Source: Rubrivivax sp. (GTDB taxonomy: Bacteria > Pseudomonadota > Gammaproteobacteria > Burkholderiales > Burkholderiaceae_C). Taken from it: 64,000 nucleotides of DNA. Below the pieces are notes generated by a model. That model had not been told where the DNA came from and did not search any database. It was given only the letters and a program-made list of their open reading frames with translations. The stretch covers positions 1 through 64,000 of the forward strand of contig JAIXSE010000022.1 of NCBI GenBank assembly GCA_027484825.1, given 5' to 3'. This document shows positions 1 through 64,000 of the stretch, piece after piece; position 1 is the first letter of the stretch, and each line of letters opens with the position of its first letter. The translations under genes were made by a program, and so were the position numbers.

Positions 1-4196
<4,196 letters not shown>

Positions 4197-4212
4197 GGCG
4201 GGCCCCCGCGGC

Positions 4213-5892
4213 TCAGCGACTGAAGTGCGCTTTGGCGTCATACAGCGTCTCCAGGGTGATGAGCGGCAGTTGCCGGATGCGGGCATAGGCCTCGGTGTTG
4301 CGACGGGCCTTGGCGCGGACGAAGAAGGGGATCTTGCGCAGCTCCTGCTCGGCGTCGGCGGACCACGGCGCGTCCTGCGGCGGCACCTCGATCGGACGAT
4401 GGGCCGCAAGCGGCTCGGCGTCGATCATGGTCGGCATCGCTGCGGGCAACGCTTCATTGGAGGGCTGCATCGACAGCGGTGCCATCCGCCCATCCACCGC
4501 CTCGACCTGCGGGCCGGACGACACCGACACCGACGGTGACCGAGCGGCGTGGCCCAGGTGGGACGGCATCGCATCCGCATGGAATTCAAAGTCACCGCGG
4601 AACATGCCCAGCAGATGCTCCTCCAGGCCCATCATCAGCGGATGCACCCAGGTGTCGAACAGCACATTGGCGCCTTCAAAGCCCATCTGCGGCGCGTGGC
4701 GGGCCGGAAAGTCCTGCACATGCACTGGCGCGGAGATGACGGCGCAGGGCACCCCCAGGCGCTTGGCCATGTGGCGCTCCATCTGCGTGCCCAGCACCAG
4801 TTCCGGGGTCGCTGCGGTGATGGCCGCTTCCACTTCCAGATAGTCGTCGGTGATCAGCGCTTCCAGGCCATAGTGCGACGCGGCCGCCCGCAACTCGCGA
4901 CCGAATTCGCGGCTGTAGCTGCCCAGTCCCACCAGTTCGAAACCGAATTCTTCCGTGGCCACCCGCGCGGCGGCGATGGCGTGCGTCGCGTCGCCGAAGA
5001 TGAACACGCGCTTGCCGGTCAGGTAGTTGGAATCGACCGAACGGGCATACCAGGGCGAGCGCGAATGCTCGGTGGTCAGGGCACGCACGCGAGCGGCATG
5101 CAGGTCGTCTCCGTCCAGGCCTGCCAGGGTGCTGAGCTCACGGATGAAGTCCTGCGTGGCACGGGCCCCGATGGGGATGATGCTTGTGGACGGCTGTCCC
5201 AGCTGGCGCCGGAGCCAAGCGGCCGCCGTCTGCGCCACTTCGGGATAGAGCACCACATTGAAATCCGCATCGCCCAGCCGGGCCAGATCCGCCGGCGTGG
5301 CCTGCCACGGCGCCACCACATTGATCTCGATGCCCAGTTGCTGCAGCAGCTGCGTGATCTCCCGCAGGTCATCGCGATGGCGGAATCCCAGTGCGGTCGG
5401 GCCCAGCACATTGCAGCGCGGGACGGCCCCGCGCACACGCGGCGCCTGCGGCTTGACCACCAGGGTACGCACCAACTGATAGAAGGTCTCGGCCGCGCCC
5501 CAGTTTTCCTTGCGCTGATAGGCCGGCAGTTCGAGCGCGATCACCGGCACCGGCAGGTCCAGCGCGGCGGCCAGGCCGCCAGGATCGTCCTGGATCAGCT
5601 CGGCCGTGCAGGAGGCACCCACCAGCAGGGCCTGCGGCTGGAAGCGGTCGTAGGCCTGCTTCACCGCGTCCTTGAACAGCTGCGCGGTGTCGCCGCCCAG
5701 GTCGCGCGCCTGGAAGGTGGTGTAGGTGACCGGGGGACGCTCCGGCCGCCGCTCGATCATGGTGAAGAGCAGGTCGGCATAGGTGTCGCCCTGCGGCGCA
5801 TGCAGCACGTAGTGGACGCCGCGCAGGGCGGTGGTCACGCGCATCGCCCCCACATGCGGGGGGCCTTCGTAGGTCCAGAGCGTGAGCTGCAT
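4213..5892 (-). CDS. bchB: BchB, dark protochlorophyllide reductase subunit B
   Basis: Catalytic subunit that with BchN forms the NifDK-like heterotetramer reducing protochlorophyllide. It has 559 residues. Asp36 falls exactly at the position of the known unusual aspartate ligand of the NB cluster, and Cys95 ([12 protein letters not shown]) at the fourth-subunit cysteine. The C-terminal reductase domain has the usual [18 protein letters not shown] pattern. A non-conserved Ser/Pro/Ala-rich linker (about residues 445-505) separates the NifK-like core from it and makes the protein longer than many relatives. It starts 9 bp after bchN. Confidence 0.97.
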
Positions 5893-5901
5893 GATGGGTC
5901 C

Positions 5902-7766
<1,865 letters not shown>

Positions 7767-7961
7767 TAATAAAAACTGGACATGAGGGTTGTCGCCTGAA
7801 ATACCTCTTGACGGCAAGTTCGGGGCGGCGGACATTGCACCAACGCGGTTCGCCCCCCCCACAAGGGTGCGCGGCTGTGCTGTCCACAAATAAAAACAAT
7901 CGAGTCGAAGAGAAGAGACCTCAACGGTTTGCAGTCGATTTCTGACGCTGCCCAGCGCCGC

Positions 7962-7987
7962 GGGTGGGAGCCGATACTCTCCCACCC
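7962..7987 (+). other. Perfect 9-bp hairpin in the ppaA 5' leader
   Basis: GGGTGGGAG and CTCCCACCC form a perfect stem with an 8-nt loop, about 45 nt before the ppaA start. No T run follows, so it is not a classical terminator. It could be a leader structure; the function is unknown. Confidence 0.6.
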
Positions 7988-8032
7988 CCCAGGGAACCTG
8001 ATGCTGCCGATCCACCCCAGAGGAGACGCGTG

Positions 8033-8995
8033 GTGGCTGGATGGACAACCAATCGGCAGGCCAAGCGCCCGCTGCAGCGGCGCCGTGCCGACATGGAGGC
8101 TGCGCCCGAGCGTGCAGTCAGGGGCGCAGTGGATGCGCTGACCATCAATGCGCTGCTGGCAGCGCGTGAAGAACCGCAGGACCGCCCGCCCGCCCGCGCG
8201 GCCCCGCATCTGGACGACGAGGCTGAGGATCAACTGACCCGGCTGGTCGAGGCGGAGATCATTCCCCGCCTGATGCTGCTGCACCGCGTGCCGTCCCTGG
8301 GGGCGGTCAAAGCCGCGCCGCGTTTTGTGCCCACCCATGCGCATGTGCTGCGGCTCAGTGAGCTGGCGGTGCAGGGTGATGCCGACGCCGCGCCGACCTA
8401 TGTGCGGGGGCTGGTAGCGGAGGGCGCCACGCAGGAGCAGATTTTTCTGGACCTCCTGTCGGCCAGCGCCCGCTACATGGGGCAGCTGTGGGAAGAGGAC
8501 CGCTACAGCTTTTCCGAGGTCACCATCGGCCTGTGGCGGTTGCAGCGGGTGCTGCATGACCATGCGCAGCGCGATCTGCCCCTGATCGGTGGCCCCGGCG
8601 TGGCCCGGCGCTGCCTGCTGGCGGCCGAGCCCGGCACCCAGCACACCTTCGGGCTGAGCATCGTGGCGGAATTCTTCAGCCGGGGCGGCTGGCAGGTGCA
8701 CTGTGAACCGCAGGTCAGCTGGCAGCACATGAAGCGGCAGCTTGCTTCTGAGCATTTCGACCTGCTGGGCTTGTCAATCTCGTCGAGCGAGGCGATTCCG
8801 AAGATAGCGTCTGCTATTCTTGACATCAGACGGGCATCGGCCAATGCCAAGCTGGTCGTGATGGTCGGTGGACCCATGGCCGGTGTGCTGCCGGACCTGG
8901 CGCAGCGCTGCGGCGCGGACGCCATGGCCGCGGACGCTCAGGCGGCTGTTGACCTGGCCAACGCATGGCTGGGCGCTGCCGTCAAGCACGCTTGA
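8033..8995 (+). CDS. ppaA: PpaA/AerR-family cobalamin-binding antirepressor
   Basis: B12-binding regulator expected to antagonise PpsR/CrtJ in response to cobalamin and light. About 320 residues. The C-terminal half shows the cobalamin-binding layout: EPGTQHTFGLSIVAEFF with the candidate axial His, LGLSISSSEAIPKI, and VVMVGGPMAGVLPDLAQRCGAD. The N-terminal half is helical. Start choice is uncertain: GTG 8033 has an AGGAGA 6 nt upstream, GTG 8030 is 3 nt closer to it, and ATG 8093 would also preserve the conserved part. It lies directly before ppsR in the same direction, the usual aerR/ppaA-ppsR pairing. Confidence 0.88.
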   Translation: MAGWTTNRQAKRPLQRRRADMEAAPERAVRGAVDALTINALLAAREEPQDRPPARAAPHLDDEAEDQLTRLVEAEIIPRLMLLHRVPSLGAVKAAPRFVPTHAHVLRLSELAVQGDADAAPTYVRGLVAEGATQEQIFLDLLSASARYMGQLWEEDRYSFSEVTIGLWRLQRVLHDHAQRDLPLIGGPGVARRCLLAAEPGTQHTFGLSIVAEFFSRGGWQVHCEPQVSWQHMKRQLASEHFDLLGLSISSSEAIPKIASAILDIRRASANAKLVVMVGGPMAGVLPDLAQRCGADAMAADAQAAVDLANAWLGAAVKHA

Positions 8996-9182
8996 CGGCA
9001 GCGGCACGTCGGTTGAGGCACAGACAAACCGTGAGAAGACACCCGCCAGCGCCTTGCAAGCAGCAGGCCCGTAGAAGGTGTCAGGCACATTGGATGCCGC
9101 GAACAGAACGGCAGATGGACGCAGGGATCAACACAGGCGGCTCGGGGCGAATCGTGCCGCAGGATTCATAACAGGGACTTTG

Positions 9183-10691
9183 ATGCAGACCCACGGTACA
9201 GCGGCCAGTCACCAGCGTTTCGAGGCGCCGGAGCGCCACTTCGCGGGGATGAGTGCCGATTTTCTGGCTCGAATCGTCGCCGCCGCGTCCGACGTGGCGC
9301 TGGTCGTGGACAGCCAGGGCGTCATCCGCGATGTCTCCCTGGGCGCCTCGGCCGCCGCCGAACTGTCCGAATTGCGGCAGTGGGTCGGTCGGCGCTGGTC
9401 CGAAACCGTGACCATCGAGAACCGCGGCAAGGTGCAGGCCATGTTGTCCGCGGGGCAAGCGGCTTCGGCGTCCAAGACCGCTGCTCTTCCCGTGATGCCG
9501 GAGCGCCAAGTCACCCACGCCCTGTCCGGCGGCATCGACCTGCCCATCAGCTACAGCATCGTCCCGCTGGACGAGCTGGGCGGCGTACTGGCCCTGGGGC
9601 GCGACCTGCGCGAAGTGGCGGCCGTGCAGCAGCGTCTGGTCGATGCACAGCAGTCGATGGAACGCGACTACCTGCGCCTGCGTCACACCGAAGCCCGCTA
9701 CCGTCTGCTGTTCGAGGCGGTCGATGAAGCGGTGCTGGTGCTGGACGCCAGCTCGCTGGTGGTGTTTGAACACAATGCGGCGGCGACGCAACTGCTGGGC
9801 GAGGTCGGCAAGCGCCTGATCGGCCGCAGCCTGCTGGACGTGCTGCAGGCAGACAGCCAGGCCGATGCCCAGGCCGCGCTGGCCCAAGCCCGCAGTGGCG
9901 GGCGCTGCGACGATCTGCCGGTGCAGCTGGCTGCCAGCGCCGGTGCGAAGGGGCCGGGGGCGACACTGCATCTGTCGGCATCGGCCTTCCGCCAGGACAG
10001 CACGACCTTGCTGCTGGCCCGTTTGTCGGCCGCTCAGCCGTCCGCATCGGCGGGCAAGGCGGCACAGGGCGATGGGGCCCCCTCCTTGCTGGATGTGGTG
10101 AACACACTGCCCGACGCCTTTGTGCTGACGGACATGCAAGGGCGCATCCTCAGCGCCAACCAGGCCTTCAGCGACATGCTGCAGTTGCCGCCCGGCGAAG
10201 CCGTGGTGGGACAGCCCCTGGACCGCTGGCTGGGTCGCACCTCGGTGGACATGAGCGTGCTGATCGGCAACCTGCGTCAGCACGGCGTGCTGCGCCTCTT
10301 CCCCACCACGCTGCGCAGCGGCTTCGGTGAGGCCAGTCCGGTGGAAGTGTCGGCGGTGGCGGTGCCCGACGGCCGTCAGGCCTGCCTGGGCTTTGCCATC
10401 CGCGACGTGGCCCGGCGGCTGCCTGCGGAGACGCGACCGACGCGGCAACTGCCCCGGTCGGTGGACCAGCTCACCGGGCTGGTGGGTCGTCTCCCGCTCA
10501 AGGACATCGTCGGCGAGACCACCGATCTCATCGAGAAACTCTGCATCGAAGCCGCCCTGGAACTGACCCGCGACCATCGCGCTTCCGCCGCGGAAATGCT
10601 GGGTCTCTCGCGTCAAAGCCTCTACGTGAAGCTGCGCCGCTACGGCATTCTGGGCGACTCGACCCAGGATGACACGATGGCGTCAGACTGA
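9183..10691 (+). CDS. ppsR: PpsR/CrtJ, redox-responsive repressor of photosynthesis genes
   Basis: Transcription factor binding TGT-N12-ACA sites. 502 residues from ATG 9183; residues before MQTHGT in the track ORF look non-conserved. Order: N-terminal PAS-like domain (about 20-140), a Q-linker helix (VQQRLVDAQQSMERDYLRLRHTEARYR), two PAS domains (about 180-290 and 305-420), and a C-terminal Fis-type HTH (CIEAALELTRDHRASAAEMLGLSRQSLYVKLRRYG). Three cysteines are present: one in the first PAS after the linker (SGGRC), one in the second (QACLG), and one at the start of the HTH, where the family's redox cysteine lies. A paralogue without HTH is at 39837. Confidence 0.95.
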   Translation: MQTHGTAASHQRFEAPERHFAGMSADFLARIVAAASDVALVVDSQGVIRDVSLGASAAAELSELRQWVGRRWSETVTIENRGKVQAMLSAGQAASASKTAALPVMPERQVTHALSGGIDLPISYSIVPLDELGGVLALGRDLREVAAVQQRLVDAQQSMERDYLRLRHTEARYRLLFEAVDEAVLVLDASSLVVFEHNAAATQLLGEVGKRLIGRSLLDVLQADSQADAQAALAQARSGGRCDDLPVQLAASAGAKGPGATLHLSASAFRQDSTTLLLARLSAAQPSASAGKAAQGDGAPSLLDVVNTLPDAFVLTDMQGRILSANQAFSDMLQLPPGEAVVGQPLDRWLGRTSVDMSVLIGNLRQHGVLRLFPTTLRSGFGEASPVEVSAVAVPDGRQACLGFAIRDVARRLPAETRPTRQLPRSVDQLTGLVGRLPLKDIVGETTDLIEKLCIEAALELTRDHRASAAEMLGLSRQSLYVKLRRYGILGDSTQDDTMASD

Positions 10692-10701
10692 CGCCCGTCG
10701 G

Positions 10702-10720
10702 TGTCACCTTGGTGATGACA
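10702..10720. promoter_or_regulatory. Imperfect upstream PpsR-like dyad (TGT-N13-ACA)
   Basis: TGTCACC...GATGACA resembles the PpsR half-sites, but the spacer is 13 rather than 12 bp. Its right half is exactly 26 bp from the right half of the perfect site before bchG, the spacing seen at crtE and bchC. It may be a degenerate cooperative site or part of the ppsR 3' end. Confidence 0.45.
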
Positions 10721-10728
10721 CTGCTCAA

Positions 10729-10768
10729 TGTAAATCTATATTGACAACCCGCTGCATCGGCCCAGAAT
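10729..10768 (+). promoter_or_regulatory. bchG promoter with perfect PpsR operator
   Basis: TGT-N12-ACA at 10729-10746 is a perfect PpsR/CrtJ consensus. Its right half is the -35 box TTGACA (10741-10746). A plausible -10, CAGAAT (10763-10768), follows after 16 bp. The bchG ATG at 10776 lies 7 nt past the -10 and no Shine-Dalgarno sequence is seen. Confidence 0.85.
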
Positions 10769-10775
10769 AGGCCGC

Positions 10776-11654
10776 ATGCAGCGCCCCGCCCTGTCGGCCA
10801 TTGCCGAACTGCTCAAGCCCATCACCTGGTTCCCTCCCATGTGGGCTTTTGCCTGCGGGGTGGTGGCCTCGGGCCTGACCGTTGATGGCCGCTGGCCGGT
10901 CATCGTGGCCGGCGTCCTGCTGGCCGGGCCCTTTGTCTGCGCGACCAGCCAGGCGGTCAACGACTGGTTCGACCGCGAGGTCGACGCCATCAACGAACCG
11001 CAACGCCCGATTCCGTCCGGCCGCATGCCGGGCCACTGGGGCTTGTACATCGCGGTGTTGTGGACGCTGCTGTCGCTGCTGCTGGCCTGGCAGATCGGCG
11101 TGGTGGGTTTCTTCGCCGCCGCCTTCGGTCTGCTGCTGGCCTGGGCCTACAGCGCGCCGCCGCTGCGACTCAAGCGCAATGGCTGGTGGGGCAATGCGGC
11201 CTGCGGCCTCTGCTACGAAGGGCTGGCCTGGATCACCGGCGCGGCCGTGATGGCGATGGGGCAGTGGCCGGATGGCCGCTCGCTGTCGCTGGCGCTGCTC
11301 TACAGCCTCGGTGCCCACGGCATCATGACGCTGAACGACTTCAAGTCCATCCCGGGTGACCGGCAGATGGGCATCCGGTCCCTGCCGGTCATGCTGGGCG
11401 CCCCGCGTGCGGCGCAGGTGGCGTGCGCCGTGATGGCGCTGCCGCAGTTCGTCGTCATCGGGCTGCTCGGCCTGTGGGGGCAGACCGGCCATGCGCTGGC
11501 CGTCACCCTGCTGCTGGTGGCGCAAGCCGTGCTGATGCGCCGCTTCCTGGCGGAGCCCCTGTCGCGCGCCCGCTGGTACAGCGGCTTCGGCGTGCCGCTG
11601 TATGTGGCCGGCATGCTGGTCAGTGCCTTTGCCTTGCGAGGGGTGGTGACATGA
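10776..11654 (+). CDS. bchG: BchG, bacteriochlorophyll synthase
   Basis: UbiA-family prenyltransferase that esterifies bacteriochlorophyllide a with geranylgeranyl or phytyl diphosphate in the membrane. 292 residues with multiple hydrophobic segments. The prenyl-diphosphate motif NDWFDREVDAINEPQRPIPSG is at residues 62-82, and a second acidic motif LNDFKSIPGDRQMGIRSLPV follows. The stop overlaps the next gene by ATGA. It opens the bchG-...-bchD plus-strand block and sits behind a PpsR-controlled promoter. Confidence 0.96.
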   Translation: MQRPALSAIAELLKPITWFPPMWAFACGVVASGLTVDGRWPVIVAGVLLAGPFVCATSQAVNDWFDREVDAINEPQRPIPSGRMPGHWGLYIAVLWTLLSLLLAWQIGVVGFFAAAFGLLLAWAYSAPPLRLKRNGWWGNAACGLCYEGLAWITGAAVMAMGQWPDGRSLSLALLYSLGAHGIMTLNDFKSIPGDRQMGIRSLPVMLGAPRAAQVACAVMALPQFVVIGLLGLWGQTGHALAVTLLLVAQAVLMRRFLAEPLSRARWYSGFGVPLYVAGMLVSAFALRGVVT

Positions 11655-12979
11655 ACAACAACGGCTTCATGGGGTGGTCCGGCGTGCTGCGCCTGGGCCT
11701 GGTGCAGTCGGCGCTGGGCGCCATCGTGGTGCTGACCACCTCCACCCTCAATCGCGTGATGGTGGTGGAGATGGCCTTGCCGGCGCTGCTGCCCGGCCTG
11801 TTGCTGGGCTGGCACTACGTTGTGCAGGTGGCCCGGCCGCGCATGGGCCACGGCGCGGACCAGGGACGGCGCTGCACGCCCTGGATCCTGGGCGGCATGG
11901 TGACCCTGGCCGCGGGCGGATGGCTGGCGGCGCTGGCGACGGTGCTGATGGGGCCGCACCTGGCGGTCGGCCTGATGCTGGCGGTGCTGGCGTACGGACT
12001 GATCGGGCTGGGCGTGGCGGCCAGCGGCACCTCGCTGTTGACGCTGCTGGCCAAGCGGGTGGCCCCGGAGCGCCGCGCGGCGGCAGCCACGACGGTGTGG
12101 ATGCTGATGATCGTCGGCTTCGTGATCACGGCCGGTGTGTCCGGCCGTTTGCTCGATCCCTTCACGCCGCAGCGTCTGCTGATGGTGGCCGCCGGTGTGG
12201 CAATGACCGCCGTGCTGGTGGCGGCCCTGGCGCTGTTCCGCCTGGAGGGCCGAGACCGCCCGGGCCTGCCGCAGACACCAACGATCCCGGTGCCGTTTGC
12301 CCAGGCGTTGCGGGACACCTGGGCCGAGCCACGCGCCCGTCGCTTCACCATCTTCGTCTTTGTCTCCATGCTGGCCTACAGCATGCAGGACCTCATCCTG
12401 GAGCCCTTTGCCGGCCTGGTGTTTGGCCTGACGCCCGGCGCCACGACGCAGCTCTCCGGCACCCAGCACGGCGGGGCCCTGGTCGGCATGCTGCTGGCGG
12501 CCGGGGCGGGCAGCCGCTGGGCCGGGGGACGTTGGGGCAGCCTGCGGCAATGGACGGTCTGGGGCTGCGTGGCCTCGGGCCTGGCACTGGCGGGGCTGGT
12601 GTGCGCAGCCTGGCGCGGACCGGGATGGCCGCTCGCGGCCAATGTCTTTGCGCTGGGCGCCTGTACTGGTGCGTTTTCGATCGCGGCCATCGGCTCGATG
12701 ATGGGCTTGGCCGGCGCGCAAGGGCCCGGGCAGGAAGGCGTGCGCATGGGGCTGTGGGGTGCGGCCCAGGCGCAGGCCTTTGCACTCGGGGGCCTCGTGG
12801 GCACCGCAGCCAGTGATCTGGCGCGCTGGTGGCTCACCGCCAACGGCCCGTCCTACGGCCTGGTCTTCCTGGCCAATGCGCTGCTCTTCCTGGTGGCGGC
12901 CTGGCTGGCCGCACGGGTGGAGCCCCGTCCTGTGGCGGCGCCTCAGGTCTTCATCCGACCCCTTCGGAGAGCCTCATGA
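11651..12979 (+). CDS. PucC/Bch2-type MFS protein of the photosynthesis cluster
   Basis: 442-residue integral membrane protein of the BCD (bacteriochlorophyll delivery) branch of the major facilitator superfamily, related to PucC, LhaA and Bch2/ORF428. Members assist assembly of light-harvesting complexes or pigment delivery. About 12 hydrophobic segments; family-like stretches are LTTSTLNRVMVVEMALPALLPG, GTSLLTLLAKRVAPERRAAAATTVWMLMI and SMQDLILEPFAGLVFG. The true start is ATG 11651, overlapping the bchG stop by ATGA; the track start 11423 lies inside bchG. A position between bchG and bchP is the classical bch2 position. Subtype is inferred from context. Confidence 0.92.
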   Translation: MNNNGFMGWSGVLRLGLVQSALGAIVVLTTSTLNRVMVVEMALPALLPGLLLGWHYVVQVARPRMGHGADQGRRCTPWILGGMVTLAAGGWLAALATVLMGPHLAVGLMLAVLAYGLIGLGVAASGTSLLTLLAKRVAPERRAAAATTVWMLMIVGFVITAGVSGRLLDPFTPQRLLMVAAGVAMTAVLVAALALFRLEGRDRPGLPQTPTIPVPFAQALRDTWAEPRARRFTIFVFVSMLAYSMQDLILEPFAGLVFGLTPGATTQLSGTQHGGALVGMLLAAGAGSRWAGGRWGSLRQWTVWGCVASGLALAGLVCAAWRGPGWPLAANVFALGACTGAFSIAAIGSMMGLAGAQGPGQEGVRMGLWGAAQAQAFALGGLVGTAASDLARWWLTANGPSYGLVFLANALLFLVAAWLAARVEPRPVAAPQVFIRPLRRAS

Positions 12980-14169
12980 ACGACGCCTCAGCTTCAGACC
13001 TGGATGCGGTCATCGTCGGCGGCGGGCCGGCTGGCGCCACGGCGGCGGACGACCTGGCCCGTCAGGGGCTGCGGGTGCTGCTGCTGGACCGCGCCGGACG
13101 CATCAAGCCGTGCGGCGGTGCGATTCCGCCGCGGCTCATCCAGGACTTCGCCATTCCAGAGGACCTGCTGGTGGCCCGGGCCACGGCAGCCCGCATGGTT
13201 TCGCCCCAGTCGGTGCAGGTGGACATTCCCATCGAAGGCGGCTTTGTCGGCATGGTGGACCGGGAGCAGTTCGACGAATGGCTGCGGGCCCGCGCCGCGT
13301 CCCATGGGGCGCAGCGTCAAGTCGGCCAGTTCGACCGCATCAGCCGGGATGCCGACGGCGTGTGCGTCGTTCACTTCCAGACCGAGCAGGGGCCGCAGCA
13401 GGTGCGCACCCGCACGGTCATCGGCGCCGACGGCGCACGGTCCAAGGTGGCCCAGCAGGAGGTGCCGGGGGCCGACCGTGGACGGTTTGTGTTTGCTTAT
13501 CACGAGATCATCGCCGTGCCGGACGAACGGCCGGCCGGTTATGCGCCGGGTCGCTGCGAGGTGCACTACCGCGGCGGCGTCTCCCCCGATTTCTATGGCT
13601 GGGTCTTTCCCCACGGTCCCAGCGTCAGCGTGGGCACCGGCAGCGCGGACAAAGGCTTTTCGCTGCGCCGCGGCGTGATGCAGCTGCGGGAGACGGCCGG
13701 CCTGACCCATGCCCGCACGCTGCGCCGGGAAGGCGCACCGATTCCGATGAAGCCGCTGCCCCGCTGGGACAACGGCCGCGACGTGGTCCTGGCCGGTGAT
13801 GCGGCCGGCGTGGTGGCACCGGCCTCGGGCGAGGGCATCTACTACGCGATGCTGGGCGGCCGGCTGGCCGCCGATGCAGTGGCGCAGCGCCTGCGCACGG
13901 GGCAGGGCCGCGCACTGGCCACGGCACGCCGACGTTTCATGCGCGAGCATGGCCGCGTCTTCTGGGTGCTGGGCCTGATGCAGCACTTCTGGTACAGCAG
14001 CGACAAACGCCGCGAACGCTTTGTGAGCATCTGCCGGGATCGCGATGTCCAGCAATTGACCTTCGATGCTTACATGCACAAGCGCCTGGTGCGGGCACGG
14101 CCCATGGCTCATGTGCGCATCTTCCTCAAGGACGTGGCCCATCTGCTGGGACTGGCCCGTGTGTCATGA
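12976..14169 (+). CDS. bchP: BchP, geranylgeranyl (bacterio)chlorophyll reductase
   Basis: FAD-dependent enzyme that reduces the geranylgeranyl tail to phytyl, using NADPH. 397 residues. The N-terminal dinucleotide motif VIVGGGPAGATAADDLARQG is followed by a conserved CGGAIPPR segment, FYGWVFPHG, and VVLAGDAAGVVAPASGEGIYYAMLGGR. The start at 12976 overlaps the preceding stop by ATGA; the track start at 12829 belongs to the upstream gene. Its stop overlaps the next ORF by ATGA. Confidence 0.96.
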   Translation: MNDASASDLDAVIVGGGPAGATAADDLARQGLRVLLLDRAGRIKPCGGAIPPRLIQDFAIPEDLLVARATAARMVSPQSVQVDIPIEGGFVGMVDREQFDEWLRARAASHGAQRQVGQFDRISRDADGVCVVHFQTEQGPQQVRTRTVIGADGARSKVAQQEVPGADRGRFVFAYHEIIAVPDERPAGYAPGRCEVHYRGGVSPDFYGWVFPHGPSVSVGTGSADKGFSLRRGVMQLRETAGLTHARTLRREGAPIPMKPLPRWDNGRDVVLAGDAAGVVAPASGEGIYYAMLGGRLAADAVAQRLRTGQGRALATARRRFMREHGRVFWVLGLMQHFWYSSDKRRERFVSICRDRDVQQLTFDAYMHKRLVRARPMAHVRIFLKDVAHLLGLARVS

Positions 14170-14489
14170 GCGGTCTGCCCGATTGGCATACGCTGTCCAC
14201 CTGGACCGACATGCCGCTGCTGCTGCGCCTGTGCGAGCTGGTGCTGGCCGTAAGCCTGATCGAACTGCTCTGGTTTATGACCCGCAGACCGGCAGGGCCA
14301 CCCGGGCTGGTGCCCAATCTGCTGGCCGGTCTGAGCCTGGTCCTGGCCTTGCGGCTGGGTCTGGGGGGTGCCGGCGTGCTCTGGGTGGCGGCCTGTCTGG
14401 CGGCCGCCGGAGTCAGTCACGTGTTCGACCTTCGGGCCCGCTGGCGCCGACCGGTCGCTTCTTCCTCCTTGCGTCGCCAGCGATCATGA
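14166..14489 (+). CDS. Small three-helix membrane protein of unknown function
   Basis: 107 residues; I do not recognise a named family. Three hydrophobic segments can be seen (LLLRLCELVLAVSLIELLWFM, LVPNLLAGLSLVLALRLGL, GVLWVAACLAAAGVSHVFDL), followed by an Arg/Ser-rich basic tail. The start overlaps bchP by ATGA, so it is very probably co-translated with it. The position between bchP and HiPIP suggests a photosynthesis or electron-transport role, but that is context only. Confidence 0.78.
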   Translation: MSGLPDWHTLSTWTDMPLLLRLCELVLAVSLIELLWFMTRRPAGPPGLVPNLLAGLSLVLALRLGLGGAGVLWVAACLAAAGVSHVFDLRARWRRPVASSSLRRQRS

Positions 14490-14501
14490 AAGGCTCACAC
14501 C

Positions 14502-14804
14502 ATGAACAGCCGTCGCCAGTTCATCCGTCTTGTTCCCCTGGCCGGAGCAGGTCTCCTGGTCGGTCCGGCCTGGTCGCAGACCATGGTCGACGAGAAGGAT
14601 CCAACGGCCGTTTCTCTCGGCTACCACGCCGATGCGTCCAAGATCGACAAGGCCAAGCAGCCCAAGTACGTGGCCGGATCGGCCTGCGGCAACTGCTCGC
14701 TCTATCAGGGCAAGGCCGGTGCGGCGTCCGGGCCGTGTCCGATCTTTGCGGGCAAGCAGGTCTCGGCCAAGGGCTGGTGCTCGGCCTATGTGAAGAAGGC
14801 CTGA
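14502..14804 (+). CDS. hip: High-potential iron-sulfur protein (HiPIP), Tat-exported
   Basis: Soluble periplasmic [4Fe-4S] carrier. In Rubrivivax-type bacteria HiPIP reduces the tetraheme cytochrome of the reaction centre. 100 residues: a twin-arginine signal (MNSRRQFIRL plus hydrophobic core, cleavage likely near residues 24-26), then a mature domain with four cluster cysteines at 62, 65, 79 and 93 (SACGNCSLYQG, GPCPIF, GWCSAY). A GAAAGG-like ribosome site lies about 9 nt upstream. Location inside the bchG-bchD block, 13 bp after orf107, ties its expression to pigment synthesis; its partner would be PufC. Confidence 0.95.
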   Translation: MNSRRQFIRLVPLAGAGLLVGPAWSQTMVDEKDPTAVSLGYHADASKIDKAKQPKYVAGSACGNCSLYQGKAGAASGPCPIFAGKQVSAKGWCSAYVKKA

Positions 14805-14815
14805 ATGAACACAGC

Positions 14816-14845
14816 CAGCTTGAACAAGGTCAGCTTGAACAAGGA
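14816..14845 (+). repeat. 15-bp tandem duplication after the HiPIP gene
   Basis: CAGCTTGAACAAGGT occurs twice in direct tandem (second copy with one change at its last base) in the 85-bp gap between the HiPIP stop and the next start. It looks like replication slippage in a non-coding linker. Confidence 0.8.
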
Positions 14846-14889
14846 CTGACCCAACGCGGCTTGTGCCGCGACACGGCGGGGGCCGCCTC

Positions 14890-16197
14890 ATGAGGCTGCT
14901 GCCCGCCGACCTCCCGGAGCGCGCTGCGCTCGCGATGGAGATCCACGCCCGCCCACCGGAGCCCTTGGCGCCACCGGGGCGGGCGAGTTACATCGCCGTG
15001 CTGGTGGATGCCGATGAGCGGGAGCGCGAGCTGGCCCACCTGTCGCGCCTGTGCCGCCAGCACGCGCAAATGGGGCCCGGTGCCGATGCGGTGCACTGGA
15101 GCGGCACCATCGGCACCTTGCGGCTGAAGTGGGAACGTCACGGCGAGTTCTCCAGCTACACGCTGCTGACGCCCTCGGCGGGGCCGGTGCCGTTTGCGGA
15201 GACGGCCGCAGCCGAACTGCCTGCGGGCTGGCTGGCCGGGGTGCCGGGGCTGACCGTGTATGCCGGCCATGCCGAACTGCTGTCTCCCGCCGAAGGCCAG
15301 GAACTGGGCGAGCTGCTGCGCCAGAGCTTTGGCGACCGGACGGTGGTGGGCAGCGCGCTGGGGGACGGCGCCGGCCTGGTCTATTCCGATTTCCTCATCC
15401 ACGGCGACGGCTTCGGGCGGCTGCTGCTGATCGACCAGGGCTTCACGCCGCTGGTGGCCGGCCGCATGCTGCAGCGCCTGTTCGAGATCGAGGCCTATCG
15501 CATGATGGCCCTGCTGGCCTTCCCAGTGGCGCGCCGCTTGTCCCCGCGCCTGTTGGCGATCGAGCGGGCCTTGGCCTCCCTGGCCGACAGCATCGCTGCC
15601 GGCAATGCCCGCGAAACCGGCCGCGACGAAAACCTTCTGCAGGAGTTGACCCGCCTGGCCGCCGAAATCGAAAGTGGCCTGGCCGCGAGTCAATTCCGCT
15701 TCGCCGCCTGCCGCGCCTATGCCGAGCTGGTGCGCACCCGCATCGATGAGCTCAGGGAGCGGCGCCTGACCGGCCTGCAGACCCTGGACGAATTCATGAG
15801 CCGCCGTTTCGCGCCGGCGGTGGCGACCTGTGCGACGGTCTCGCGGCGCATGCACGACCTCTCCGAGCGGGTGGCGCAGGCCAGCCATCTGCTGTCCACC
15901 CGCGTCGACATCGTGCGGGAACAGCAGAACCTGGCCCTGTTGGCCTCCATGGACCGCCGGGCCAAGCTGCAGCTGCGTCTGCAGCAGACGGTGGAAGGAC
16001 TCTCCATCGCGGCCATCGTGTATTACATGGCCGGAGTGATGGGCTATCTGGCCAAGGGCGGGCGTTCGCTCGGCCTCAGGCTGGATGTGGATCTGGTGGT
16101 CGGACTGAGCGTGCCGCTGCTGGCGCTGCTGGTGTTCCATGCGGTGCGCCGCGCCCGTCGCCATGCCAGCGAGCGGGACCTGAAGGAAGGGCCTTGA
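14890..16197 (+). CDS. DUF3422 family membrane-anchored coiled-coil protein
   Basis: 435 residues resembling the DUF3422 family, whose function is unknown. The N-terminal half is globular, the middle (about 215-340) is rich in long amphipathic helices likely to form coiled coil, and the C-terminus has two hydrophobic segments (IAAIVYYMAGVMGYLAK and VVGLSVPLLALLVFHAV) with a basic tail. Start: ATG 14890, with GTG 14863 as an alternative. It ends 1 bp before bchI, so it belongs to the bchG-bchD transcription unit. Why it is in a magnesium-chelatase operon is unknown. Confidence 0.85.
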   Translation: MRLLPADLPERAALAMEIHARPPEPLAPPGRASYIAVLVDADERERELAHLSRLCRQHAQMGPGADAVHWSGTIGTLRLKWERHGEFSSYTLLTPSAGPVPFAETAAAELPAGWLAGVPGLTVYAGHAELLSPAEGQELGELLRQSFGDRTVVGSALGDGAGLVYSDFLIHGDGFGRLLLIDQGFTPLVAGRMLQRLFEIEAYRMMALLAFPVARRLSPRLLAIERALASLADSIAAGNARETGRDENLLQELTRLAAEIESGLAASQFRFAACRAYAELVRTRIDELRERRLTGLQTLDEFMSRRFAPAVATCATVSRRMHDLSERVAQASHLLSTRVDIVREQQNLALLASMDRRAKLQLRLQQTVEGLSIAAIVYYMAGVMGYLAKGGRSLGLRLDVDLVVGLSVPLLALLVFHAVRRARRHASERDLKEGP

Positions 16198-16198
16198 G

Positions 16199-17218
16199 AT
16201 GAGCATTCCCTATCCCTTCTCCGCCCTGGTCGGCCAGGACGAGATGAAGCGCGCCATCCTGATCGCCGCTGTGGAGCCCGCCATCGGCGGACTGCTGGTG
16301 CTGGGGGATCGAGGCACTGGTAAATCCACCGCCGTACGGGGTCTGGCGGCGCTGCTGCCGAAGATGCGGGCGGTGCAGGGTTGCCGCTACCACTGCGATC
16401 CGGAAGCGGACGCGGTGTGCGAGGACTGCGCGCGCCTGAAGGCCGGCGGGCGCATCAAGACCGATCAACTGCCGGTGCCGGTGGTGGACCTGCCGCTGGG
16501 CGCCAGCGAGGACCGGGTGCTGGGCGCGCTGGACCTGGAGCGGGCGCTGTCGCAGGGCATCAAGGTGTTCGAGCCGGGCCTGCTGGCCCGTGCCCATCGC
16601 GGCTTTCTCTACATCGATGAGGTCAACCTGCTGGAGGACCATCTGGTGGACTTGCTGATCGATGTGGCGGCGTCCGGCGAAAACGTGATTGAGCGCGATG
16701 GGCTCAGCCTGCGGCATCCGGCGCGTTTTGTGCTGATCGGCAGCGGCAATCCGGAGGAGGGGGAACTGCGACCGCAGTTGCAGGACCGCTTCGGGCTGTC
16801 GGTGGAGGTGAGCACCCCCACGGAGATTGCCGCGCGGGTGGAGGTGGTGCGCCGGCGCGATGCGTATGAGCGGGATCCGGCTGGCTTTGCATCGCAGTGG
16901 AGCAAGGTCGATGCACAGGTGCGCAAGCAGATCCTGCAGGCGCGCGACCGGGCGGGATGCCTGGAGGTTGGCGAGGCGGTGCTGGAGCGGGCCGCCGAGC
17001 TGTGTGTGGCGGTGGGCAGCGACGGCTTGCGGGGCGAGCTGACCCTGATGCGCGCAGCACGCGCCATGGCGGCACTGGAGGCCGCGACCGAGGTGACGCT
17101 GGAGCATCTGCGGGCGGTGGCGGTGATGGCCTTGCGGCACCGCCTGCGTCGCAATCCGCTGGATGACACCGCCTCGGGCGAGCGCATCGAGCGGGCGGTG
17201 GCCGAGCTGTGGCACTGA
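16199..17218 (+). CDS. bchI: BchI, magnesium chelatase ATPase subunit
   Basis: AAA+ ATPase ring that with BchD drives Mg2+ insertion by BchH. 339 residues, usual length. Walker A GDRGTGKST near residues 37-45, Walker B FLYIDEVNLLEDHLVD, sensor-type segment FVLIGSGNPEEGELRPQLQDRFGLSV, and the family insertion GCRYHCDPEADAVCEDC. The stop lies 10 bp inside bchD, indicating translational coupling. Confidence 0.97.
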   Translation: MSIPYPFSALVGQDEMKRAILIAAVEPAIGGLLVLGDRGTGKSTAVRGLAALLPKMRAVQGCRYHCDPEADAVCEDCARLKAGGRIKTDQLPVPVVDLPLGASEDRVLGALDLERALSQGIKVFEPGLLARAHRGFLYIDEVNLLEDHLVDLLIDVAASGENVIERDGLSLRHPARFVLIGSGNPEEGELRPQLQDRFGLSVEVSTPTEIAARVEVVRRRDAYERDPAGFASQWSKVDAQVRKQILQARDRAGCLEVGEAVLERAAELCVAVGSDGLRGELTLMRAARAMAALEAATEVTLEHLRAVAVMALRHRLRRNPLDDTASGERIERAVAELWH

Positions 17219-19410
17219 ACACCTGGCCGCCGGTCTGGCAGGCCGTTGCGCTGCTGGCCGTGGACCCGTCCGGACTGGGCGGGCTGGTGCTGCGCGGCGG
17301 TGCGGGGCCGGAGCGGGACGCGGTGCTGGCGGGCTTGCGGGCCGCGCTGCCAGCGGGGACGCCGTGGCGACGGATGCCCGTGCGGGTGGATGAACAGCGG
17401 CTGTCGGGCGGGCTGGATCTGGGGTTGAGCCTGGCGGCCGGGCGGCCGGTGCAGACGGCCGGTCTGCTGGCGGAAGCGGCCGGCGGGGTGATCGTGCTGC
17501 CGATGGCGGAGCGGATGGAGGCGGGCCTGGCGGCTCGGCTGGTGGCAGCGATGGAGGCTGCGCCGGGGCTGGAGGCAGCGTCTGAGTCCAAGGCAGAGTC
17601 AGTGTCAGCGTCGATGTCGGTGTCCACGTCGTTGTCACTGCCGGCTTCTGAATCCAGGCCGCGGCAGTCTCTGGCCCTGGTGGCCTTGGACGAAGGGCAG
17701 GGCGAGGACGAGCGCTTGCCGACCAGCCTGCAAGAGCGGCTGGGGTTGATGGCCACGCTGGATGGGGCGGCGGGGGGATCGATAGGCGCCATGCCTTCTG
17801 GCTTGGGCCCAGATTTGGCCTCTGCGTCTACGCTTGGGCCTGCGTCTGTAAGTGGCAGTGGCAGTGGCAGTGGCAGTGGCGGTAGCAGTCGCAGTCGCAG
17901 TCGCGGTGGCAGTAGCTCTGGCTCTGGCATTGCATCGTCCGCATCCGACATGGGGCCACTCATTGCCGACGCCCGAGCCCGTCTTGCCCACATCCCCTGC
18001 GACATCGAGGTCATCGAGGCCTTGTGTGTCACGGCAGCAGCGCTGGGCTTGCACTCGATGCGCACCGTCTGGCAGGCATGGGCAGCCGCACGTGCGGCGG
18101 CGGCGCTTTCGGGGCGAACCTCTGTCGAGCAGGCGGACGCGGAACTGGCCGCGCGCCTGGTGCTGGCACCGCGCGCACGGGCGTTGCCGTCCGGCGCGCA
18201 GACCGGCGATGGAACGGCGCCCGGTGCGTCGTCCGTAGCTTCCGAGTCGGACGCGAATTCCAAGACGGCCGCAGGGGATTCCAGCAAAGGAAGAGACCCA
18301 TCAGCGCCGGACGCTGCGGCATCTTCCGCATCCACCGACACTCGCGCAGGCACAGACGGGGATGGCGAGCATGACGCCGCTGCGGATCACGCCGACGCAC
18401 TCAACACGGGCGCCGCAGCGGACGAGCGTGCCGACGCCAGCAGCTCCCAGTCCCTTGACCGACACGCTGCCATCGATCAACAAGCCGCCTCTCAGAACCG
18501 CGAACTTCAGACCTGCACGCTGGCCGCCGCCAAAGCAGCCATCCCGGCGGGACTGCTGCAGAGTCTGTGCGGGGGCTCGGCCGGTGGGGGCGGTCCTGGC
18601 GGACGGGGCGCTGGCCGCAGTCGCGCCCCCACCCGGGCCCACACCAGCGGCCGTCCCCTGGCCTCCCGACGCGGCACCCTGTCGGACGGGCGTCGTCTCG
18701 ATCTGGTGGCCACGCTGCGTGCGGCCGTCCCCTGGCAGCGACTGCGCCAGCAGGAGCGAGACCATCAAGGCCTGCCGCCCCCCGCGACGCGGCTGCTGCT
18801 GCGCCGTGAGGATGTTCATCTCAAACGCTTCCAGCGTCCCCAGGAGACGACCACGCTGTTCGTGGTGGACGCCTCCGGCTCGCAGGCCCTCAATCGCCTG
18901 GCGGAAGCCAAGGGCGCGGTGGAGCTGCTGCTCGCCGACTGCTACGTGCGCCGTGACCGTGTGGCGCTGCTGGCCTTCCGCGGCCACAGCGCCGAATTGC
19001 TGCTGACGCCGACGCGGTCCCTCGCACGGGCGCGCCGGGCGCTGGCCAGCCTGCCGGGCGGCGGCGGCACGCCCCTGGCCGCAGGCATCGAAGCGGCCTG
19101 GCTGCTGGGCCGTCGCGTGCAGTTGCGCGAGGGCGGCCGTGTGGTGCTGGTCTTCCTCACCGATGCGCGGGCCAATGTCGCGCTGGATGGCAGTCCGGGT
19201 CGCGACAAGGCGGTGCAGGATGCCCTCACGACCGCCCGCCGCCTGCGCCTGGACGGCTTGCAGAGCCTGCTGATCGACACGGCCCCCCGGCCTCTGCCCA
19301 CGGCCATGATGCTGGCCCAGGCGATGGGGGCCCGCTATGTGCCGCTGCCGCATGGGCAGGCGGCCGAGGTCTATGCAGCGGTCTCTGCCGCCGTGTCCCC
19401 GGCCACCTGA
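17209..19410 (+). CDS. bchD: BchD, magnesium chelatase subunit with expanded low-complexity linkers
   Basis: Platform subunit between BchI and BchH: an N-terminal degenerate AAA+ domain, an acidic/proline linker and a C-terminal integrin-I (VWA) domain with the MIDAS motif DASGS (VVDASGSQALNR). GTG start overlapping bchI. At 733 residues it is clearly longer than typical BchD (about 560-670). The excess is low-complexity: a Ser-rich block at about 125-150, a Ser-Gly/Ser-Arg block at about 215-245 encoded by a hexanucleotide repeat, and an Ala/Asp/Ser-rich acidic linker at about 325-430. The first two lie inside the AAA+ domain region. The 3' end overlaps convergent bchO by 40 bp. Confidence 0.95.
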   Translation: MALNTWPPVWQAVALLAVDPSGLGGLVLRGGAGPERDAVLAGLRAALPAGTPWRRMPVRVDEQRLSGGLDLGLSLAAGRPVQTAGLLAEAAGGVIVLPMAERMEAGLAARLVAAMEAAPGLEAASESKAESVSASMSVSTSLSLPASESRPRQSLALVALDEGQGEDERLPTSLQERLGLMATLDGAAGGSIGAMPSGLGPDLASASTLGPASVSGSGSGSGSGGSSRSRSRGGSSSGSGIASSASDMGPLIADARARLAHIPCDIEVIEALCVTAAALGLHSMRTVWQAWAAARAAAALSGRTSVEQADAELAARLVLAPRARALPSGAQTGDGTAPGASSVASESDANSKTAAGDSSKGRDPSAPDAAASSASTDTRAGTDGDGEHDAAADHADALNTGAAADERADASSSQSLDRHAAIDQQAASQNRELQTCTLAAAKAAIPAGLLQSLCGGSAGGGGPGGRGAGRSRAPTRAHTSGRPLASRRGTLSDGRRLDLVATLRAAVPWQRLRQQERDHQGLPPPATRLLLRREDVHLKRFQRPQETTTLFVVDASGSQALNRLAEAKGAVELLLADCYVRRDRVALLAFRGHSAELLLTPTRSLARARRALASLPGGGGTPLAAGIEAAWLLGRRVQLREGGRVVLVFLTDARANVALDGSPGRDKAVQDALTTARRLRLDGLQSLLIDTAPRPLPTAMMLAQAMGARYVPLPHGQAAEVYAAVSAAVSPAT
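17851..17880 (+). repeat. (AGTGGC)5 hexanucleotide repeat in bchD
   Basis: Five exact copies of AGTGGC, in frame, encode five Ser-Gly pairs and are followed by degenerate GGTAGC/AGTCGC units encoding Ser/Arg/Gly. Copy-number changes would keep the frame. Confidence 0.95.
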
Positions 19411-20354
19411 TCCCGCAGCGCCAGCAGCAGTGCCTGGATCTTCTCCGGCGCCTCCTCATGGGCCAGATGCCCCAGCCCGCTGAGCGGCACGAACTTGCCG
19501 TGCTTCATCAGCCGCGCCAGCTCCAGCGAGCGCACCGGTGCTGTCGTGCGGTCACACAGACCGGCGGCCAGCCACATCGGCAGTTGCAGCCCCGGCAAAC
19601 GCTGACGCAGCGATTCCAGCCGCCAATGGGCCAGCATGTCCAGCACGCCTCGCACGTGGGAAGGCTGGCTCAGCAGGTCGCGGTAGTGGGCCACGCCGTC
19701 CGCATCCAGCCGGGAGCCGGTGGAGTGGATCAAGTGCCCCAGGGCGCGGGGCTGCGAGGCATGCCGGGTCACCCAGTCCGGCAGCAGCGAACTACGGGCG
19801 GCAAATCGCGCCGCAGCCGGCGCCACCAGCCCCATCAGGCCTGGCAAGGGCTCCAGCGCGCCGTTGACTGCCAGCAGGCCTCGCAGGGAGGGCACCTGCC
19901 GATCCAGGGCCAGTTGGGCCATGATGGCCGCCCCGGCCGAATGGCCAGCGGCCAGCGCCGGCTCGGCGCCCAGGGTGTGGAGCAATTCAGCCACCGCCTG
20001 GGCCATGCGGGGCAGGGTGGCACGGCGGTCCGCGAAGGCGCTGGTGCCGCCGTGGCCCGGCAGGTCGGGCACGATGACCCGGAAATGCTGCGCCAGACCC
20101 GCCACACACCCACGCCAGGAACCCAGCGAGGCGCCGGTGCCGTGCAGCAGCAGCAGGCACGGCGCCGTTCGGTCGTCGGCGTCTGAGGCCCAGCCAGCGT
20201 CCGTGAGGCTGCCGGCCCCCTCGTTCGTTCCCGGTCCGGCGCATTGCACCCGCCAGCGAAGTCCAGCCGCCTGCACGGAAACAGGCTCGGCGACGGTGCC
20301 GGAGCGAGGGGTGGGGTCGGGCGCCGACCCAGCAGGGGCAAACTCGGGGGGCAT
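19371..20354 (-). CDS. bchO: BchO, alpha/beta hydrolase of the photosynthesis cluster
   Basis: Alpha/beta-hydrolase-fold protein long linked to magnesium chelation; its exact reaction is unsettled. The nucleophile elbow GHSAG (LAAGHSAGAAIMAQL) and oxyanion segment LLLHGTGASLGSWRG are clear, with a late His in SGLGHLAHEE. The track starts at a TTG (20366) inside the PpsR operator; ATG 20354 gives 327 residues. The first 40-60 residues are Pro/Gly-rich and not family-like, so a downstream GTG start (near PVSVQAAGLRW) is possible. Divergent from crtI across a shared operator; its 3' end overlaps bchD by 40 bp. Confidence 0.9.
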   Translation of the reverse strand: MPPEFAPAGSAPDPTPRSGTVAEPVSVQAAGLRWRVQCAGPGTNEGAGSLTDAGWASDADDRTAPCLLLLHGTGASLGSWRGCVAGLAQHFRVIVPDLPGHGGTSAFADRRATLPRMAQAVAELLHTLGAEPALAAGHSAGAAIMAQLALDRQVPSLRGLLAVNGALEPLPGLMGLVAPAAARFAARSSLLPDWVTRHASQPRALGHLIHSTGSRLDADGVAHYRDLLSQPSHVRGVLDMLAHWRLESLRQRLPGLQLPMWLAAGLCDRTTAPVRSLELARLMKHGKFVPLSGLGHLAHEEAPEKIQALLLALRDQVAGDTAAETAA

Positions 20355-20359
20355 TTTGG

Positions 20360-20388
20360 TTGTCAACTAAAGTGGACAAGCATAAGAT
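20360..20388 (+). promoter_or_regulatory. crtI promoter with perfect PpsR operator, shared with bchO
   Basis: TGT-N12-ACA at 20361-20378 matches the PpsR/CrtJ consensus exactly. It overlaps a -35 box TTGTCA (20360-20365); a -10 box TAAGAT (20383-20388) follows after 17 bp. The crtI ATG at 20395 falls at the expected transcription start, and no Shine-Dalgarno sequence precedes it. The same operator is only 7 bp from the bchO start on the other strand and could control both. Confidence 0.87.
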
Positions 20389-20394
20389 AAATGC

Positions 20395-21969
20395 ATGTTG
20401 ACACCAACCCAGGCCATCGCCAACGGTTATCCGTCCCAGCCGCATGCCGTGGTCATCGGCAGCGGATTCGGTGGTCTGGCGGCGGCTGTCCGGCTGGGCG
20501 CCCGGGGGTACCGGGTGACCGTGCTGGAGCAACTGGATGCGCCCGGGGGGCGCGGCTACGTGCATCGGCAGGACGGCTTCACCTTCGACGCCGGCCCCAC
20601 CGTCATCACCGCGCCCTTCCTGTTCGAGGAGTTGTGGGCCCTGTGCGGTCGCCGTCTGGCCGACGATGTGGACCTGCGGCCAGTGTCACCGTTCTACCGC
20701 GTGCGCTTCCATGATGGCACGAGCTTCGACTACAGCGGCGATGCGGAAGCGATGCGACGCGAAGTGGCCCGTCTCTCCCCGTCCGATGTGGACGGCTACG
20801 AGCGCTTCCTCCAGGCCAGCGAAGCCATCTACCGGGTCGGCTTCGAGCAGCTGGGGCATGTGTCCTTCGAGCGCTGGACCGACATGGTCCGCGTGCTGCC
20901 CGACCTGCTGAAGCTGGAGGGTTACCGCACCGTCTGGGGGCTGGCCTGCAAGCATGTGAAGAACGAGAAGCTGCGGGTGGTGCTGACTTTCCAGTCGCTG
21001 CTGGTGGGCGGCAACCCGTTCGCCACCACCTCGGTCTACTGTCTCATCGCCTTTCTTGAGCGGCGCTTTGGCGTGCACTTCGCCATGGGCGGCACCGGGG
21101 CGCTGGTGCGGGGGTTGGTGGATCTCATCAATGGGCAGGGTGGCCGTGTGCGCTGCGGTGTGTCGGTGCAGGAAATCCTGGTGGAGGATGGTGCGGCCTG
21201 CGGGGTCCGGCTGGCCTCCGGGGAACGGATCGCGGCGGATGTGGTGGTCTCCAATGCCGATGCGGCCTGGACCTATCGCCATCTGCTGCCGGCCCGCCAT
21301 CGCCGCCACTGGACCGACCGGCGCATCGAGCGCGCGCGCTACTCCATGAGCCTGTTCGTCTGGTACTTCGGCACCCGGCGCCAATATCCGGACGTTGCGC
21401 ATCACACGATTTCATTGGGCCCGCGGTATCGCGGCCTGCTGGACGACATCTTCACCCGCAAGCATCTGGCCGACGACTTCAGCCTCTACCTGCACCGCCC
21501 CACCGCCACCGATCCCAGCCTGGCCCCTGCGGGCTGCGACGCCTTCTATGTGCTGTCGCCGGTCCCGCACCTGGAGGCGGGCGTCGATTGGCAGACACGG
21601 GCCGAGCCCTACCGGGCGGCGATTGAGAAGCGGCTGTCGGAGACCTTGCTGCCGGGCCTGGCGCAGGAGGTCATCAGTTCGCTGATGCTGACCCCGCAGG
21701 GCTTTGAGGACCGGCTCAGCGCCTACAAGGGCGCCGCCTTCTCCCTGGAGCCGGTGCTGACCCAGAGCGCCTGGTTCCGCCCGCACAACCGCAGCGAGGA
21801 GGTGGAGCGGCTCTACCTCGTCGGGGCGGGCACCCATCCCGGCGCCGGTCTGCCCGGCGTGCTGTCGTCCGCGCGGGTGCTGGATGCGGTCGTGCCTCAC
21901 GCCCGTGACCTGCCCCGCCGTGTTTCCCATCCGATCCAGGAGGGCCTTGCCCATGTCCGACCCGCATGA
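20395..21969 (+). CDS. crtI: CrtI, phytoene desaturase
   Basis: FAD-dependent membrane-associated desaturase converting phytoene to neurosporene or lycopene. 524 residues. N-terminal FAD motif VIGSGFGGLAAAVRLGARGYRVTVLEQLDAPGGRGY; C-terminal LYLVGAGTHPGAGLPGVLSSARV, typical of CrtI. ATG 20395 is preferred; the overlapping ATG at 20391 opens a different short frame. The 3' end overlaps crtB by 17 bp. Starts the crtI-crtB-hemA-orf56 unit under a PpsR operator. Confidence 0.96.
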   Translation: MLTPTQAIANGYPSQPHAVVIGSGFGGLAAAVRLGARGYRVTVLEQLDAPGGRGYVHRQDGFTFDAGPTVITAPFLFEELWALCGRRLADDVDLRPVSPFYRVRFHDGTSFDYSGDAEAMRREVARLSPSDVDGYERFLQASEAIYRVGFEQLGHVSFERWTDMVRVLPDLLKLEGYRTVWGLACKHVKNEKLRVVLTFQSLLVGGNPFATTSVYCLIAFLERRFGVHFAMGGTGALVRGLVDLINGQGGRVRCGVSVQEILVEDGAACGVRLASGERIAADVVVSNADAAWTYRHLLPARHRRHWTDRRIERARYSMSLFVWYFGTRRQYPDVAHHTISLGPRYRGLLDDIFTRKHLADDFSLYLHRPTATDPSLAPAGCDAFYVLSPVPHLEAGVDWQTRAEPYRAAIEKRLSETLLPGLAQEVISSLMLTPQGFEDRLSAYKGAAFSLEPVLTQSAWFRPHNRSEEVERLYLVGAGTHPGAGLPGVLSSARVLDAVVPHARDLPRRVSHPIQEGLAHVRPA

Positions 21970-23092
21970 ACTGCAGGAGGCCGACCTGGCCGTCTGCCGC
22001 GCCAGCCTGGCCTTCCATTCCAAGACCTTTCACGCCGCCTCGCTGCTGCTGCCTCCTTCGGTGCGCGCGCCCGCCACCGTGCTGTATGGCTTTTGCCGTC
22101 TGGCCGATGACACGGTGGATGTGGAGGGCGGGCGGCGGCTGTCGCTGAAGCAGTTGCACCGGCGCCTGGACCAGGTGTTTGACGGTCGGCCTCAGCCGGT
22201 GGCGGCCGACCGGGCGCTGGCGGCGGTGGTGGCGACGCATGGCATTCCCCGTCGGCTGCTGGACCTGCTGCTGGAGGGCCTGGCCTGGGATGTGGACGAG
22301 CGGCGCTACGACACCCTGGAGGACCTGCTGGACTATGCGGCCCGGGTAGCCGGCAGCGTGGGCGCCATGATGAGTTTGTTGATGGGCGCGCGGGATGCCG
22401 CCGCGTTGGCGCGGGCCTGTGATCTGGGCGTGGCCATGCAGTTGTCCAACATTGCGCGCGATGTGGGGGAGGATGCCCGCATGGGGCGCCTCTATCTGCC
22501 ACAGCAGTGGATGCGGGACGCGGGCCTGGCGCCGGACGCCTGGTTGGCCGAGCCCAGGCACAGCCCGGCGCTGGCCTCGGTGGTGCAGCGGCTGGTGCAG
22601 GCGGCCGACCCGCTGTATGAGCGCGCAGCCGCCGGGATCAATCGCCTGCCGCTGGGCTGCCGTCCCGGCATCAATGCGGCACGGCTGTTCTACCAGGCGG
22701 TGGGCCGCCGGGTGGAGGCCGCCGGCTTCGATGCGATCAGCCGTCGCGCCGTGGTGCCACGGGAGCAAAAGCTGCAGTTGCTGGCGCGTGCCGCGGTGAG
22801 CCTGCGGCCTTCACCGAAGCTGCTGCATGAACCGCCCTTGCCGGCCTGCGAGCCTTTGCTGGCGGCTGTGGCTGCCAAGGCGACTGCGGATGCCATCACC
22901 GCCAGGACCGCAGCCCAGACCGCTGCGGCAATTGCCGCAGCGATCGCCGCCGACATCGTCGCCGGGGCGGTGCCGACACCCGACCCTCGGCCCCGCACCG
23001 AAGCGGTCATCGACCTCTTCACCCGGCTTGAGCTGGAAGACCGCCGCCATCGGCGCTCCCAGGACGAAGTCTGGCGCAGGAGTGCGGCATGA
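21953..23092 (+). CDS. crtB: CrtB, phytoene synthase
   Basis: Condenses two geranylgeranyl diphosphates to phytoene. 379 residues from ATG 21953, preceded by a strong CAGGAGGG ribosome site inside crtI. Both aspartate-rich motifs are present: CRLADDTVDVE and SNIARDVGEDARMGRLYLP. An Ala/Thr-rich low-complexity insert (about residues 305-345, TAAQTAAAIAAAIAADIV) precedes the C-terminal tail and is not part of the usual family core. The stop overlaps hemA by ATGA. Confidence 0.95.
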   Translation: MSDPHELQEADLAVCRASLAFHSKTFHAASLLLPPSVRAPATVLYGFCRLADDTVDVEGGRRLSLKQLHRRLDQVFDGRPQPVAADRALAAVVATHGIPRRLLDLLLEGLAWDVDERRYDTLEDLLDYAARVAGSVGAMMSLLMGARDAAALARACDLGVAMQLSNIARDVGEDARMGRLYLPQQWMRDAGLAPDAWLAEPRHSPALASVVQRLVQAADPLYERAAAGINRLPLGCRPGINAARLFYQAVGRRVEAAGFDAISRRAVVPREQKLQLLARAAVSLRPSPKLLHEPPLPACEPLLAAVAAKATADAITARTAAQTAAAIAAAIAADIVAGAVPTPDPRPRTEAVIDLFTRLELEDRRHRRSQDEVWRRSAA

Positions 23093-24375
23093 CAGTGCTG
23101 GCCCTGGGACTCAATCACGGCAGCGCCCCGCTGGATCTGCGGGGGCGCTTCGCCATTCCCACCGAGGCGCTGGGTCGCAGCATCCAGGGGCTGCGGGACC
23201 ATCTGTCGCAGGCGCAGCCGGAAGTGGCCATCCTCTCCACTTGCAACCGCACCGAGGTGTATGTGGGCCTGCCGGCGAGTGCCTGCCCGCGTCATGCCCT
23301 GGCGCTGGCCGAACCCGCGATGGAGTGGCTGGCCGGGCACGGCGGCACGCCCTCCGGGGAACTGCGTCGCCACAGCTATTTCCGCGAAGGCGCGGAGGCC
23401 GCGCGGCATGCCTTCCGTGTGGCGGCGGGCCTGGATTCGATGGTGCTGGGCGAACCCCAGATCCTGGGCCAGATGAAGACGGCGGTGCGGGAAGCCGATA
23501 GCGCCGGCGCGCTGGGCACCACCTTGCATCAGATGTTCCAGCGCAGCTTCGCCGTGGCCAAGGAAGTGCGCAGCCGTACCGAGATCGGCAGCCATGCGGT
23601 CAGCCTGGCCGCGGCGGCGGTGCGCCTGGCCCAGCAACTGTTTGACGACCTGCCGCGCCGGCGCGTGCTCTTCATCGGCGCCGGTGAAATGATCGAACTG
23701 GTGGCCACGCACTTTGCGGCCCAGAAGCCGCTGCAGATGACGGTGGCCAACCGGAGCCTGGAGCGGGCCGAGGCATTGGCCCAGCGACTCCACGCCACAC
23801 AGATGCCGCTGGCCGATGTGGCCGAGCGCCTGGGCGAGTTCGATATCGTCATCAGCTGCACCGCCAGCAGCCTGCCGCTGATCGGGCTGGGGGCGGTGGA
23901 GCGGGCGCTCAAGCGGCGCAAGCGCCACCCGATGCTGATGCTGGATCTGGCCGTGCCGCGGGACATCGAACCCGAAGTCGGGCAGGTGGACGATGTCTAC
24001 CTGTATTCGGTGGACGATCTGGCTCATCAGGTGCAGGTCAACGGGGCGCGTCGGCAGGCCGCAGTGAGTGAGGCCGAGGCCATCGTGAGCGCGGGTGTGG
24101 ACAGTTTTTCCCAGTGGCTGCAACAGCGGTCCGCCGTGCCGCTGATCCAGGCGCTGCAGACGCAGACCGAAGCCTGGCGCCAGGCCGAGCTGCAGAAGGC
24201 CCGCAAGGCGCTGGCCCGTGGGCAGGATGTGGAAGCGGTGCTGGAGGCGCTGTCTGCCGGTCTCACCCGCAAGATGCTGCACGGCGCGCTGAGCGAGTTG
24301 CACAGCAGTGCCGGCGAGGCCCATCAGCAATGGGCAGCCTCGGTCCAGCGGCTGTTCCTGCGCGGCGGTTCATGA
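23089..24375 (+). CDS. hemA: Glutamyl-tRNA reductase, photosynthesis-cluster copy
   Basis: First enzyme of the C5 pathway to 5-aminolevulinate: NADPH-dependent reduction of glutamyl-tRNA(Glu). 428 residues, normal length. Catalytic cysteine in ILSTCNRTEVY (about residue 48), substrate segment GLDSMVLGEPQILGQ, Rossmann motif VLFIGAGEMIELV, and a C-terminal dimerisation helix. ATGA overlap with crtB places ALA synthesis under photosynthesis control. A second, closely similar copy with a longer interdomain loop and tail sits in the housekeeping region (61172-62626). Confidence 0.96.
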   Translation: MTVLALGLNHGSAPLDLRGRFAIPTEALGRSIQGLRDHLSQAQPEVAILSTCNRTEVYVGLPASACPRHALALAEPAMEWLAGHGGTPSGELRRHSYFREGAEAARHAFRVAAGLDSMVLGEPQILGQMKTAVREADSAGALGTTLHQMFQRSFAVAKEVRSRTEIGSHAVSLAAAAVRLAQQLFDDLPRRRVLFIGAGEMIELVATHFAAQKPLQMTVANRSLERAEALAQRLHATQMPLADVAERLGEFDIVISCTASSLPLIGLGAVERALKRRKRHPMLMLDLAVPRDIEPEVGQVDDVYLYSVDDLAHQVQVNGARRQAAVSEAEAIVSAGVDSFSQWLQQRSAVPLIQALQTQTEAWRQAELQKARKALARGQDVEAVLEALSAGLTRKMLHGALSELHSSAGEAHQQWAASVQRLFLRGGS

Positions 24376-24542
24376 TCGATGACCGCCTCTATGGGCTGAT
24401 CGAGCTGGTGCTGGTGTTCGGCTTGATCCTGGGCTGGGCGGGCTGGCAGTGGTGGGATTGGCGACGGTGGAAGCGGGAGCAGGCGCGCAAGGACGCCGAA
24501 GAGGGCAGGAAGGGCGGGGAGGGCGACGCTGGGCCACCCTGA
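24372..24542 (+). CDS. Small single-TM Trp-rich membrane protein
   Basis: 56 residues, visible only as the tail of a longer track ORF. ATG 24372 overlaps the hemA stop by ATGA. One transmembrane helix (LYGLIELVLVFGLILGWAGWQWW) ends in a Trp-rich interface (WQWWDWRRW), followed by a highly charged Lys/Arg/Glu tail and Gly-rich end. That layout argues for a real protein. I recognise no family. Its place after hemA/crtB suggests a pigment-synthesis or assembly accessory. Confidence 0.7.
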   Translation: MIDDRLYGLIELVLVFGLILGWAGWQWWDWRRWKREQARKDAEEGRKGGEGDAGPP

Positions 24543-24582
24543 TCGGCTACCCCTTCCGTCATCGGCCATCACCGGCCATCTC

Positions 24583-25572
24583 TCAGAAGACCGAATGGTC
24601 CCCCCGCTCCGGCAACGCAGCATCGCCCCGCGCCAGCGCCGCATAAAACGCGCCCAGCGTCTCACGTCCGGTTGACGGCGTGAGCGTGGCGTCATACCGC
24701 CCACTGACCGGATCCATCACCAGCATCGACTCCGTCGCGTAGTAACGACCGATACGAGCCAGCTCTGCCTTGGCGGCGGCGGCCGGCCAGACGCGCCCCA
24801 ACTGCGTCAGCCCGCCCACGATGGCATCCATCATCCTCACCGGCACCTGACGAAAACGCGGCGGTTTCCCGAGCGCTTCGAAGAGCAGCTCGCCCTGGTC
24901 CCGCAGCGTCAACGCCGGACCGGGGCCGCCGATGGGCAGGATGCGATTGCGGCGTGACGGCGCATCGATGCAGGCCACGAGATAGTCGGCCAGATCGTCG
25001 TCGCTGATGGGCTTGCAGGCGGTGAGCCTCCCGTCGCCGAACAGCAGGAAGGGCTGGCCGCGTTGCACCCGCTGCACCTGGCCGCACAAGGACTTGAAGA
25101 AGGCGGTGGGGCGCACGATGGTCCAGGGGATGCCCGAGGCCATCAGCGCCTGCTCGGCGGCCAGCTTGGCCTGCTGGAAGGCCAGGCGGGGCTTTTGCAG
25201 GCACAGGGCCGACAGCAGCACGATCTGGCGCACGCCCGCCTGCCGGGCCTGTTCAAAGGCCTGGACATGGGCGGCATGGTCCACCGCCCAGGCATCCTGC
25301 GGCAGACCGGTGCGGGACGCCAGACAGGACATCAGCACCTCAAAGCGATCACCCCGCCAGCCAGCCCGCTGCTGCGAAGCCGCATCCGCAGCATCACCGA
25401 ATCGCAGCTCCACACCGGGCAGTGTCCGGGCCAGCTCGGTGCCTGCAAGCCGTCCGCCCACACCGGCCTGCGGACGCACCAGCGCCACCACCGTGTGGCC
25501 CTGTCGCCGCAAGGCGCTTGCGGTGGCCTGGCCCAGCGTGCCGGTGGCGCCCAGCAGCAACACATGGGCCAT
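24583..25572 (-). CDS. bciA: BciA, divinyl chlorophyllide 8-vinyl reductase
   Basis: NADPH-dependent Rossmann enzyme reducing the C8 vinyl group of divinyl (proto)chlorophyllide. 329 residues. GATGTLGQAT near residues 8-17; family-like segments SCLASRTGLPQDAW, VLLSALCLQKPRLAFQQAKLAAEQAL, WTIVRPTAFFKSLCGQV and GDGRLTACKPISDDDLADYLV. It follows crtC with a 1-nt TGATG overlap in the crtD-crtC-bciA unit. The unrelated alternative BciB is not seen. Convergent with orf56, 40 bp apart. Confidence 0.92.
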   Translation of the reverse strand: MAHVLLLGATGTLGQATASALRRQGHTVVALVRPQAGVGGRLAGTELARTLPGVELRFGDAADAASQQRAGWRGDRFEVLMSCLASRTGLPQDAWAVDHAAHVQAFEQARQAGVRQIVLLSALCLQKPRLAFQQAKLAAEQALMASGIPWTIVRPTAFFKSLCGQVQRVQRGQPFLLFGDGRLTACKPISDDDLADYLVACIDAPSRRNRILPIGGPGPALTLRDQGELLFEALGKPPRFRQVPVRMMDAIVGGLTQLGRVWPAAAAKAELARIGRYYATESMLVMDPVSGRYDATLTPSTGRETLGAFYAALARGDAALPERGDHSVF

Positions 25573-26489
25573 CAGTGGCTCCCGGCCCAGGCCGCGCGCC
25601 GGGGCATGCGAAACGGCAGCAGGGCCTGGACCCAGCGCTGGTCAAAGCGTTGCAGGGAGAGGCTTTCGTGCATGGCCAGGGCGCCGCTGTCGGTATCGCG
25701 CAGCAGCGAGCGGCAGTAAAAGGGACCGCTTTCCAGTGTGGCGAGCAACTGAGGCGCTTGATGACCGCGGCTGTGGCGGGCCACCTGCCAGGCGCTGGCG
25801 GACAGCGCCTGTCTGGGCGGCGGTGGCAGACTGCGCAGGCGGCCGTCCGGCTCGATGGACAGGGCCAGAACCTGACCCGGCCCCTGCACCGGCTGCACGT
25901 CGTAGAGCAGGGCGGTGCGACCGTCGGGGGCGGTGGCCCGCTGCCATTGCCAGCTGCGGAAGTCGCGCGCCAGCGGGCGGCTGCCGTGGTTCATATCGAC
26001 ATAGGCCTCGCCGTGCCAGCGCCGCCGCGGCGATTGAAGATCCACCTCCACGCGGGACGACGGGCTGATCGGCTGCCATTGATGGCGCCCCGCTTCATCG
26101 AGTGAAAACGACCAGCCCGGCATGGCACCGGGCCGCACCGTGATGCGACCGCGAATGCGCTGCGGCCATGGCACGGTCCACTCGTCCAGGTCGATCTGCA
26201 GGCCGCCGTCAGCGCGCCATTGCAGCTGGCTGGGGCCGATGCCGAGGTGCTGCGCATCCCGGGTCAGGGCCGAGGCACCGCGCTCGGTCATCGTCCACAG
26301 GCGGGAGAAGCCCGCGTCGCCCGGTGCTCGTCGATACAGCGAGACGTTCACGGCGCAATGTGCCTGCGCCGGAGCGCCCTCGTCACCGCGTTGGCGCCGG
26401 GCCCAGGCGTAGTAGGGCGAAAACACGCTGCCGATGAAGGTAATCAGCGTGAGCGCCTGCACGCTGCCATCGGGCTGGACGTCGCTCAC
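25572..26489 (-). CDS. crtC: CrtC, carotenoid 1,2-hydratase (start uncertain)
   Basis: Hydrates the psi end group of neurosporene/lycopene-type carotenoids. Family blocks: TFIGSVFSPYYAWARRQ, CAVNVSLYRR, WTMTERGASAL, and a central GRITVRPGAMPGWSFSLDEAGRHQWQPISP. The GTG at 26489 makes a 4-nt GTGA overlap with the crtD stop and gives 305 residues. However, the same frame upstream encodes FDLTVPHGGYAWWYVDA, which looks like true family sequence, yet has no ATG, GTG or TTG. The only near-start codon there is ATT at 26573. The protein is therefore real; the N-terminus is unresolved. Confidence 0.9.
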   Translation of the reverse strand: MSDVQPDGSVQALTLITFIGSVFSPYYAWARRQRGDEGAPAQAHCAVNVSLYRRAPGDAGFSRLWTMTERGASALTRDAQHLGIGPSQLQWRADGGLQIDLDEWTVPWPQRIRGRITVRPGAMPGWSFSLDEAGRHQWQPISPSSRVEVDLQSPRRRWHGEAYVDMNHGSRPLARDFRSWQWQRATAPDGRTALLYDVQPVQGPGQVLALSIEPDGRLRSLPPPPRQALSASAWQVARHSRGHQAPQLLATLESGPFYCRSLLRDTDSGALAMHESLSLQRFDQRWVQALLPFRMPRRAAWAGSH

Positions 26490-28081
26490 CGCATCGACAT
26501 ACCACCAGGCATAACCACCGTGCGGGACCGTGAGGTCGAAGCCAGGTCCTCGAGCAGCTGCGCGGCGGCCAATTGGCCCGACAAAGCCGCCATCGGCACG
26601 CCCGGACCCGGATGCACCGAGCCCCCCGCCAGGAACAGCCCCGGCAGCGTCGTGCGGCCCGCCGGACGGTCCCGGAAGCTCGCCTGCCAGCCCCGGCTGG
26701 CCGGTCCGTAGAGCGCGCCCTGGCTGGCCGGGAAACGGCGCGCGAAATCCTCCGGCCGGGTCAGCAGCGGCGGACCGCAGAGGCTCACCTCCAGGCCGGC
26801 CTGCCGCAGCCGGTCCCACATCTGTGCTTCGCATCGTGCGATCTCCTCGGGGCTGAGGCCGCGCCCATGGGCATCGGCGGGAGCGTTGACCAGGCACATC
26901 AGGCGTTCCGGCCGCCGGGCGCCGTCCGGCAGGCCGGGGCGAAGCCGGTGGGCCTGGCCGCTGCGGTCCTGGGCGCAGACATACACGGTGGGGGATTCGG
27001 GCAGGCGTCCCGCCGCGATGGCGTCGAATTCCTGCCGGTAGGCGCCTGCGGGGCCGAACACCACGTTGTGGTGGGACAAATCGAACCCCCCGGTCACCGC
27101 TTCCGCATGCCAGGTCAGCGCGGAGAGCGACGGCGAGCCGTGGCGCAGGCCAGCCGGCGTGTCGGTGCCCAGCAGCCCGGCGGTGAGGGCGCGGGCATCG
27201 CCGTTGAAGACCACCGCCTCGGCCGCGATCACCTCGCCGCCGTTCAATTGCACGCCGCAGATGCGGCCATCCGTTACCAGCAGACGCTGGACCTCGGTGG
27301 CGCAGCGCAGCCGCACGCCCAGTTTCTGGCCTTGTTGCGCCAGGGCCTGGGCCAGGCGCGCCATGCCCCCTTCAATCTGCCAGACCGCCTCACGTTCCAC
27401 ATGGGCCACCAGCATCAGCGTGGCCGGTGCGTCAAAGGGCGAGCTGCCACAGTAGGTGGCATAACGCCCGAACAGCTGTTGCAGGCGCGGGTCCTGGAAG
27501 TAGCGCCCCAGTGCCCGCCACAGCGTGGTGAACGGGGAGATGCGCATCAGCCGGCGCAACCCGTCCGGCCCCTGCTGCCGCAGCACCCGCCAGGTGAGGG
27601 ACAGGGGAGAGGGGCGGCTGCTGCGCATGAAGCTGCGGTCCAGCGTGTCGTGCACCTGGGCGGCCCGCAGGCAGAAAGCCTTGTAGCGGGCGGCTTCGGC
27701 GGGACTGCTGAAGGCGGCGATGGCATCGAGGCTCTCGGCCATGTCGGCAAACAGGTCCAGACGCTCGGTGCCGCTCCAGGCATGCCGGGCCAGTACCTCG
27801 CAGCGGCGCAGATGTACCTGCTGGTCCAGGGAGGTGCCGAGCTGGTCAAACAGCTCATCCAGCACCCAGCGCATGGTGAGCACGGTGGGCCCGCCGTCCA
27901 GCTGCAAGGCACCCAGTTCCACCGGCTGCATCTTGCCGCCCGGTGAGCCGGCCCGCTCCAGCAACTGCACGTCCAGACCCTGGCGCGCCAGCAGCGCCGC
28001 GGCCGCCATGCCGCCCATGCCGGCGCCCACCACCACCACACGCGGTGGCTGCAGGGGAGAGCGCGGACGGACACGGTTCAT
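26486..28081 (-). CDS. crtD: CrtD, hydroxyneurosporene/methoxyneurosporene desaturase
   Basis: CrtI-related flavoenzyme introducing the C3,4 double bond into hydroxylated or methoxylated carotenoids. 531 residues. FAD motif VVVGAGMGGMAAAALLARQGLDVQLLERAGSPGGKM; C-terminal LFLAGGSVHPGPGVPMAALSGQLAAAQLLEDLA. The last residues (SRSRTVVMPGGMSMR) overlap crtC and are probably unconstrained. Divergent from crtE across two PpsR-type sites. Confidence 0.95.
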   Translation of the reverse strand: MNRVRPRSPLQPPRVVVVGAGMGGMAAAALLARQGLDVQLLERAGSPGGKMQPVELGALQLDGGPTVLTMRWVLDELFDQLGTSLDQQVHLRRCEVLARHAWSGTERLDLFADMAESLDAIAAFSSPAEAARYKAFCLRAAQVHDTLDRSFMRSSRPSPLSLTWRVLRQQGPDGLRRLMRISPFTTLWRALGRYFQDPRLQQLFGRYATYCGSSPFDAPATLMLVAHVEREAVWQIEGGMARLAQALAQQGQKLGVRLRCATEVQRLLVTDGRICGVQLNGGEVIAAEAVVFNGDARALTAGLLGTDTPAGLRHGSPSLSALTWHAEAVTGGFDLSHHNVVFGPAGAYRQEFDAIAAGRLPESPTVYVCAQDRSGQAHRLRPGLPDGARRPERLMCLVNAPADAHGRGLSPEEIARCEAQMWDRLRQAGLEVSLCGPPLLTRPEDFARRFPASQGALYGPASRGWQASFRDRPAGRTTLPGLFLAGGSVHPGPGVPMAALSGQLAAAQLLEDLASTSRSRTVVMPGGMSMR

Positions 28082-28099
28082 TGACGCGACTTCCGGTTG

Positions 28100-28117
28100 T
28101 GTCTATTCTGGTTGACG
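28100..28117. promoter_or_regulatory. PpsR-type operator 1, crtD/crtE
   Basis: TGT-N12-ACG. Differs from the consensus only in the last base. It lies 26 bp (start to start) from the perfect site at 28126, leaving 8 bp between them. The pair sits in the 90-bp gap between the divergent crtD and crtE starts. Confidence 0.82.
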
Positions 28118-28125
28118 AACTGTAA

Positions 28126-28143
28126 TGTAATTCCGCACTGACA
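28126..28143. promoter_or_regulatory. PpsR-type operator 2, crtD/crtE
   Basis: Perfect TGT-N12-ACA. Ends 28 bp before the crtE ATG. A possible crtE promoter TTGTGT-N18-TGTAAT (28097-28126) would be covered by both sites, but it is weak. Confidence 0.85.
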
Positions 28144-28171
28144 TGCGGAGGAATCTGGAGCTCAGGCCGCT

Positions 28172-29050
28172 ATGTCCTATGACGACCGGATTGAACGGGC
28201 CCTGCGGGCCAGCCTGGTGCCGGCCTTGCAGCCGGGCCATCCCCCTCAGTTGGCGGCTGCCGTGCAGCATGCGGTGTTTCCGGGCGGGGCCCGGATCCGT
28301 CCCAAACTGACGCTGGCGGTGGCGCAGGCCTGCGGGGAAGACGATGCCCACCTGACCGATGGCGTGGCGGCGGCGATCGAACTGCTGCACTGCGCCTCCC
28401 TCGTGCATGACGATCTCCCGTGTTTTGATGATGCGCAGACGCGACGGGGCCGACCCTCGGTGCACAACGCCTTTGGCGAGCGGCTGGCAGTGCTGGCCGG
28501 GGATGCACTGATCGTGGCGGCCTTCGAGGTGCTGGGCCGAAGTTGCCGGCAGCATCTGTCGCGACTGCCGGTGCTGATCCGCTCGGTGACGCAGGGCGTG
28601 GGCATGCCGCTGGGCATCGTGGCGGGGCAGGCCTGGGAATGCGAGCCGCAGTTGTCGCTGGCGGACTATCAGCAGGCCAAGACCGGCGCCCTGTTCGCGG
28701 CGGCCACCATGGCCGGTGCGCAGGCGGCCGGCGCCGACGGCGAACCCTGGCGGGCCCTGGGCGAGCGGCTGGGTCAGACCTATCAGGTCGCTGACGACAT
28801 CCGCGATGTGGTGCTGGATGCCGAGGTGCTGGGCAAGCCAGGCGGGCAGGACGTGGCCTTGGATCGCCCCAGCTACGCCCGCAGCCTGGGCCTGGACGGG
28901 GCCATGGCGGAGTTTCAGCGGCTGGTGCAGGCGACCCTGCTGACCGTGCCGCTCTGCCCCGGCGCCTCGCAGTTCCGTCAGCTCATCCGTCGAGAAGCGG
29001 ACCGGCTGGTGCCGCAGCAACTCTGCGCCCGGGTGGCGTCCACCGTGTGA
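28172..29050 (+). CDS. crtE: CrtE, geranylgeranyl diphosphate synthase
   Basis: Polyprenyl synthase making the C20 precursor for carotenoids and for the bacteriochlorophyll tail. 292 residues. First aspartate-rich motif HDDLPCFDD at about residues 82-90, with RRGRPSVH after it; second motif VADDIRDVV. A GGAGG and a GGAG lie 12-20 nt upstream. First gene of crtE-crtF, under the paired PpsR-type sites. Confidence 0.94.
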   Translation: MSYDDRIERALRASLVPALQPGHPPQLAAAVQHAVFPGGARIRPKLTLAVAQACGEDDAHLTDGVAAAIELLHCASLVHDDLPCFDDAQTRRGRPSVHNAFGERLAVLAGDALIVAAFEVLGRSCRQHLSRLPVLIRSVTQGVGMPLGIVAGQAWECEPQLSLADYQQAKTGALFAAATMAGAQAAGADGEPWRALGERLGQTYQVADDIRDVVLDAEVLGKPGGQDVALDRPSYARSLGLDGAMAEFQRLVQATLLTVPLCPGASQFRQLIRREADRLVPQQLCARVASTV

Positions 29051-29060
29051 CGCCCCCCTG

Positions 29061-29128
29061 GCTTGACGTCCCTCGCTTGACCGCCCTCGTTTGACCTCCT
29101 TCATTTGACCTCCTTCATTTGACCTCCC
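29061..29128 (+). repeat. Five-copy 14-bp tandem repeat between crtE and crtF
   Basis: Units of about 14 bp with the core (G/A)(C/T)TTGAC(G/C)(T/G)CC(C/T)TC run head to tail at 29061, 29075, 29089, 29103 and 29117 (last one partial). Adjacent units differ by 1-3 bases. Every unit carries TTGAC on the same face period. The array fills nearly the whole gap and stops 12 bp before the crtF ATG. Confidence 0.93.
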
Positions 29129-29140
29129 AAGGAGCCGGCC

Positions 29141-30490
29141 ATGCACAGCGTCTCTCCGCCGCCGCCGGGCCTGGCGCCGCCCCTGACCCATTGGACCGAC
29201 ACACCGCTGGCCTGGCGGGATCGCCTGCTCGCCAGCCCGCGCTTTCGGCGCTGGGCGCAGATCTTTCCGCTGACCCGGTGGGTGGCGCGGCGCCGGGCGA
29301 CGGCAGTGTTCGACCTGGTGGCTGGCTTTGTGTATTCACAGGTGCTGCTGGCCTGCGTGCAACTGCGCCTGTTTGACCTGCTGCTGGCCGAAGGGCCGCA
29401 GACGGCGCAGGCGCTGGCGACGCGATGGGCGCTGCCGCTGCTGTCCACCGAGCGCCTGTTGCGCGCGGCGGTGGCGCTGCAACTGCTGGAAGTGCGTCCC
29501 CATGGCCGCTTTGGTTTGGGGCCGCTGGGGGCGCCGTTGGCCGGGGATGCCGGCCTGGCCGCGATGATCGAGCATCACACGGCCCTGTATCGGGACCTGG
29601 CGCAGCCGCTGACGCTGCTGCGTGCTGAAGGACCGTCGGGGCAAGCATTTCCGATGGCGCCGATGACAGCGATGGCGCCCGTCGTCCCAACCACGGCCAC
29701 GACGGCCACGGCGCCCAGTACGGCCACCCCCACGAACACGCCGAGCGGATCGATCGGACCGAGCAGGTCTATCGGACCGATCGCACAGACCCTCGCACAG
29801 ACGCCGCCAAGAGAGGCCACCGGAGCAGGCCTCTCCCGCTACTGGCCCTACGCCGGCACCGACACGCCGCAGAAGCTCCCGTCTGCCCAACTGCTGGCCT
29901 ACTCGGAACTGATGGCGGCCTCCCAGCCGTTGGTGGCCGACCAGGTGCTGCAAGCCTATTCGCTGGAAGACCATCGCCGCCTGCTCGACGTGGGCGGTGG
30001 CACCGGCGCCTTCGCCTGCCGGGCCGCGCGCACCGTGCCGCATCTGGCGGTACAGGTGTTCGACCTGCCTGGCGTGGCTGCGCTGGCTCGTCAGCGCTTC
30101 GAGCAGGCGGGCCTGGGAAGCCGATGTTCGGCCCAAGGCGGCGACTTCTTCGAGGACCCCCTGCCGCCGGGCGCCGACCTGGTGACGCTGCTGCGCGTGG
30201 TTCACGACCATGACGACGCCCGGGTGCTGCGCCTGCTTCGGGCGGTGCGGCAGGCCCTGGTCCCCGGCGGCACGCTGTTGCTGGCGGAGCCCTTTGCCGA
30301 GACCCCAGGCGCTGAGCGCATGGGCGACGCCTACTTCGGCATGTATCTCCTGGCCATGGGGCGCGGCGAGCCGCGCAGTGAAGAACGTCTGCGGGCCCTG
30401 CTGGCCTCAGCCGGCTTCGTGGACGTGCGCCGCCTGCCCACCGCCTTGCCGCTGCAGGCCAGCGCGCTCTTGGCGAAAACCCCCATCTGA
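29141..30490 (+). CDS. crtF: CrtF, carotenoid O-methyltransferase with low-complexity insert
   Basis: SAM-dependent methyltransferase methylating the 1-hydroxyl of demethylspheroidene-type carotenoids. 449 residues with an AAGGAG ribosome site 9 nt before ATG. N-terminal dimerisation helices (AVFDLVAGFVYSQVLLACVQLRLFDLL), then the Rossmann methyltransferase domain with LLDVGGGTGAFACRAA and LLRVVHDHDDARVLRLL. Between them, about residues 166-225, is a Thr/Pro/Ala/Ser insert (PTTATTATAPSTATPTNTPSGSIGPSRSIGP) that does not look like family core and carries short internal repeats. Confidence 0.93.
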   Translation: MHSVSPPPPGLAPPLTHWTDTPLAWRDRLLASPRFRRWAQIFPLTRWVARRRATAVFDLVAGFVYSQVLLACVQLRLFDLLLAEGPQTAQALATRWALPLLSTERLLRAAVALQLLEVRPHGRFGLGPLGAPLAGDAGLAAMIEHHTALYRDLAQPLTLLRAEGPSGQAFPMAPMTAMAPVVPTTATTATAPSTATPTNTPSGSIGPSRSIGPIAQTLAQTPPREATGAGLSRYWPYAGTDTPQKLPSAQLLAYSELMAASQPLVADQVLQAYSLEDHRRLLDVGGGTGAFACRAARTVPHLAVQVFDLPGVAALARQRFEQAGLGSRCSAQGGDFFEDPLPPGADLVTLLRVVHDHDDARVLRLLRAVRQALVPGGTLLLAEPFAETPGAERMGDAYFGMYLLAMGRGEPRSEERLRALLASAGFVDVRRLPTALPLQASALLAKTPI

Positions 30491-30496
30491 TCCGTG

Positions 30497-30514
30497 TGTA
30501 AATTCAGGTTGACG
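30497..30514. promoter_or_regulatory. PpsR-type operator 1 before bchC
   Basis: TGT-N12-ACG. Its right half forms the -35 box TTGACG (30509-30514), followed after 16 bp by a -10 TAGGAT (30531-30536). This is the likely start of the bchC-X-Y-Z-puf transcript. Confidence 0.83.
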
Positions 30515-30522
30515 TTTTGCGG

Positions 30523-30540
30523 TGTAAGCGTAGGATGACT
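30523..30540. promoter_or_regulatory. PpsR-type operator 2 before bchC
   Basis: TGT-N12-ACT, a weaker match that overlaps the -10 box. It is exactly 26 bp from the first site, the same distance as at crtD/crtE, which supports cooperative binding on one DNA face. Confidence 0.72.
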
Positions 30541-30543
30541 TTC

Positions 30544-30585
30544 ATGGACACCTTCCACACCCCCTGCCACCGGGCCCTCTCATGA
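30544..30585 (+). CDS. Candidate 13-residue upstream ORF coupled to bchC
   Basis: ATG 30544 lies 7 nt after the -10 box, exactly where transcription should start, so it would be read from a leaderless 5' end. The frame encodes MDTFHTPCHRALS and stops at a TGA overlapping the bchC ATG (ATGA). Ribosomes could reinitiate on bchC. It is too short to judge by composition; evidence is geometry only. Confidence 0.4.
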   Translation: MDTFHTPCHRALS

Positions 30586-31535
30586 ACACCCAAGCCGTGG
30601 TCATCGAGCAGCCCCAGCGCCTGAGCCTGACGCCGCTGCGTCTGCCGGCACCGCAGGCGGGTGACGTGGTGGTGGAAGTGGAATTCAGCGGCATCAGCAC
30701 CGGCACCGAACGCCTGATCTGGGACGGCACCATGCCGATGTTCCCCGGCATGGGCTACCCGCTGGTGCCGGGCTACGAGGCGGTGGGCCGGGTCATCGCG
30801 GTCGGGGCTGACAGCACGCACTGGGTCGGTCAGCGGGTCTTCGTGCCGGGCGCCCGCTGCTTTGGCGAGGTGCGCGGTCTCTTCGGTGCTTCGGCGTCGC
30901 GGCTGGTGGTGCCGGAAGCCAAGGTCGTCCCCGTTGATGAAAAGCTCGGCGAGCGCGCCGTGCTGCTGGCGCTGGCCGCAACCGCTTATCACAGCGTGGC
31001 CGGCGGCGGGCAAGGCCAGCCGCACACACCGCCGGACCTGATCGTGGGCCATGGCGTGCTGGGCCGGCTGCTGGCCCGCATGAATGTGGCCGCCGGCATC
31101 GAGGACTTCACCGTCTGGGAGACCAACCCGGTCCGCCAGTCGGGCGCCACCGGTTACCGGGTGCTGCATCCGCAGGACGACCCTCGCCGCGACTACCGCG
31201 CCATCTACGACGTCAGCGGCGACGCTGGGCTGCTGGACAGCCTGATCGGACGCCTGGGCTTCGGCGGCGAAGTGGTGCTGGCCGGTTTCTATGCCCAGCC
31301 GCTGAGCTTGAATTTCCCGCCCGCCTTCATGCGGGAGGCCCGTATCCGCGTGGCCGCCGAATGGAAGAAGCCCGACATGTGGGCGGTGAATGCGCTGCTG
31401 CATGCCGGAAGGCTGTCGCTGGACGGTCTGCTGACCCACAGCGAACCGGCAGAACGCGCACAGGCCGCTTACACGCAGGCCTTTGGCGATTCCGCCTGCC
31501 TGAAGATGGTTCTGGACTGGAGACACCACGCATGA
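30582..31535 (+). CDS. bchC: BchC, 3-hydroxyethyl bacteriochlorophyllide a dehydrogenase
   Basis: NAD-dependent medium-chain dehydrogenase-like enzyme oxidising the C3 hydroxyethyl group to acetyl. 317 residues. Recognisable segments: VEVEFSGISTGTERLIWDGTMPMFPGMGYPLVPGYEAVGRV, LALAATAYHSV and LIVGHGVLGRLLAR. First major gene of the bchCXYZ-puf superoperon. No obvious Shine-Dalgarno sequence lies in front, consistent with coupling to the upstream ORF. Its stop overlaps an 18-residue ORF by ATGA. Confidence 0.96.
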   Translation: MNTQAVVIEQPQRLSLTPLRLPAPQAGDVVVEVEFSGISTGTERLIWDGTMPMFPGMGYPLVPGYEAVGRVIAVGADSTHWVGQRVFVPGARCFGEVRGLFGASASRLVVPEAKVVPVDEKLGERAVLLALAATAYHSVAGGGQGQPHTPPDLIVGHGVLGRLLARMNVAAGIEDFTVWETNPVRQSGATGYRVLHPQDDPRRDYRAIYDVSGDAGLLDSLIGRLGFGGEVVLAGFYAQPLSLNFPPAFMREARIRVAAEWKKPDMWAVNALLHAGRLSLDGLLTHSEPAERAQAAYTQAFGDSACLKMVLDWRHHA

Positions 31536-31588
31536 CCGATTCCACCGCAGTCGTGGGCCTTCGTGCCTGCGTGAAGGACGCCGCATGA
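31532..31588 (+). CDS. Candidate 18-residue linking ORF between bchC and bchX
   Basis: Encodes MTDSTAVVGLRACVKDAA. Its ATG overlaps the bchC stop (ATGA) and its own TGA overlaps the bchX ATG (ATGA). It thus bridges the whole 49-bp gap without a break in translation. No domain can be recognised; a coupling role is inferred. Confidence 0.42.
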   Translation: MTDSTAVVGLRACVKDAA

Positions 31589-32640
31589 GCACCTCCACCA
31601 TTCCGGCCGAGGCCACCGTGACCTTCCAGCCGCGCCGCCAGACCGCCGTCCCGTCCCAGGTGCGGGCCCATGTGGAGGCTCTGCGCGACGAAGCCGCGGC
31701 CGAGCCGCAGGCGCCGGCCACCGGTGCGGTGACCAAGACCACGCAGATCATCGCCATCTACGGCAAGGGCGGCATTGGCAAGAGTTTCACCCTGGCCAAC
31801 CTCAGCTACATGATGGCCCAGCAGGGCAAGAAGGTGCTGTTGATCGGCTGCGATCCCAAGAGCGACACCACCAGCCTGCTGTTCGGCGGCAAGGCCTGCC
31901 CGACCATCATCGAGACCAGCAGCCGCAAGAAGCTGGCCGGCGAGGCGGTGGCCATCGGGGATGTCTGCTTCAAGCGCGACGGTGTCTACGCCATGGAATT
32001 GGGTGGCCCGGAAGTGGGACGCGGCTGCGGGGGGCGCGGCATCATCCATGGCTTCGAGACGCTGGAGAAGCTGGGCTTCCACGACTGGGGCTTCGACTAC
32101 GTGCTGCTGGACTTCCTGGGCGACGTGGTGTGCGGCGGCTTCGGACTGCCGATTGCGCGCGACATGTGCCAGAAGGTCATCGTGGTGGCCAGCAACGATC
32201 TGCAGAGCCTGTACGTGGCCAACAACGTCTGCAGCGCGGTTGAGTACTTCCGCAAGCTCGGCGGCAATGTCGGCGTGGCCGGCATGGTGATCAACAAGGA
32301 CGACGGCACCGGTGAGGCCAGCGCCTTCGCCCAGCGGGCCGGCATCCCGGTGCTGGCCGCTATTCCGGCGCATGAGGACATCCGCCGCAAGAGCGCCAGC
32401 TACGAAATCATCGGCAAGCCGGACGGAGAGTGGGGCCCGCTGTTTGCGGAACTGGCGCAGAACGTGGCCGATGCGCCGCCGCAGCGTCCCAAGCCGCAGA
32501 CCCAGGACGAGCTGCTGGGTCTGTTCGCCGCCGAAGTCACCGGCCGCGACTTCCAGATGGAGCCGGCCACGCTGTTCGACATGGTCGGCCGCAGCGAGAT
32601 CAGCAAGCCCACGCTCGAAGTGGTCTACGACGCGACCTGA
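31585..32640 (+). CDS. bchX: BchX, chlorophyllide a reductase ATPase subunit
   Basis: NifH-like electron donor of chlorophyllide a oxidoreductase, which reduces ring B to give the bacteriochlorin. 351 residues. After a variable 50-residue N-terminal extension: P-loop [27 protein letters not shown], and cluster cysteines in GPEVGRGCGGRG and DFLGDVVCGGFGLP. Followed by bchY 39 bp downstream; works with BchYZ. Confidence 0.97.
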   Translation: MSTSTIPAEATVTFQPRRQTAVPSQVRAHVEALRDEAAAEPQAPATGAVTKTTQIIAIYGKGGIGKSFTLANLSYMMAQQGKKVLLIGCDPKSDTTSLLFGGKACPTIIETSSRKKLAGEAVAIGDVCFKRDGVYAMELGGPEVGRGCGGRGIIHGFETLEKLGFHDWGFDYVLLDFLGDVVCGGFGLPIARDMCQKVIVVASNDLQSLYVANNVCSAVEYFRKLGGNVGVAGMVINKDDGTGEASAFAQRAGIPVLAAIPAHEDIRRKSASYEIIGKPDGEWGPLFAELAQNVADAPPQRPKPQTQDELLGLFAAEVTGRDFQMEPATLFDMVGRSEISKPTLEVVYDAT

Positions 32641-32679
32641 TGGCCGCCCACCGACTGCAGCCCACCGACCGCCACCATC

Positions 32680-34167
32680 ATGAGCTCATGCCACGCCGCC
32701 ATTGAACGGGCCCAGGCCGAAAGCGCCGCCACGCGGGAGACGCTGGCGCGTTATGCGGCGGACTATCCGACGGCCGGCAACGGCCCGCATGACCAGCCGC
32801 AGAGCATGTGCCCGGCTTTCGGGTCGCTGCGGGTGGGACTGCGGATGCGGCGCACCGCCACCATCCTCAGCGGCTCCGCCTGCTGCGTCTACGGACTGAC
32901 TTTCACCTCCCATTTCTACGGCGCCAAGCGCAGCGTCGGTTATGTGCCGTTCAACAGCGAAAGCCTGGTGACCGGCAAGCTCTTCGAGGACATCCGCGAA
33001 GCGGTCCATGCCCAGGCGGATCCGGCGCTTTTGGATGCGCTGGTCGTCATCAACCTGTGTGTGCCGACGGCCAGCGGCGTACCGCTGCAACTGCTGCCCA
33101 AGGTGATCAACGGCGTGCGCATCATCGGCATCGATGTGCCCGGCTTCGGCGTGCCGACCCATGCGGAAGCGAAGGACGTGCTGGCCGGCGCGATGCTGCA
33201 GCGGGCCCGCAGTGAAGCCGAGGCGGGGCCGGTCTCCGCGCCGCGCGGCTGGCGTGAACAGGGGCTGGATGAGGCCCGCACGGTGAGCCTGCTGGGCGAG
33301 CTGTTTCCGGCCGATCCGATGGTGATCGGCGCCTTGCTGGCGCCGCTGGGCCTGAAGGTCGGACCCACGGTGCCGACGCGGGAATGGCGGGAGCTGTATG
33401 CGGCCCTGGATTGCAGCGTCGTCGCTGCGACGCATCCGTTCTACACCGCCTGTGTGCGGGAGCTGAAGGCGGCGGGACGTCCGGTCGTCGGCTCCGCACC
33501 GGTGGGCGTGGACGGGACGGCCGCCTGGTTGCGCGCCATCGGTGAAGCGGCGGAAGTGCCTTCGTCGCAGGTGGAAGCGGCCATCGCGGCGGTGCTGCCG
33601 TCCATCCAGGCGGCTCTGGCCCGCTCCCCGACCACCGCCCGTGTGACGGTGAGCGGCTATGAAGGCTCTGAACTGCTGGTGGCCCGGCTGCTGATCGAGA
33701 GCGGTGCCACCGTGCCGTATGTGGGCACGGCCTGCCCCCACACGCCCTGGTCCGAACCGGACCGTGTCTGGCTGGAAGCCCATGGCTGCGAGGTGCAATA
33801 CCGCGCCACCCTCCAGCAGGACCTGGGCGCCGTGCAACGCCATCGCCCGCAACTGGCCATCGGCACCACGCCGCTGGTGCAGGCCTGCAAGGAGCGGGGG
33901 CTGCCGGCGCTCTACTTCACCAATCTGATTTCCGCCCGACCCTTGATGGGCGCAGCCGGCGCAGGGTCGCTGGCCCAGGTGATCAATGCCGCCATCAGCA
34001 ACCAGTCCCGCTTCGACGCGATGCGCGACTTCTTCGGCGATGTCGGCACCGGCGATCAGGCCGGCATCTGGTCCGAGACCCCGGTGCTGCATCCGGGCTT
34101 CCGGGAAGACACCCGGCGCCAGGTCATCAAGGTGATGAAGCGTCGCCAATCGGAGCAGATGCTGTGA
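32680..34167 (+). CDS. bchY: BchY, chlorophyllide a reductase subunit Y
   Basis: NifD-like subunit of chlorophyllide a oxidoreductase. 495 residues. Candidate cluster cysteines in [25 protein letters not shown] and [15 protein letters not shown]; other family segments include [24 protein letters not shown] and [13 protein letters not shown]. The stop overlaps the bchZ GTG start (GTGA). Confidence 0.97.
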
Positions 34168-35648
34168 GCTTCGTCCTCGACCACGACCGGGCCGGCGGCT
34201 ATTGGGGCGCCGTGTATGTCTTCACCGCCATCAAGGGCCTGCAGGTCGTGATCGACGGGCCGGTCGGCTGCGAGAACCTGCCGGTGACCTCGGTGCTGCA
34301 CTACACCGATGCCTTGCCGCCGCATGAGCTGCCCATCGTCGTGACCGGACTGGCCGAGGAACAGCTGGGCCGCGAGGGGACCGAAGGCAGCATGCGACGC
34401 GCCCATGCCGCGCTCGACCCGGACCTGCCCAGCGTGGTGGTGACTGGCTCGATCGCCGAGATGATCGGCGGCGGCGTCACGCCCGAGGGCACGACCATCG
34501 CCCGCTTCCTGCCCCGCACCATCGACGAGGACCAGTGGCAATGCGCCAACCGGGCGATGTACTGGTTGTGGTCCGAGCACGGCCTTCGCCAGGTGCCGGC
34601 CCGCACACCCTTCGAGCAGCGTCCCGCCGGCGAGAAGCCCCGGGTCAATCTGATCGGGCCCTGCTACGGACAGTTCAACAGCGCCAGTGACCTGCATGAG
34701 ATCCGCCGCCTGGTGGAGGGCATCGGCGCCGAGGTCAACATGAGCTTCCCGCTGGGCAGCCATCTGGCCGATGTGCCGCAGCTGGCCCAGGCGGATGTCA
34801 ACGTCTGCCTCTACCGGGAATTCGGCCAGTTGCTGTGCGAGACGCTGGACCGGCCCTGGCTGCAGGCCCCCATCGGCCTGCACAGCACCACCGCCTTCCT
34901 GCGGGAGCTGGGCCGGTTGCTGCATCTGGATCCCGAGCCCTTCATCGAGCGCGAGAAGCACACCACCATCAAGCCGCTGTGGGACCTGTGGCGCTCCGTG
35001 ACACAGGACTTCTTTGCCACCGCCAGCTTCGGCATCGTGGCCAGCGAGACCTACACCCGCGGCGTGCGCCACTTCCTGGAAGACGAGCTGGGCTTGCCCT
35101 GCCAGTTCGCTGTCGCCCGCAAGCCGGGCGAGAAGACCAACAACGCGCAGGTGCGGGCGCTTGTGCATCAAAAGCCGCCGCTGGTGCTCTACGGCAGCTT
35201 CAATGAACGCATGTACCTGGCCGAGGCCGCCAGCACCGGACCGATGAAGCCGGCCTTCATTCCCGCATCGTTCCCCGGTGCCATCGTGCGCCGCGCCACC
35301 GGCACGCCCTTCATGGGTTATGCGGGGGCGACCTATCTGGTGCAGGAGTTCTGCAACGCGCTGTTTGATGCGCTGTTCCACATCCTGCCGCTGGGCACGG
35401 ACCTGGACCGGGTGGACCCGACCCCGGCGCGGGCGCTGGCCTCGCTGCCCTGGAGCGACGCCGCACGTGAACTGCTGGAAGAGCTGCTGGAAGCCCAGCC
35501 GCTGCTGGTGCGCATCTCCGCGGCCAAGCGCCTGCGAGACCAGGCGGAAGCCGCGGCCCGCGCCCGTCAGGGCGCCACGGTGGACGTCGAGGACCTGGAG
35601 CGTCAGGCCCGTCAGCTGGCCGCTGCCGCGCTGGGAGCGGTGGCATGA
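34164..35648 (+). CDS. bchZ: BchZ, chlorophyllide a reductase subunit Z
   Basis: NifK-like partner of BchY. 494 residues from a GTG overlapping the bchY stop. Conserved features: [34 protein letters not shown] with the cluster cysteine, [25 protein letters not shown]-type segment [23 protein letters not shown], and [13 protein letters not shown] near the end. Its stop overlaps a 31-residue ORF by ATGA; pufB begins 97 bp later. Confidence 0.97.
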
Positions 35649-35740
35649 ACACAAGGCTTGCCGTGGGCATGTGGCCCTGGAAGTCCCTGCCGCGCGGGAG
35701 CTGCGCGGTGCAGGGCCGCAAGGCCCATTCTCAGGAGTGA
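35645..35740 (+). CDS. Candidate 31-residue linking ORF between bchZ and pufB
   Basis: Starts at an ATGA overlap with bchZ and encodes [18 protein letters not shown]... to a TGA at 35738, 5 bp before the pufB ATG. Its last codons contain the pufB ribosome site (CAGGAG). It shows no resemblance to PufQ that I can see. It may keep ribosomes moving through the structured leader of pufB. Confidence 0.38.
35685..35726 (+). promoter_or_regulatory. Two mutually exclusive RNA hairpins before pufB
   Basis: Hairpin A: CCCTGC-CGCGC pairs with GCGCG-GT-GCAGGG (35685-35715; 11 bp with a 2-nt bulge, 7-nt loop). Hairpin B: GGGCC-GCAA-GGCCC (35713-35726; 5 bp, GNRA tetraloop). They share GGG at 35713-35715, so only one can form fully. 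They end 5 nt before the CAGGAG ribosome site of pufB. Confidence 0.6.
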
Positions 35741-35745
35741 TCGAT

Positions 35746-35895
35746 ATGGCTGATAACAGATCAGGCTCGTTATCCGGGCTGACTGACACAGAAGCCCGGG
35801 AGTTCCACGGCATCTTCATGACCAGCTTCATTGGCTTCACGGCGATTGCCGTGGTGGCCCATGTGCTGGTGTGGATGTGGCGTCCGTGGCTTTGA
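35746..35895 (+). CDS. pufB: PufB, LH1 antenna beta polypeptide
   Basis: 49 residues, single transmembrane helix, binds bacteriochlorophyll a in the LH1 ring around the reaction centre. The LH1 beta hallmarks are present: a polar N-terminus ([12 protein letters not shown]), and [26 protein letters not shown] with the ligand His in AVVAH and the C-terminal W-RPW. Ribosome site CAGGAG 8 nt upstream. Too short for its own line in the ORF track. Confidence 0.96.
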
Positions 35896-35932
35896 GCCCG
35901 GGTTTGCGTTCCCACTGAAAGAGAGGTCCGCC

Positions 35933-36157
35933 ATGGCGCAGATCACGAACCTTCCAGCAGGCAGCCCTGCCGCGCAGGACACCAGGACCGACGAGGCCCT
36001 GTTCCTCGTGAGTTTCATCTTCGTGCTTCTGATCGCGCTTGCCGCGCAGTTGCTGTTTCTGGACTGGCGCACGTGGTTGCCTGGGGCGGAGTGTGAGAAA
36101 TCACTGATCAAGGGTGTGCGGGCGGGGGTCTACACCTTCATGTCCCACCTCAATTAG
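35933..36157 (+). CDS. Extra single-TM polypeptide between LH1 beta and alpha genes (orf74)
   Basis: 74 residues; not an LH1 alpha or beta chain that I can recognise. A soluble N-terminus (about 1-22) is followed by one hydrophobic helix ([22 protein letters not shown], about 22-43), then [31 protein letters not shown], an amphipathic C-terminal segment. There is no histidine inside the helix, so it should not ligate bacteriochlorophyll as antenna chains do. It has its own ribosome site (AGAGAGG), and its stop lies within the pufA ribosome site (TTAGGAG). An RC-LH1 accessory chain in the sense of PufX, PufY or protein-W is an inference. Confidence 0.85.
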
Positions 36158-36168
36158 GAGATCCAAGC

Positions 36169-36354
36169 ATGTGGAAGATCTGGTTGTTATTCGACCCGCG
36201 CCGAGCGCTGGTCGCGCTGTTCGCCTTCTTGTTCGTTCTGGCGCTGGTGATTCACTTCATCCTGCTCAGCACCAACAAGTACAACTGGCTCGACGGTCCG
36301 AACACCAAGCCGGTGGTTCAGAACTCGGCGATGCCGGCGCCGGCGCCGAAGTAG
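36169..36354 (+). CDS. pufA: PufA, LH1 antenna alpha polypeptide
   Basis: 61 residues. Typical LH1 alpha: [43 protein letters not shown], with the N-terminal W-I/W-LFDPRR, the bacteriochlorophyll-ligating His in VIHFILLST, and NWL after the helix. The C-terminal extension is Pro/Ala-rich. Ribosome site AGGAG 10 nt upstream, overlapping the orf74 stop. Confidence 0.97.
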
Positions 36355-36378
36355 TCCTCGCGTCTGCGTCATTGACGG

Positions 36379-36426
36379 TGCGGGGCTGGCGCCTCGCATC
36401 GTCCCGCGACTGCACAGGGCCCCGCA
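36379..36426 (+). other. pufA-pufL intercistronic hairpin
   Basis: TGCGGGGC (36379-36386) and GCCCCGCA (36419-36426) form a perfect 8-bp stem closing a 32-nt loop that can fold further. In other purple bacteria a stable structure at this place protects the pufBA mRNA segment and sets a high LH1:RC ratio; that role is inferred here. Confidence 0.72.
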
Positions 36427-36460
36427 TGCCGCGGGTGACCCTCTACCTGAGGTGGCAAAC

Positions 36461-37285
36461 ATGGCCATGCTGAACTTCGAGAGGAAGTACCGCGTCCGCG
36501 GCGGAACCCTGCTGGGAGGCGATCTGTTCGACTTCTGGGTGGGGCCGTTCTACGTCGGCTTCTTCGGTGTCACCACGATGTTCTTTACCCTCGTGGGCAC
36601 GTTGCTGATCGTCTGGGGTGCGTCCCAGGGCGGCACCTGGAACCTCTGGCGGATCAGCATCGCGCCGCCCGATCTCAAATACGGGCTGGGCATGGCGCCC
36701 CTGATGGAAGGCGGGCTCTGGCAGCTCATCACCGTCTGCGCCATCGGAGCCTTTGTCTCGTGGGCGCTTCGGGAAGTGGAGATCTGCCGAAAACTGGGTA
36801 TGGGCTATCACGTGCCCTTCGCCTTTGCGGTGGCCATCTTTGCCTATGTGACGCTGGTGGTGATCCGCCCGGTGCTCATGGGCGCCTGGGGACACGGCTT
36901 CCCCTACGGCATCATCAGTCACCTGGACTGGGTGTCCAACACCGGCTACCAGTACCTGCACTTCCACTACAACCCGGCGCACATGCTGGCGGTGAGCTTC
37001 TTCTTCGCCACCACCTTCGCGCTGAGTCTGCACGGAGCCCTGATCCTGTCGGCGACCAATCCGGCGCCTGGCGAAGTGGTCAAGACCGCCGAGCACGAGA
37101 ACACCTTCTTCCGCGATGCCATCGGCTATTCGATCGGCACGCTGGGCATCCACCGTCTGGGCCTGTTCCTGGCCCTGTCGGCCGGTTTCTGGAGCGCCGT
37201 CTGTATCGTCATCAGCGGACCGTTCTGGACCCGCGGCTGGCCGGAATGGTGGAGCTGGTGGCTCAACCTTCCGATCTGGAAGTGA
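36461..37285 (+). CDS. pufL: PufL, reaction centre L subunit
   Basis: Membrane subunit binding the special pair, accessory bacteriochlorophyll, bacteriopheophytin and QB. 274 residues, five transmembrane helices. Family segments: [97 protein letters not shown] (special-pair and accessory ligands) and [12 protein letters not shown] 36461 is chosen over the in-frame GTG 36452 because TGAGGT lies at ribosome-site distance. Confidence 0.98.
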
Positions 37286-37377
37286 TGTCATGAAGTGCCC
37301 CCACGTCCGGCCCTGCCGGCCCCTTGACCTCTGTGGTCTGTCCTCGCGGGAACCGCGGGCGGCCGAGGAGTTCCGTC

Positions 37378-38358
37378 ATGCCTGAATATCAGAACCTCTT
37401 CACCAGCGTGCAGGTGGCCGCGCCGTCGTATCCCGGCGTGCCGCTGGGGCGGGACGAGTATCAGCGCAGCGGCGGCGCCACGCATGTCCACTGGCTGGGC
37501 CGGCTGGGAGATGCCCAGCTCGGGCCCATCTACCTGGGTTGGCTGGGGCTGTGTTCGCTGATCTGCGGCTTCATCGCCATCGAGATCATCGGGCTCAACA
37601 TGCTGGCGTCGGTGAACTGGAATCCGATCCAGTTCGTGCGCCAACTGCCCTGGCTGGCGCTGGAGCCGCCACCGCCGGCCTACGGGCTGCATCTGCCGCC
37701 GCTCAACCAGGGCGGATGGTGGCTGCTGGCGGGCTTGTTCCTCACCACCTCCATCCTGCTGTGGTGGGTGCGCATGTACCGCCGTGCCCGCAAGCTGGGC
37801 ATGGGCACCCATGTGGCCTGGGCCTTTGCCGCGGCCATCTGGCTCTACCTGGTGCTGGGCTTCATCCGCCCGGTGCTGATGGGCAGCTTTGGCGAGGCCG
37901 TGCCCTTCGGGATCTTTCCGCATCTGGACTGGACGGCGGCCTTTTCGCTCCGATATGGCAACCTGTTCTACAACCCGTTCCACATGCTGAGCATCGTGTT
38001 CCTGTATGGCAGCACCCTGCTGTTTGCGATGCACGGGGCGACCATCCTGGCGGTGAGCCGCTTCGGTGGTGAGCGGGAGATCGAGCAGATCACCGACCGC
38101 GGCACCGCCAGCGAGCGTGCCGCGCTGTTCTGGCGCTGGACCATGGGCTTCAACGCCACCATGGAGTCCATCCACCGCTGGGCCTGGTGGTTTGCGGTGC
38201 TGTGCCCGCTGACCGGTGGCATCGGCATCCTGCTGACCGGCACCGTGGTGGACAACTGGTATTTGTGGGGCGTGAAACACGGCATTGCGCCGATGTATCC
38301 GGCCGTGTTCCCGCCGGTGGTGGACCCGTCGCTGATCGTGCCCGGGAGCCAGCCATGA
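37378..38358 (+). CDS. pufM: PufM, reaction centre M subunit
   Basis: Partner of PufL; binds half the special pair, QA and the non-haem iron. 326 residues, five helices. [13 protein letters not shown] start, [91 protein letters not shown] and [24 protein letters not shown] are typical. GAGGAG lies 8 nt before ATG 37378. The extra C-terminal stretch after [12 protein letters not shown] fits species that have a bound tetraheme cytochrome. Stop overlaps orf58 by ATGA. Confidence 0.98.
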
Positions 38359-38531
38359 GCGCGGCGCGATGGACGCGTGTGGCGGTCCGGCTGTGGTCGG
38401 CGCTGTTTGAGGCGCTATTTGAGGCGGGAAGGACCGTCGCCCTGCAGCACGGCATTCCCATCGCGGGGACGCAGACCCTGATCAACAGCCCGGTCAACAG
38501 CCCTGTCCTTGGGGCGGGGGAGACAGCATGA
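38355..38531 (+). CDS. 58-residue ORF linking pufM and pufC (orf58)
   Basis: ATG overlaps the pufM stop (ATGA) and its TGA overlaps the pufC ATG (ATGA), so the frame spans the gap exactly. The N-terminal half can form an amphipathic helix ([30 protein letters not shown]). Two in-frame 12-nt tandem duplications are seen (ALFEALFEA and NSPVNSPV). No family recognised; it could be a true small subunit or a coupling ORF. Confidence 0.55.
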
Positions 38532-39673
38532 CGCAGACTCAGACACGCCAGCGGGCGCCCCTGCGGGTGCTGATGCTGGCCTCGACCCTGGTGCTCGGGC
38601 TGCTGGCCGGCTGCGAACGGCCGCCGGTGGAGACGGTGCAGCGCGGCTACCGCGGCACCGGCATGGAGCAGGTCTACAACCCGCGCCTGCTGGCCGAGCA
38701 GGCGGCGGCCAACGAGGCGCCGGCACCGCTGGAGCCCGCGTCGCCGGACGGGCCCAAGGCCGGCCAGATCTACCAGAACGTGAAGGTGCTCGGCCACCTC
38801 AGCGTCGGGGAATTCAACCGCACCATGGCGGCGATGACCGCCTGGGTCGCGCCCAAGCAGGGCTGCGTGCACTGCCACAACGTGCAGAACTTCGCCGATG
38901 ACTCGCTCTATCCGAAGCTGGTGGCGCGGCGCATGCTGCAGATGACGCAGACCATCAACAGCGACTGGCAGCGGCACGTCGGCAAGACCGGCGTCACCTG
39001 CTACACCTGCCACCGGGGCGAGCCGGTTCCGAAGGAAGTGTGGTTCCAGCCGCTGACCCCCAGCGGGGCCAACACCTTCTCCGGCAACAAGGCCGGACAG
39101 AATGCGCCGGCTGCGAGCGTCGGGCTCGCGTCCCTGCCCAATGACCCGTTCACACCGTTCCTGCTGGAGAGCGAGAACATCCGTGTCGCCGGCACCCAGG
39201 CGCTACCGGCCGGCAATCGCCAGTCCATCAAGCAGGCGGAGTGGACCTATGGGCTGATGATGCACATGTCCAAGTCGCTGGGGGTGAACTGCACGCAGTG
39301 CCACAACACCCGGTCGCTGGGGTCGTGGGACAACAGCTCCCCGCCGCGGGTCACCGCCTGGCATGGCATCCGCATGGTGCGGTCCTTGAATAACGACTAC
39401 CTGGTCCCGCTCACCCAGACCTTCCCGGCCAACCGGCTGGGACCGATGGGGGATGTGGCCAAGGTCAACTGCGCGACCTGCCACCAAGGCGCGCACAAGC
39501 CGCTGTATGGCGCGGAAATGGCCAAGTTCCATCCGGAGCTGCTGACCAAGTCCCCGCTGGCGCCGGCAGCGGCGTCGAGCCCGGCGTCGGATCCGTCGAT
39601 GGTGACGGCGGAGGATCTGCAGATGCTGCGGGCCCTGACGCCCGAGGGCGCCAAGCCAGGCGCGCCCAGCTGA
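38528..39673 (+). CDS. pufC: PufC, reaction-centre tetraheme cytochrome
   Basis: Periplasmic c-type cytochrome bound to the reaction centre that re-reduces the photo-oxidised special pair; it takes electrons from HiPIP or cytochrome c. 381 residues. Lipoprotein-type signal ending in LLAGC (acylated Cys about residue 28). Four CxxCH haem sites: CVHCH, CYTCH, CTQCH, CATCH. The C-terminal tail is Ala/Pro/Ser-rich. Last structural gene of the puf operon. Confidence 0.97.
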   Translation: MTQTQTRQRAPLRVLMLASTLVLGLLAGCERPPVETVQRGYRGTGMEQVYNPRLLAEQAAANEAPAPLEPASPDGPKAGQIYQNVKVLGHLSVGEFNRTMAAMTAWVAPKQGCVHCHNVQNFADDSLYPKLVARRMLQMTQTINSDWQRHVGKTGVTCYTCHRGEPVPKEVWFQPLTPSGANTFSGNKAGQNAPAASVGLASLPNDPFTPFLLESENIRVAGTQALPAGNRQSIKQAEWTYGLMMHMSKSLGVNCTQCHNTRSLGSWDNSSPPRVTAWHGIRMVRSLNNDYLVPLTQTFPANRLGPMGDVAKVNCATCHQGAHKPLYGAEMAKFHPELLTKSPLAPAAASSPASDPSMVTAEDLQMLRALTPEGAKPGAPS

Positions 39674-39836
39674 ACGTCTGCGTGGCCGCTGGACGCGTCC
39701 CGGGGAGGGCGCGTTCATGCAGCCCCGGTGGGAAGGGCCGCCGACAGAGCAGCCCGCAACAGGATGAATCGCCACACGCCCCGGCAACGCCTCGCGCGAT
39801 GCCGGCCTGTCATCCCATCGCTCGGGAGCCGCGACG

Positions 39837-41033
39837 GTGTCCACGCCCTCCGAACCCGACCTCAGTGCGTTTGCGTCCCTGGCGCATGAACTGGCCCTCA
39901 CCATGGCGCATGTGGTGGGGGACCTGTCCCTCGTGGTGGACGCACAAGGCGTGGTCATGGCGGTGGCTGAGGGGGCCTCGGCCCCGGTGGACGGCAGTGC
40001 GTCCTGGGTCGGGCAGGCCTGGGCGGAGACCGTCTGTGCCGGCAGCCGTGCCAAGCTGACGGCGCTGCTGGACGAGGTGGACCGCTCCGGTCAGGTCGTC
40101 CATGGGCGGGAGCTGATGCATCCCGGACCGCAAGGCGCCACCGTGCCGATTTCGTGGTCCGCCATTCGCTTGGGGCCGCTTGGACCGGTGCTGGCCGTGG
40201 GGCGGGACCTGCGCGCGATGACGGCGATGCAGCAGCGGTTTGTCGAAGTGCAGCAGGAGATGGAGCGGCATTACTGGCGCTACCGCCAGGTGCAGAGCCG
40301 TTATCAGCAACTCCACCAGGTGGCGCACGATGCGGTGCTGATGCTGGATGCCGGCAGTCTGGTGGTGTTGCAGGCCAATGAGGCGGTGGCGACGGTGCTG
40401 GGGCGGGATCTGCCCCAGCTGCTGCATCAGCCGCTCACGGACAACCTGCCGGACCAGCTGCGCGGTGACGTGCTGGAGCTGCTGGTGGCGGCGCGCAGCG
40501 GCGGGCGGGCACTGTCCCGGCACGCGCTGGCAGGCGAGGGCACCGTGTCCCTGGACATGACGGTGGCGCCGCTGGCGGTGGACGGACGACGGCATCTGAT
40601 GCTGCGGGTGCGTGATGCCCGGCTGTCGGCGGAGGATGAGGCACTGGCGCTGACCCGCATGGCGAATTTTGTCGAGCGCACGCCGCAGGGGCTGGTGATC
40701 ACCGATGCGCAGGGTCATGTGCGGATGGCCGGGCCTGCATTCCTGGCCTGGGTGGGACAGGCGGATGACCACGCGATGCGGGATCGGACCTTGGCCGATT
40801 GGGTGAAGGATCCGGGCGGTGCCTGGTCGGCGCTGACGGCGCAGGTGCGGCGGGTGGGCATGGTGTCGGGGCTGCGACTGGACCTGCAGACCTCCACAGC
40901 AGAGGTGCAAGCGGTGGAGGTGTCCGTGGCCTTGCTGGCGGAGACCGAGCCGGCGGGCCTTGGCTGGGTGCTGCGGCTGCGTCAAGAGGAACGGGGCAAG
41001 CGGGCGAGGGGACGCGGCAAGCGTCAGGGCTGA
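39837..41033 (+). CDS. PpsR-like PAS protein without DNA-binding HTH domain
   Basis: 398 residues from GTG (GGGAG 8 nt upstream). It aligns along its length with PpsR of this window: N-terminal PAS-like domain, Q-linker (MQQRFVEVQQEMERHYWRYRQVQSRYQ against VQQRLVDAQQSMERDYLRLRHTEARYR), PAS with VLMLDAGSLVVLQANEAVATVLG and the shared ARSGGR, then a last PAS (TPQGLVITDAQGHVRMAG). Where PpsR continues to a Fis-type HTH, this protein ends in a basic tail (QEERGKRARGRGKRQG). Only 116 bp separate its stop from the next gene, so no frameshifted HTH can be hidden there. PpsR cysteines of the PAS and HTH are absent. A dimer-forming modulator of PpsR is inferred. Confidence 0.88.
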   Translation: MSTPSEPDLSAFASLAHELALTMAHVVGDLSLVVDAQGVVMAVAEGASAPVDGSASWVGQAWAETVCAGSRAKLTALLDEVDRSGQVVHGRELMHPGPQGATVPISWSAIRLGPLGPVLAVGRDLRAMTAMQQRFVEVQQEMERHYWRYRQVQSRYQQLHQVAHDAVLMLDAGSLVVLQANEAVATVLGRDLPQLLHQPLTDNLPDQLRGDVLELLVAARSGGRALSRHALAGEGTVSLDMTVAPLAVDGRRHLMLRVRDARLSAEDEALALTRMANFVERTPQGLVITDAQGHVRMAGPAFLAWVGQADDHAMRDRTLADWVKDPGGAWSALTAQVRRVGMVSGLRLDLQTSTAEVQAVEVSVALLAETEPAGLGWVLRLRQEERGKRARGRGKRQG

Positions 41034-41149
41034 GGCGGTCGGCGCTGGGCCAACGATTAGAATCGCCGACTGGGTGTTGGGGGAGGGTCCCTTGGCAGGA
41101 TGACGCGAATGGCAGGGGCGCCTCGCGGGACCTGTTGTGCCTGCCCGAG

Positions 41150-42469
41150 ATGACACCCACCACGATCCAACTGGTTGGGGCCGCGCTGTTTGCCGTCGCC
41201 CTGATCCATACCTTCTCCACCAAGTTCTTCGAGCGGCTGGCTCATTCGCAGCCTCGTCATGCGGGCCTGTGGCATCTGCTGGGGGAAGTCGAGATCGTCT
41301 TCGGCTTCTGGGCCATGGTGCTGATGCTGTTCATGTTCGGCATCGAAGGCAAGGCCAGCGCCACCCATTACCTGGACACCCGCAACTTCACCGAGCCGAT
41401 GTTCGTTTTCGCCATCATGGTGATCGCGGGCACGCGGCCGATTCTGCAGTTTGCAGGAACGGTGGTGCGTCTGGCCGCCACGGCCATGCCGCTGCCGCGG
41501 GGCATGGCGATGTACTTCATGGTGCTGGCGCTGGTGCCGCTGCTGGGCTCGTTCATCACCGAACCGGCCGCGATGACGCTGGCCGCGCTGATGCTGCGGG
41601 ACACGCTGTTCTCCCAGCCGGTCAGCCGCCGCCTGATGTATGCGACGGTGGGGGTGCTGTTTGTCAACATCTCCATCGGCGGCACGCTCACGCCCTTTGC
41701 GGCACCACCGGTGCTGATGGTGGCCAGCGCCTGGAACTGGGACATGAGCTTCATGCTGACGCATTTCGGCTGGAAGTCCGCGCTGGCGGTGTGCGTGAAT
41801 GCGGCTGTCGCGGCGCTGGTGTTTCGCAAGCAGCTGGGGCATATGGGGCAGGCGGCGTCGGTCGCGTCCGCGGGCACTGGGGGGGCTCAAGGCACTGAAG
41901 GCACTGAAGAGGCCGGCTCTGTGGCTCCTCCCGCCAAAGTCCCGGCCAGCATCATCGCGGTCCAGCTGATGTTCCTGGTGGGCGTGGTGGTGTTTGCCCA
42001 TCACCCGGCCGTGTTCATGGGCCTGTTCCTGTTCTTCATGGGCTTTGCCACGGCCTACAGCGCCCATCAGGACCGGCTGATCCTGAAAGAGGCACTGCTG
42101 GTGGCATTCTTCCTGGCCGGACTGGTGGTGCTGGGCGGGCAGCAGCAATGGTGGCTGCAGCCGGTGCTGCTGGCCATGGATGCGGATGCGGTGTACTTTG
42201 GGGCCACCGCGCTGACGGCCATCACCGACAACGCGGCGCTGACCTATCTCGGGTCCCTGGTGCCGGGGCTGAGCGAGCCGTTCAAGCTGGCGTTGGTGGC
42301 GGGGGCGGTGACGGGCGGCGGCCTGACGGTCATTGCCAATGCGCCCAATCCGGCCGGTGTGGCCATCCTGCGTGGGCGCTTCGAGGACCAGACGATTCAT
42401 CCTCTGGGTCTGCTGATGGCCGCGCTGCCCCCGACCGTGGTGGCCATGCTGGCCTTCAGGGTGTTGTGA
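41150..42469 (+). CDS. Putative Na+/H+ antiporter, multi-spanning membrane protein
   Basis: 439 residues with about 11-12 hydrophobic segments, resembling the putative Na+/H+ antiporter family. The track ORF starts at 40799 inside the previous gene; ATG 41150 gives a membrane-type start (MTPTTIQLVGAALFAVALIHTFSTKFFERLAHS). Conserved-looking blocks: FITEPAAMTLAALMLRD, NISIGGTLTPFAAPPVLMVA, ITDNAALTYLGSLVPG and TGGGLTVIANAPNPAGVAIL, typical of ion transporters. A TAGAAT box around 41055 may be part of its promoter. First gene outside the photosynthesis cluster. Confidence 0.85.
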   Translation: MTPTTIQLVGAALFAVALIHTFSTKFFERLAHSQPRHAGLWHLLGEVEIVFGFWAMVLMLFMFGIEGKASATHYLDTRNFTEPMFVFAIMVIAGTRPILQFAGTVVRLAATAMPLPRGMAMYFMVLALVPLLGSFITEPAAMTLAALMLRDTLFSQPVSRRLMYATVGVLFVNISIGGTLTPFAAPPVLMVASAWNWDMSFMLTHFGWKSALAVCVNAAVAALVFRKQLGHMGQAASVASAGTGGAQGTEGTEEAGSVAPPAKVPASIIAVQLMFLVGVVVFAHHPAVFMGLFLFFMGFATAYSAHQDRLILKEALLVAFFLAGLVVLGGQQQWWLQPVLLAMDADAVYFGATALTAITDNAALTYLGSLVPGLSEPFKLALVAGAVTGGGLTVIANAPNPAGVAILRGRFEDQTIHPLGLLMAALPPTVVAMLAFRVL

Positions 42470-42506
42470 GTGTGAGGGCCCGCGGTCAGGGGCAATGGCG
42501 CCGGCG

Positions 42507-43580
42507 CTACGCTTGAGGTTCGATGTCTGCGGTCAATGCCAGCAACGTGTCCGCAGACCAGGTCCGATGCAAGGCCGGAAGCGAGGTCTGGAGCGAGCTC
42601 TGAAGTGAGGATTGCAGCGAAGCCAGAAGCGATGCCTGGGGCGCGGCCGTAGCCGGTTCCACGCCCAGCCGGGTGTGGATGCCCAGCAGCTGCCAGGCCA
42701 CCGGCGCCGAGGCCGAGCGGCTGATCGCACGCCGACGAAGCACCGGCGCCCCCTCGCAACCCGCGCCGGACAAGACATCCGTCAGGAAGCAGTCCCGGTC
42801 CTGCACGCGCATTTGCAGCGGTGAAGCCAGAGAGCCGGTGCGCGCAATCGGCAAAGGCCTGCGCGGCAGCGACAGGCCTTGCGGAAAACCCACCATCGAC
42901 ACCACATCGCCGATGGCGATGTCCTCGCCTTGGGCCGTCAGGTGCGTCTCATCAAAGGCCAGCCACAGGGCGTGCTTTGGCAGGTCGGAGGGGGCGATGG
43001 GCAGCACCGCCACATCGACTGCCCCCTGCGCATCACGCATGCCACGCCAGAGCGGCTTCTCGCCGTTGACCAGCGGCAGCACGCAGGTCTCGCGGCGAGC
43101 GGGGTCCATTGCATCGACCGCCAGCTCGATGTCCAGCCGGTTCGGCGCTGGCGAGTCCGCCTGACCCGCCATCACCGAGCGGGCGCTCACTAGGAACACC
43201 TGCGCGCCACGGCGGAAGAAAAATCCGCTGGCCTGGCCCACCTGCTGCGTGCCGGCATGTGCCGAGACCGGCGTGATGGCCATCAGCATCGGGTCCAGCC
43301 CGGGGGCCTGCGGCAGCGGTTCAGACGCCTTCAGGCTGCGGCGCAGCAGGGCGCCATTGCGCAGCACTTCCCGCTCGAAGGCCGCCAGCACGACATCGGA
43401 CATGTCGGAGTGCAGCATCACCGTGCGCGCCACTTCGGCATGCGCATCAAACGATGCCGACAGTCGACTCAAGCCGGCCGCGGACAGGGTGTCGATGACG
43501 GCCGGCAGCAAAGCGTCCAGCGCCACCAGACTGCCCTTGAGCTCACAGATCCGCTCGGTGGCGTCTTGCAGGTTTTTCAT
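42507..43580 (-). CDS. Trypsin-fold protein, probably catalytically inactive
   Basis: 357 residues. The C-terminal two thirds look like a trypsin-like serine protease fold: GQASGFFFRRGAQVFLVSARSVMAG (strand plus the catalytic-His region), DVAVLPIAPSD (catalytic-Asp region), GDVVSMVGFPQG and DVLSGAGCEGAPVL (nucleophile region). In place of the usual TA-x-H there is SARS, and in place of GNSGxP there is GCEGAP, so His and Ser appear lost while Asp remains. The N-terminal 90 residues are helical; a Ser/Leu/Gln repeat (SLQSSLQSSLQTSL) lies near the end. Function unknown; peptide binding is possible. It follows csp after a terminator. Confidence 0.75.
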   Translation of the reverse strand: MKNLQDATERICELKGSLVALDALLPAVIDTLSAAGLSRLSASFDAHAEVARTVMLHSDMSDVVLAAFEREVLRNGALLRRSLKASEPLPQAPGLDPMLMAITPVSAHAGTQQVGQASGFFFRRGAQVFLVSARSVMAGQADSPAPNRLDIELAVDAMDPARRETCVLPLVNGEKPLWRGMRDAQGAVDVAVLPIAPSDLPKHALWLAFDETHLTAQGEDIAIGDVVSMVGFPQGLSLPRRPLPIARTGSLASPLQMRVQDRDCFLTDVLSGAGCEGAPVLRRRAISRSASAPVAWQLLGIHTRLGVEPATAAPQASLLASLQSSLQSSLQTSLPALHRTWSADTLLALTADIEPQA

Positions 43581-43598
43581 GGGGGACTCCGGATGGGC

Positions 43599-43626
43599 AA
43601 AAAAAAAGCGCGGCCATGCCGCGCTT
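43599..43626 (-). terminator. Rho-independent terminator of the cold-shock gene
   Basis: On the minus strand AAGCGCGGC-ATG-GCCGCGCTT forms a 9-bp stem followed by a run of at least seven T. It lies 72 bp after the csp stop and 18 bp before the next start. Confidence 0.93.
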
Positions 43627-43698
43627 GGTCGAGACGCTCCGCAGGGAGCGCATCGGTCAGCGTGGTCAGGCCGGGCCTGGCACGCTGTGAGTGGGTTT

Positions 43699-43911
43699 TC
43701 AGCCCAGAGTGCGAATTCGCGAGGCCTGCGGGCCCTTCTGGCCTTGCGTGACCTCGAATTCCACGCGCTGGTTTTCGCTCAGCGTCTTGAATCCGCCGCC
43801 TTGAATTTCCTTGAAATGGGCGAAGAGGTCCTTGCCGCCATCATCGGGAGCGATGAAGCCAAAGCCCTTGCCTTCGTTGAACCACTTCACGGTACCGGTT
43901 TGAGTCGTCAT
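43699..43911 (-). CDS. CspA-family cold-shock protein
   Basis: 70-residue single OB-fold RNA/DNA-binding protein. RNP motifs [15 protein letters not shown] and KDLFAHF are intact, and the length is standard. The 5' region up to 44145 has a 6-bp hairpin (CCCGGC/GCCGGG, 44000-44016) about 90 nt before the start and may be a structured leader. Monocistronic, with the terminator at 43599. Confidence 0.96.
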
Positions 43912-44145
43912 GTCGATGTCTTTCCTGGGACTGTCAGACGCACGATTGCCTCTGACGAAGAGACGCCAAGAAAATCTTCATGGGGGATTCAACAAGGCAC
44001 CCGGCAGAACGCCGGGGCGAGTGGAAAGACCTAAGAGCGGACGGTCTTGTGCATATCAGCTAGCCCATAGTAGTGGGGTTCCGGCCGTCTGTGCATATTT
44101 ATTCTTTGCACAGGCGCCAGGCCCCGCAGCCAGGGCGCTGAGGCT

Positions 44146-44496
44146 TCAGTAGCGGCCGCCGCCAAAGCCCCCATTGCCGTATCCGACGTCCTGGCGCTTG
44201 GAGGCGCGGTAGCCGGCCGGTGCCTCGGAGGCACCCGGTGCACGGTCTTCACGAGGACGGGCCATGTTCACGACGATGGAGCGACCTTCGACGGAGAGAC
44301 CGTTCAGGCCCTTGATGGCGGCTTCGGCGTCTTCCGCCGACTTCATCTCGACGAAACCAAAGCCCTTGGATTGACCGGTGTCACGGTCCATCATGACCCG
44401 GGCAGACGCCACAGCGCCGAATTCGCCGAAGTTGCTCTTGAGGGTCGCGTCAGTGACGGAGTAGGGCAGGTTGCCCACATAAATCTTGGTGGTCAT
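44146..44496 (-). CDS. RRM-domain RNA-binding protein with Gly-rich tail
   Basis: 116 residues. One RNA-recognition motif: RNP2 KIYVGNLPYSVT and RNP1 SKGFGFVEM, followed by NGLSVEGRSIVVNMARPRED and a Gly/Tyr/Arg-rich C-terminus (GYGNGGFGGGRY), as in cyanobacterial and proteobacterial Rbp proteins. ATG 44496 is preferred to the track start 44523, because MTTKIYVGNLPYSV is the family beginning. Likely a stress- or cold-related RNA chaperone. Confidence 0.93.
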   Translation of the reverse strand: MTTKIYVGNLPYSVTDATLKSNFGEFGAVASARVMMDRDTGQSKGFGFVEMKSAEDAEAAIKGLNGLSVEGRSIVVNMARPREDRAPGASEAPAGYRASKRQDVGYGNGGFGGGRY

Positions 44497-44569
44497 GGGA
44501 CGCCTTTCTGGCAGTTGTTGCATCAGCGTGATGCGTGCGAACGAAATGGGGGGACGCGTGCGGCTGCCG

Positions 44570-44791
44570 TCAGGGCAGGCACGTGTGCAGCCAACCCTGG
44601 GTGACGGCGAAGATGCGCGCGGCGTCCCGGGAGGCGAAAGTGGTGTCGAACTCGAAGCGTCGCGTGGACCTGTCGAGGCCGTGAGCGTGCTGGACGGTCA
44701 CGGAGGCGCGGAATCGGCCACTGCTGGTGGCGTGCGTCGTGGGCGAGACGTCGTAGTCGCCCATGGGGATCGAATGTGTGATGGTGGTCAA
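44570..44791 (-). CDS. Small conserved-looking hypothetical protein
   Basis: 73 residues, upstream of and in the same direction as the RRM gene. Alternating hydrophobic/polar strands (GRFRASVTVQHA, STRRFEFDTTFAS) suggest a small beta-rich fold with a terminal helix (AARIFAVTQGWLHTCL). I recognise no family. Its regular amino-acid composition, unlike the Pro/Arg-rich shadows, supports coding. Confidence 0.6.
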   Translation of the reverse strand: MTTITHSIPMGDYDVSPTTHATSSGRFRASVTVQHAHGLDRSTRRFEFDTTFASRDAARIFAVTQGWLHTCLP

Positions 44792-45095
44792 TCAGTAGGC
44801 AGGCGGTGGTCAGGCCTGCTTGAGCGGTGGGGCTCGGTGGGTTGCAGCTCTGCGGCCTTGAGCGCAACGGCGGGGCGACGGACGTCGCGTGGGGGTGTGC
44901 GGTGAGGTCGGCGCCGCGAAGGCAGGGGATCACCGTCCCTTCAGTGTACACCCATGGCTGGTGCGGGGCCTTTGGGGGCCTTTTGGTGGGCTTTTGGTGG
45001 CGTCGGCGCGGCGTTGGGGCGGTCTGGCGAGGCTGCCAAGCAGGGCGATGTTGGCTTGGGAAGTGCGCAGGGTTTGAGCAGATGCGGTCAAAGGC
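44792..45095. other. Intergenic region between hipA and the RRM-side operon
   Basis: About 304 bp with no gene I can support. It contains a minus-strand TACACT box near 44943-44948 that may be the promoter of the two genes to its left, giving a leader of about 140 nt. A G/T-rich patch of imperfect tandem units (GGGCCTTTTGGTGGGCTTTTGGTGG, 44976-45001) is also present. Confidence 0.5.
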
Positions 45096-46478
45096 TCAGA
45101 GGTACTCATCCTTGACGCGCGCGGCGTCTGCAACCAACTGCGTCAGCCGCCGCGCCTGCTCAGCGACGAAGTCAGCAATGCGCCGCACGAAGGCTTGTTC
45201 CTGCCCCTCTTCGTAGTCGATCGCTTCTGCCTGAGCCTGAGCCTGCGTCGTGGCCAGCTTTGCCAGGCGCTGGCCTTCGCGTTGCATCAGCTTGCGATCA
45301 ATGCCGCAGCGCGTCGCGAAATCCGCCAGAGCGAAAGGAGACACTTGATCGTGGCTGAACACGTCCCCGTAGGCCATGGCCAGTTCGTTGTCGAAGCCGT
45401 CGTATTGCAGGACGCTCACCAGGTCATACCAGGGGGTGGGTTCCAACAGGCCGCCTGCACGGACAAAAAACGAGAAATTCTTTCCGTGGGCATCGCTGTT
45501 CCCGATCAGGAACTGGAAGAGGGCCCAGCGCAGCATGGCGAGCCGCGCTGCGGCCGTGTTGGCCGTCATGGCCGCGCAGCCGAACAGGCGCTCAAAGCTC
45601 ACGCCGTCTCGAATGTGTTGGACCGCTGGCGCGTTGCCAAGGTTGCGCTCGTACTTGTAGGTCACCGGCAGGTCGCAGGCCTGGGCGGCGTCGATGATGT
45701 GTCGCCGGAGAACCCGAGCTCGGCCTTTATGGTCTTCGACAGTGCGGTCGAAGCGCCGTACGACCAGAACCGGCCGGGGTGTCCGAAGCAGTTCGACTTC
45801 AGCAGCCGGCAAGCCCATTCGGCGCGCCAGCGACATGCAGAAGTGTTCATTGACCGCCAAGTGCGGTGTCTGTGGATTGGCGGTGTCGGGCTTGAGGATG
45901 TGGGTGGACGCCAGTCGCTGCCCGTCCACCAGGAAGAGCCGCCCGCCTTCATTCAGCGGTTGGTCGAGGTAGACCAACAGTTTGTCCTGCAGGCCCGCCA
46001 CCGAGATGCGTACTTTGCCGTCCCACACGGTCAGCGGCACGTGGTCTCGTTCGGCGATGCGGTGGTCGAGCTCTTCCCGCGAGACTTCTCGCAGGACGGG
46101 CTCGCTCGCCGGATGGGCTGCCGCCGCTTCACCTGTGAAGCGCAGAGCCCCCGCAGTCTCGGCCCCGAGCGCCCAGATCAGCCCAAAGACGTTGGTCCTG
46201 GCAAGGCCGTTATAGGCAACTGCCACATCCAAGGCCCTGCCTTCGGGCAGCAGATGCTCGATGAAGCGCTTGATGGATGCAGACGGATAGTTCTCCGGAG
46301 GAGCTGCCAAGGGCACAGCGGGTGACAACGGGTAGGACTGTGTGTCGCTCACCCACGGCTCGGCGTAACGCAGGCTCCAGCGGTCGTCGCGCCCGTCGTG
46401 TTCGATGGTGGCCATTTGGGCCTCGTCGGCCCAGACGTGCAGCGCGTGGGTCATGCCAGCTGCCTCATGCCTTTCCAT
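45096..46478 (-). CDS. hipA: HipA-family serine/threonine kinase toxin
   Basis: Toxin of a HipBA-type module; relatives phosphorylate glutamyl-tRNA synthetase and cause persistence. 460 residues. N-terminal HipA domain, then the kinase: VAGLQDKLLVYLD near the glycine-rich region, STHILKPDT (ATP-binding Lys), the catalytic segment FLIGNSDAHGKNFSF, and WYDLVSV. An N-terminal start at 46454 (MTHALHVW) is an alternative to 46478. It overlaps hipB by 14 bp, the classic antitoxin-first order. Confidence 0.92.
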   Translation of the reverse strand: MERHEAAGMTHALHVWADEAQMATIEHDGRDDRWSLRYAEPWVSDTQSYPLSPAVPLAAPPENYPSASIKRFIEHLLPEGRALDVAVAYNGLARTNVFGLIWALGAETAGALRFTGEAAAAHPASEPVLREVSREELDHRIAERDHVPLTVWDGKVRISVAGLQDKLLVYLDQPLNEGGRLFLVDGQRLASTHILKPDTANPQTPHLAVNEHFCMSLARRMGLPAAEVELLRTPRPVLVVRRFDRTVEDHKGRARVLRRHIIDAAQACDLPVTYKYERNLGNAPAVQHIRDGVSFERLFGCAAMTANTAAARLAMLRWALFQFLIGNSDAHGKNFSFFVRAGGLLEPTPWYDLVSVLQYDGFDNELAMAYGDVFSHDQVSPFALADFATRCGIDRKLMQREGQRLAKLATTQAQAQAEAIDYEEGQEQAFVRRIADFVAEQARRLTQLVADAARVKDEYL

Positions 46479-46767
46479 CGGCGGCCGGTGCCGACGGTTG
46501 GCCGCTGGCAGCCTCTCGGCTCCAGGGGTGCTCCTTGGGCAACACCATCAGGGCCAGCCCCAATCCATCAAGGACGGCCAGTGCCTTGTCCAGGCGCACC
46601 GATCCTTGGCCGTTTTCGAGACGCGACATGAGGTCAACGGACACGCCAAGCAACCCGGCGGCATCGTCGATGCGAAGCGCCTGCGACTTGCGGCGCTCTC
46701 GCACGACCGGGCCCAGATCAGAGACTGCCATTAACAGAGTGGGGCGGCGACTCGCGTTGTCGGTCAT
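46465..46767 (-). CDS. hipB: HipB-family antitoxin, XRE-type regulator
   Basis: 100 residues with a helix-turn-helix (LGPVVRERRKSQALRIDDAAGLLGVSVDLMSRLENGQGSVRLDKALAVLDGLGLAL) typical of HipB, which neutralises HipA and represses its own operon. The disordered tail (EAASGQPSAPAADGKA) fits an antitoxin. Three TTTCGGAA/TTCCGAAA boxes overlie or precede the start and are the likely operators. Confidence 0.9.
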   Translation of the reverse strand: MTDNASRRPTLLMAVSDLGPVVRERRKSQALRIDDAAGLLGVSVDLMSRLENGQGSVRLDKALAVLDGLGLALMVLPKEHPWSREAASGQPSAPAADGKA

Positions 46768-46874
46768 TTCGGAATTTCAGGAGTGACGGGCTCAAAGGGG
46801 CTAAGGTTAGAAGATATTTCTGCTATTCCGAAATTTCAACTGACTGAGCAGGAGTGTCAAGCAAAATTTCGGAA
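46767..46874. promoter_or_regulatory. Putative HipB operators, three TTTCGGAA/TTCCGAAA boxes
   Basis: Boxes at 46767-46774 (over the hipB start), 46826-46833 (inverted) and 46867-46874, each embedded in A/T-rich sequence with AATTTC repeats. Repeated elements of this kind upstream of hipBA are the known HipB-binding pattern. Confidence 0.7.
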
Positions 46875-46945
46875 AATCAGAAACAAGCTGCCGTCGAGAC
46901 GTTCATCCAGAGCTTGAGCCTTGAGCGAGAACGACATCCCTGAAC

Positions 46946-47230
46946 TTACCAAATGGGCTGATCGGAACTGCGCGTCTGTGGGGCGCCACGCGCAGGTTCT
47001 GGATCGACGGCTGGTTTGCTGAGTGCCAATTCAACGCCGAGGATGTTGAGCAGCTTGAGCAGTCGGCCGGTACCCACGGTGTCCGCATTGCGCTCCAGCG
47101 CGGAGTAGGTCTGCTGTGACACTCCCAGGCGCAGGGCGACTTCGCTTTGGGTCAACCCGGCATCCTTGCGAAAGGCCCTGAGCAGGATGGGTAGCTGGTG
47201 GGGTGTGCGGACGGTGAAGTGGGTGCTCAT
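46946..47230 (-). CDS. Orphan XRE-family regulator (HipB-like)
   Basis: 94 residues from ATG 47230; the track start 47293 runs through the promoter. Helix-turn-helix in LRAFRKDAGLTQSEVALRLGVSQQTYSALERNADTVGTGRLLKLLNILGVELAL. Related in layout to HipB, but no cognate toxin gene follows in its own frame; the next genes downstream are hipBA. It may be an additional regulator of that module or a remnant of a second one. Confidence 0.88.
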   Translation of the reverse strand: MSTHFTVRTPHQLPILLRAFRKDAGLTQSEVALRLGVSQQTYSALERNADTVGTGRLLKLLNILGVELALSKPAVDPEPARGAPQTRSSDQPIW

Positions 47231-47293
47231 ACAGTCTGTAGGCTGTAATTGGTTTTTACAGCCTTTAATATGTACACCAAGAACCCCCATCAA
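47230..47293 (-). promoter_or_regulatory. Promoter and palindromic operators of the XRE gene
   Basis: On the minus strand: -35 TTGATG (47288-47293), 17 bp, -10 TATTAA (47265-47270). Just downstream lies the perfect inverted repeat GGCTGTAA-N7-TTACAGCC (47241-47263). A smaller palindrome TACAG-N-CTGTA (47230-47240) touches the start codon. This is a textbook autorepression layout. Confidence 0.82.
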
Positions 47294-47402
47294 AAGCAGT
47301 GAAGGCCTCTACAGCTGGCGGCCTGTATTGGGTCCGACTCGCTGACAACACCTGGCCCCAACGCGCAAAGGCCAAAGCCAAAGTCTCAAAGCCCAAACGC
47401 AA

Positions 47403-47436
47403 AAAAGCCCAAGCACTTTGCAGCACTTGGGCTTTT
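47403..47436 (-). terminator. Terminator downstream of tRNA-Pro
   Basis: AAAAGCCCAAG and CTTGGGCTTTT give an 11-bp stem with T runs on both strands, 11 bp past the tRNA 3' end. It can act in both directions. Confidence 0.92.
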
Positions 47437-47446
47437 CAAAAATTCC

Positions 47447-47523
47447 TGGTCGGGGTGAGAGGATTCGAACCTCCGGCCTCTACGTCCCGAACGTAGCGCT
47501 CTACCAGGCTAAGCTACACCCCG
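47447..47523 (-). tRNA. tRNA-Pro, anticodon CGG
   Basis: Cloverleaf read on the minus strand: acceptor CGGGGTG/CACCCCG, D arm with AGCCTGGTAG, anticodon stem CTACG/CGTAG with loop TTCGGGA (anticodon CGG), T arm GGTTCGAATCC, discriminator A and an encoded CCA. 77 nt with CCA. The short track ORF containing VRGFEPPASTSRT is its translation shadow. Confidence 0.97.
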
Positions 47524-47575
47524 ATGGTTTTGTCTCAATCTGCTGAGTGGTTTGTTGAAGTTCTCTTGAATCGCT

Positions 47576-48562
47576 TCAAGAACTTCTCTCAACCGACTGA
47601 GCCGCAAATTCTAGCAGACTTTCTCGCCACTTGTTAAGAGGCAATTGAGACAAACATTCTTTCGCGTGTTCGATCTCCGCGCGAGCGGCATCGCGAGTGG
47701 CGTCGAGCGCGCCAGTGCGACGCACGATCTCGACGATGTCCTTCAACCGCTCCACCTCGCCATGCTCGATGGCGTGGCGGATCAGCGCCCGCTCCTGCTC
47801 GGTGCCGCGCTCCATGGCGATCAGCAGCGGCAGCGTGGGTTTGCCTTCACGCAGGTCGTCGCCGACGTTCTTGCCCAGTGACTCGCTGCTGCCTTCATAG
47901 TCCAGCGCATCGTCGATCAACTGGAAAGCGGTCCCCAGCGCGCGGCCATAACCGGCGCAGGCATCTTCCAGCGGCTGCGGCGCTTCCGCCAGCACAGCGC
48001 CCAGGCGCGCGCTGGCCTCGAAGAGCTTGGCCGTCTTGTAGCGGATGACGCGAAGGTAGCTGTCCACCGCCACGTCCGGGTCATGCATGTTCATCAGCTG
48101 CAGCACTTCCCCTTCAGCGATGACGTTGGTGGCATCCGCCAGCACTTCCAGCACCCGCATGCGGTTCACCGACACCATCATCTGGAAGGCCCGCGAGTAG
48201 AGGAAGTCGCCCACCAGCACGCTCGCAGCATTGCCGAACATGGCATTGGCGGTCTGCTTGCCGCGGCGCAGCTCGGACTCGTCCACCACATCGTCGTGCA
48301 GCAGGGTGGCCGTGTGGATGAACTCCACCACTGCGGCCAGTTCGCGGCTGGCCGGACTGTCGGCGCCCAGCGCATTGGCAAACATCAGCACCAGCTTGGG
48401 CCGCATGCGCTTGCCACCAGCGTGGATGATGTAGGCGGAGATCTGGTTGATCAGGGCAACGTCGGAAGACAGGCGGCGCGCAATGACGGCGTCCACTTCT
48501 TCCATCTGCGCATTCAGCGCAGCGAGGACCTCGGCAACAGGGGTAGAGGCAATGGGCTGCAC
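47576..48562 (-). CDS. ispB: IspB, polyprenyl (octaprenyl-type) diphosphate synthase
   Basis: Makes the ubiquinone side chain. 328 residues from GTG 48562; the track start 48700 runs through the promoter region. First aspartate-rich motif LLHDDVVDESELRRG, second LIDDALDYEG, and GGKRMRPKL near the N-terminus. Start alternatives are few, and MEEVDAVIARR would be too short. A perfect -10 TATAAT on the minus strand (48591-48596) lies about 30 nt upstream. Shares the family with CrtE but is the long-chain type. Confidence 0.95.
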   Translation of the reverse strand: MQPIASTPVAEVLAALNAQMEEVDAVIARRLSSDVALINQISAYIIHAGGKRMRPKLVLMFANALGADSPASRELAAVVEFIHTATLLHDDVVDESELRRGKQTANAMFGNAASVLVGDFLYSRAFQMMVSVNRMRVLEVLADATNVIAEGEVLQLMNMHDPDVAVDSYLRVIRYKTAKLFEASARLGAVLAEAPQPLEDACAGYGRALGTAFQLIDDALDYEGSSESLGKNVGDDLREGKPTLPLLIAMERGTEQERALIRHAIEHGEVERLKDIVEIVRRTGALDATRDAARAEIEHAKECLSQLPLNKWRESLLEFAAQSVERSS

Positions 48563-48965
48563 TCTTGGCTCACAAAAGGGGGAAGCGCGGATTATAGAAA
48601 GGCCTGCCGACTTGCCGTGGGAGCCCTGTGCTTTCTCGCACGCTTGTTGATGTGACGAGGGGATGAGGGCGTCACAATTCCTCCTCCAGCCCCTCCTCAA
48701 GCCCTGCCCCAGCGCCTCTCCAAGGCTTTTGGCTTGCTTCGGGGAAACCCCTTGTGCTAGGATCTGCGGCTTCCGCGTTTTATGCGGGAGTGTTGTCTTT
48801 GGCGAAGAAAAAGTACCAGTGACCTTGGTGCGGCATGAGGGCTAGCGTCTGATCTGTAGACCAGTGTTAGACCCCGACCTGATGCAAGCAATTCAAGCGC
48901 CTGGGAGCGCCAGTCCCCACAGGGGGGACTGTGTGAAGTCAAAGCGGTATGTTGAAAGGGCTGAT
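48563..48965. promoter_or_regulatory. ispB/rplU divergent control region
   Basis: 403 bp without a gene. Left: the ispB -10 TATAAT (minus, 48591-48596) with no good -35. Right: a likely rplU promoter TTGCTT-N18-TAGGAT (48734-48763), with a GGGGAAACCCC dyad between the boxes. The predicted rplU leader is about 195 nt, long enough for an autoregulatory structure, though only short stems are obvious. Confidence 0.6.
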
Positions 48966-49277
48966 ATGTACGCGGTCATAAAAACCGGTGGCAAGCAATA
49001 CAAGGTTGCTGCTGGCGAGAAGATCAAGGTAGAACAGATTGCTGCGGAAGTTGGCCAAGAGATCGTGATCGAGCAGGTGCTCGCCGTGGGTAACGGCGCT
49101 GACCTCAAGATCGGGACTCCCTTGGTTGCTGGCGCAAGCGTGAAGGCCACCGTGGTGGCGCATGGCAAGCACGACAAGGTGCGTATCTTCAAGCTGCGTC
49201 GTCGCAAGCACTACAAGAAGAGCCAAGGCCATCGCCAGACCTACACCGAGCTGGAAATCAGCGCGGTGAACGGCTGA
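48966..49277 (+). CDS. rplU: Ribosomal protein bL21
   Basis: 103 residues, 50S subunit protein. Starts [14 protein letters not shown], ends [40 protein letters not shown] is the 23S rRNA-binding family signature. The track begins earlier at 48864, but family start and length select ATG 48966. Followed by rpmA and obgE, the conserved L21-L27-Obg order. Confidence 0.98.
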
Positions 49278-49326
49278 AACATCGGCTGAACCTCAGCTGA
49301 TTCACGCAACCATTTAGGAGTAATCC

Positions 49327-49584
49327 ATGGCACAGAAAAAAGGCGGCGGCTCAACACGAAATGGCCGCGACTCCAAGCCCAAGATGCTGGGCGTGAAGGT
49401 GTATGGCGGTCAGGCTGTGTCGGCCGGCTCCATCATCGTCCGTCAACGTGGCACCAAGTTCCACGCTGGCACCAACGTGGGCATGGGCAAGGACCACACG
49501 CTGTTCGCACTGATCGACGGCGAAGTGTCCTTCACCGTCAAGGGCGAAAACAACCGTTCCACCGTCGTCGTTACGCCGGTCTGA
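49327..49584 (+). CDS. rpmA: Ribosomal protein bL27
   Basis: 85 residues, located near the peptidyl-transferase centre. [30 protein letters not shown] and [13 protein letters not shown] are diagnostic. TTAGGAG lies 9 nt before ATG. Ends before a terminator. Confidence 0.98.
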
Positions 49585-49645
49585 ATCTGTTGTTGAGTTC
49601 CTGATGCGCAGCCGCCGGGTTCGTCCCGGCCCTGCGCAACGCCAG

Positions 49646-49670
49646 AGCCCCGGCATTGCCCGGGGCTTTT
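49646..49670 (+). terminator. Terminator after rpmA
   Basis: AGCCCCGG-CATTGC-CCGGGGCT followed by TTT: 8-bp GC-rich stem between rpmA and obgE. Partial read-through may still connect the genes. Confidence 0.9.
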
Positions 49671-49738
49671 GTCTTTCTCACGAATACGCACCGCGTCATT
49701 TGTGAAACCTCGGGCCGCGCGGGAGCGTCGGACCATGA

Positions 49739-52218
<2,480 letters not shown>

Positions 52219-52255
52219 ACGGCGCGCGAGGCCTGCGCCCGCACGCCAGCAACAA

Positions 52256-52289
52256 AAAACCCGCCCGTCGCAGCGACGAGGCGGGTTTT
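52256..52289 (+). terminator. Terminator after proB
   Basis: AAAACCCGCC and GGCGGGTTTT with an inner CGTCG/CGACG stem; T run follows. It may act for both proB and the convergent rppH. Confidence 0.94.
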
Positions 52290-52325
52290 CTTTTGGGCGT
52301 GACGGCGCCGGCGCCTGGCCGATGA

Positions 52326-53141
52326 TCAATCGACGATGGGTGGGTCCGACCGATCCGTTCGCGGAAGCCTCGATGAATCCACCGCGCCGACCTTCTCATC
52401 CGGCCGCGTCTGCGGCTCCTTCAACACGGCCGCTGGCCGACCGTCGTGGTGGATGTCGTGCAGGGTGTCATGCGCGGAGGTCGGCGCGATCTCATGCTTG
52501 TCAGGCCCGCTGACCTCACGCGCATCGGCCGGCGGATGGTTCCCCGCATCGCCATGAAACTCCCCATGGCCCCCACGTCCGCCGCCATCATGCCGGTCGT
52601 GCCGCTCCGGCCGATCTCCGCGAGGAGGCGGCCGCATGCCGGCCCGCAGATAGCGGTTGTGGTGGTTCAGCCGGGGCAGGAAGCGCGCCAGTTCGGTCAG
52701 CGCCATCTGGTAGACGCCGCGCTTGAACTCGATCACTGCTTCCAGCGGCACCCAGTATTCATTCCAGCGCCAGGCGTCGAACTCGGGATGGTCGGTGGCG
52801 CGCAGGTTCATGTCGCTGTCGCGGCCGGTCAGCTGCAACAGGAACCAGATCTGTTTTTGCCCGCGATAGTGCCCCCGTGCGTCCCGCCGGATGAAATGGT
52901 CTGGCACTTCGTAACGTAGCCAGTCCCTGGTGCGCGCAATGATGCGCACATGGTCTGCAGTGAGGCCCACTTCCTCATGCAGCTCTCTGAACATCGCCTG
53001 CTCGGGCGTTTCTCCATGCTTGATTCCCCCTTGAGGGAACTGCCAAGAATGGGTGCGTATGCGCTTGCCCCAGAACACCTCGTTCTTGTGGTTGAGCAGG
53101 ATGATGCCGACGTTGGGCCGGAAGCCTTCACGGTCGAGCAT
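52326..53141 (-). CDS. rppH: RppH, RNA pyrophosphohydrolase with long His/Asp-rich tail
   Basis: Nudix hydrolase that removes pyrophosphate from mRNA 5' ends to trigger decay. 271 residues, clearly above the usual 160-200. The Nudix box [23 protein letters not shown] is complete. Beyond residue 180 the chain becomes His/Asp/Gly/Arg-rich ([33 protein letters not shown]), probably disordered and possibly metal-binding. ATG 53141 is chosen over the upstream TTG used in the track. Divergent from proS. Confidence 0.95.
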
Positions 53142-53253
53142 AATCAACCTCAAATCATTCGTTGAGTCGATTATTGCACCGGGGCAAAGAACCGGGGCGA
53201 TTGTCGCTAACCCTCAGTCCCACCGCTCTTTTTCCCCGCGTGCCGACGGCCCC

Positions 53254-55008
53254 ATGAAAGCATCCCAGTTCTTCATCTCCACCCTCAAGGAAGCCCCCGC
53301 TGACGCGGAGATCGCCAGCCACAAGCTGATGATGCGCGCCGGCATGATCAAGCGCCTGGGCGCTGGCCTGTACAACTACATGCCCATGGGCCTGCGGGTC
53401 ATCCGCAAGGTGGAAGCCATCATCCGTGCCGAGATGAACCGCGCCGGCGCGGTGGAGCTGCTGATGCCGGTGGTGCAACCCGCCGAGCTCTGGCAGGAAA
53501 CCGGCCGCTTCGAGAAGATGGGCCCCGAGTTGCTGCGGGTGAAGGACCGGCACGGCCGCGACTTCATCATCCAGCCCACCTCGGAAGAAGTCATCACCGA
53601 CATCGCCCGACAGGAGCTGCGCAGCTATAAGCAGCTGCCCAAGAATTTCTATCACATCCAGACCAAGTTCCGGGACGAGCGTCGTCCGCGGTTTGGCGTG
53701 ATGCGCGGCCGCGAATTCACCATGAAGGACGCCTACTCCTTCGACCGTGACGTGGAATCCGCCGGTCGCAGCTACGAGAACATGTACCAGGCCTACTGCC
53801 GCGTCTTCGAGCGGCTGGGTCTGGAATACCGCGCTGTGGCGGCCGACACCGGCGCCATCGGCGGCGACCGCTCGCATGAATTCCAGGTCATCGCCGAGAC
53901 CGGCGAAGACGCCATCATCTACAGTCCCGAAGGCACCTACGCGGCCAACATCGAGCTGGCCGAGGCCCTGCCGCTGCTGAAGGAACGCGCCGCGGCGGCC
54001 CAGTCGCTGACCAAGACGCCCACCCCCGGCAAGTCCACCTGCGCCGACGTGGCGGAGCTGCTCAAGCTGCCGCTGACGCAGACCGTCAAGTCCCTGGTGC
54101 TGGCCGCCGACGAGACCAACGAGGCCGGTGAGATCGTCAAGACGCAGGTCTGGCTGCTGCTGGTGCGCGGTGATCACGATCTCAACGAGGTCAAGGCCGG
54201 CAAGCTGGAAGGCCTCAAGGGCGGCTTCCGCTTCGCCACCGTCTCGGAGATCGAGCAGCACTTCAGCTGCAAGCCCGGTTACCTCGGCCCCATCGGTCTC
54301 AAGCGCGAAGGCGAAGGCAGCGTCAAGGTGGTGGCTGACCGCACGGTCGCGCTGATGGCGGACTTTGTCTGCGGCGCCAATGAGGTGGATGCCCACTACA
54401 CCGGCGCCAACTGGGGCCGCGACCTGCCCGAGCCCGATGTGGTGGCCGACATCCGCAACGTCGTCGCGGGTGATCCCTCGCCGGACGGCAAGGGCGTGCT
54501 GGCCATCCAGCGCGGCATTGAAGTGGGCCATGTGTTTTATCTCGGCACGAAGTACTCGGCCGCGATGAACGCCACCTACCTCGACGAAAACGGCAAGCCG
54601 CAGCTGATGGAAATGGGCTGCTACGGCATCGGCGTCACCCGCATCCTGGGTGCGGCGATCGAGCAGAACCACGACGAGCGCGGCATCATCTGGCCGGACG
54701 CGATTGCGCCCTTCACCGTGGTGGTGTGCCCCATCGGCATGGACCGCAGCGAAGAGGTCAAGACGGCCGCTCACCAGCTCTACCAGGACCTGATGGACCT
54801 GGGCGTGGACGTGCTGCTGGACGACCGCGGCGAGCGCCCCGGCGCGATGTTCGCGGACTGGGAGCTGATTGGTGTGCCGCACCGTGTGGTGATCTCCGAC
54901 CGTGGCCTCAAGGAAGGCCAGGTCGAATACCAAGGCCGTCGCGACGCTGCCGCCACCAAGCTGGCGCTGGCTGACGTGGTGCCGCATCTGCAGCAACGTC
55001 TGAAGTGA
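53254..55008 (+). CDS. proS: ProS, prolyl-tRNA synthetase
   Basis: 584 residues, class II synthetase of the bacterial type with the editing insertion (about 225-405). Motif 2 [25 protein letters not shown], motif 3 region [17 protein letters not shown], and a C-terminal anticodon-binding domain. ATG 53254 gives the family start [15 protein letters not shown]; the track start lies within rppH. Confidence 0.97.
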
Positions 55009-55039
55009 CGTGCGGCGGGAGCGCGGAGGGGGCCGCGCC

Positions 55040-56158
55040 GTGAGCCGCGCCGTGAGCGAAGTGGCCTCTCCATCCTCCCGCATCGCGGTGATCGACGCCC
55101 TGCGTGCCCTGGCCCTGATGCCGGTGGTGATCGTGAACTGGGTCGGCTACCCGGCCCTGCCCGACGGCGGCCCGCTGAGCCCGCCGTCCCCGGTCGATTC
55201 ACCGCTGGCGCAGGCCCTGTCTTTTCTGCTGCATGCGCTGGTGGCCGGCAAGGGCATCAGCCTGCTGGCCTTCCTCTTCGGCTACAGCCAGGCGCTGTCC
55301 CAGCGGTCCCGCTCGGACGCGGCGCTCACCCATCGCCGTCAGCGCCTTCAGCGCATGGCAATCCTGGGCCTGCTGCACGGCTGTCTGCTCTACATGGGCG
55401 ACATCCTCACCACCTATGCGGTGTGCGGGTGGATCATGCTGGGCTGGATGGCACGGCGCCTGAGCGAGGTGCGTGTGCGGCTGCGGGTGATCGTGGTGCT
55501 CAATGGGCTGATGCTGCTGCTGGCCCTGGTGCTGTCGCAGATGCCCATCGGCGCGCCTTCCTCGATTCCGCTGAGCACGCCCATGTCCTGGGCCGACTGG
55601 ACGCTGCGCAATGGCGGGCACTACCTGGCCATGACGATCACCATGATCGTGCTGGGCCTGCCGCTGCCGCTGCTGCTGATGACGCTGGGCTTGATGGCCG
55701 GCCGCCTGCGGCTGTTTTCGCATCCGCGCTGGCGACCGAGACTGGCCGCCTGGGTGCGCCGCTGGGCCTGGCCGGCGCTGGCGCTGAACGTGCTCTGTGT
55801 CACGCTGTTGTGGCCTGGATTGTCGGTGGGAGATGTTCGCGAGGGCAGTCACTACGCCATCGGTTATCTTTATCCCACCCTGCTGCTGCTCAGCGCCGCA
55901 GTGCCGGCCCTGGTGCTGCTGTTCCATCGGCAGCCGCAGTGGCTGCACCTGCTGGCGCCCATGGGCCGCCATACGCTGACGATCTACATCGGCAGCTCGG
56001 TTGTGAGCCTGGTGCTGTTCAGCGGCGCAGGCCTGGCCTGGCAGCCGGGTACCGCGCTGGCCCTGCTGCTGGCCGTGCTGTACTGGGGCGGCGGCTTGGG
56101 GCTGTCGCACCTGCTGGGCTCGCGGCGCCTGCCGCTGGAAGCCTGGATGTCCCGTTGA
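55040..56158 (+). CDS. DUF418-type multi-spanning membrane protein
   Basis: About 372 residues with some eight hydrophobic segments. The N-terminal RIAVIDALRALALMPVVIVNW and the C-terminal MGRHTLTIYIGSSVVSLVLF fit DUF418/acyltransferase-like membrane proteins of unknown role. GTG 55040 has GGAGGGGG at good distance; GTG 55010 also lies in frame. Directly after proS and before a lytic transglycosylase gene. Confidence 0.82.
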   Translation: MSRAVSEVASPSSRIAVIDALRALALMPVVIVNWVGYPALPDGGPLSPPSPVDSPLAQALSFLLHALVAGKGISLLAFLFGYSQALSQRSRSDAALTHRRQRLQRMAILGLLHGCLLYMGDILTTYAVCGWIMLGWMARRLSEVRVRLRVIVVLNGLMLLLALVLSQMPIGAPSSIPLSTPMSWADWTLRNGGHYLAMTITMIVLGLPLPLLLMTLGLMAGRLRLFSHPRWRPRLAAWVRRWAWPALALNVLCVTLLWPGLSVGDVREGSHYAIGYLYPTLLLLSAAVPALVLLFHRQPQWLHLLAPMGRHTLTIYIGSSVVSLVLFSGAGLAWQPGTALALLLAVLYWGGGLGLSHLLGSRRLPLEAWMSR

Positions 56159-56166
56159 ACTTGAGG

Positions 56167-56874
56167 ATGAACGTGTCTGGATTGCGATCGGTCCTGCAGC
56201 CGCCCAGCGATGCTGCGCCCGCCGATAAGGGAGAGGGGCTGCCCGGCAGCCCGATGCGCCGTCGCCTGCTCCTGGGTGCGGGGGCCAGCGCCCTGAGCGC
56301 CGGGCTCGGCGGCCTGCCCACGCCCGCATGGGCCGGTGCGCAGGTGGAAGAGCCGCTGGCTGATGCCGTGCGCTCGGCCCTGTCGGCCGCCATCGCCTAC
56401 GACGCACCGCCCAAGCCGCATTTCGAGAGCATCGAGCCGCGGCTGGTCTACCTGCGCTGGCTGGGGGAGATGAGCGAGCGGCTGAAGCGTCAGAAGGCGG
56501 AGGCGCAGACCCGCATCGAGTTTCTCGAAACCGTCTGGTATGAGAGCACCCGCGCCGGTCTGGAGCCGGCCCTGGTGCTGGGCCTCATCCAGGTGGAGAG
56601 CGGCTTTCGCAAATACGCCATCAGCGTGGCGGGGGCGCGGGGCTACATGCAAGTGATGCCGTTCTGGACCCGCCTGATCGGCGACGGCCAGGCGTCGCGC
56701 CTCTTCCACATGCAGACGAATCTGCGCTTTGGCTGCGTGATCATGCGGCACTACCTGGACCGCGAGAACGGTGACCTGTTCCTGGCCCTGGGCCGCTACA
56801 ACGGCAGCCGCGGCAAGCGCGAGTATCCGGACCTGGTCTTTGGTGCCCGCAAGCGCTGGCTGCCGCCGGCCTGA
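56167..56874 (+). CDS. Lytic transglycosylase, SLT domain
   Basis: 235 residues. Twin-arginine-like signal (MRRRLLLGAGASALSAGL) within a 35-residue N-terminal region, a linker, then an SLT domain with catalytic Glu in LGLIQVESGFRKYAIS and AGARGYMQVMPFW, ending LALGRYNGSRGKREYPDLV. It cleaves peptidoglycan to 1,6-anhydro products in the periplasm. The earlier track start is out-of-frame DUF418 shadow. Confidence 0.9.
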   Translation: MNVSGLRSVLQPPSDAAPADKGEGLPGSPMRRRLLLGAGASALSAGLGGLPTPAWAGAQVEEPLADAVRSALSAAIAYDAPPKPHFESIEPRLVYLRWLGEMSERLKRQKAEAQTRIEFLETVWYESTRAGLEPALVLGLIQVESGFRKYAISVAGARGYMQVMPFWTRLIGDGQASRLFHMQTNLRFGCVIMRHYLDRENGDLFLALGRYNGSRGKREYPDLVFGARKRWLPPA

Positions 56875-56883
56875 CCTCAGGCC

Positions 56884-57486
56884 TTACTTCAGTCCCAGCC
56901 AGGCCTGCGGCTTGGCACCGGGCAACTGGCACAGGTCCAGCACCCGCTCCACTGTCTCCGCCACCATCTCGTCGATGGAGGCCGGCTTCAGATACAGCGC
57001 CGGCAGCGGCGGGAAGATGATGCCGCCCATCTCGGTCACGGCCGTCATGTTGCGCAGGTGGGCCAGATTGAAGGGGGTCTCCCGCACCATCAGGATCAGG
57101 CGACGGCGCTCCTTGAGCGTCACGTCAGCCGCGCGCGTCATGAGGTTGTCGGACAGGCCATGGGCGACCGCCGCCAGTGTGCGCATCGAGCAGGGCGCCA
57201 CCACCATCGCGGCGGTGGAAAAGCTGCCGCTGGCCACACAAGCGCCCACATCGCCGGGCGCGTAGGACCGGTCGGCCTCACGCTCCAGCGCATCGCGGTT
57301 CAGACCCAGTTCATGATGGGCGTTCAGCACGCCGGCCGGGCTCAGGATGAGGTGCGTCTCGGCCCCCAGGGCGCGGGCCCGGCGCAGCAGTTGCAGCCCG
57401 TAGGCCGCCCCGGTGGCGCCGGTGATGCCCACCACCAGCCGCGGCCGGGGGGGAGAGGGAAGTCCGGCCGAACCGGCGGTGGTCAT
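56884..57486 (-). CDS. ubiX: UbiX, flavin prenyltransferase
   Basis: Produces prenylated FMN for the UbiD decarboxylase of ubiquinone synthesis. 200 residues. VGITGATGAAYGLQLLRRA, ASGSFSTAAMVVAPCSMRTLAAVAHGLSDNL and RRLILMVRETPFNLAHLRNMTAVTEMGGIIFPP are diagnostic. Five bp after grxD in the same direction. Confidence 0.97.
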   Translation of the reverse strand: MTTAGSAGLPSPPRPRLVVGITGATGAAYGLQLLRRARALGAETHLILSPAGVLNAHHELGLNRDALEREADRSYAPGDVGACVASGSFSTAAMVVAPCSMRTLAAVAHGLSDNLMTRAADVTLKERRRLILMVRETPFNLAHLRNMTAVTEMGGIIFPPLPALYLKPASIDEMVAETVERVLDLCQLPGAKPQAWLGLK

Positions 57487-57491
57487 CGGGA

Positions 57492-57806
57492 TCAGGCCTT
57501 GGTCAGCAGCTGCTGCAGCTCACCGCTTTCGTACATCTCCATCATGATGTCCGAGCCGCCGACGAATTCGCCGCCGATGTAGAGCTGGGGAATGGTCGGC
57601 CAGTTGGCATATTCCTTGATGCCCTGGCGCACGGCTTCGTCTTCCAGCACGTTGAAGGTCTTGAGGTCGCTGGCGCCGCTGGCCTTCAGGATCTGGATGG
57701 CACGGCCGGAGAAGCCGCACATCGGGAACTGGGCGGTCCCCTTCATGAACAGCATGACGCGGTTGTTCTTCACCAGGTCATCAATGCGTTGTTGAACGTC
57801 GCTCAT
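57492..57806 (-). CDS. grxD: Monothiol glutaredoxin, Grx4/GrxD type
   Basis: 104 residues. CGFS active site in KGTAQFPMCGFSGRAIQIL, WPTIPQLYIGGEFVGGSDIM for glutathione binding. Carries [2Fe-2S] clusters with BolA-type partners. ATG 57806 gives the family start MSDVQQRIDDLV. Confidence 0.97.
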   Translation of the reverse strand: MSDVQQRIDDLVKNNRVMLFMKGTAQFPMCGFSGRAIQILKASGASDLKTFNVLEDEAVRQGIKEYANWPTIPQLYIGGEFVGGSDIMMEMYESGELQQLLTKA

Positions 57807-58040
57807 GGGGAAATCCTTTCTTGAATGCGAGGGCCGATCAGGGGCCCCTGGGCTCGATAGGGGGATTATCGGCCAGGCGCCAAGACCCGTGCGCACGGGG
57901 GTGCTTGCACCGGCGCACACAGCCGCTGTTGCCGAGGTGCGCAAGGGGTGTCAAAGCAGGGGCGCGACGGTCCACGCGTGGGCGGAGGCGTCGCGCCTCA
58001 GCGGGTCAGCGGCTCAAGCGGCTCAGCAGCGCTGAAGGCC

Positions 58041-58742
58041 TTAGAAGCTGTAGCTCACGCCGAACTGCAGCACCGGCTTGAAGCGGATGTCGCGATTCGG
58101 ATCATCCAGCGGAGCGCTGTTGCCCAGGCGCAGGCCGGGGGCGCCGCTGGCCAGCAGGCCCAGGTCGGCACTGAACCCCCAGCCGCCGCGCAGTGAGTAG
58201 CTGGTGTAGCCCAGTCCCACATACGACATGGACAGGCTGGGTTCGCGTTCCGCCGCAGTGAGCAGGCTGAGGCTGCGTTGGCCGACCGACAGATAAGGCG
58301 AGACGCTGGCACTGCGACCCAGGGCCAGGCCGGAGCTGCTTTGCACCAGGGACAGCGGCCCCACCAGCAGGCCGCCGGTGGCCCGAAGACCGCCGCGGGT
58401 GCCTTGGCCCAGGCCCGATCCGGTGAGGTAGTAGTCCCCCAGCAGATTGGCGCTGAGGATGCGGCTGCCGTTGCGGGCGTCGTAGCTGCTGCTGGCGTCG
58501 TCCAGCGTCTGATTCATCTGGAAGCGCGCCTGCCAGTGGCTGGTGGGCGCGGTGCCGCTCTCATTGACGCTCATGCCGCTGCCAAAGCCTTTGCTGCCGT
58601 AGTCACGGCCCAAGGCACTGCCCGACGCACTGCTGTAGGCGTTGGACTTGAGTTGCAATCCCTGCTGGGCCAGCACGGAACCGGCCGATGTCATACCGAC
58701 CAGGACCAGGGCCAGGCGCAGGAGCACAGGGGCGGCGCGCAT
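58041..58742 (-). CDS. Predicted outer-membrane beta-barrel protein
   Basis: 233 residues. A clear Sec signal (RLALVLVGMTSAGSVLAQ, cleavage after AQ), then alternating amphipathic strands rich in Gly, Ser, Tyr and Leu, ending in VLQFGVSYSF with the terminal Phe typical of Bam-assembled porins. No named family recognised. Flanked by gaps of about 230 bp in which I see no other gene. Confidence 0.75.
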   Translation of the reverse strand: MRAAPVLLRLALVLVGMTSAGSVLAQQGLQLKSNAYSSASGSALGRDYGSKGFGSGMSVNESGTAPTSHWQARFQMNQTLDDASSSYDARNGSRILSANLLGDYYLTGSGLGQGTRGGLRATGGLLVGPLSLVQSSSGLALGRSASVSPYLSVGQRSLSLLTAAEREPSLSMSYVGLGYTSYSLRGGWGFSADLGLLASGAPGLRLGNSAPLDDPNRDIRFKPVLQFGVSYSF

Positions 58743-58967
58743 TGGAGGTCTCCTTACAGGGACCGCAGAGGTCCGATAGAACTCATGCTACGCGGTGGCC
58801 TGGGGCTTGTGTAGCCCGAGATGAAAGGGGATTCATCGGCTGTTGCAGTTTTGGTCGGGCGACACGCAGCGGCGGCCTGTGCAGGGGGCGAAGGTGTTGC
58901 CCGAAAGCCGCAGCGTCGGGGGGAGAGCCGCCGCCGGCTGTGGCGGCGCTGCGTCAGCTGCGGTGGC

Positions 58968-59798
58968 TCAGCCCGCCCAGCGTCCGCCGCTGACGCGCGG
59001 TTGGCCGCCCAGGTCGTGTCTCAGGGACACGTCCCCAAAACCCCGCTCATTCAGCAGGGACGCCACAGCATCGGCCTGATCCCAGCCGTGTTCCAGCAGC
59101 AACCAGCCCCCGGACACCAGCCAATCGGGCGCGTGTTGAGTCAAGTGACCAAGGTCACTGAGCCCGTTACCTTCTGGCGTGAGGGCGGAACGGGGTTCGT
59201 GACGTAATGCACGCAGATGCTGGTCGTTCCCCGCCACATAGGGCGGGTTGCTGACGATCAGGTCGAACGGCGCCTGCCCTGCCAGCGGTTCAAACCAGCT
59301 GCCGAGATGGGCCTGAACCGTCAGGCCGAGCCGGCTGGCATTGGCCGACGCCACCGCCAGGGCTCCGGCGCTGGCGTCCACCATGTGAATGACCGCGTCG
59401 GGCCGCCGAGAGGCAATGGCCAGTGCAATGGCGCCGCTGCCGGTGCCCAGATCCACAACACGCGGGGCCTGGAAGCCGTCCATCCGCTCCAGGGCCCACT
59501 GCACCAGCACTTCCGTGTCGGGGCGGGGGATGAGGGTGTCGGGCGTCACTTGCAGGGTCAGGCCGAAGAATTCCTTCTCGCCCACCAGATACGCCAGCGG
59601 CACATCGTCCAACCGCTGCGTCAGCCAGCTTTCGAAGCGCTGTTGCTGCTCGGGAGTCAGCCCATCCGTGTCGTGGGCGATCAGCCAGCTGCGGCTGCAG
59701 CCCAGCACGGCCTGCAGCAGATACTGGGCTTCCGCTCGCGGCAGGCCGGCGCGGGTGGCCTGTTGCAGGGCTTCGTCCACTGTCATGGGGCGGCTCAT
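58968..59798 (-). CDS. prmC: PrmC, release-factor glutamine methyltransferase
   Basis: Methylates the Gln of the GGQ motif in release factors. 276 residues. SAM motif [16 protein letters not shown], catalytic [10 protein letters not shown], and [12 protein letters not shown]-type overlap with prfA, its substrate's gene. Confidence 0.97.
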
Positions 59799-60883
59799 GC
59801 CCGGCCCTCCAGCGCGGCCAACTGCTCAGCCGCCTGGGCTTGCTGCAGGCCCTGGATTACGTCGCTCAGGTCGCCGTCCATGATGGCGCCCAGCTTGTAG
59901 AGCGTCAGGTTGATCCGATGGTCGGTCAGCCGGCCCTGCGGGAAGTTGTAGGTGCGGATGCGGTCGCTGCGGTCCCCGGTACCGACCAGGCTCTTGCGCT
60001 GGGCGGCTTCCTTGGCGGCGCGTTCGTTGCGGTCCTTGTCGCGCAGGCGGGCGGCCAGCACGGCCATCGCCTTGGCCTTGTTGCGATGCTGGCTGCGGTC
60101 GTCCTGGCATTCCGCCACCAGGCCGGTGGGCAGGTGGGTGATGCGGATGGCACTGTCGGTCTTGTTGACGTGCTGGCCGCCGGCGCCGCTGGCGCGGAAG
60201 GTGTCGATGCGCAGGTCGGCCGGGTTGAGCTGAATCTCCTCCGCCTCGTCCGGCTCGGGCATCACCGCCACGGTGCAGGCGCTGGTGTGGATGCGGCCCT
60301 GTGACTCAGTGGCCGGCACCCGCTGCACCCGGTGGCCGCCGGACTCGAACTTGAGCCGCCCATACACGCCGTCTCCCTCCAGGCGCAGCACCAGTTCCTT
60401 GTAGCCGCCCAGATCCGACTCGCTCGACGACAGCACCTCATGCCGCCACCCCTGGCTTTCCGCAAAACGGGTGTACATGCGGGCGAGATCGCCCGCGAAC
60501 AGCGCGGATTCGTCGCCGCCGGTGCCGGCGCGGATTTCGAGGAAGGCGGGGCGCTCGTCGTCCGGATCCTTCGGGATGAGGGCCAATTGCAGGGCCTGGT
60601 CCAGCTCGGTCAGGTCGGTCTCGGCGCTGGTGATCTCGTCGCGGGCCATGGCGATCATGTCGGCGTCGCCGCTGTCCAGCAGTTCGCGGGCGGCGGCCAG
60701 GTCACTTTCGCGCTGCTGGTAGCGCCGGTAGCGCTCGACCAGCGACGACACCTCGGACTGCTCCCGGGTCAGGGCCCGGTAGCGCTTCATGTCGGTGGCC
60801 ACGCTGCCGTCGGCCAGGGTGTTGTCCAGCTCGACCAGGCGGAAGGCCAGGCGTTCGAATTGTTGGCGAAGGGTGTCGTTCAT
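59795..60883 (-). CDS. prfA: Peptide chain release factor 1
   Basis: 362 residues. GGQ motif in [16 protein letters not shown], and [15 protein letters not shown] with the PAT stop-codon recognition element of RF1. Operon prfA-prmC. Confidence 0.98.
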
Positions 60884-61171
60884 GGGGCATTCCCAAAAGG
60901 TGCCTGTACGCGAGGCCTGCCGGGGCGGAACGTGAGAGTCCCTAAGTGGCGATCCGGTGAGGACAGGATCGCTGCGCTGCGGCGGGGCAGGACGATGCGA
61001 ACAGGAACTGGAGGAGCGGTGGTGTCGCCGTCAGGGGCTTGCTGAACCGATGGAGGCGGGGAGGGCTCCATCAGGGATCGCCAGCCTGGCAGCGATCAGC
61101 GGGCATCAGGCTGCGGCCGCTATCCAGCGCACCAGCGCACAGATTCAGCAGCCGACAGTGATCGGTCGCCG

Positions 61172-62626
61172 CTAAGACTCGTGGGTGGAGTCGCGGGACA
61201 GGTCGCGCGTGGGGGTAGAAGCGGCGGACGCGTCGTGGGCGGCGTCAGCGCCAGACCCGGACCCGGCACTGAACGCAGGGCCGGCGGCCGGCAGATCGAC
61301 CGCCGTGTTGCGCAGGAACAGACGCGAGACGGTCTGGGCCATGGCCAGTCGCTGGTCGCCATCGCTGGAATTGAGTTCCGCCATGGCGCCGTGCAGCATC
61401 TTCTGCGTCAGCCCCTTGGACAGTGCTTCCAGCACTGTGTCGATGTCCTGGCCCTTGGCCAGCAGCTTGCGGGCGCGCTGGATCTCGGCCTGCCGCCAGC
61501 TGTCGGCCTGCTGATGCAGGGCCTGGATCAGCGGCACGGTGTGGCGCTGACCCAGCCAGTGCACAAAACTCTGCACGCCGTGTTCGATGATGGCTTCCGC
61601 CTGCTGCACAGCCGCCTGACGCTTCTCACCAGCGGTCTGCACCAGTTGGGACAGGTCGTCCACGGTGTAGAGATAGACGTCGTCCAGCTGGGCGACTTCG
61701 GGCTCGATGTCTCGCGGCACGGCCAGGTCCACCATGAACATCGGGCGGTGCTTGCGCCGCTTCAGGGCCCGTTCCACAGCGCCCAGGCCGATCAGCGGGA
61801 GGCTGGAGGCGGTGCAGGAGATCACCGCATCGAATTCGTGCAGGCGCTGCGGCAGGTCGACCAGGCGGATGGATTCGGCGCCCAGATGCTGCGCCAGCTT
61901 CTCGCCGCGCTCCAGTGTGCGGTTGGCCACGGCCAGCCCCTTGGGGCCTTTGGCGGAGAAGTGGGTGCCGACCAGTTCGATCATTTCCCCGGCGCCGACC
62001 AGCAGCACCCGGATGTCCGACAGGTTCTCAAACAGCTGAGCCGCTAAGCGCACGGACGCAGCGGCCATGCTGATGGAGTGGCTGCCGATCTCGGTGGAAC
62101 TGCGCACTTCCTTGGCCACGGAGAAGCTGCGCTGGAAGAGTTGATGCAGCGTGGTGCCCAGCGTGCCGGCCTGGTCGGCCTCCCGGACGGCCTGCTTGAG
62201 CTGGCCCAGGATCTGCGGTTCGCCCAGGACCATGGAGTCCAGGCCGCTGGCCACCCGGAAGGCGTGGCGGGCGGCCTTGCCGTCTTCAGCCACGTAGGCG
62301 TGGTCCAGCAGCGTCGCGCTGCCGACGCCGCCGACCCCGGCCAGCCAGTCCACCGCGGGGCGGACCATGTCCGGATGGCCGGCCACGTAGAGCTCGGTGC
62401 GGTTGCAGGTGGAGAGCAGGGCGGCTTCGGGCAGGTTGTTGCCGTTGCCGTGGCCACCGCTACCGCCGCTGAAGGGGCTGGCGCGGCGGGTCGATGCAGC
62501 GCCCTGGCCGAGCTGGTCGGTGAAGCGCTGCAGGGTGGGCGCCAGTTGCTCCAGGGTGAACGCAAAGCGTCCGCGCAGGTCCAGGGGCGCGGACTGATGG
62601 TTCAAACCCAGAGCGAAGACCGTCAT
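61172..62626 (-). CDS. hemA: Glutamyl-tRNA reductase, housekeeping copy
   Basis: Second hemA of the window. 484 residues from ATG 62626. LLSTCNRTELY holds the catalytic Cys; GLDSMVLGEPQILGQLKQAVREAD and VLLVGAGEMIELVGTHF match the cluster copy nearly word for word. It carries a Gly/Asn/Ser-rich loop (STRRASPFSGGSGGHGNGNN) and a 50-residue Ala/Ser/Asp tail, both absent from the 428-residue cluster copy. A perfect minus-strand -10 TATAAT (62637-62642) ends 10 nt before the ATG, so the leader is very short. Upstream of prfA-prmC, the usual hemA-prfA-prmC order. Confidence 0.97.
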   Translation of the reverse strand: MTVFALGLNHQSAPLDLRGRFAFTLEQLAPTLQRFTDQLGQGAASTRRASPFSGGSGGHGNGNNLPEAALLSTCNRTELYVAGHPDMVRPAVDWLAGVGGVGSATLLDHAYVAEDGKAARHAFRVASGLDSMVLGEPQILGQLKQAVREADQAGTLGTTLHQLFQRSFSVAKEVRSSTEIGSHSISMAAASVRLAAQLFENLSDIRVLLVGAGEMIELVGTHFSAKGPKGLAVANRTLERGEKLAQHLGAESIRLVDLPQRLHEFDAVISCTASSLPLIGLGAVERALKRRKHRPMFMVDLAVPRDIEPEVAQLDDVYLYTVDDLSQLVQTAGEKRQAAVQQAEAIIEHGVQSFVHWLGQRHTVPLIQALHQQADSWRQAEIQRARKLLAKGQDIDTVLEALSKGLTQKMLHGAMAELNSSDGDQRLAMAQTVSRLFLRNTAVDLPAAGPAFSAGSGSGADAAHDASAASTPTRDLSRDSTHES

Positions 62627-62785
62627 GATGCGGCCGATTATAAAATTCCTACCGAACTCCCGCACCTGTCAGGGGAAAGGCATCCGCGTGATCCGTCAAG
62701 GATGCGGCGACTTCCCCCGCAAGGCCGGTTGTTTTTCGGCGTCTTTGGTGATTGCCGCCCCGTCATCCAACCCAATGGGTCACTC

Positions 62786-63070
62786 TTGAATTCTCTGGAC
62801 GTCGTCTGGCACCTGTGCAATCTCTTCCTGCCGGCCTGGGTCGTCGCGGCCCTGATGGCCGGGGCGCTCAAGCTGCTGTGGCGGGACCGGGCCCGCGGCA
62901 TGAGCTGGGCGCAGTTGGCGCTGTGGGGGGCGGCGGGTGGCTCGATGGCCACCGTGTTTGCGGTGCTGCTGATCGGCCGGGACGGCAGCATGGCCGGCTA
63001 TGCGGCCATTCTGGTGGGCGTCACGCTGCCGCAGTGGGGGCTCACATGGCGGGCTTCGCCGAATAGCTGA
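62786..63070 (+). CDS. Small membrane protein of unknown function
   Basis: 94 residues if started at TTG 62786; no ATG is available in frame. Three or four hydrophobic segments ([64 protein letters not shown]). It matches a commonly annotated type of small Burkholderiales membrane protein next to miaB, but I recognise no named family. Its 3' end overlaps miaB convergently by 29 bp. Confidence 0.7.
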
Positions 63071-64000
63071 GCCCTGGCTCACCGTCGGCCAGCGGCACTT
63101 CCCCGCGCAGCGAATGCGCAAAGGCTTCAGTGATCCGCATCGGGATCAGCTGGTGCATCAGCCGCTCATGGCCCTTGAAGTTGACGATGCGGTTGCATTC
63201 GGTGCGGCCCATCAGTTCGGTGGCATCGCGGCGGGCATGGCCGGAGACCAGCACCGGCACCGTCTTGCCCACCAGTTCCTGGTTGTAGCGCAGGGCGGTG
63301 GCTTCGATCTCCGCCTGCAGCTCCTGCAGGCGACGCACCTTCACCTCATGCGGCGTGTCGTCGGGCAGATTGGCGGCCGGCGTGCCGGGACGCGGGCTGA
63401 AGATGAAGCTGAATGAGGCGTCGAAGCCGACATCCCGCACCAGCTGCATCGTCTTGGCATGGTCTTCGTCCGTCTCCCCGGGGAAACCGACGATGAAGTC
63501 GCTGGCGATGCGGATGTCCGGCCGCACGGCCCGCAGGCGGCGCACGATGCTCTTGAACTGCAGGGCGGTGTAGCCGCGCTTCATCGCACTGAGGATGCGG
63601 TCGCTGCCATGCTGCACCGGCAGGTGCACATGGTTCACCAGTTGCGGAATCTTGCCGTAGGCGTCGATCAGGCGCTGACTGAATTCATTGGGGTGGCTGG
63701 TGGTGTAGCGGATGCGTTCGATGCCGGGGATTTCCGCCACATATTCCAGCAGCAGGGCGAAGTCGGCGATCTCCTCGGTCTCGCCCATGCGGCCGCGATA
63801 GGCGTTCACGTTCTGGCCCAGCAGCGTCACTTCCTTGACGCCCTGGTCGGCCAGCCCGGCCACTTCCTCCAGCACGTCCTCGAAGGGGCGGCTCACTTCC
63901 TCACCGCGGGTGTAGGGCACCACGCAGTAGGAGCAGTACTTGGAGCAGCCCTCCATGATGGACACGAAGGCGCTGGCGCCTTCCACCCGTGCGGGGGGTA
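63042..64000 (-). CDS. miaB: MiaB, tRNA methylthiotransferase (5' part cut by window edge)
   Basis: Radical-SAM enzyme adding the 2-methylthio group to i6A37 of tRNAs. The frame is open to the right edge; the track start at 63986 is an internal GTG. Radical-SAM cluster CSKYCSYC ([22 protein letters not shown]), [12 protein letters not shown], and a C-terminal TRAM domain. The N-terminal UPF0004 domain lies outside the window. Confidence 0.96.

Follow-up and report, generated by a model that had tools for sequence, protein, structure and literature searches.

The bchG start region in the photosynthesis gene cluster

The window (the whole stretch of 64,000 nucleotides analysed here) comes from a Roseateles-like beta-proteobacterium and is its photosynthesis gene cluster; the nearest named relative of its bchG is that of R. 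terrae (93% in protein). As read in the window, bchH-bchB-bchN-bchF lie in this order on the minus strand. After bchF come an AerR/PpaA-like gene, which was named by its position and a weak corrinoid-protein match, and then ppsR, bchG, a gene at the place of ORF440, bchP, bchI, bchD, crtI and crtB, on to puf. The gene bchG, for the last step of bacteriochlorophyll synthesis, begins after an 84-bp gap behind the ppsR stop codon (Table 1). The ppsR product matched the NCBIfam PpsR-CrtJ equivalog TIGR02040 with 465 bits (cutoff 275), and the cognate regulator for the operator at bchG is present in the genome, directly upstream of this gene.

Table 1. Positions of the genes, promoter elements and operon heads in the window
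Feature	Position	Strand	Description
bchF head	7716..7782	-	TTGACA-N17-TAGATT-N7-ATG; ATG 7718-7716
ppsR	9183..10691	+	502 aa from ATG 9183; regulator gene directly upstream of bchG
Alternative promoter-like pair	10715..10742	+	ATGACA-N16-TATATT; overlaps the operator; 10/12 consensus
PpsR operator, TGT-N12-ACA	10729..10746	+	TGTAAATCTATATTGACA; exact match; predicted
-35 box TTGACA	10741..10746	+	right half of the operator; read from the sequence; promoter scan pair 10/12; TTGAC[AG] conserved
-10 box CAGAAT	10763..10768	+	16-nt spacer from the -35 box; followed by 7 nt and the ATG at 10776
Predicted transcription start	G10774 to A10776, A10776 preferred	+	predicted from the -10 distance and the CrtJ ruler (10746 + 30 = 10776)
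bchG, bacteriochlorophyll synthase	10776..11654	+	292 aa; TIGR01476 and NF005742 above cutoff; predicted leaderless ATG start
crtI head	20360..20397	+	TTGTCA-N17-TAAGAT-N6-ATG; PpsR site 20361-20378
bchC head	30497..30585	+	tandem PpsR-like sites 30497-30514 and 30523-30540; -10 TAGGAT

The earlier note on this DNA had described an exact TGT-N12-ACA palindrome with TTGACA as its right half, an ATG 7 nt past CAGAAT and the lack of a Shine-Dalgarno (SD) sequence before bchG, and all three were found again. CAGAAT is a weak -10 box (4/6). The ATG is the only ATG, GTG or TTG in its open frame, which opens at -42. With an anti-SD tail that is a generic approximation, the SD duplex energy at bchG was -2.4 kcal/mol vs a mean of -8.4 kcal/mol for pufL and -3.3 kcal/mol for random 18-mers; bchG therefore has no SD sequence. 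The cluster's own pufL has a strong SD sequence, so this lack is not an organism-wide trait. A second palindrome 8-9 bp away, which allows cooperative binding, is typical of PpsR/CrtJ promoters and not strictly needed; in the window, no TGT lies 8 bp past the ACA of the bchG operator.

The bare palindrome is unremarkable in number. Eight copies of TGT-N12-ACA occur in the window vs 6.2 expected, and this count was ruled out as evidence. Copies with a TTGACA right half numbered 15 in the 5.66-Mb genome, and the reversed control gave 8. A two-box promoter is expected less often, 0.04 times per window, by a search pattern built on the bchG sequence itself. The significance of the arrangement at bchG therefore rests on its position and conservation.

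Some further features of this region were noted. The inverted repeat GGTGTCACC...GATGACAC (10700-10721) was rejected as a second operator or a terminator because of its N13 spacing, the lack of a T-run, its lack of conservation in relatives and an ordinary folding score (z = -1.1). The structure of the predicted mRNA 5' end is also ordinary (z = 0.36). The -10 box is flanked by short inverted arms (GGCC-CAGAATA-GGCC, 10759-10773), which form a dyad centred on it. This dyad is also found in the Roseateles group (L002-L007, L202-L206), including L005 with AGCC-CAGAATA-GGCT.

Conservation of the bchG start region

Eighty bchG loci were fetched from named genomes and compared together with the window. 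The [T/C]GT...TTGAC[A/G] operator, with an ATG 28-31 nt after its TTGAC[A/G] half-site, is kept in 77 of the 81 loci, a count that overstates independence because the loci are related, even after clustering into 60 clusters below 85% identity. The start codon is ATG in all 77; of the other four loci, one lies on a truncated contig and three have no TTGAC box. In 16 loci the BchG N-terminus is longer by 3 to 20 residues, which places the start 9-60 nt upstream in the alignment, without a change in the 28-31 nt between operator and ATG. Among the bchG loci the promoter-to-ATG distance has a standard deviation of 0.96 nt, vs 13.8 nt for the start in the protein alignment, and at other distances 0.6% of the codons are in-frame ATG. 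Because the operator distance holds while the length of the N-terminus varies, the start codon appears to track the promoter and not the protein. This comparison supports what had been claimed before, a PpsR site at the -35 position and an ATG at the transcription start.

The downstream half of the promoter is conserved as well. Over the 60 clusters, a -10-like hexamer at 16-18 nt spacing is enriched over shuffled spacers (z = 12.7), and in 52 clusters 6-7 nt separate its end from the ATG. When the best two-box promoter was taken for each locus, 58 clusters had the end of the -10 box between -9 and -5 relative to the ATG. The SD energy over the bchG set is -1.96 kcal/mol on average vs -8.37 for pufL (p = 1e-14). 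In the alignment of the ppsR-bchG gap in the Roseateles group, only TGTAAA, TTGACA, an invariant CAGAAT and the ATG stand out, and the rest is poorly alignable. The elements of the bchG head, their spacing and their conservation are shown by the sequences themselves. A C at -1 before the ATG (73% of clusters) was also considered as an initiator signature and rejected, since the SD-led control pufL has C at -1 in 27/30 cases.

The position of the operator can be compared with a mapped promoter. CrtJ has two palindromes at R. capsulatus bchC, an upper one at -47 to -30 and a lower one at -21 to -4 relative to the mapped transcription start (PMC5362033). When the upper palindrome is laid on 10729-10746, the +1 falls on 10776, the A of the bchG ATG; in both promoters TGT-N12-ACA spans the -35 region, and the positions match exactly. 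A second TGT exactly 8 bp after the first site, as in the lower R. capsulatus palindrome, is found in 43 of the 60 bchG clusters and was lost in the Roseateles group. Unlike R. capsulatus bchC, the window and this group have no second palindrome over the -10 box, and here the predicted +1 is the ATG itself.

A wider draw of 399 Pseudomonadota genomes gave 31 with bchG, and 30 loci were classed by reading. The TTGAC geometry was found in 15 of them, one with a GTG start (L217). Another nine belong to the family f55, which we take to be Rhodobacterales; their operator is of the lower kind, ending 2-3 nt before the ATG (e.g. TGTCAACTTATCCTGACActcATG), and they have no SD sequence. The lower CrtJ palindrome, used as a ruler, puts the predicted +1 of these loci at or next to the ATG. 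L215 is a variant, and L234 is ambiguous. The four loci without an operator (L210, L211, L214 and L235) have a plausible start with an SD energy of -6.4 kcal/mol or lower.

The probable explanation, in which we have good confidence, is that bchG has a PpsR-repressed promoter whose -35 box is half of the operator, and that its transcript is leaderless, beginning with the AUG or no more than about 2 nt from it. The gene would be served by its own promoter in the gap behind ppsR. As the TTGACA box is the right half of the operator, PpsR and RNA polymerase would exclude each other there. From the position of CAGAAT, transcription would begin on the A of the ATG or about 2 nt from it at most, and the bchG mRNA would thus be leaderless and translated from a 5'-terminal AUG without an SD sequence. 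What we infer is that PpsR binds the operator, that sigma contacts the boxes, where exactly the 5' end lies, and that the message is translated as a leaderless one.

The chief local alternative is the promoter-like pair farther upstream, ATGACA (10715-10720)-N16-TATATT (10737-10742). It would start the transcript near 10749, with a leader of about 26 nt that has no SD sequence, and PpsR would cover its -10 box. Its consensus match equals that of the main pair, and its local score, by promoter weights that are generic approximations, is slightly higher (14.8 vs 12.8); however, the position is not conserved, with a mean score of 1.3 vs 11.9 over the 60 clusters, and TATATT falls within the operator's variable middle. 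Use of this pair would also leave the fixed operator-ATG distance and the conserved CAGAAT unexplained, and a 26-nt leader without an SD sequence would be odd because the bchF relatives with leaders carry one (see below). The use of this pair is considered improbable.

Transcription of bchG, and SP70 and PpsR in relatives

In R. depolymerans, deletion of SP70 (an RpoH-like sigma factor) reduced the mRNA of bchG to 12.02% and that of ORF440 to 14.17%, with a minimal effect on ppsR (PMC10037100); these figures are rough, as they come from single-sample RNA-seq. They also describe a relative of the window's organism, since the published SP70 primer of R. depolymerans 61A has no exact match in the genome studied here. 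Since the loss of SP70 cuts bchG and hardly affects ppsR, bchG of R. depolymerans seems to have its own promoter, and most of its mRNA would not come from ppsR read-through. The two genes are co-oriented at a short distance, and no terminator was found in the gap, so that bchG could also be transcribed mainly by read-through from ppsR or from further upstream, with an internal AUG and no SD sequence. That reading is very unlikely in view of the conserved promoter in the gap and the drop of bchG, but not of ppsR, to 12% in the SP70 mutant (PMC10037100). Read-through as the only source of bchG mRNA, which the earlier note had named as the case against its claim, is contradicted in the same mutant.

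The preferred reading, a bchG promoter at the operator, narrows which promoter the SP70 dependence of R. depolymerans bchG must act on; transcription there would also need SP70, directly or indirectly. It is rather doubtful that SP70 itself, and not RpoD, reads the bchG promoter, with CCCAGAAT-like and CTAGATT-like -10 boxes as its signature. This alternative concerns only the sigma-70 detail and is compatible with a leaderless start. The mRNAs of bchG, bchF and bchC are SP70-dependent in R. depolymerans (PMC10037100), and bchG and bchF share a CC(C/T)AGA(A/T)T core. However, the RpoH boxes (-35 CTTGAA, -10 of the CCCCATNT type) are absent at bchG, where the boxes are TTGACA and CAGAAT with only a loose CCCA match, and classical RpoH boxes were not found in the R. 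depolymerans cluster by its authors either (PMC10037100). The CCCAGAAT motif was not supported as an SP70 signature because the window shows no enrichment of it over chance. Moreover, crtI is SP70-independent (PMC10037100) and has a similar -10 box (TAAGAT), relatives have ordinary TA-type -10 boxes, and the SP70 effect may be indirect.

Binding of a beta-proteobacterial PpsR is known from Rubrivivax gelatinosus, where its footprints at pucB and crtI cover tandem sites with a spacing of 8 or 9 bp, and the pucB footprint overlaps the -35 and -10 boxes (PMC4452267). The gene bchG lay outside that study (PMC4452267). Unlike pucB and crtI, the single palindrome at bchG cannot show an effect of the 8- or 9-bp spacing.

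Other operon heads of the cluster

The earlier note had stated that bchG repeats the arrangement at bchF. The geometry is indeed the same; the left half of the -35 site at bchF, however, is CGT (CGTCAATCTGGATTGACA) and not TGT, and it is kept as CGT in most relatives (L082-L111). Two PpsR-like palindromes are found at the bchF head on the minus strand, TGTCCAGTTTTTATTACG (7782-7765) and CGTCAATCTGGATTGACA (7766-7749); these palindromes, TGT-N12-ACG and CGT-N12-ACA, share two bases.

The bchG-like geometry at bchF was found in 19 of 30 loci. In seven others (L083, L090, L092, L098, L101, L102 and L109) the promoter is intact and the ATG lies tens of nt further downstream. An SD energy of -5.8 kcal/mol or stronger at the plausible start was found in 7/7 of these displaced loci vs 1/19 of the loci with leaderless geometry (Fisher p = 1.2e-5, which is indicative because the displaced group was defined post hoc). 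The bchF loci are a natural control, in which a predicted leader comes with an SD sequence and a predicted leaderless start goes without. The claim of an ATG at the transcription start is thus also supported by the SD sequence appearing only where the ATG is displaced, in addition to the conserved -10-like hexamer and the R. capsulatus bchC ruler. In L095, the bchF promoter has an ATG at leaderless distance that does not share the frame of the matched BchF start, which may be an upstream ORF or a sequence error.

At crtI, TTGT[AC]A-N17-TAnnAT-N6/7-ATG was found in 17 of 30 loci. Unlike at bchG, it is the left operator half that overlaps the -35 box here. This bears on the proposal that the operator-ATG distance reflects only a repressor roadblock at the start codon, the true transcript beginning elsewhere. 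PpsR operators do lie near the start codon at several genes; but crtI and the presumed Rhodobacterales bchG place the operator otherwise, yet keep the -10-like hexamer 6-7 nt before the ATG and have no SD sequence. This proposal is regarded as highly improbable. In nearly all relatives with leaderless geometry (among L142-L158), crtI opens with ATGTTGACA or ATGTTGACG as its first three codons, and in the window (20361-20403) with ATGTTGACA, which suggests a further PpsR half-site inside the coding start.

At the bchC head, the ATG at 30544, on the predicted +1 of the promoter, opens a 13-codon ORF whose TGA overlaps the bchC ATG (30582). An out-of-frame ORF of 13-27 codons with the same overlap (ATGA) is also found in L115, L116, L119, L133, L137, L138 and L139. 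The ATG at the predicted +1 lies in the bchC frame in L118, L120 and L122, where it lengthens BchC; in L124, L129 and L141 bchC starts with this ATG. A leaderless leader peptide coupled to the bchC start is possible.

The heads of bchG, bchF and crtI, and that of bchC via its short upstream ORF, may form a leaderless PpsR/CrtJ regulon across the Alpha-, Beta- and Gammaproteobacteria, in which the operator would fix RNA polymerase so that the +1 is the start codon. This broader proposal is tentative, at somewhat under an even chance. Its parts, a PpsR operator over the -35 box and leaderless mRNA, are already known; no description of leaderless photosynthesis mRNAs, or of operon heads at which operator, +1 and start codon are coupled in a conserved way, was found in the open-licence papers searched. 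Leaderless mRNAs are known in the beta-proteobacteria Burkholderia cenocepacia (PMC4603805) and Cupriavidus metallidurans, where they make up 4.67% of primary transcription start sites (PMC7563307). In these species, as proposed here, the promoter -10 box replaces the SD sequence directly before the ATG. Their leaderless sets are enriched for transcription regulators, whereas here the geometry is common to several operon heads of one metabolic cluster, together with one regulator.

The control by PpsR/CrtJ has been studied as DNA binding, and the translation of these mRNAs is little addressed in the open-licence literature. The route of leaderless translation responds to stress and to initiation-factor levels. 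Should these operon heads be leaderless, the synthesis of bacteriochlorophyll would be tied to this responsive route, and photopigment synthesis would depend on 5'-AUG initiation (initiation-factor balance, 70S initiation), which would add a translational layer over redox control. At bchC, a leaderless leader peptide would then be coupled to the start of the enzyme. The arrangement would also fix the start codons of bchG, bchF and crtI, and predicts for phototrophic proteobacteria that the +1 is the A of the ATG.

The crtE site at 28126, 46 nt from the ATG at 28172, was rejected as a copy of the bchG geometry, as it has no TTGACA and its pair of sites is common with the divergent crtD. Between the starts of crtD and crtE (28097-28172), this common pair of PpsR-like sites lies about 8 bp apart.
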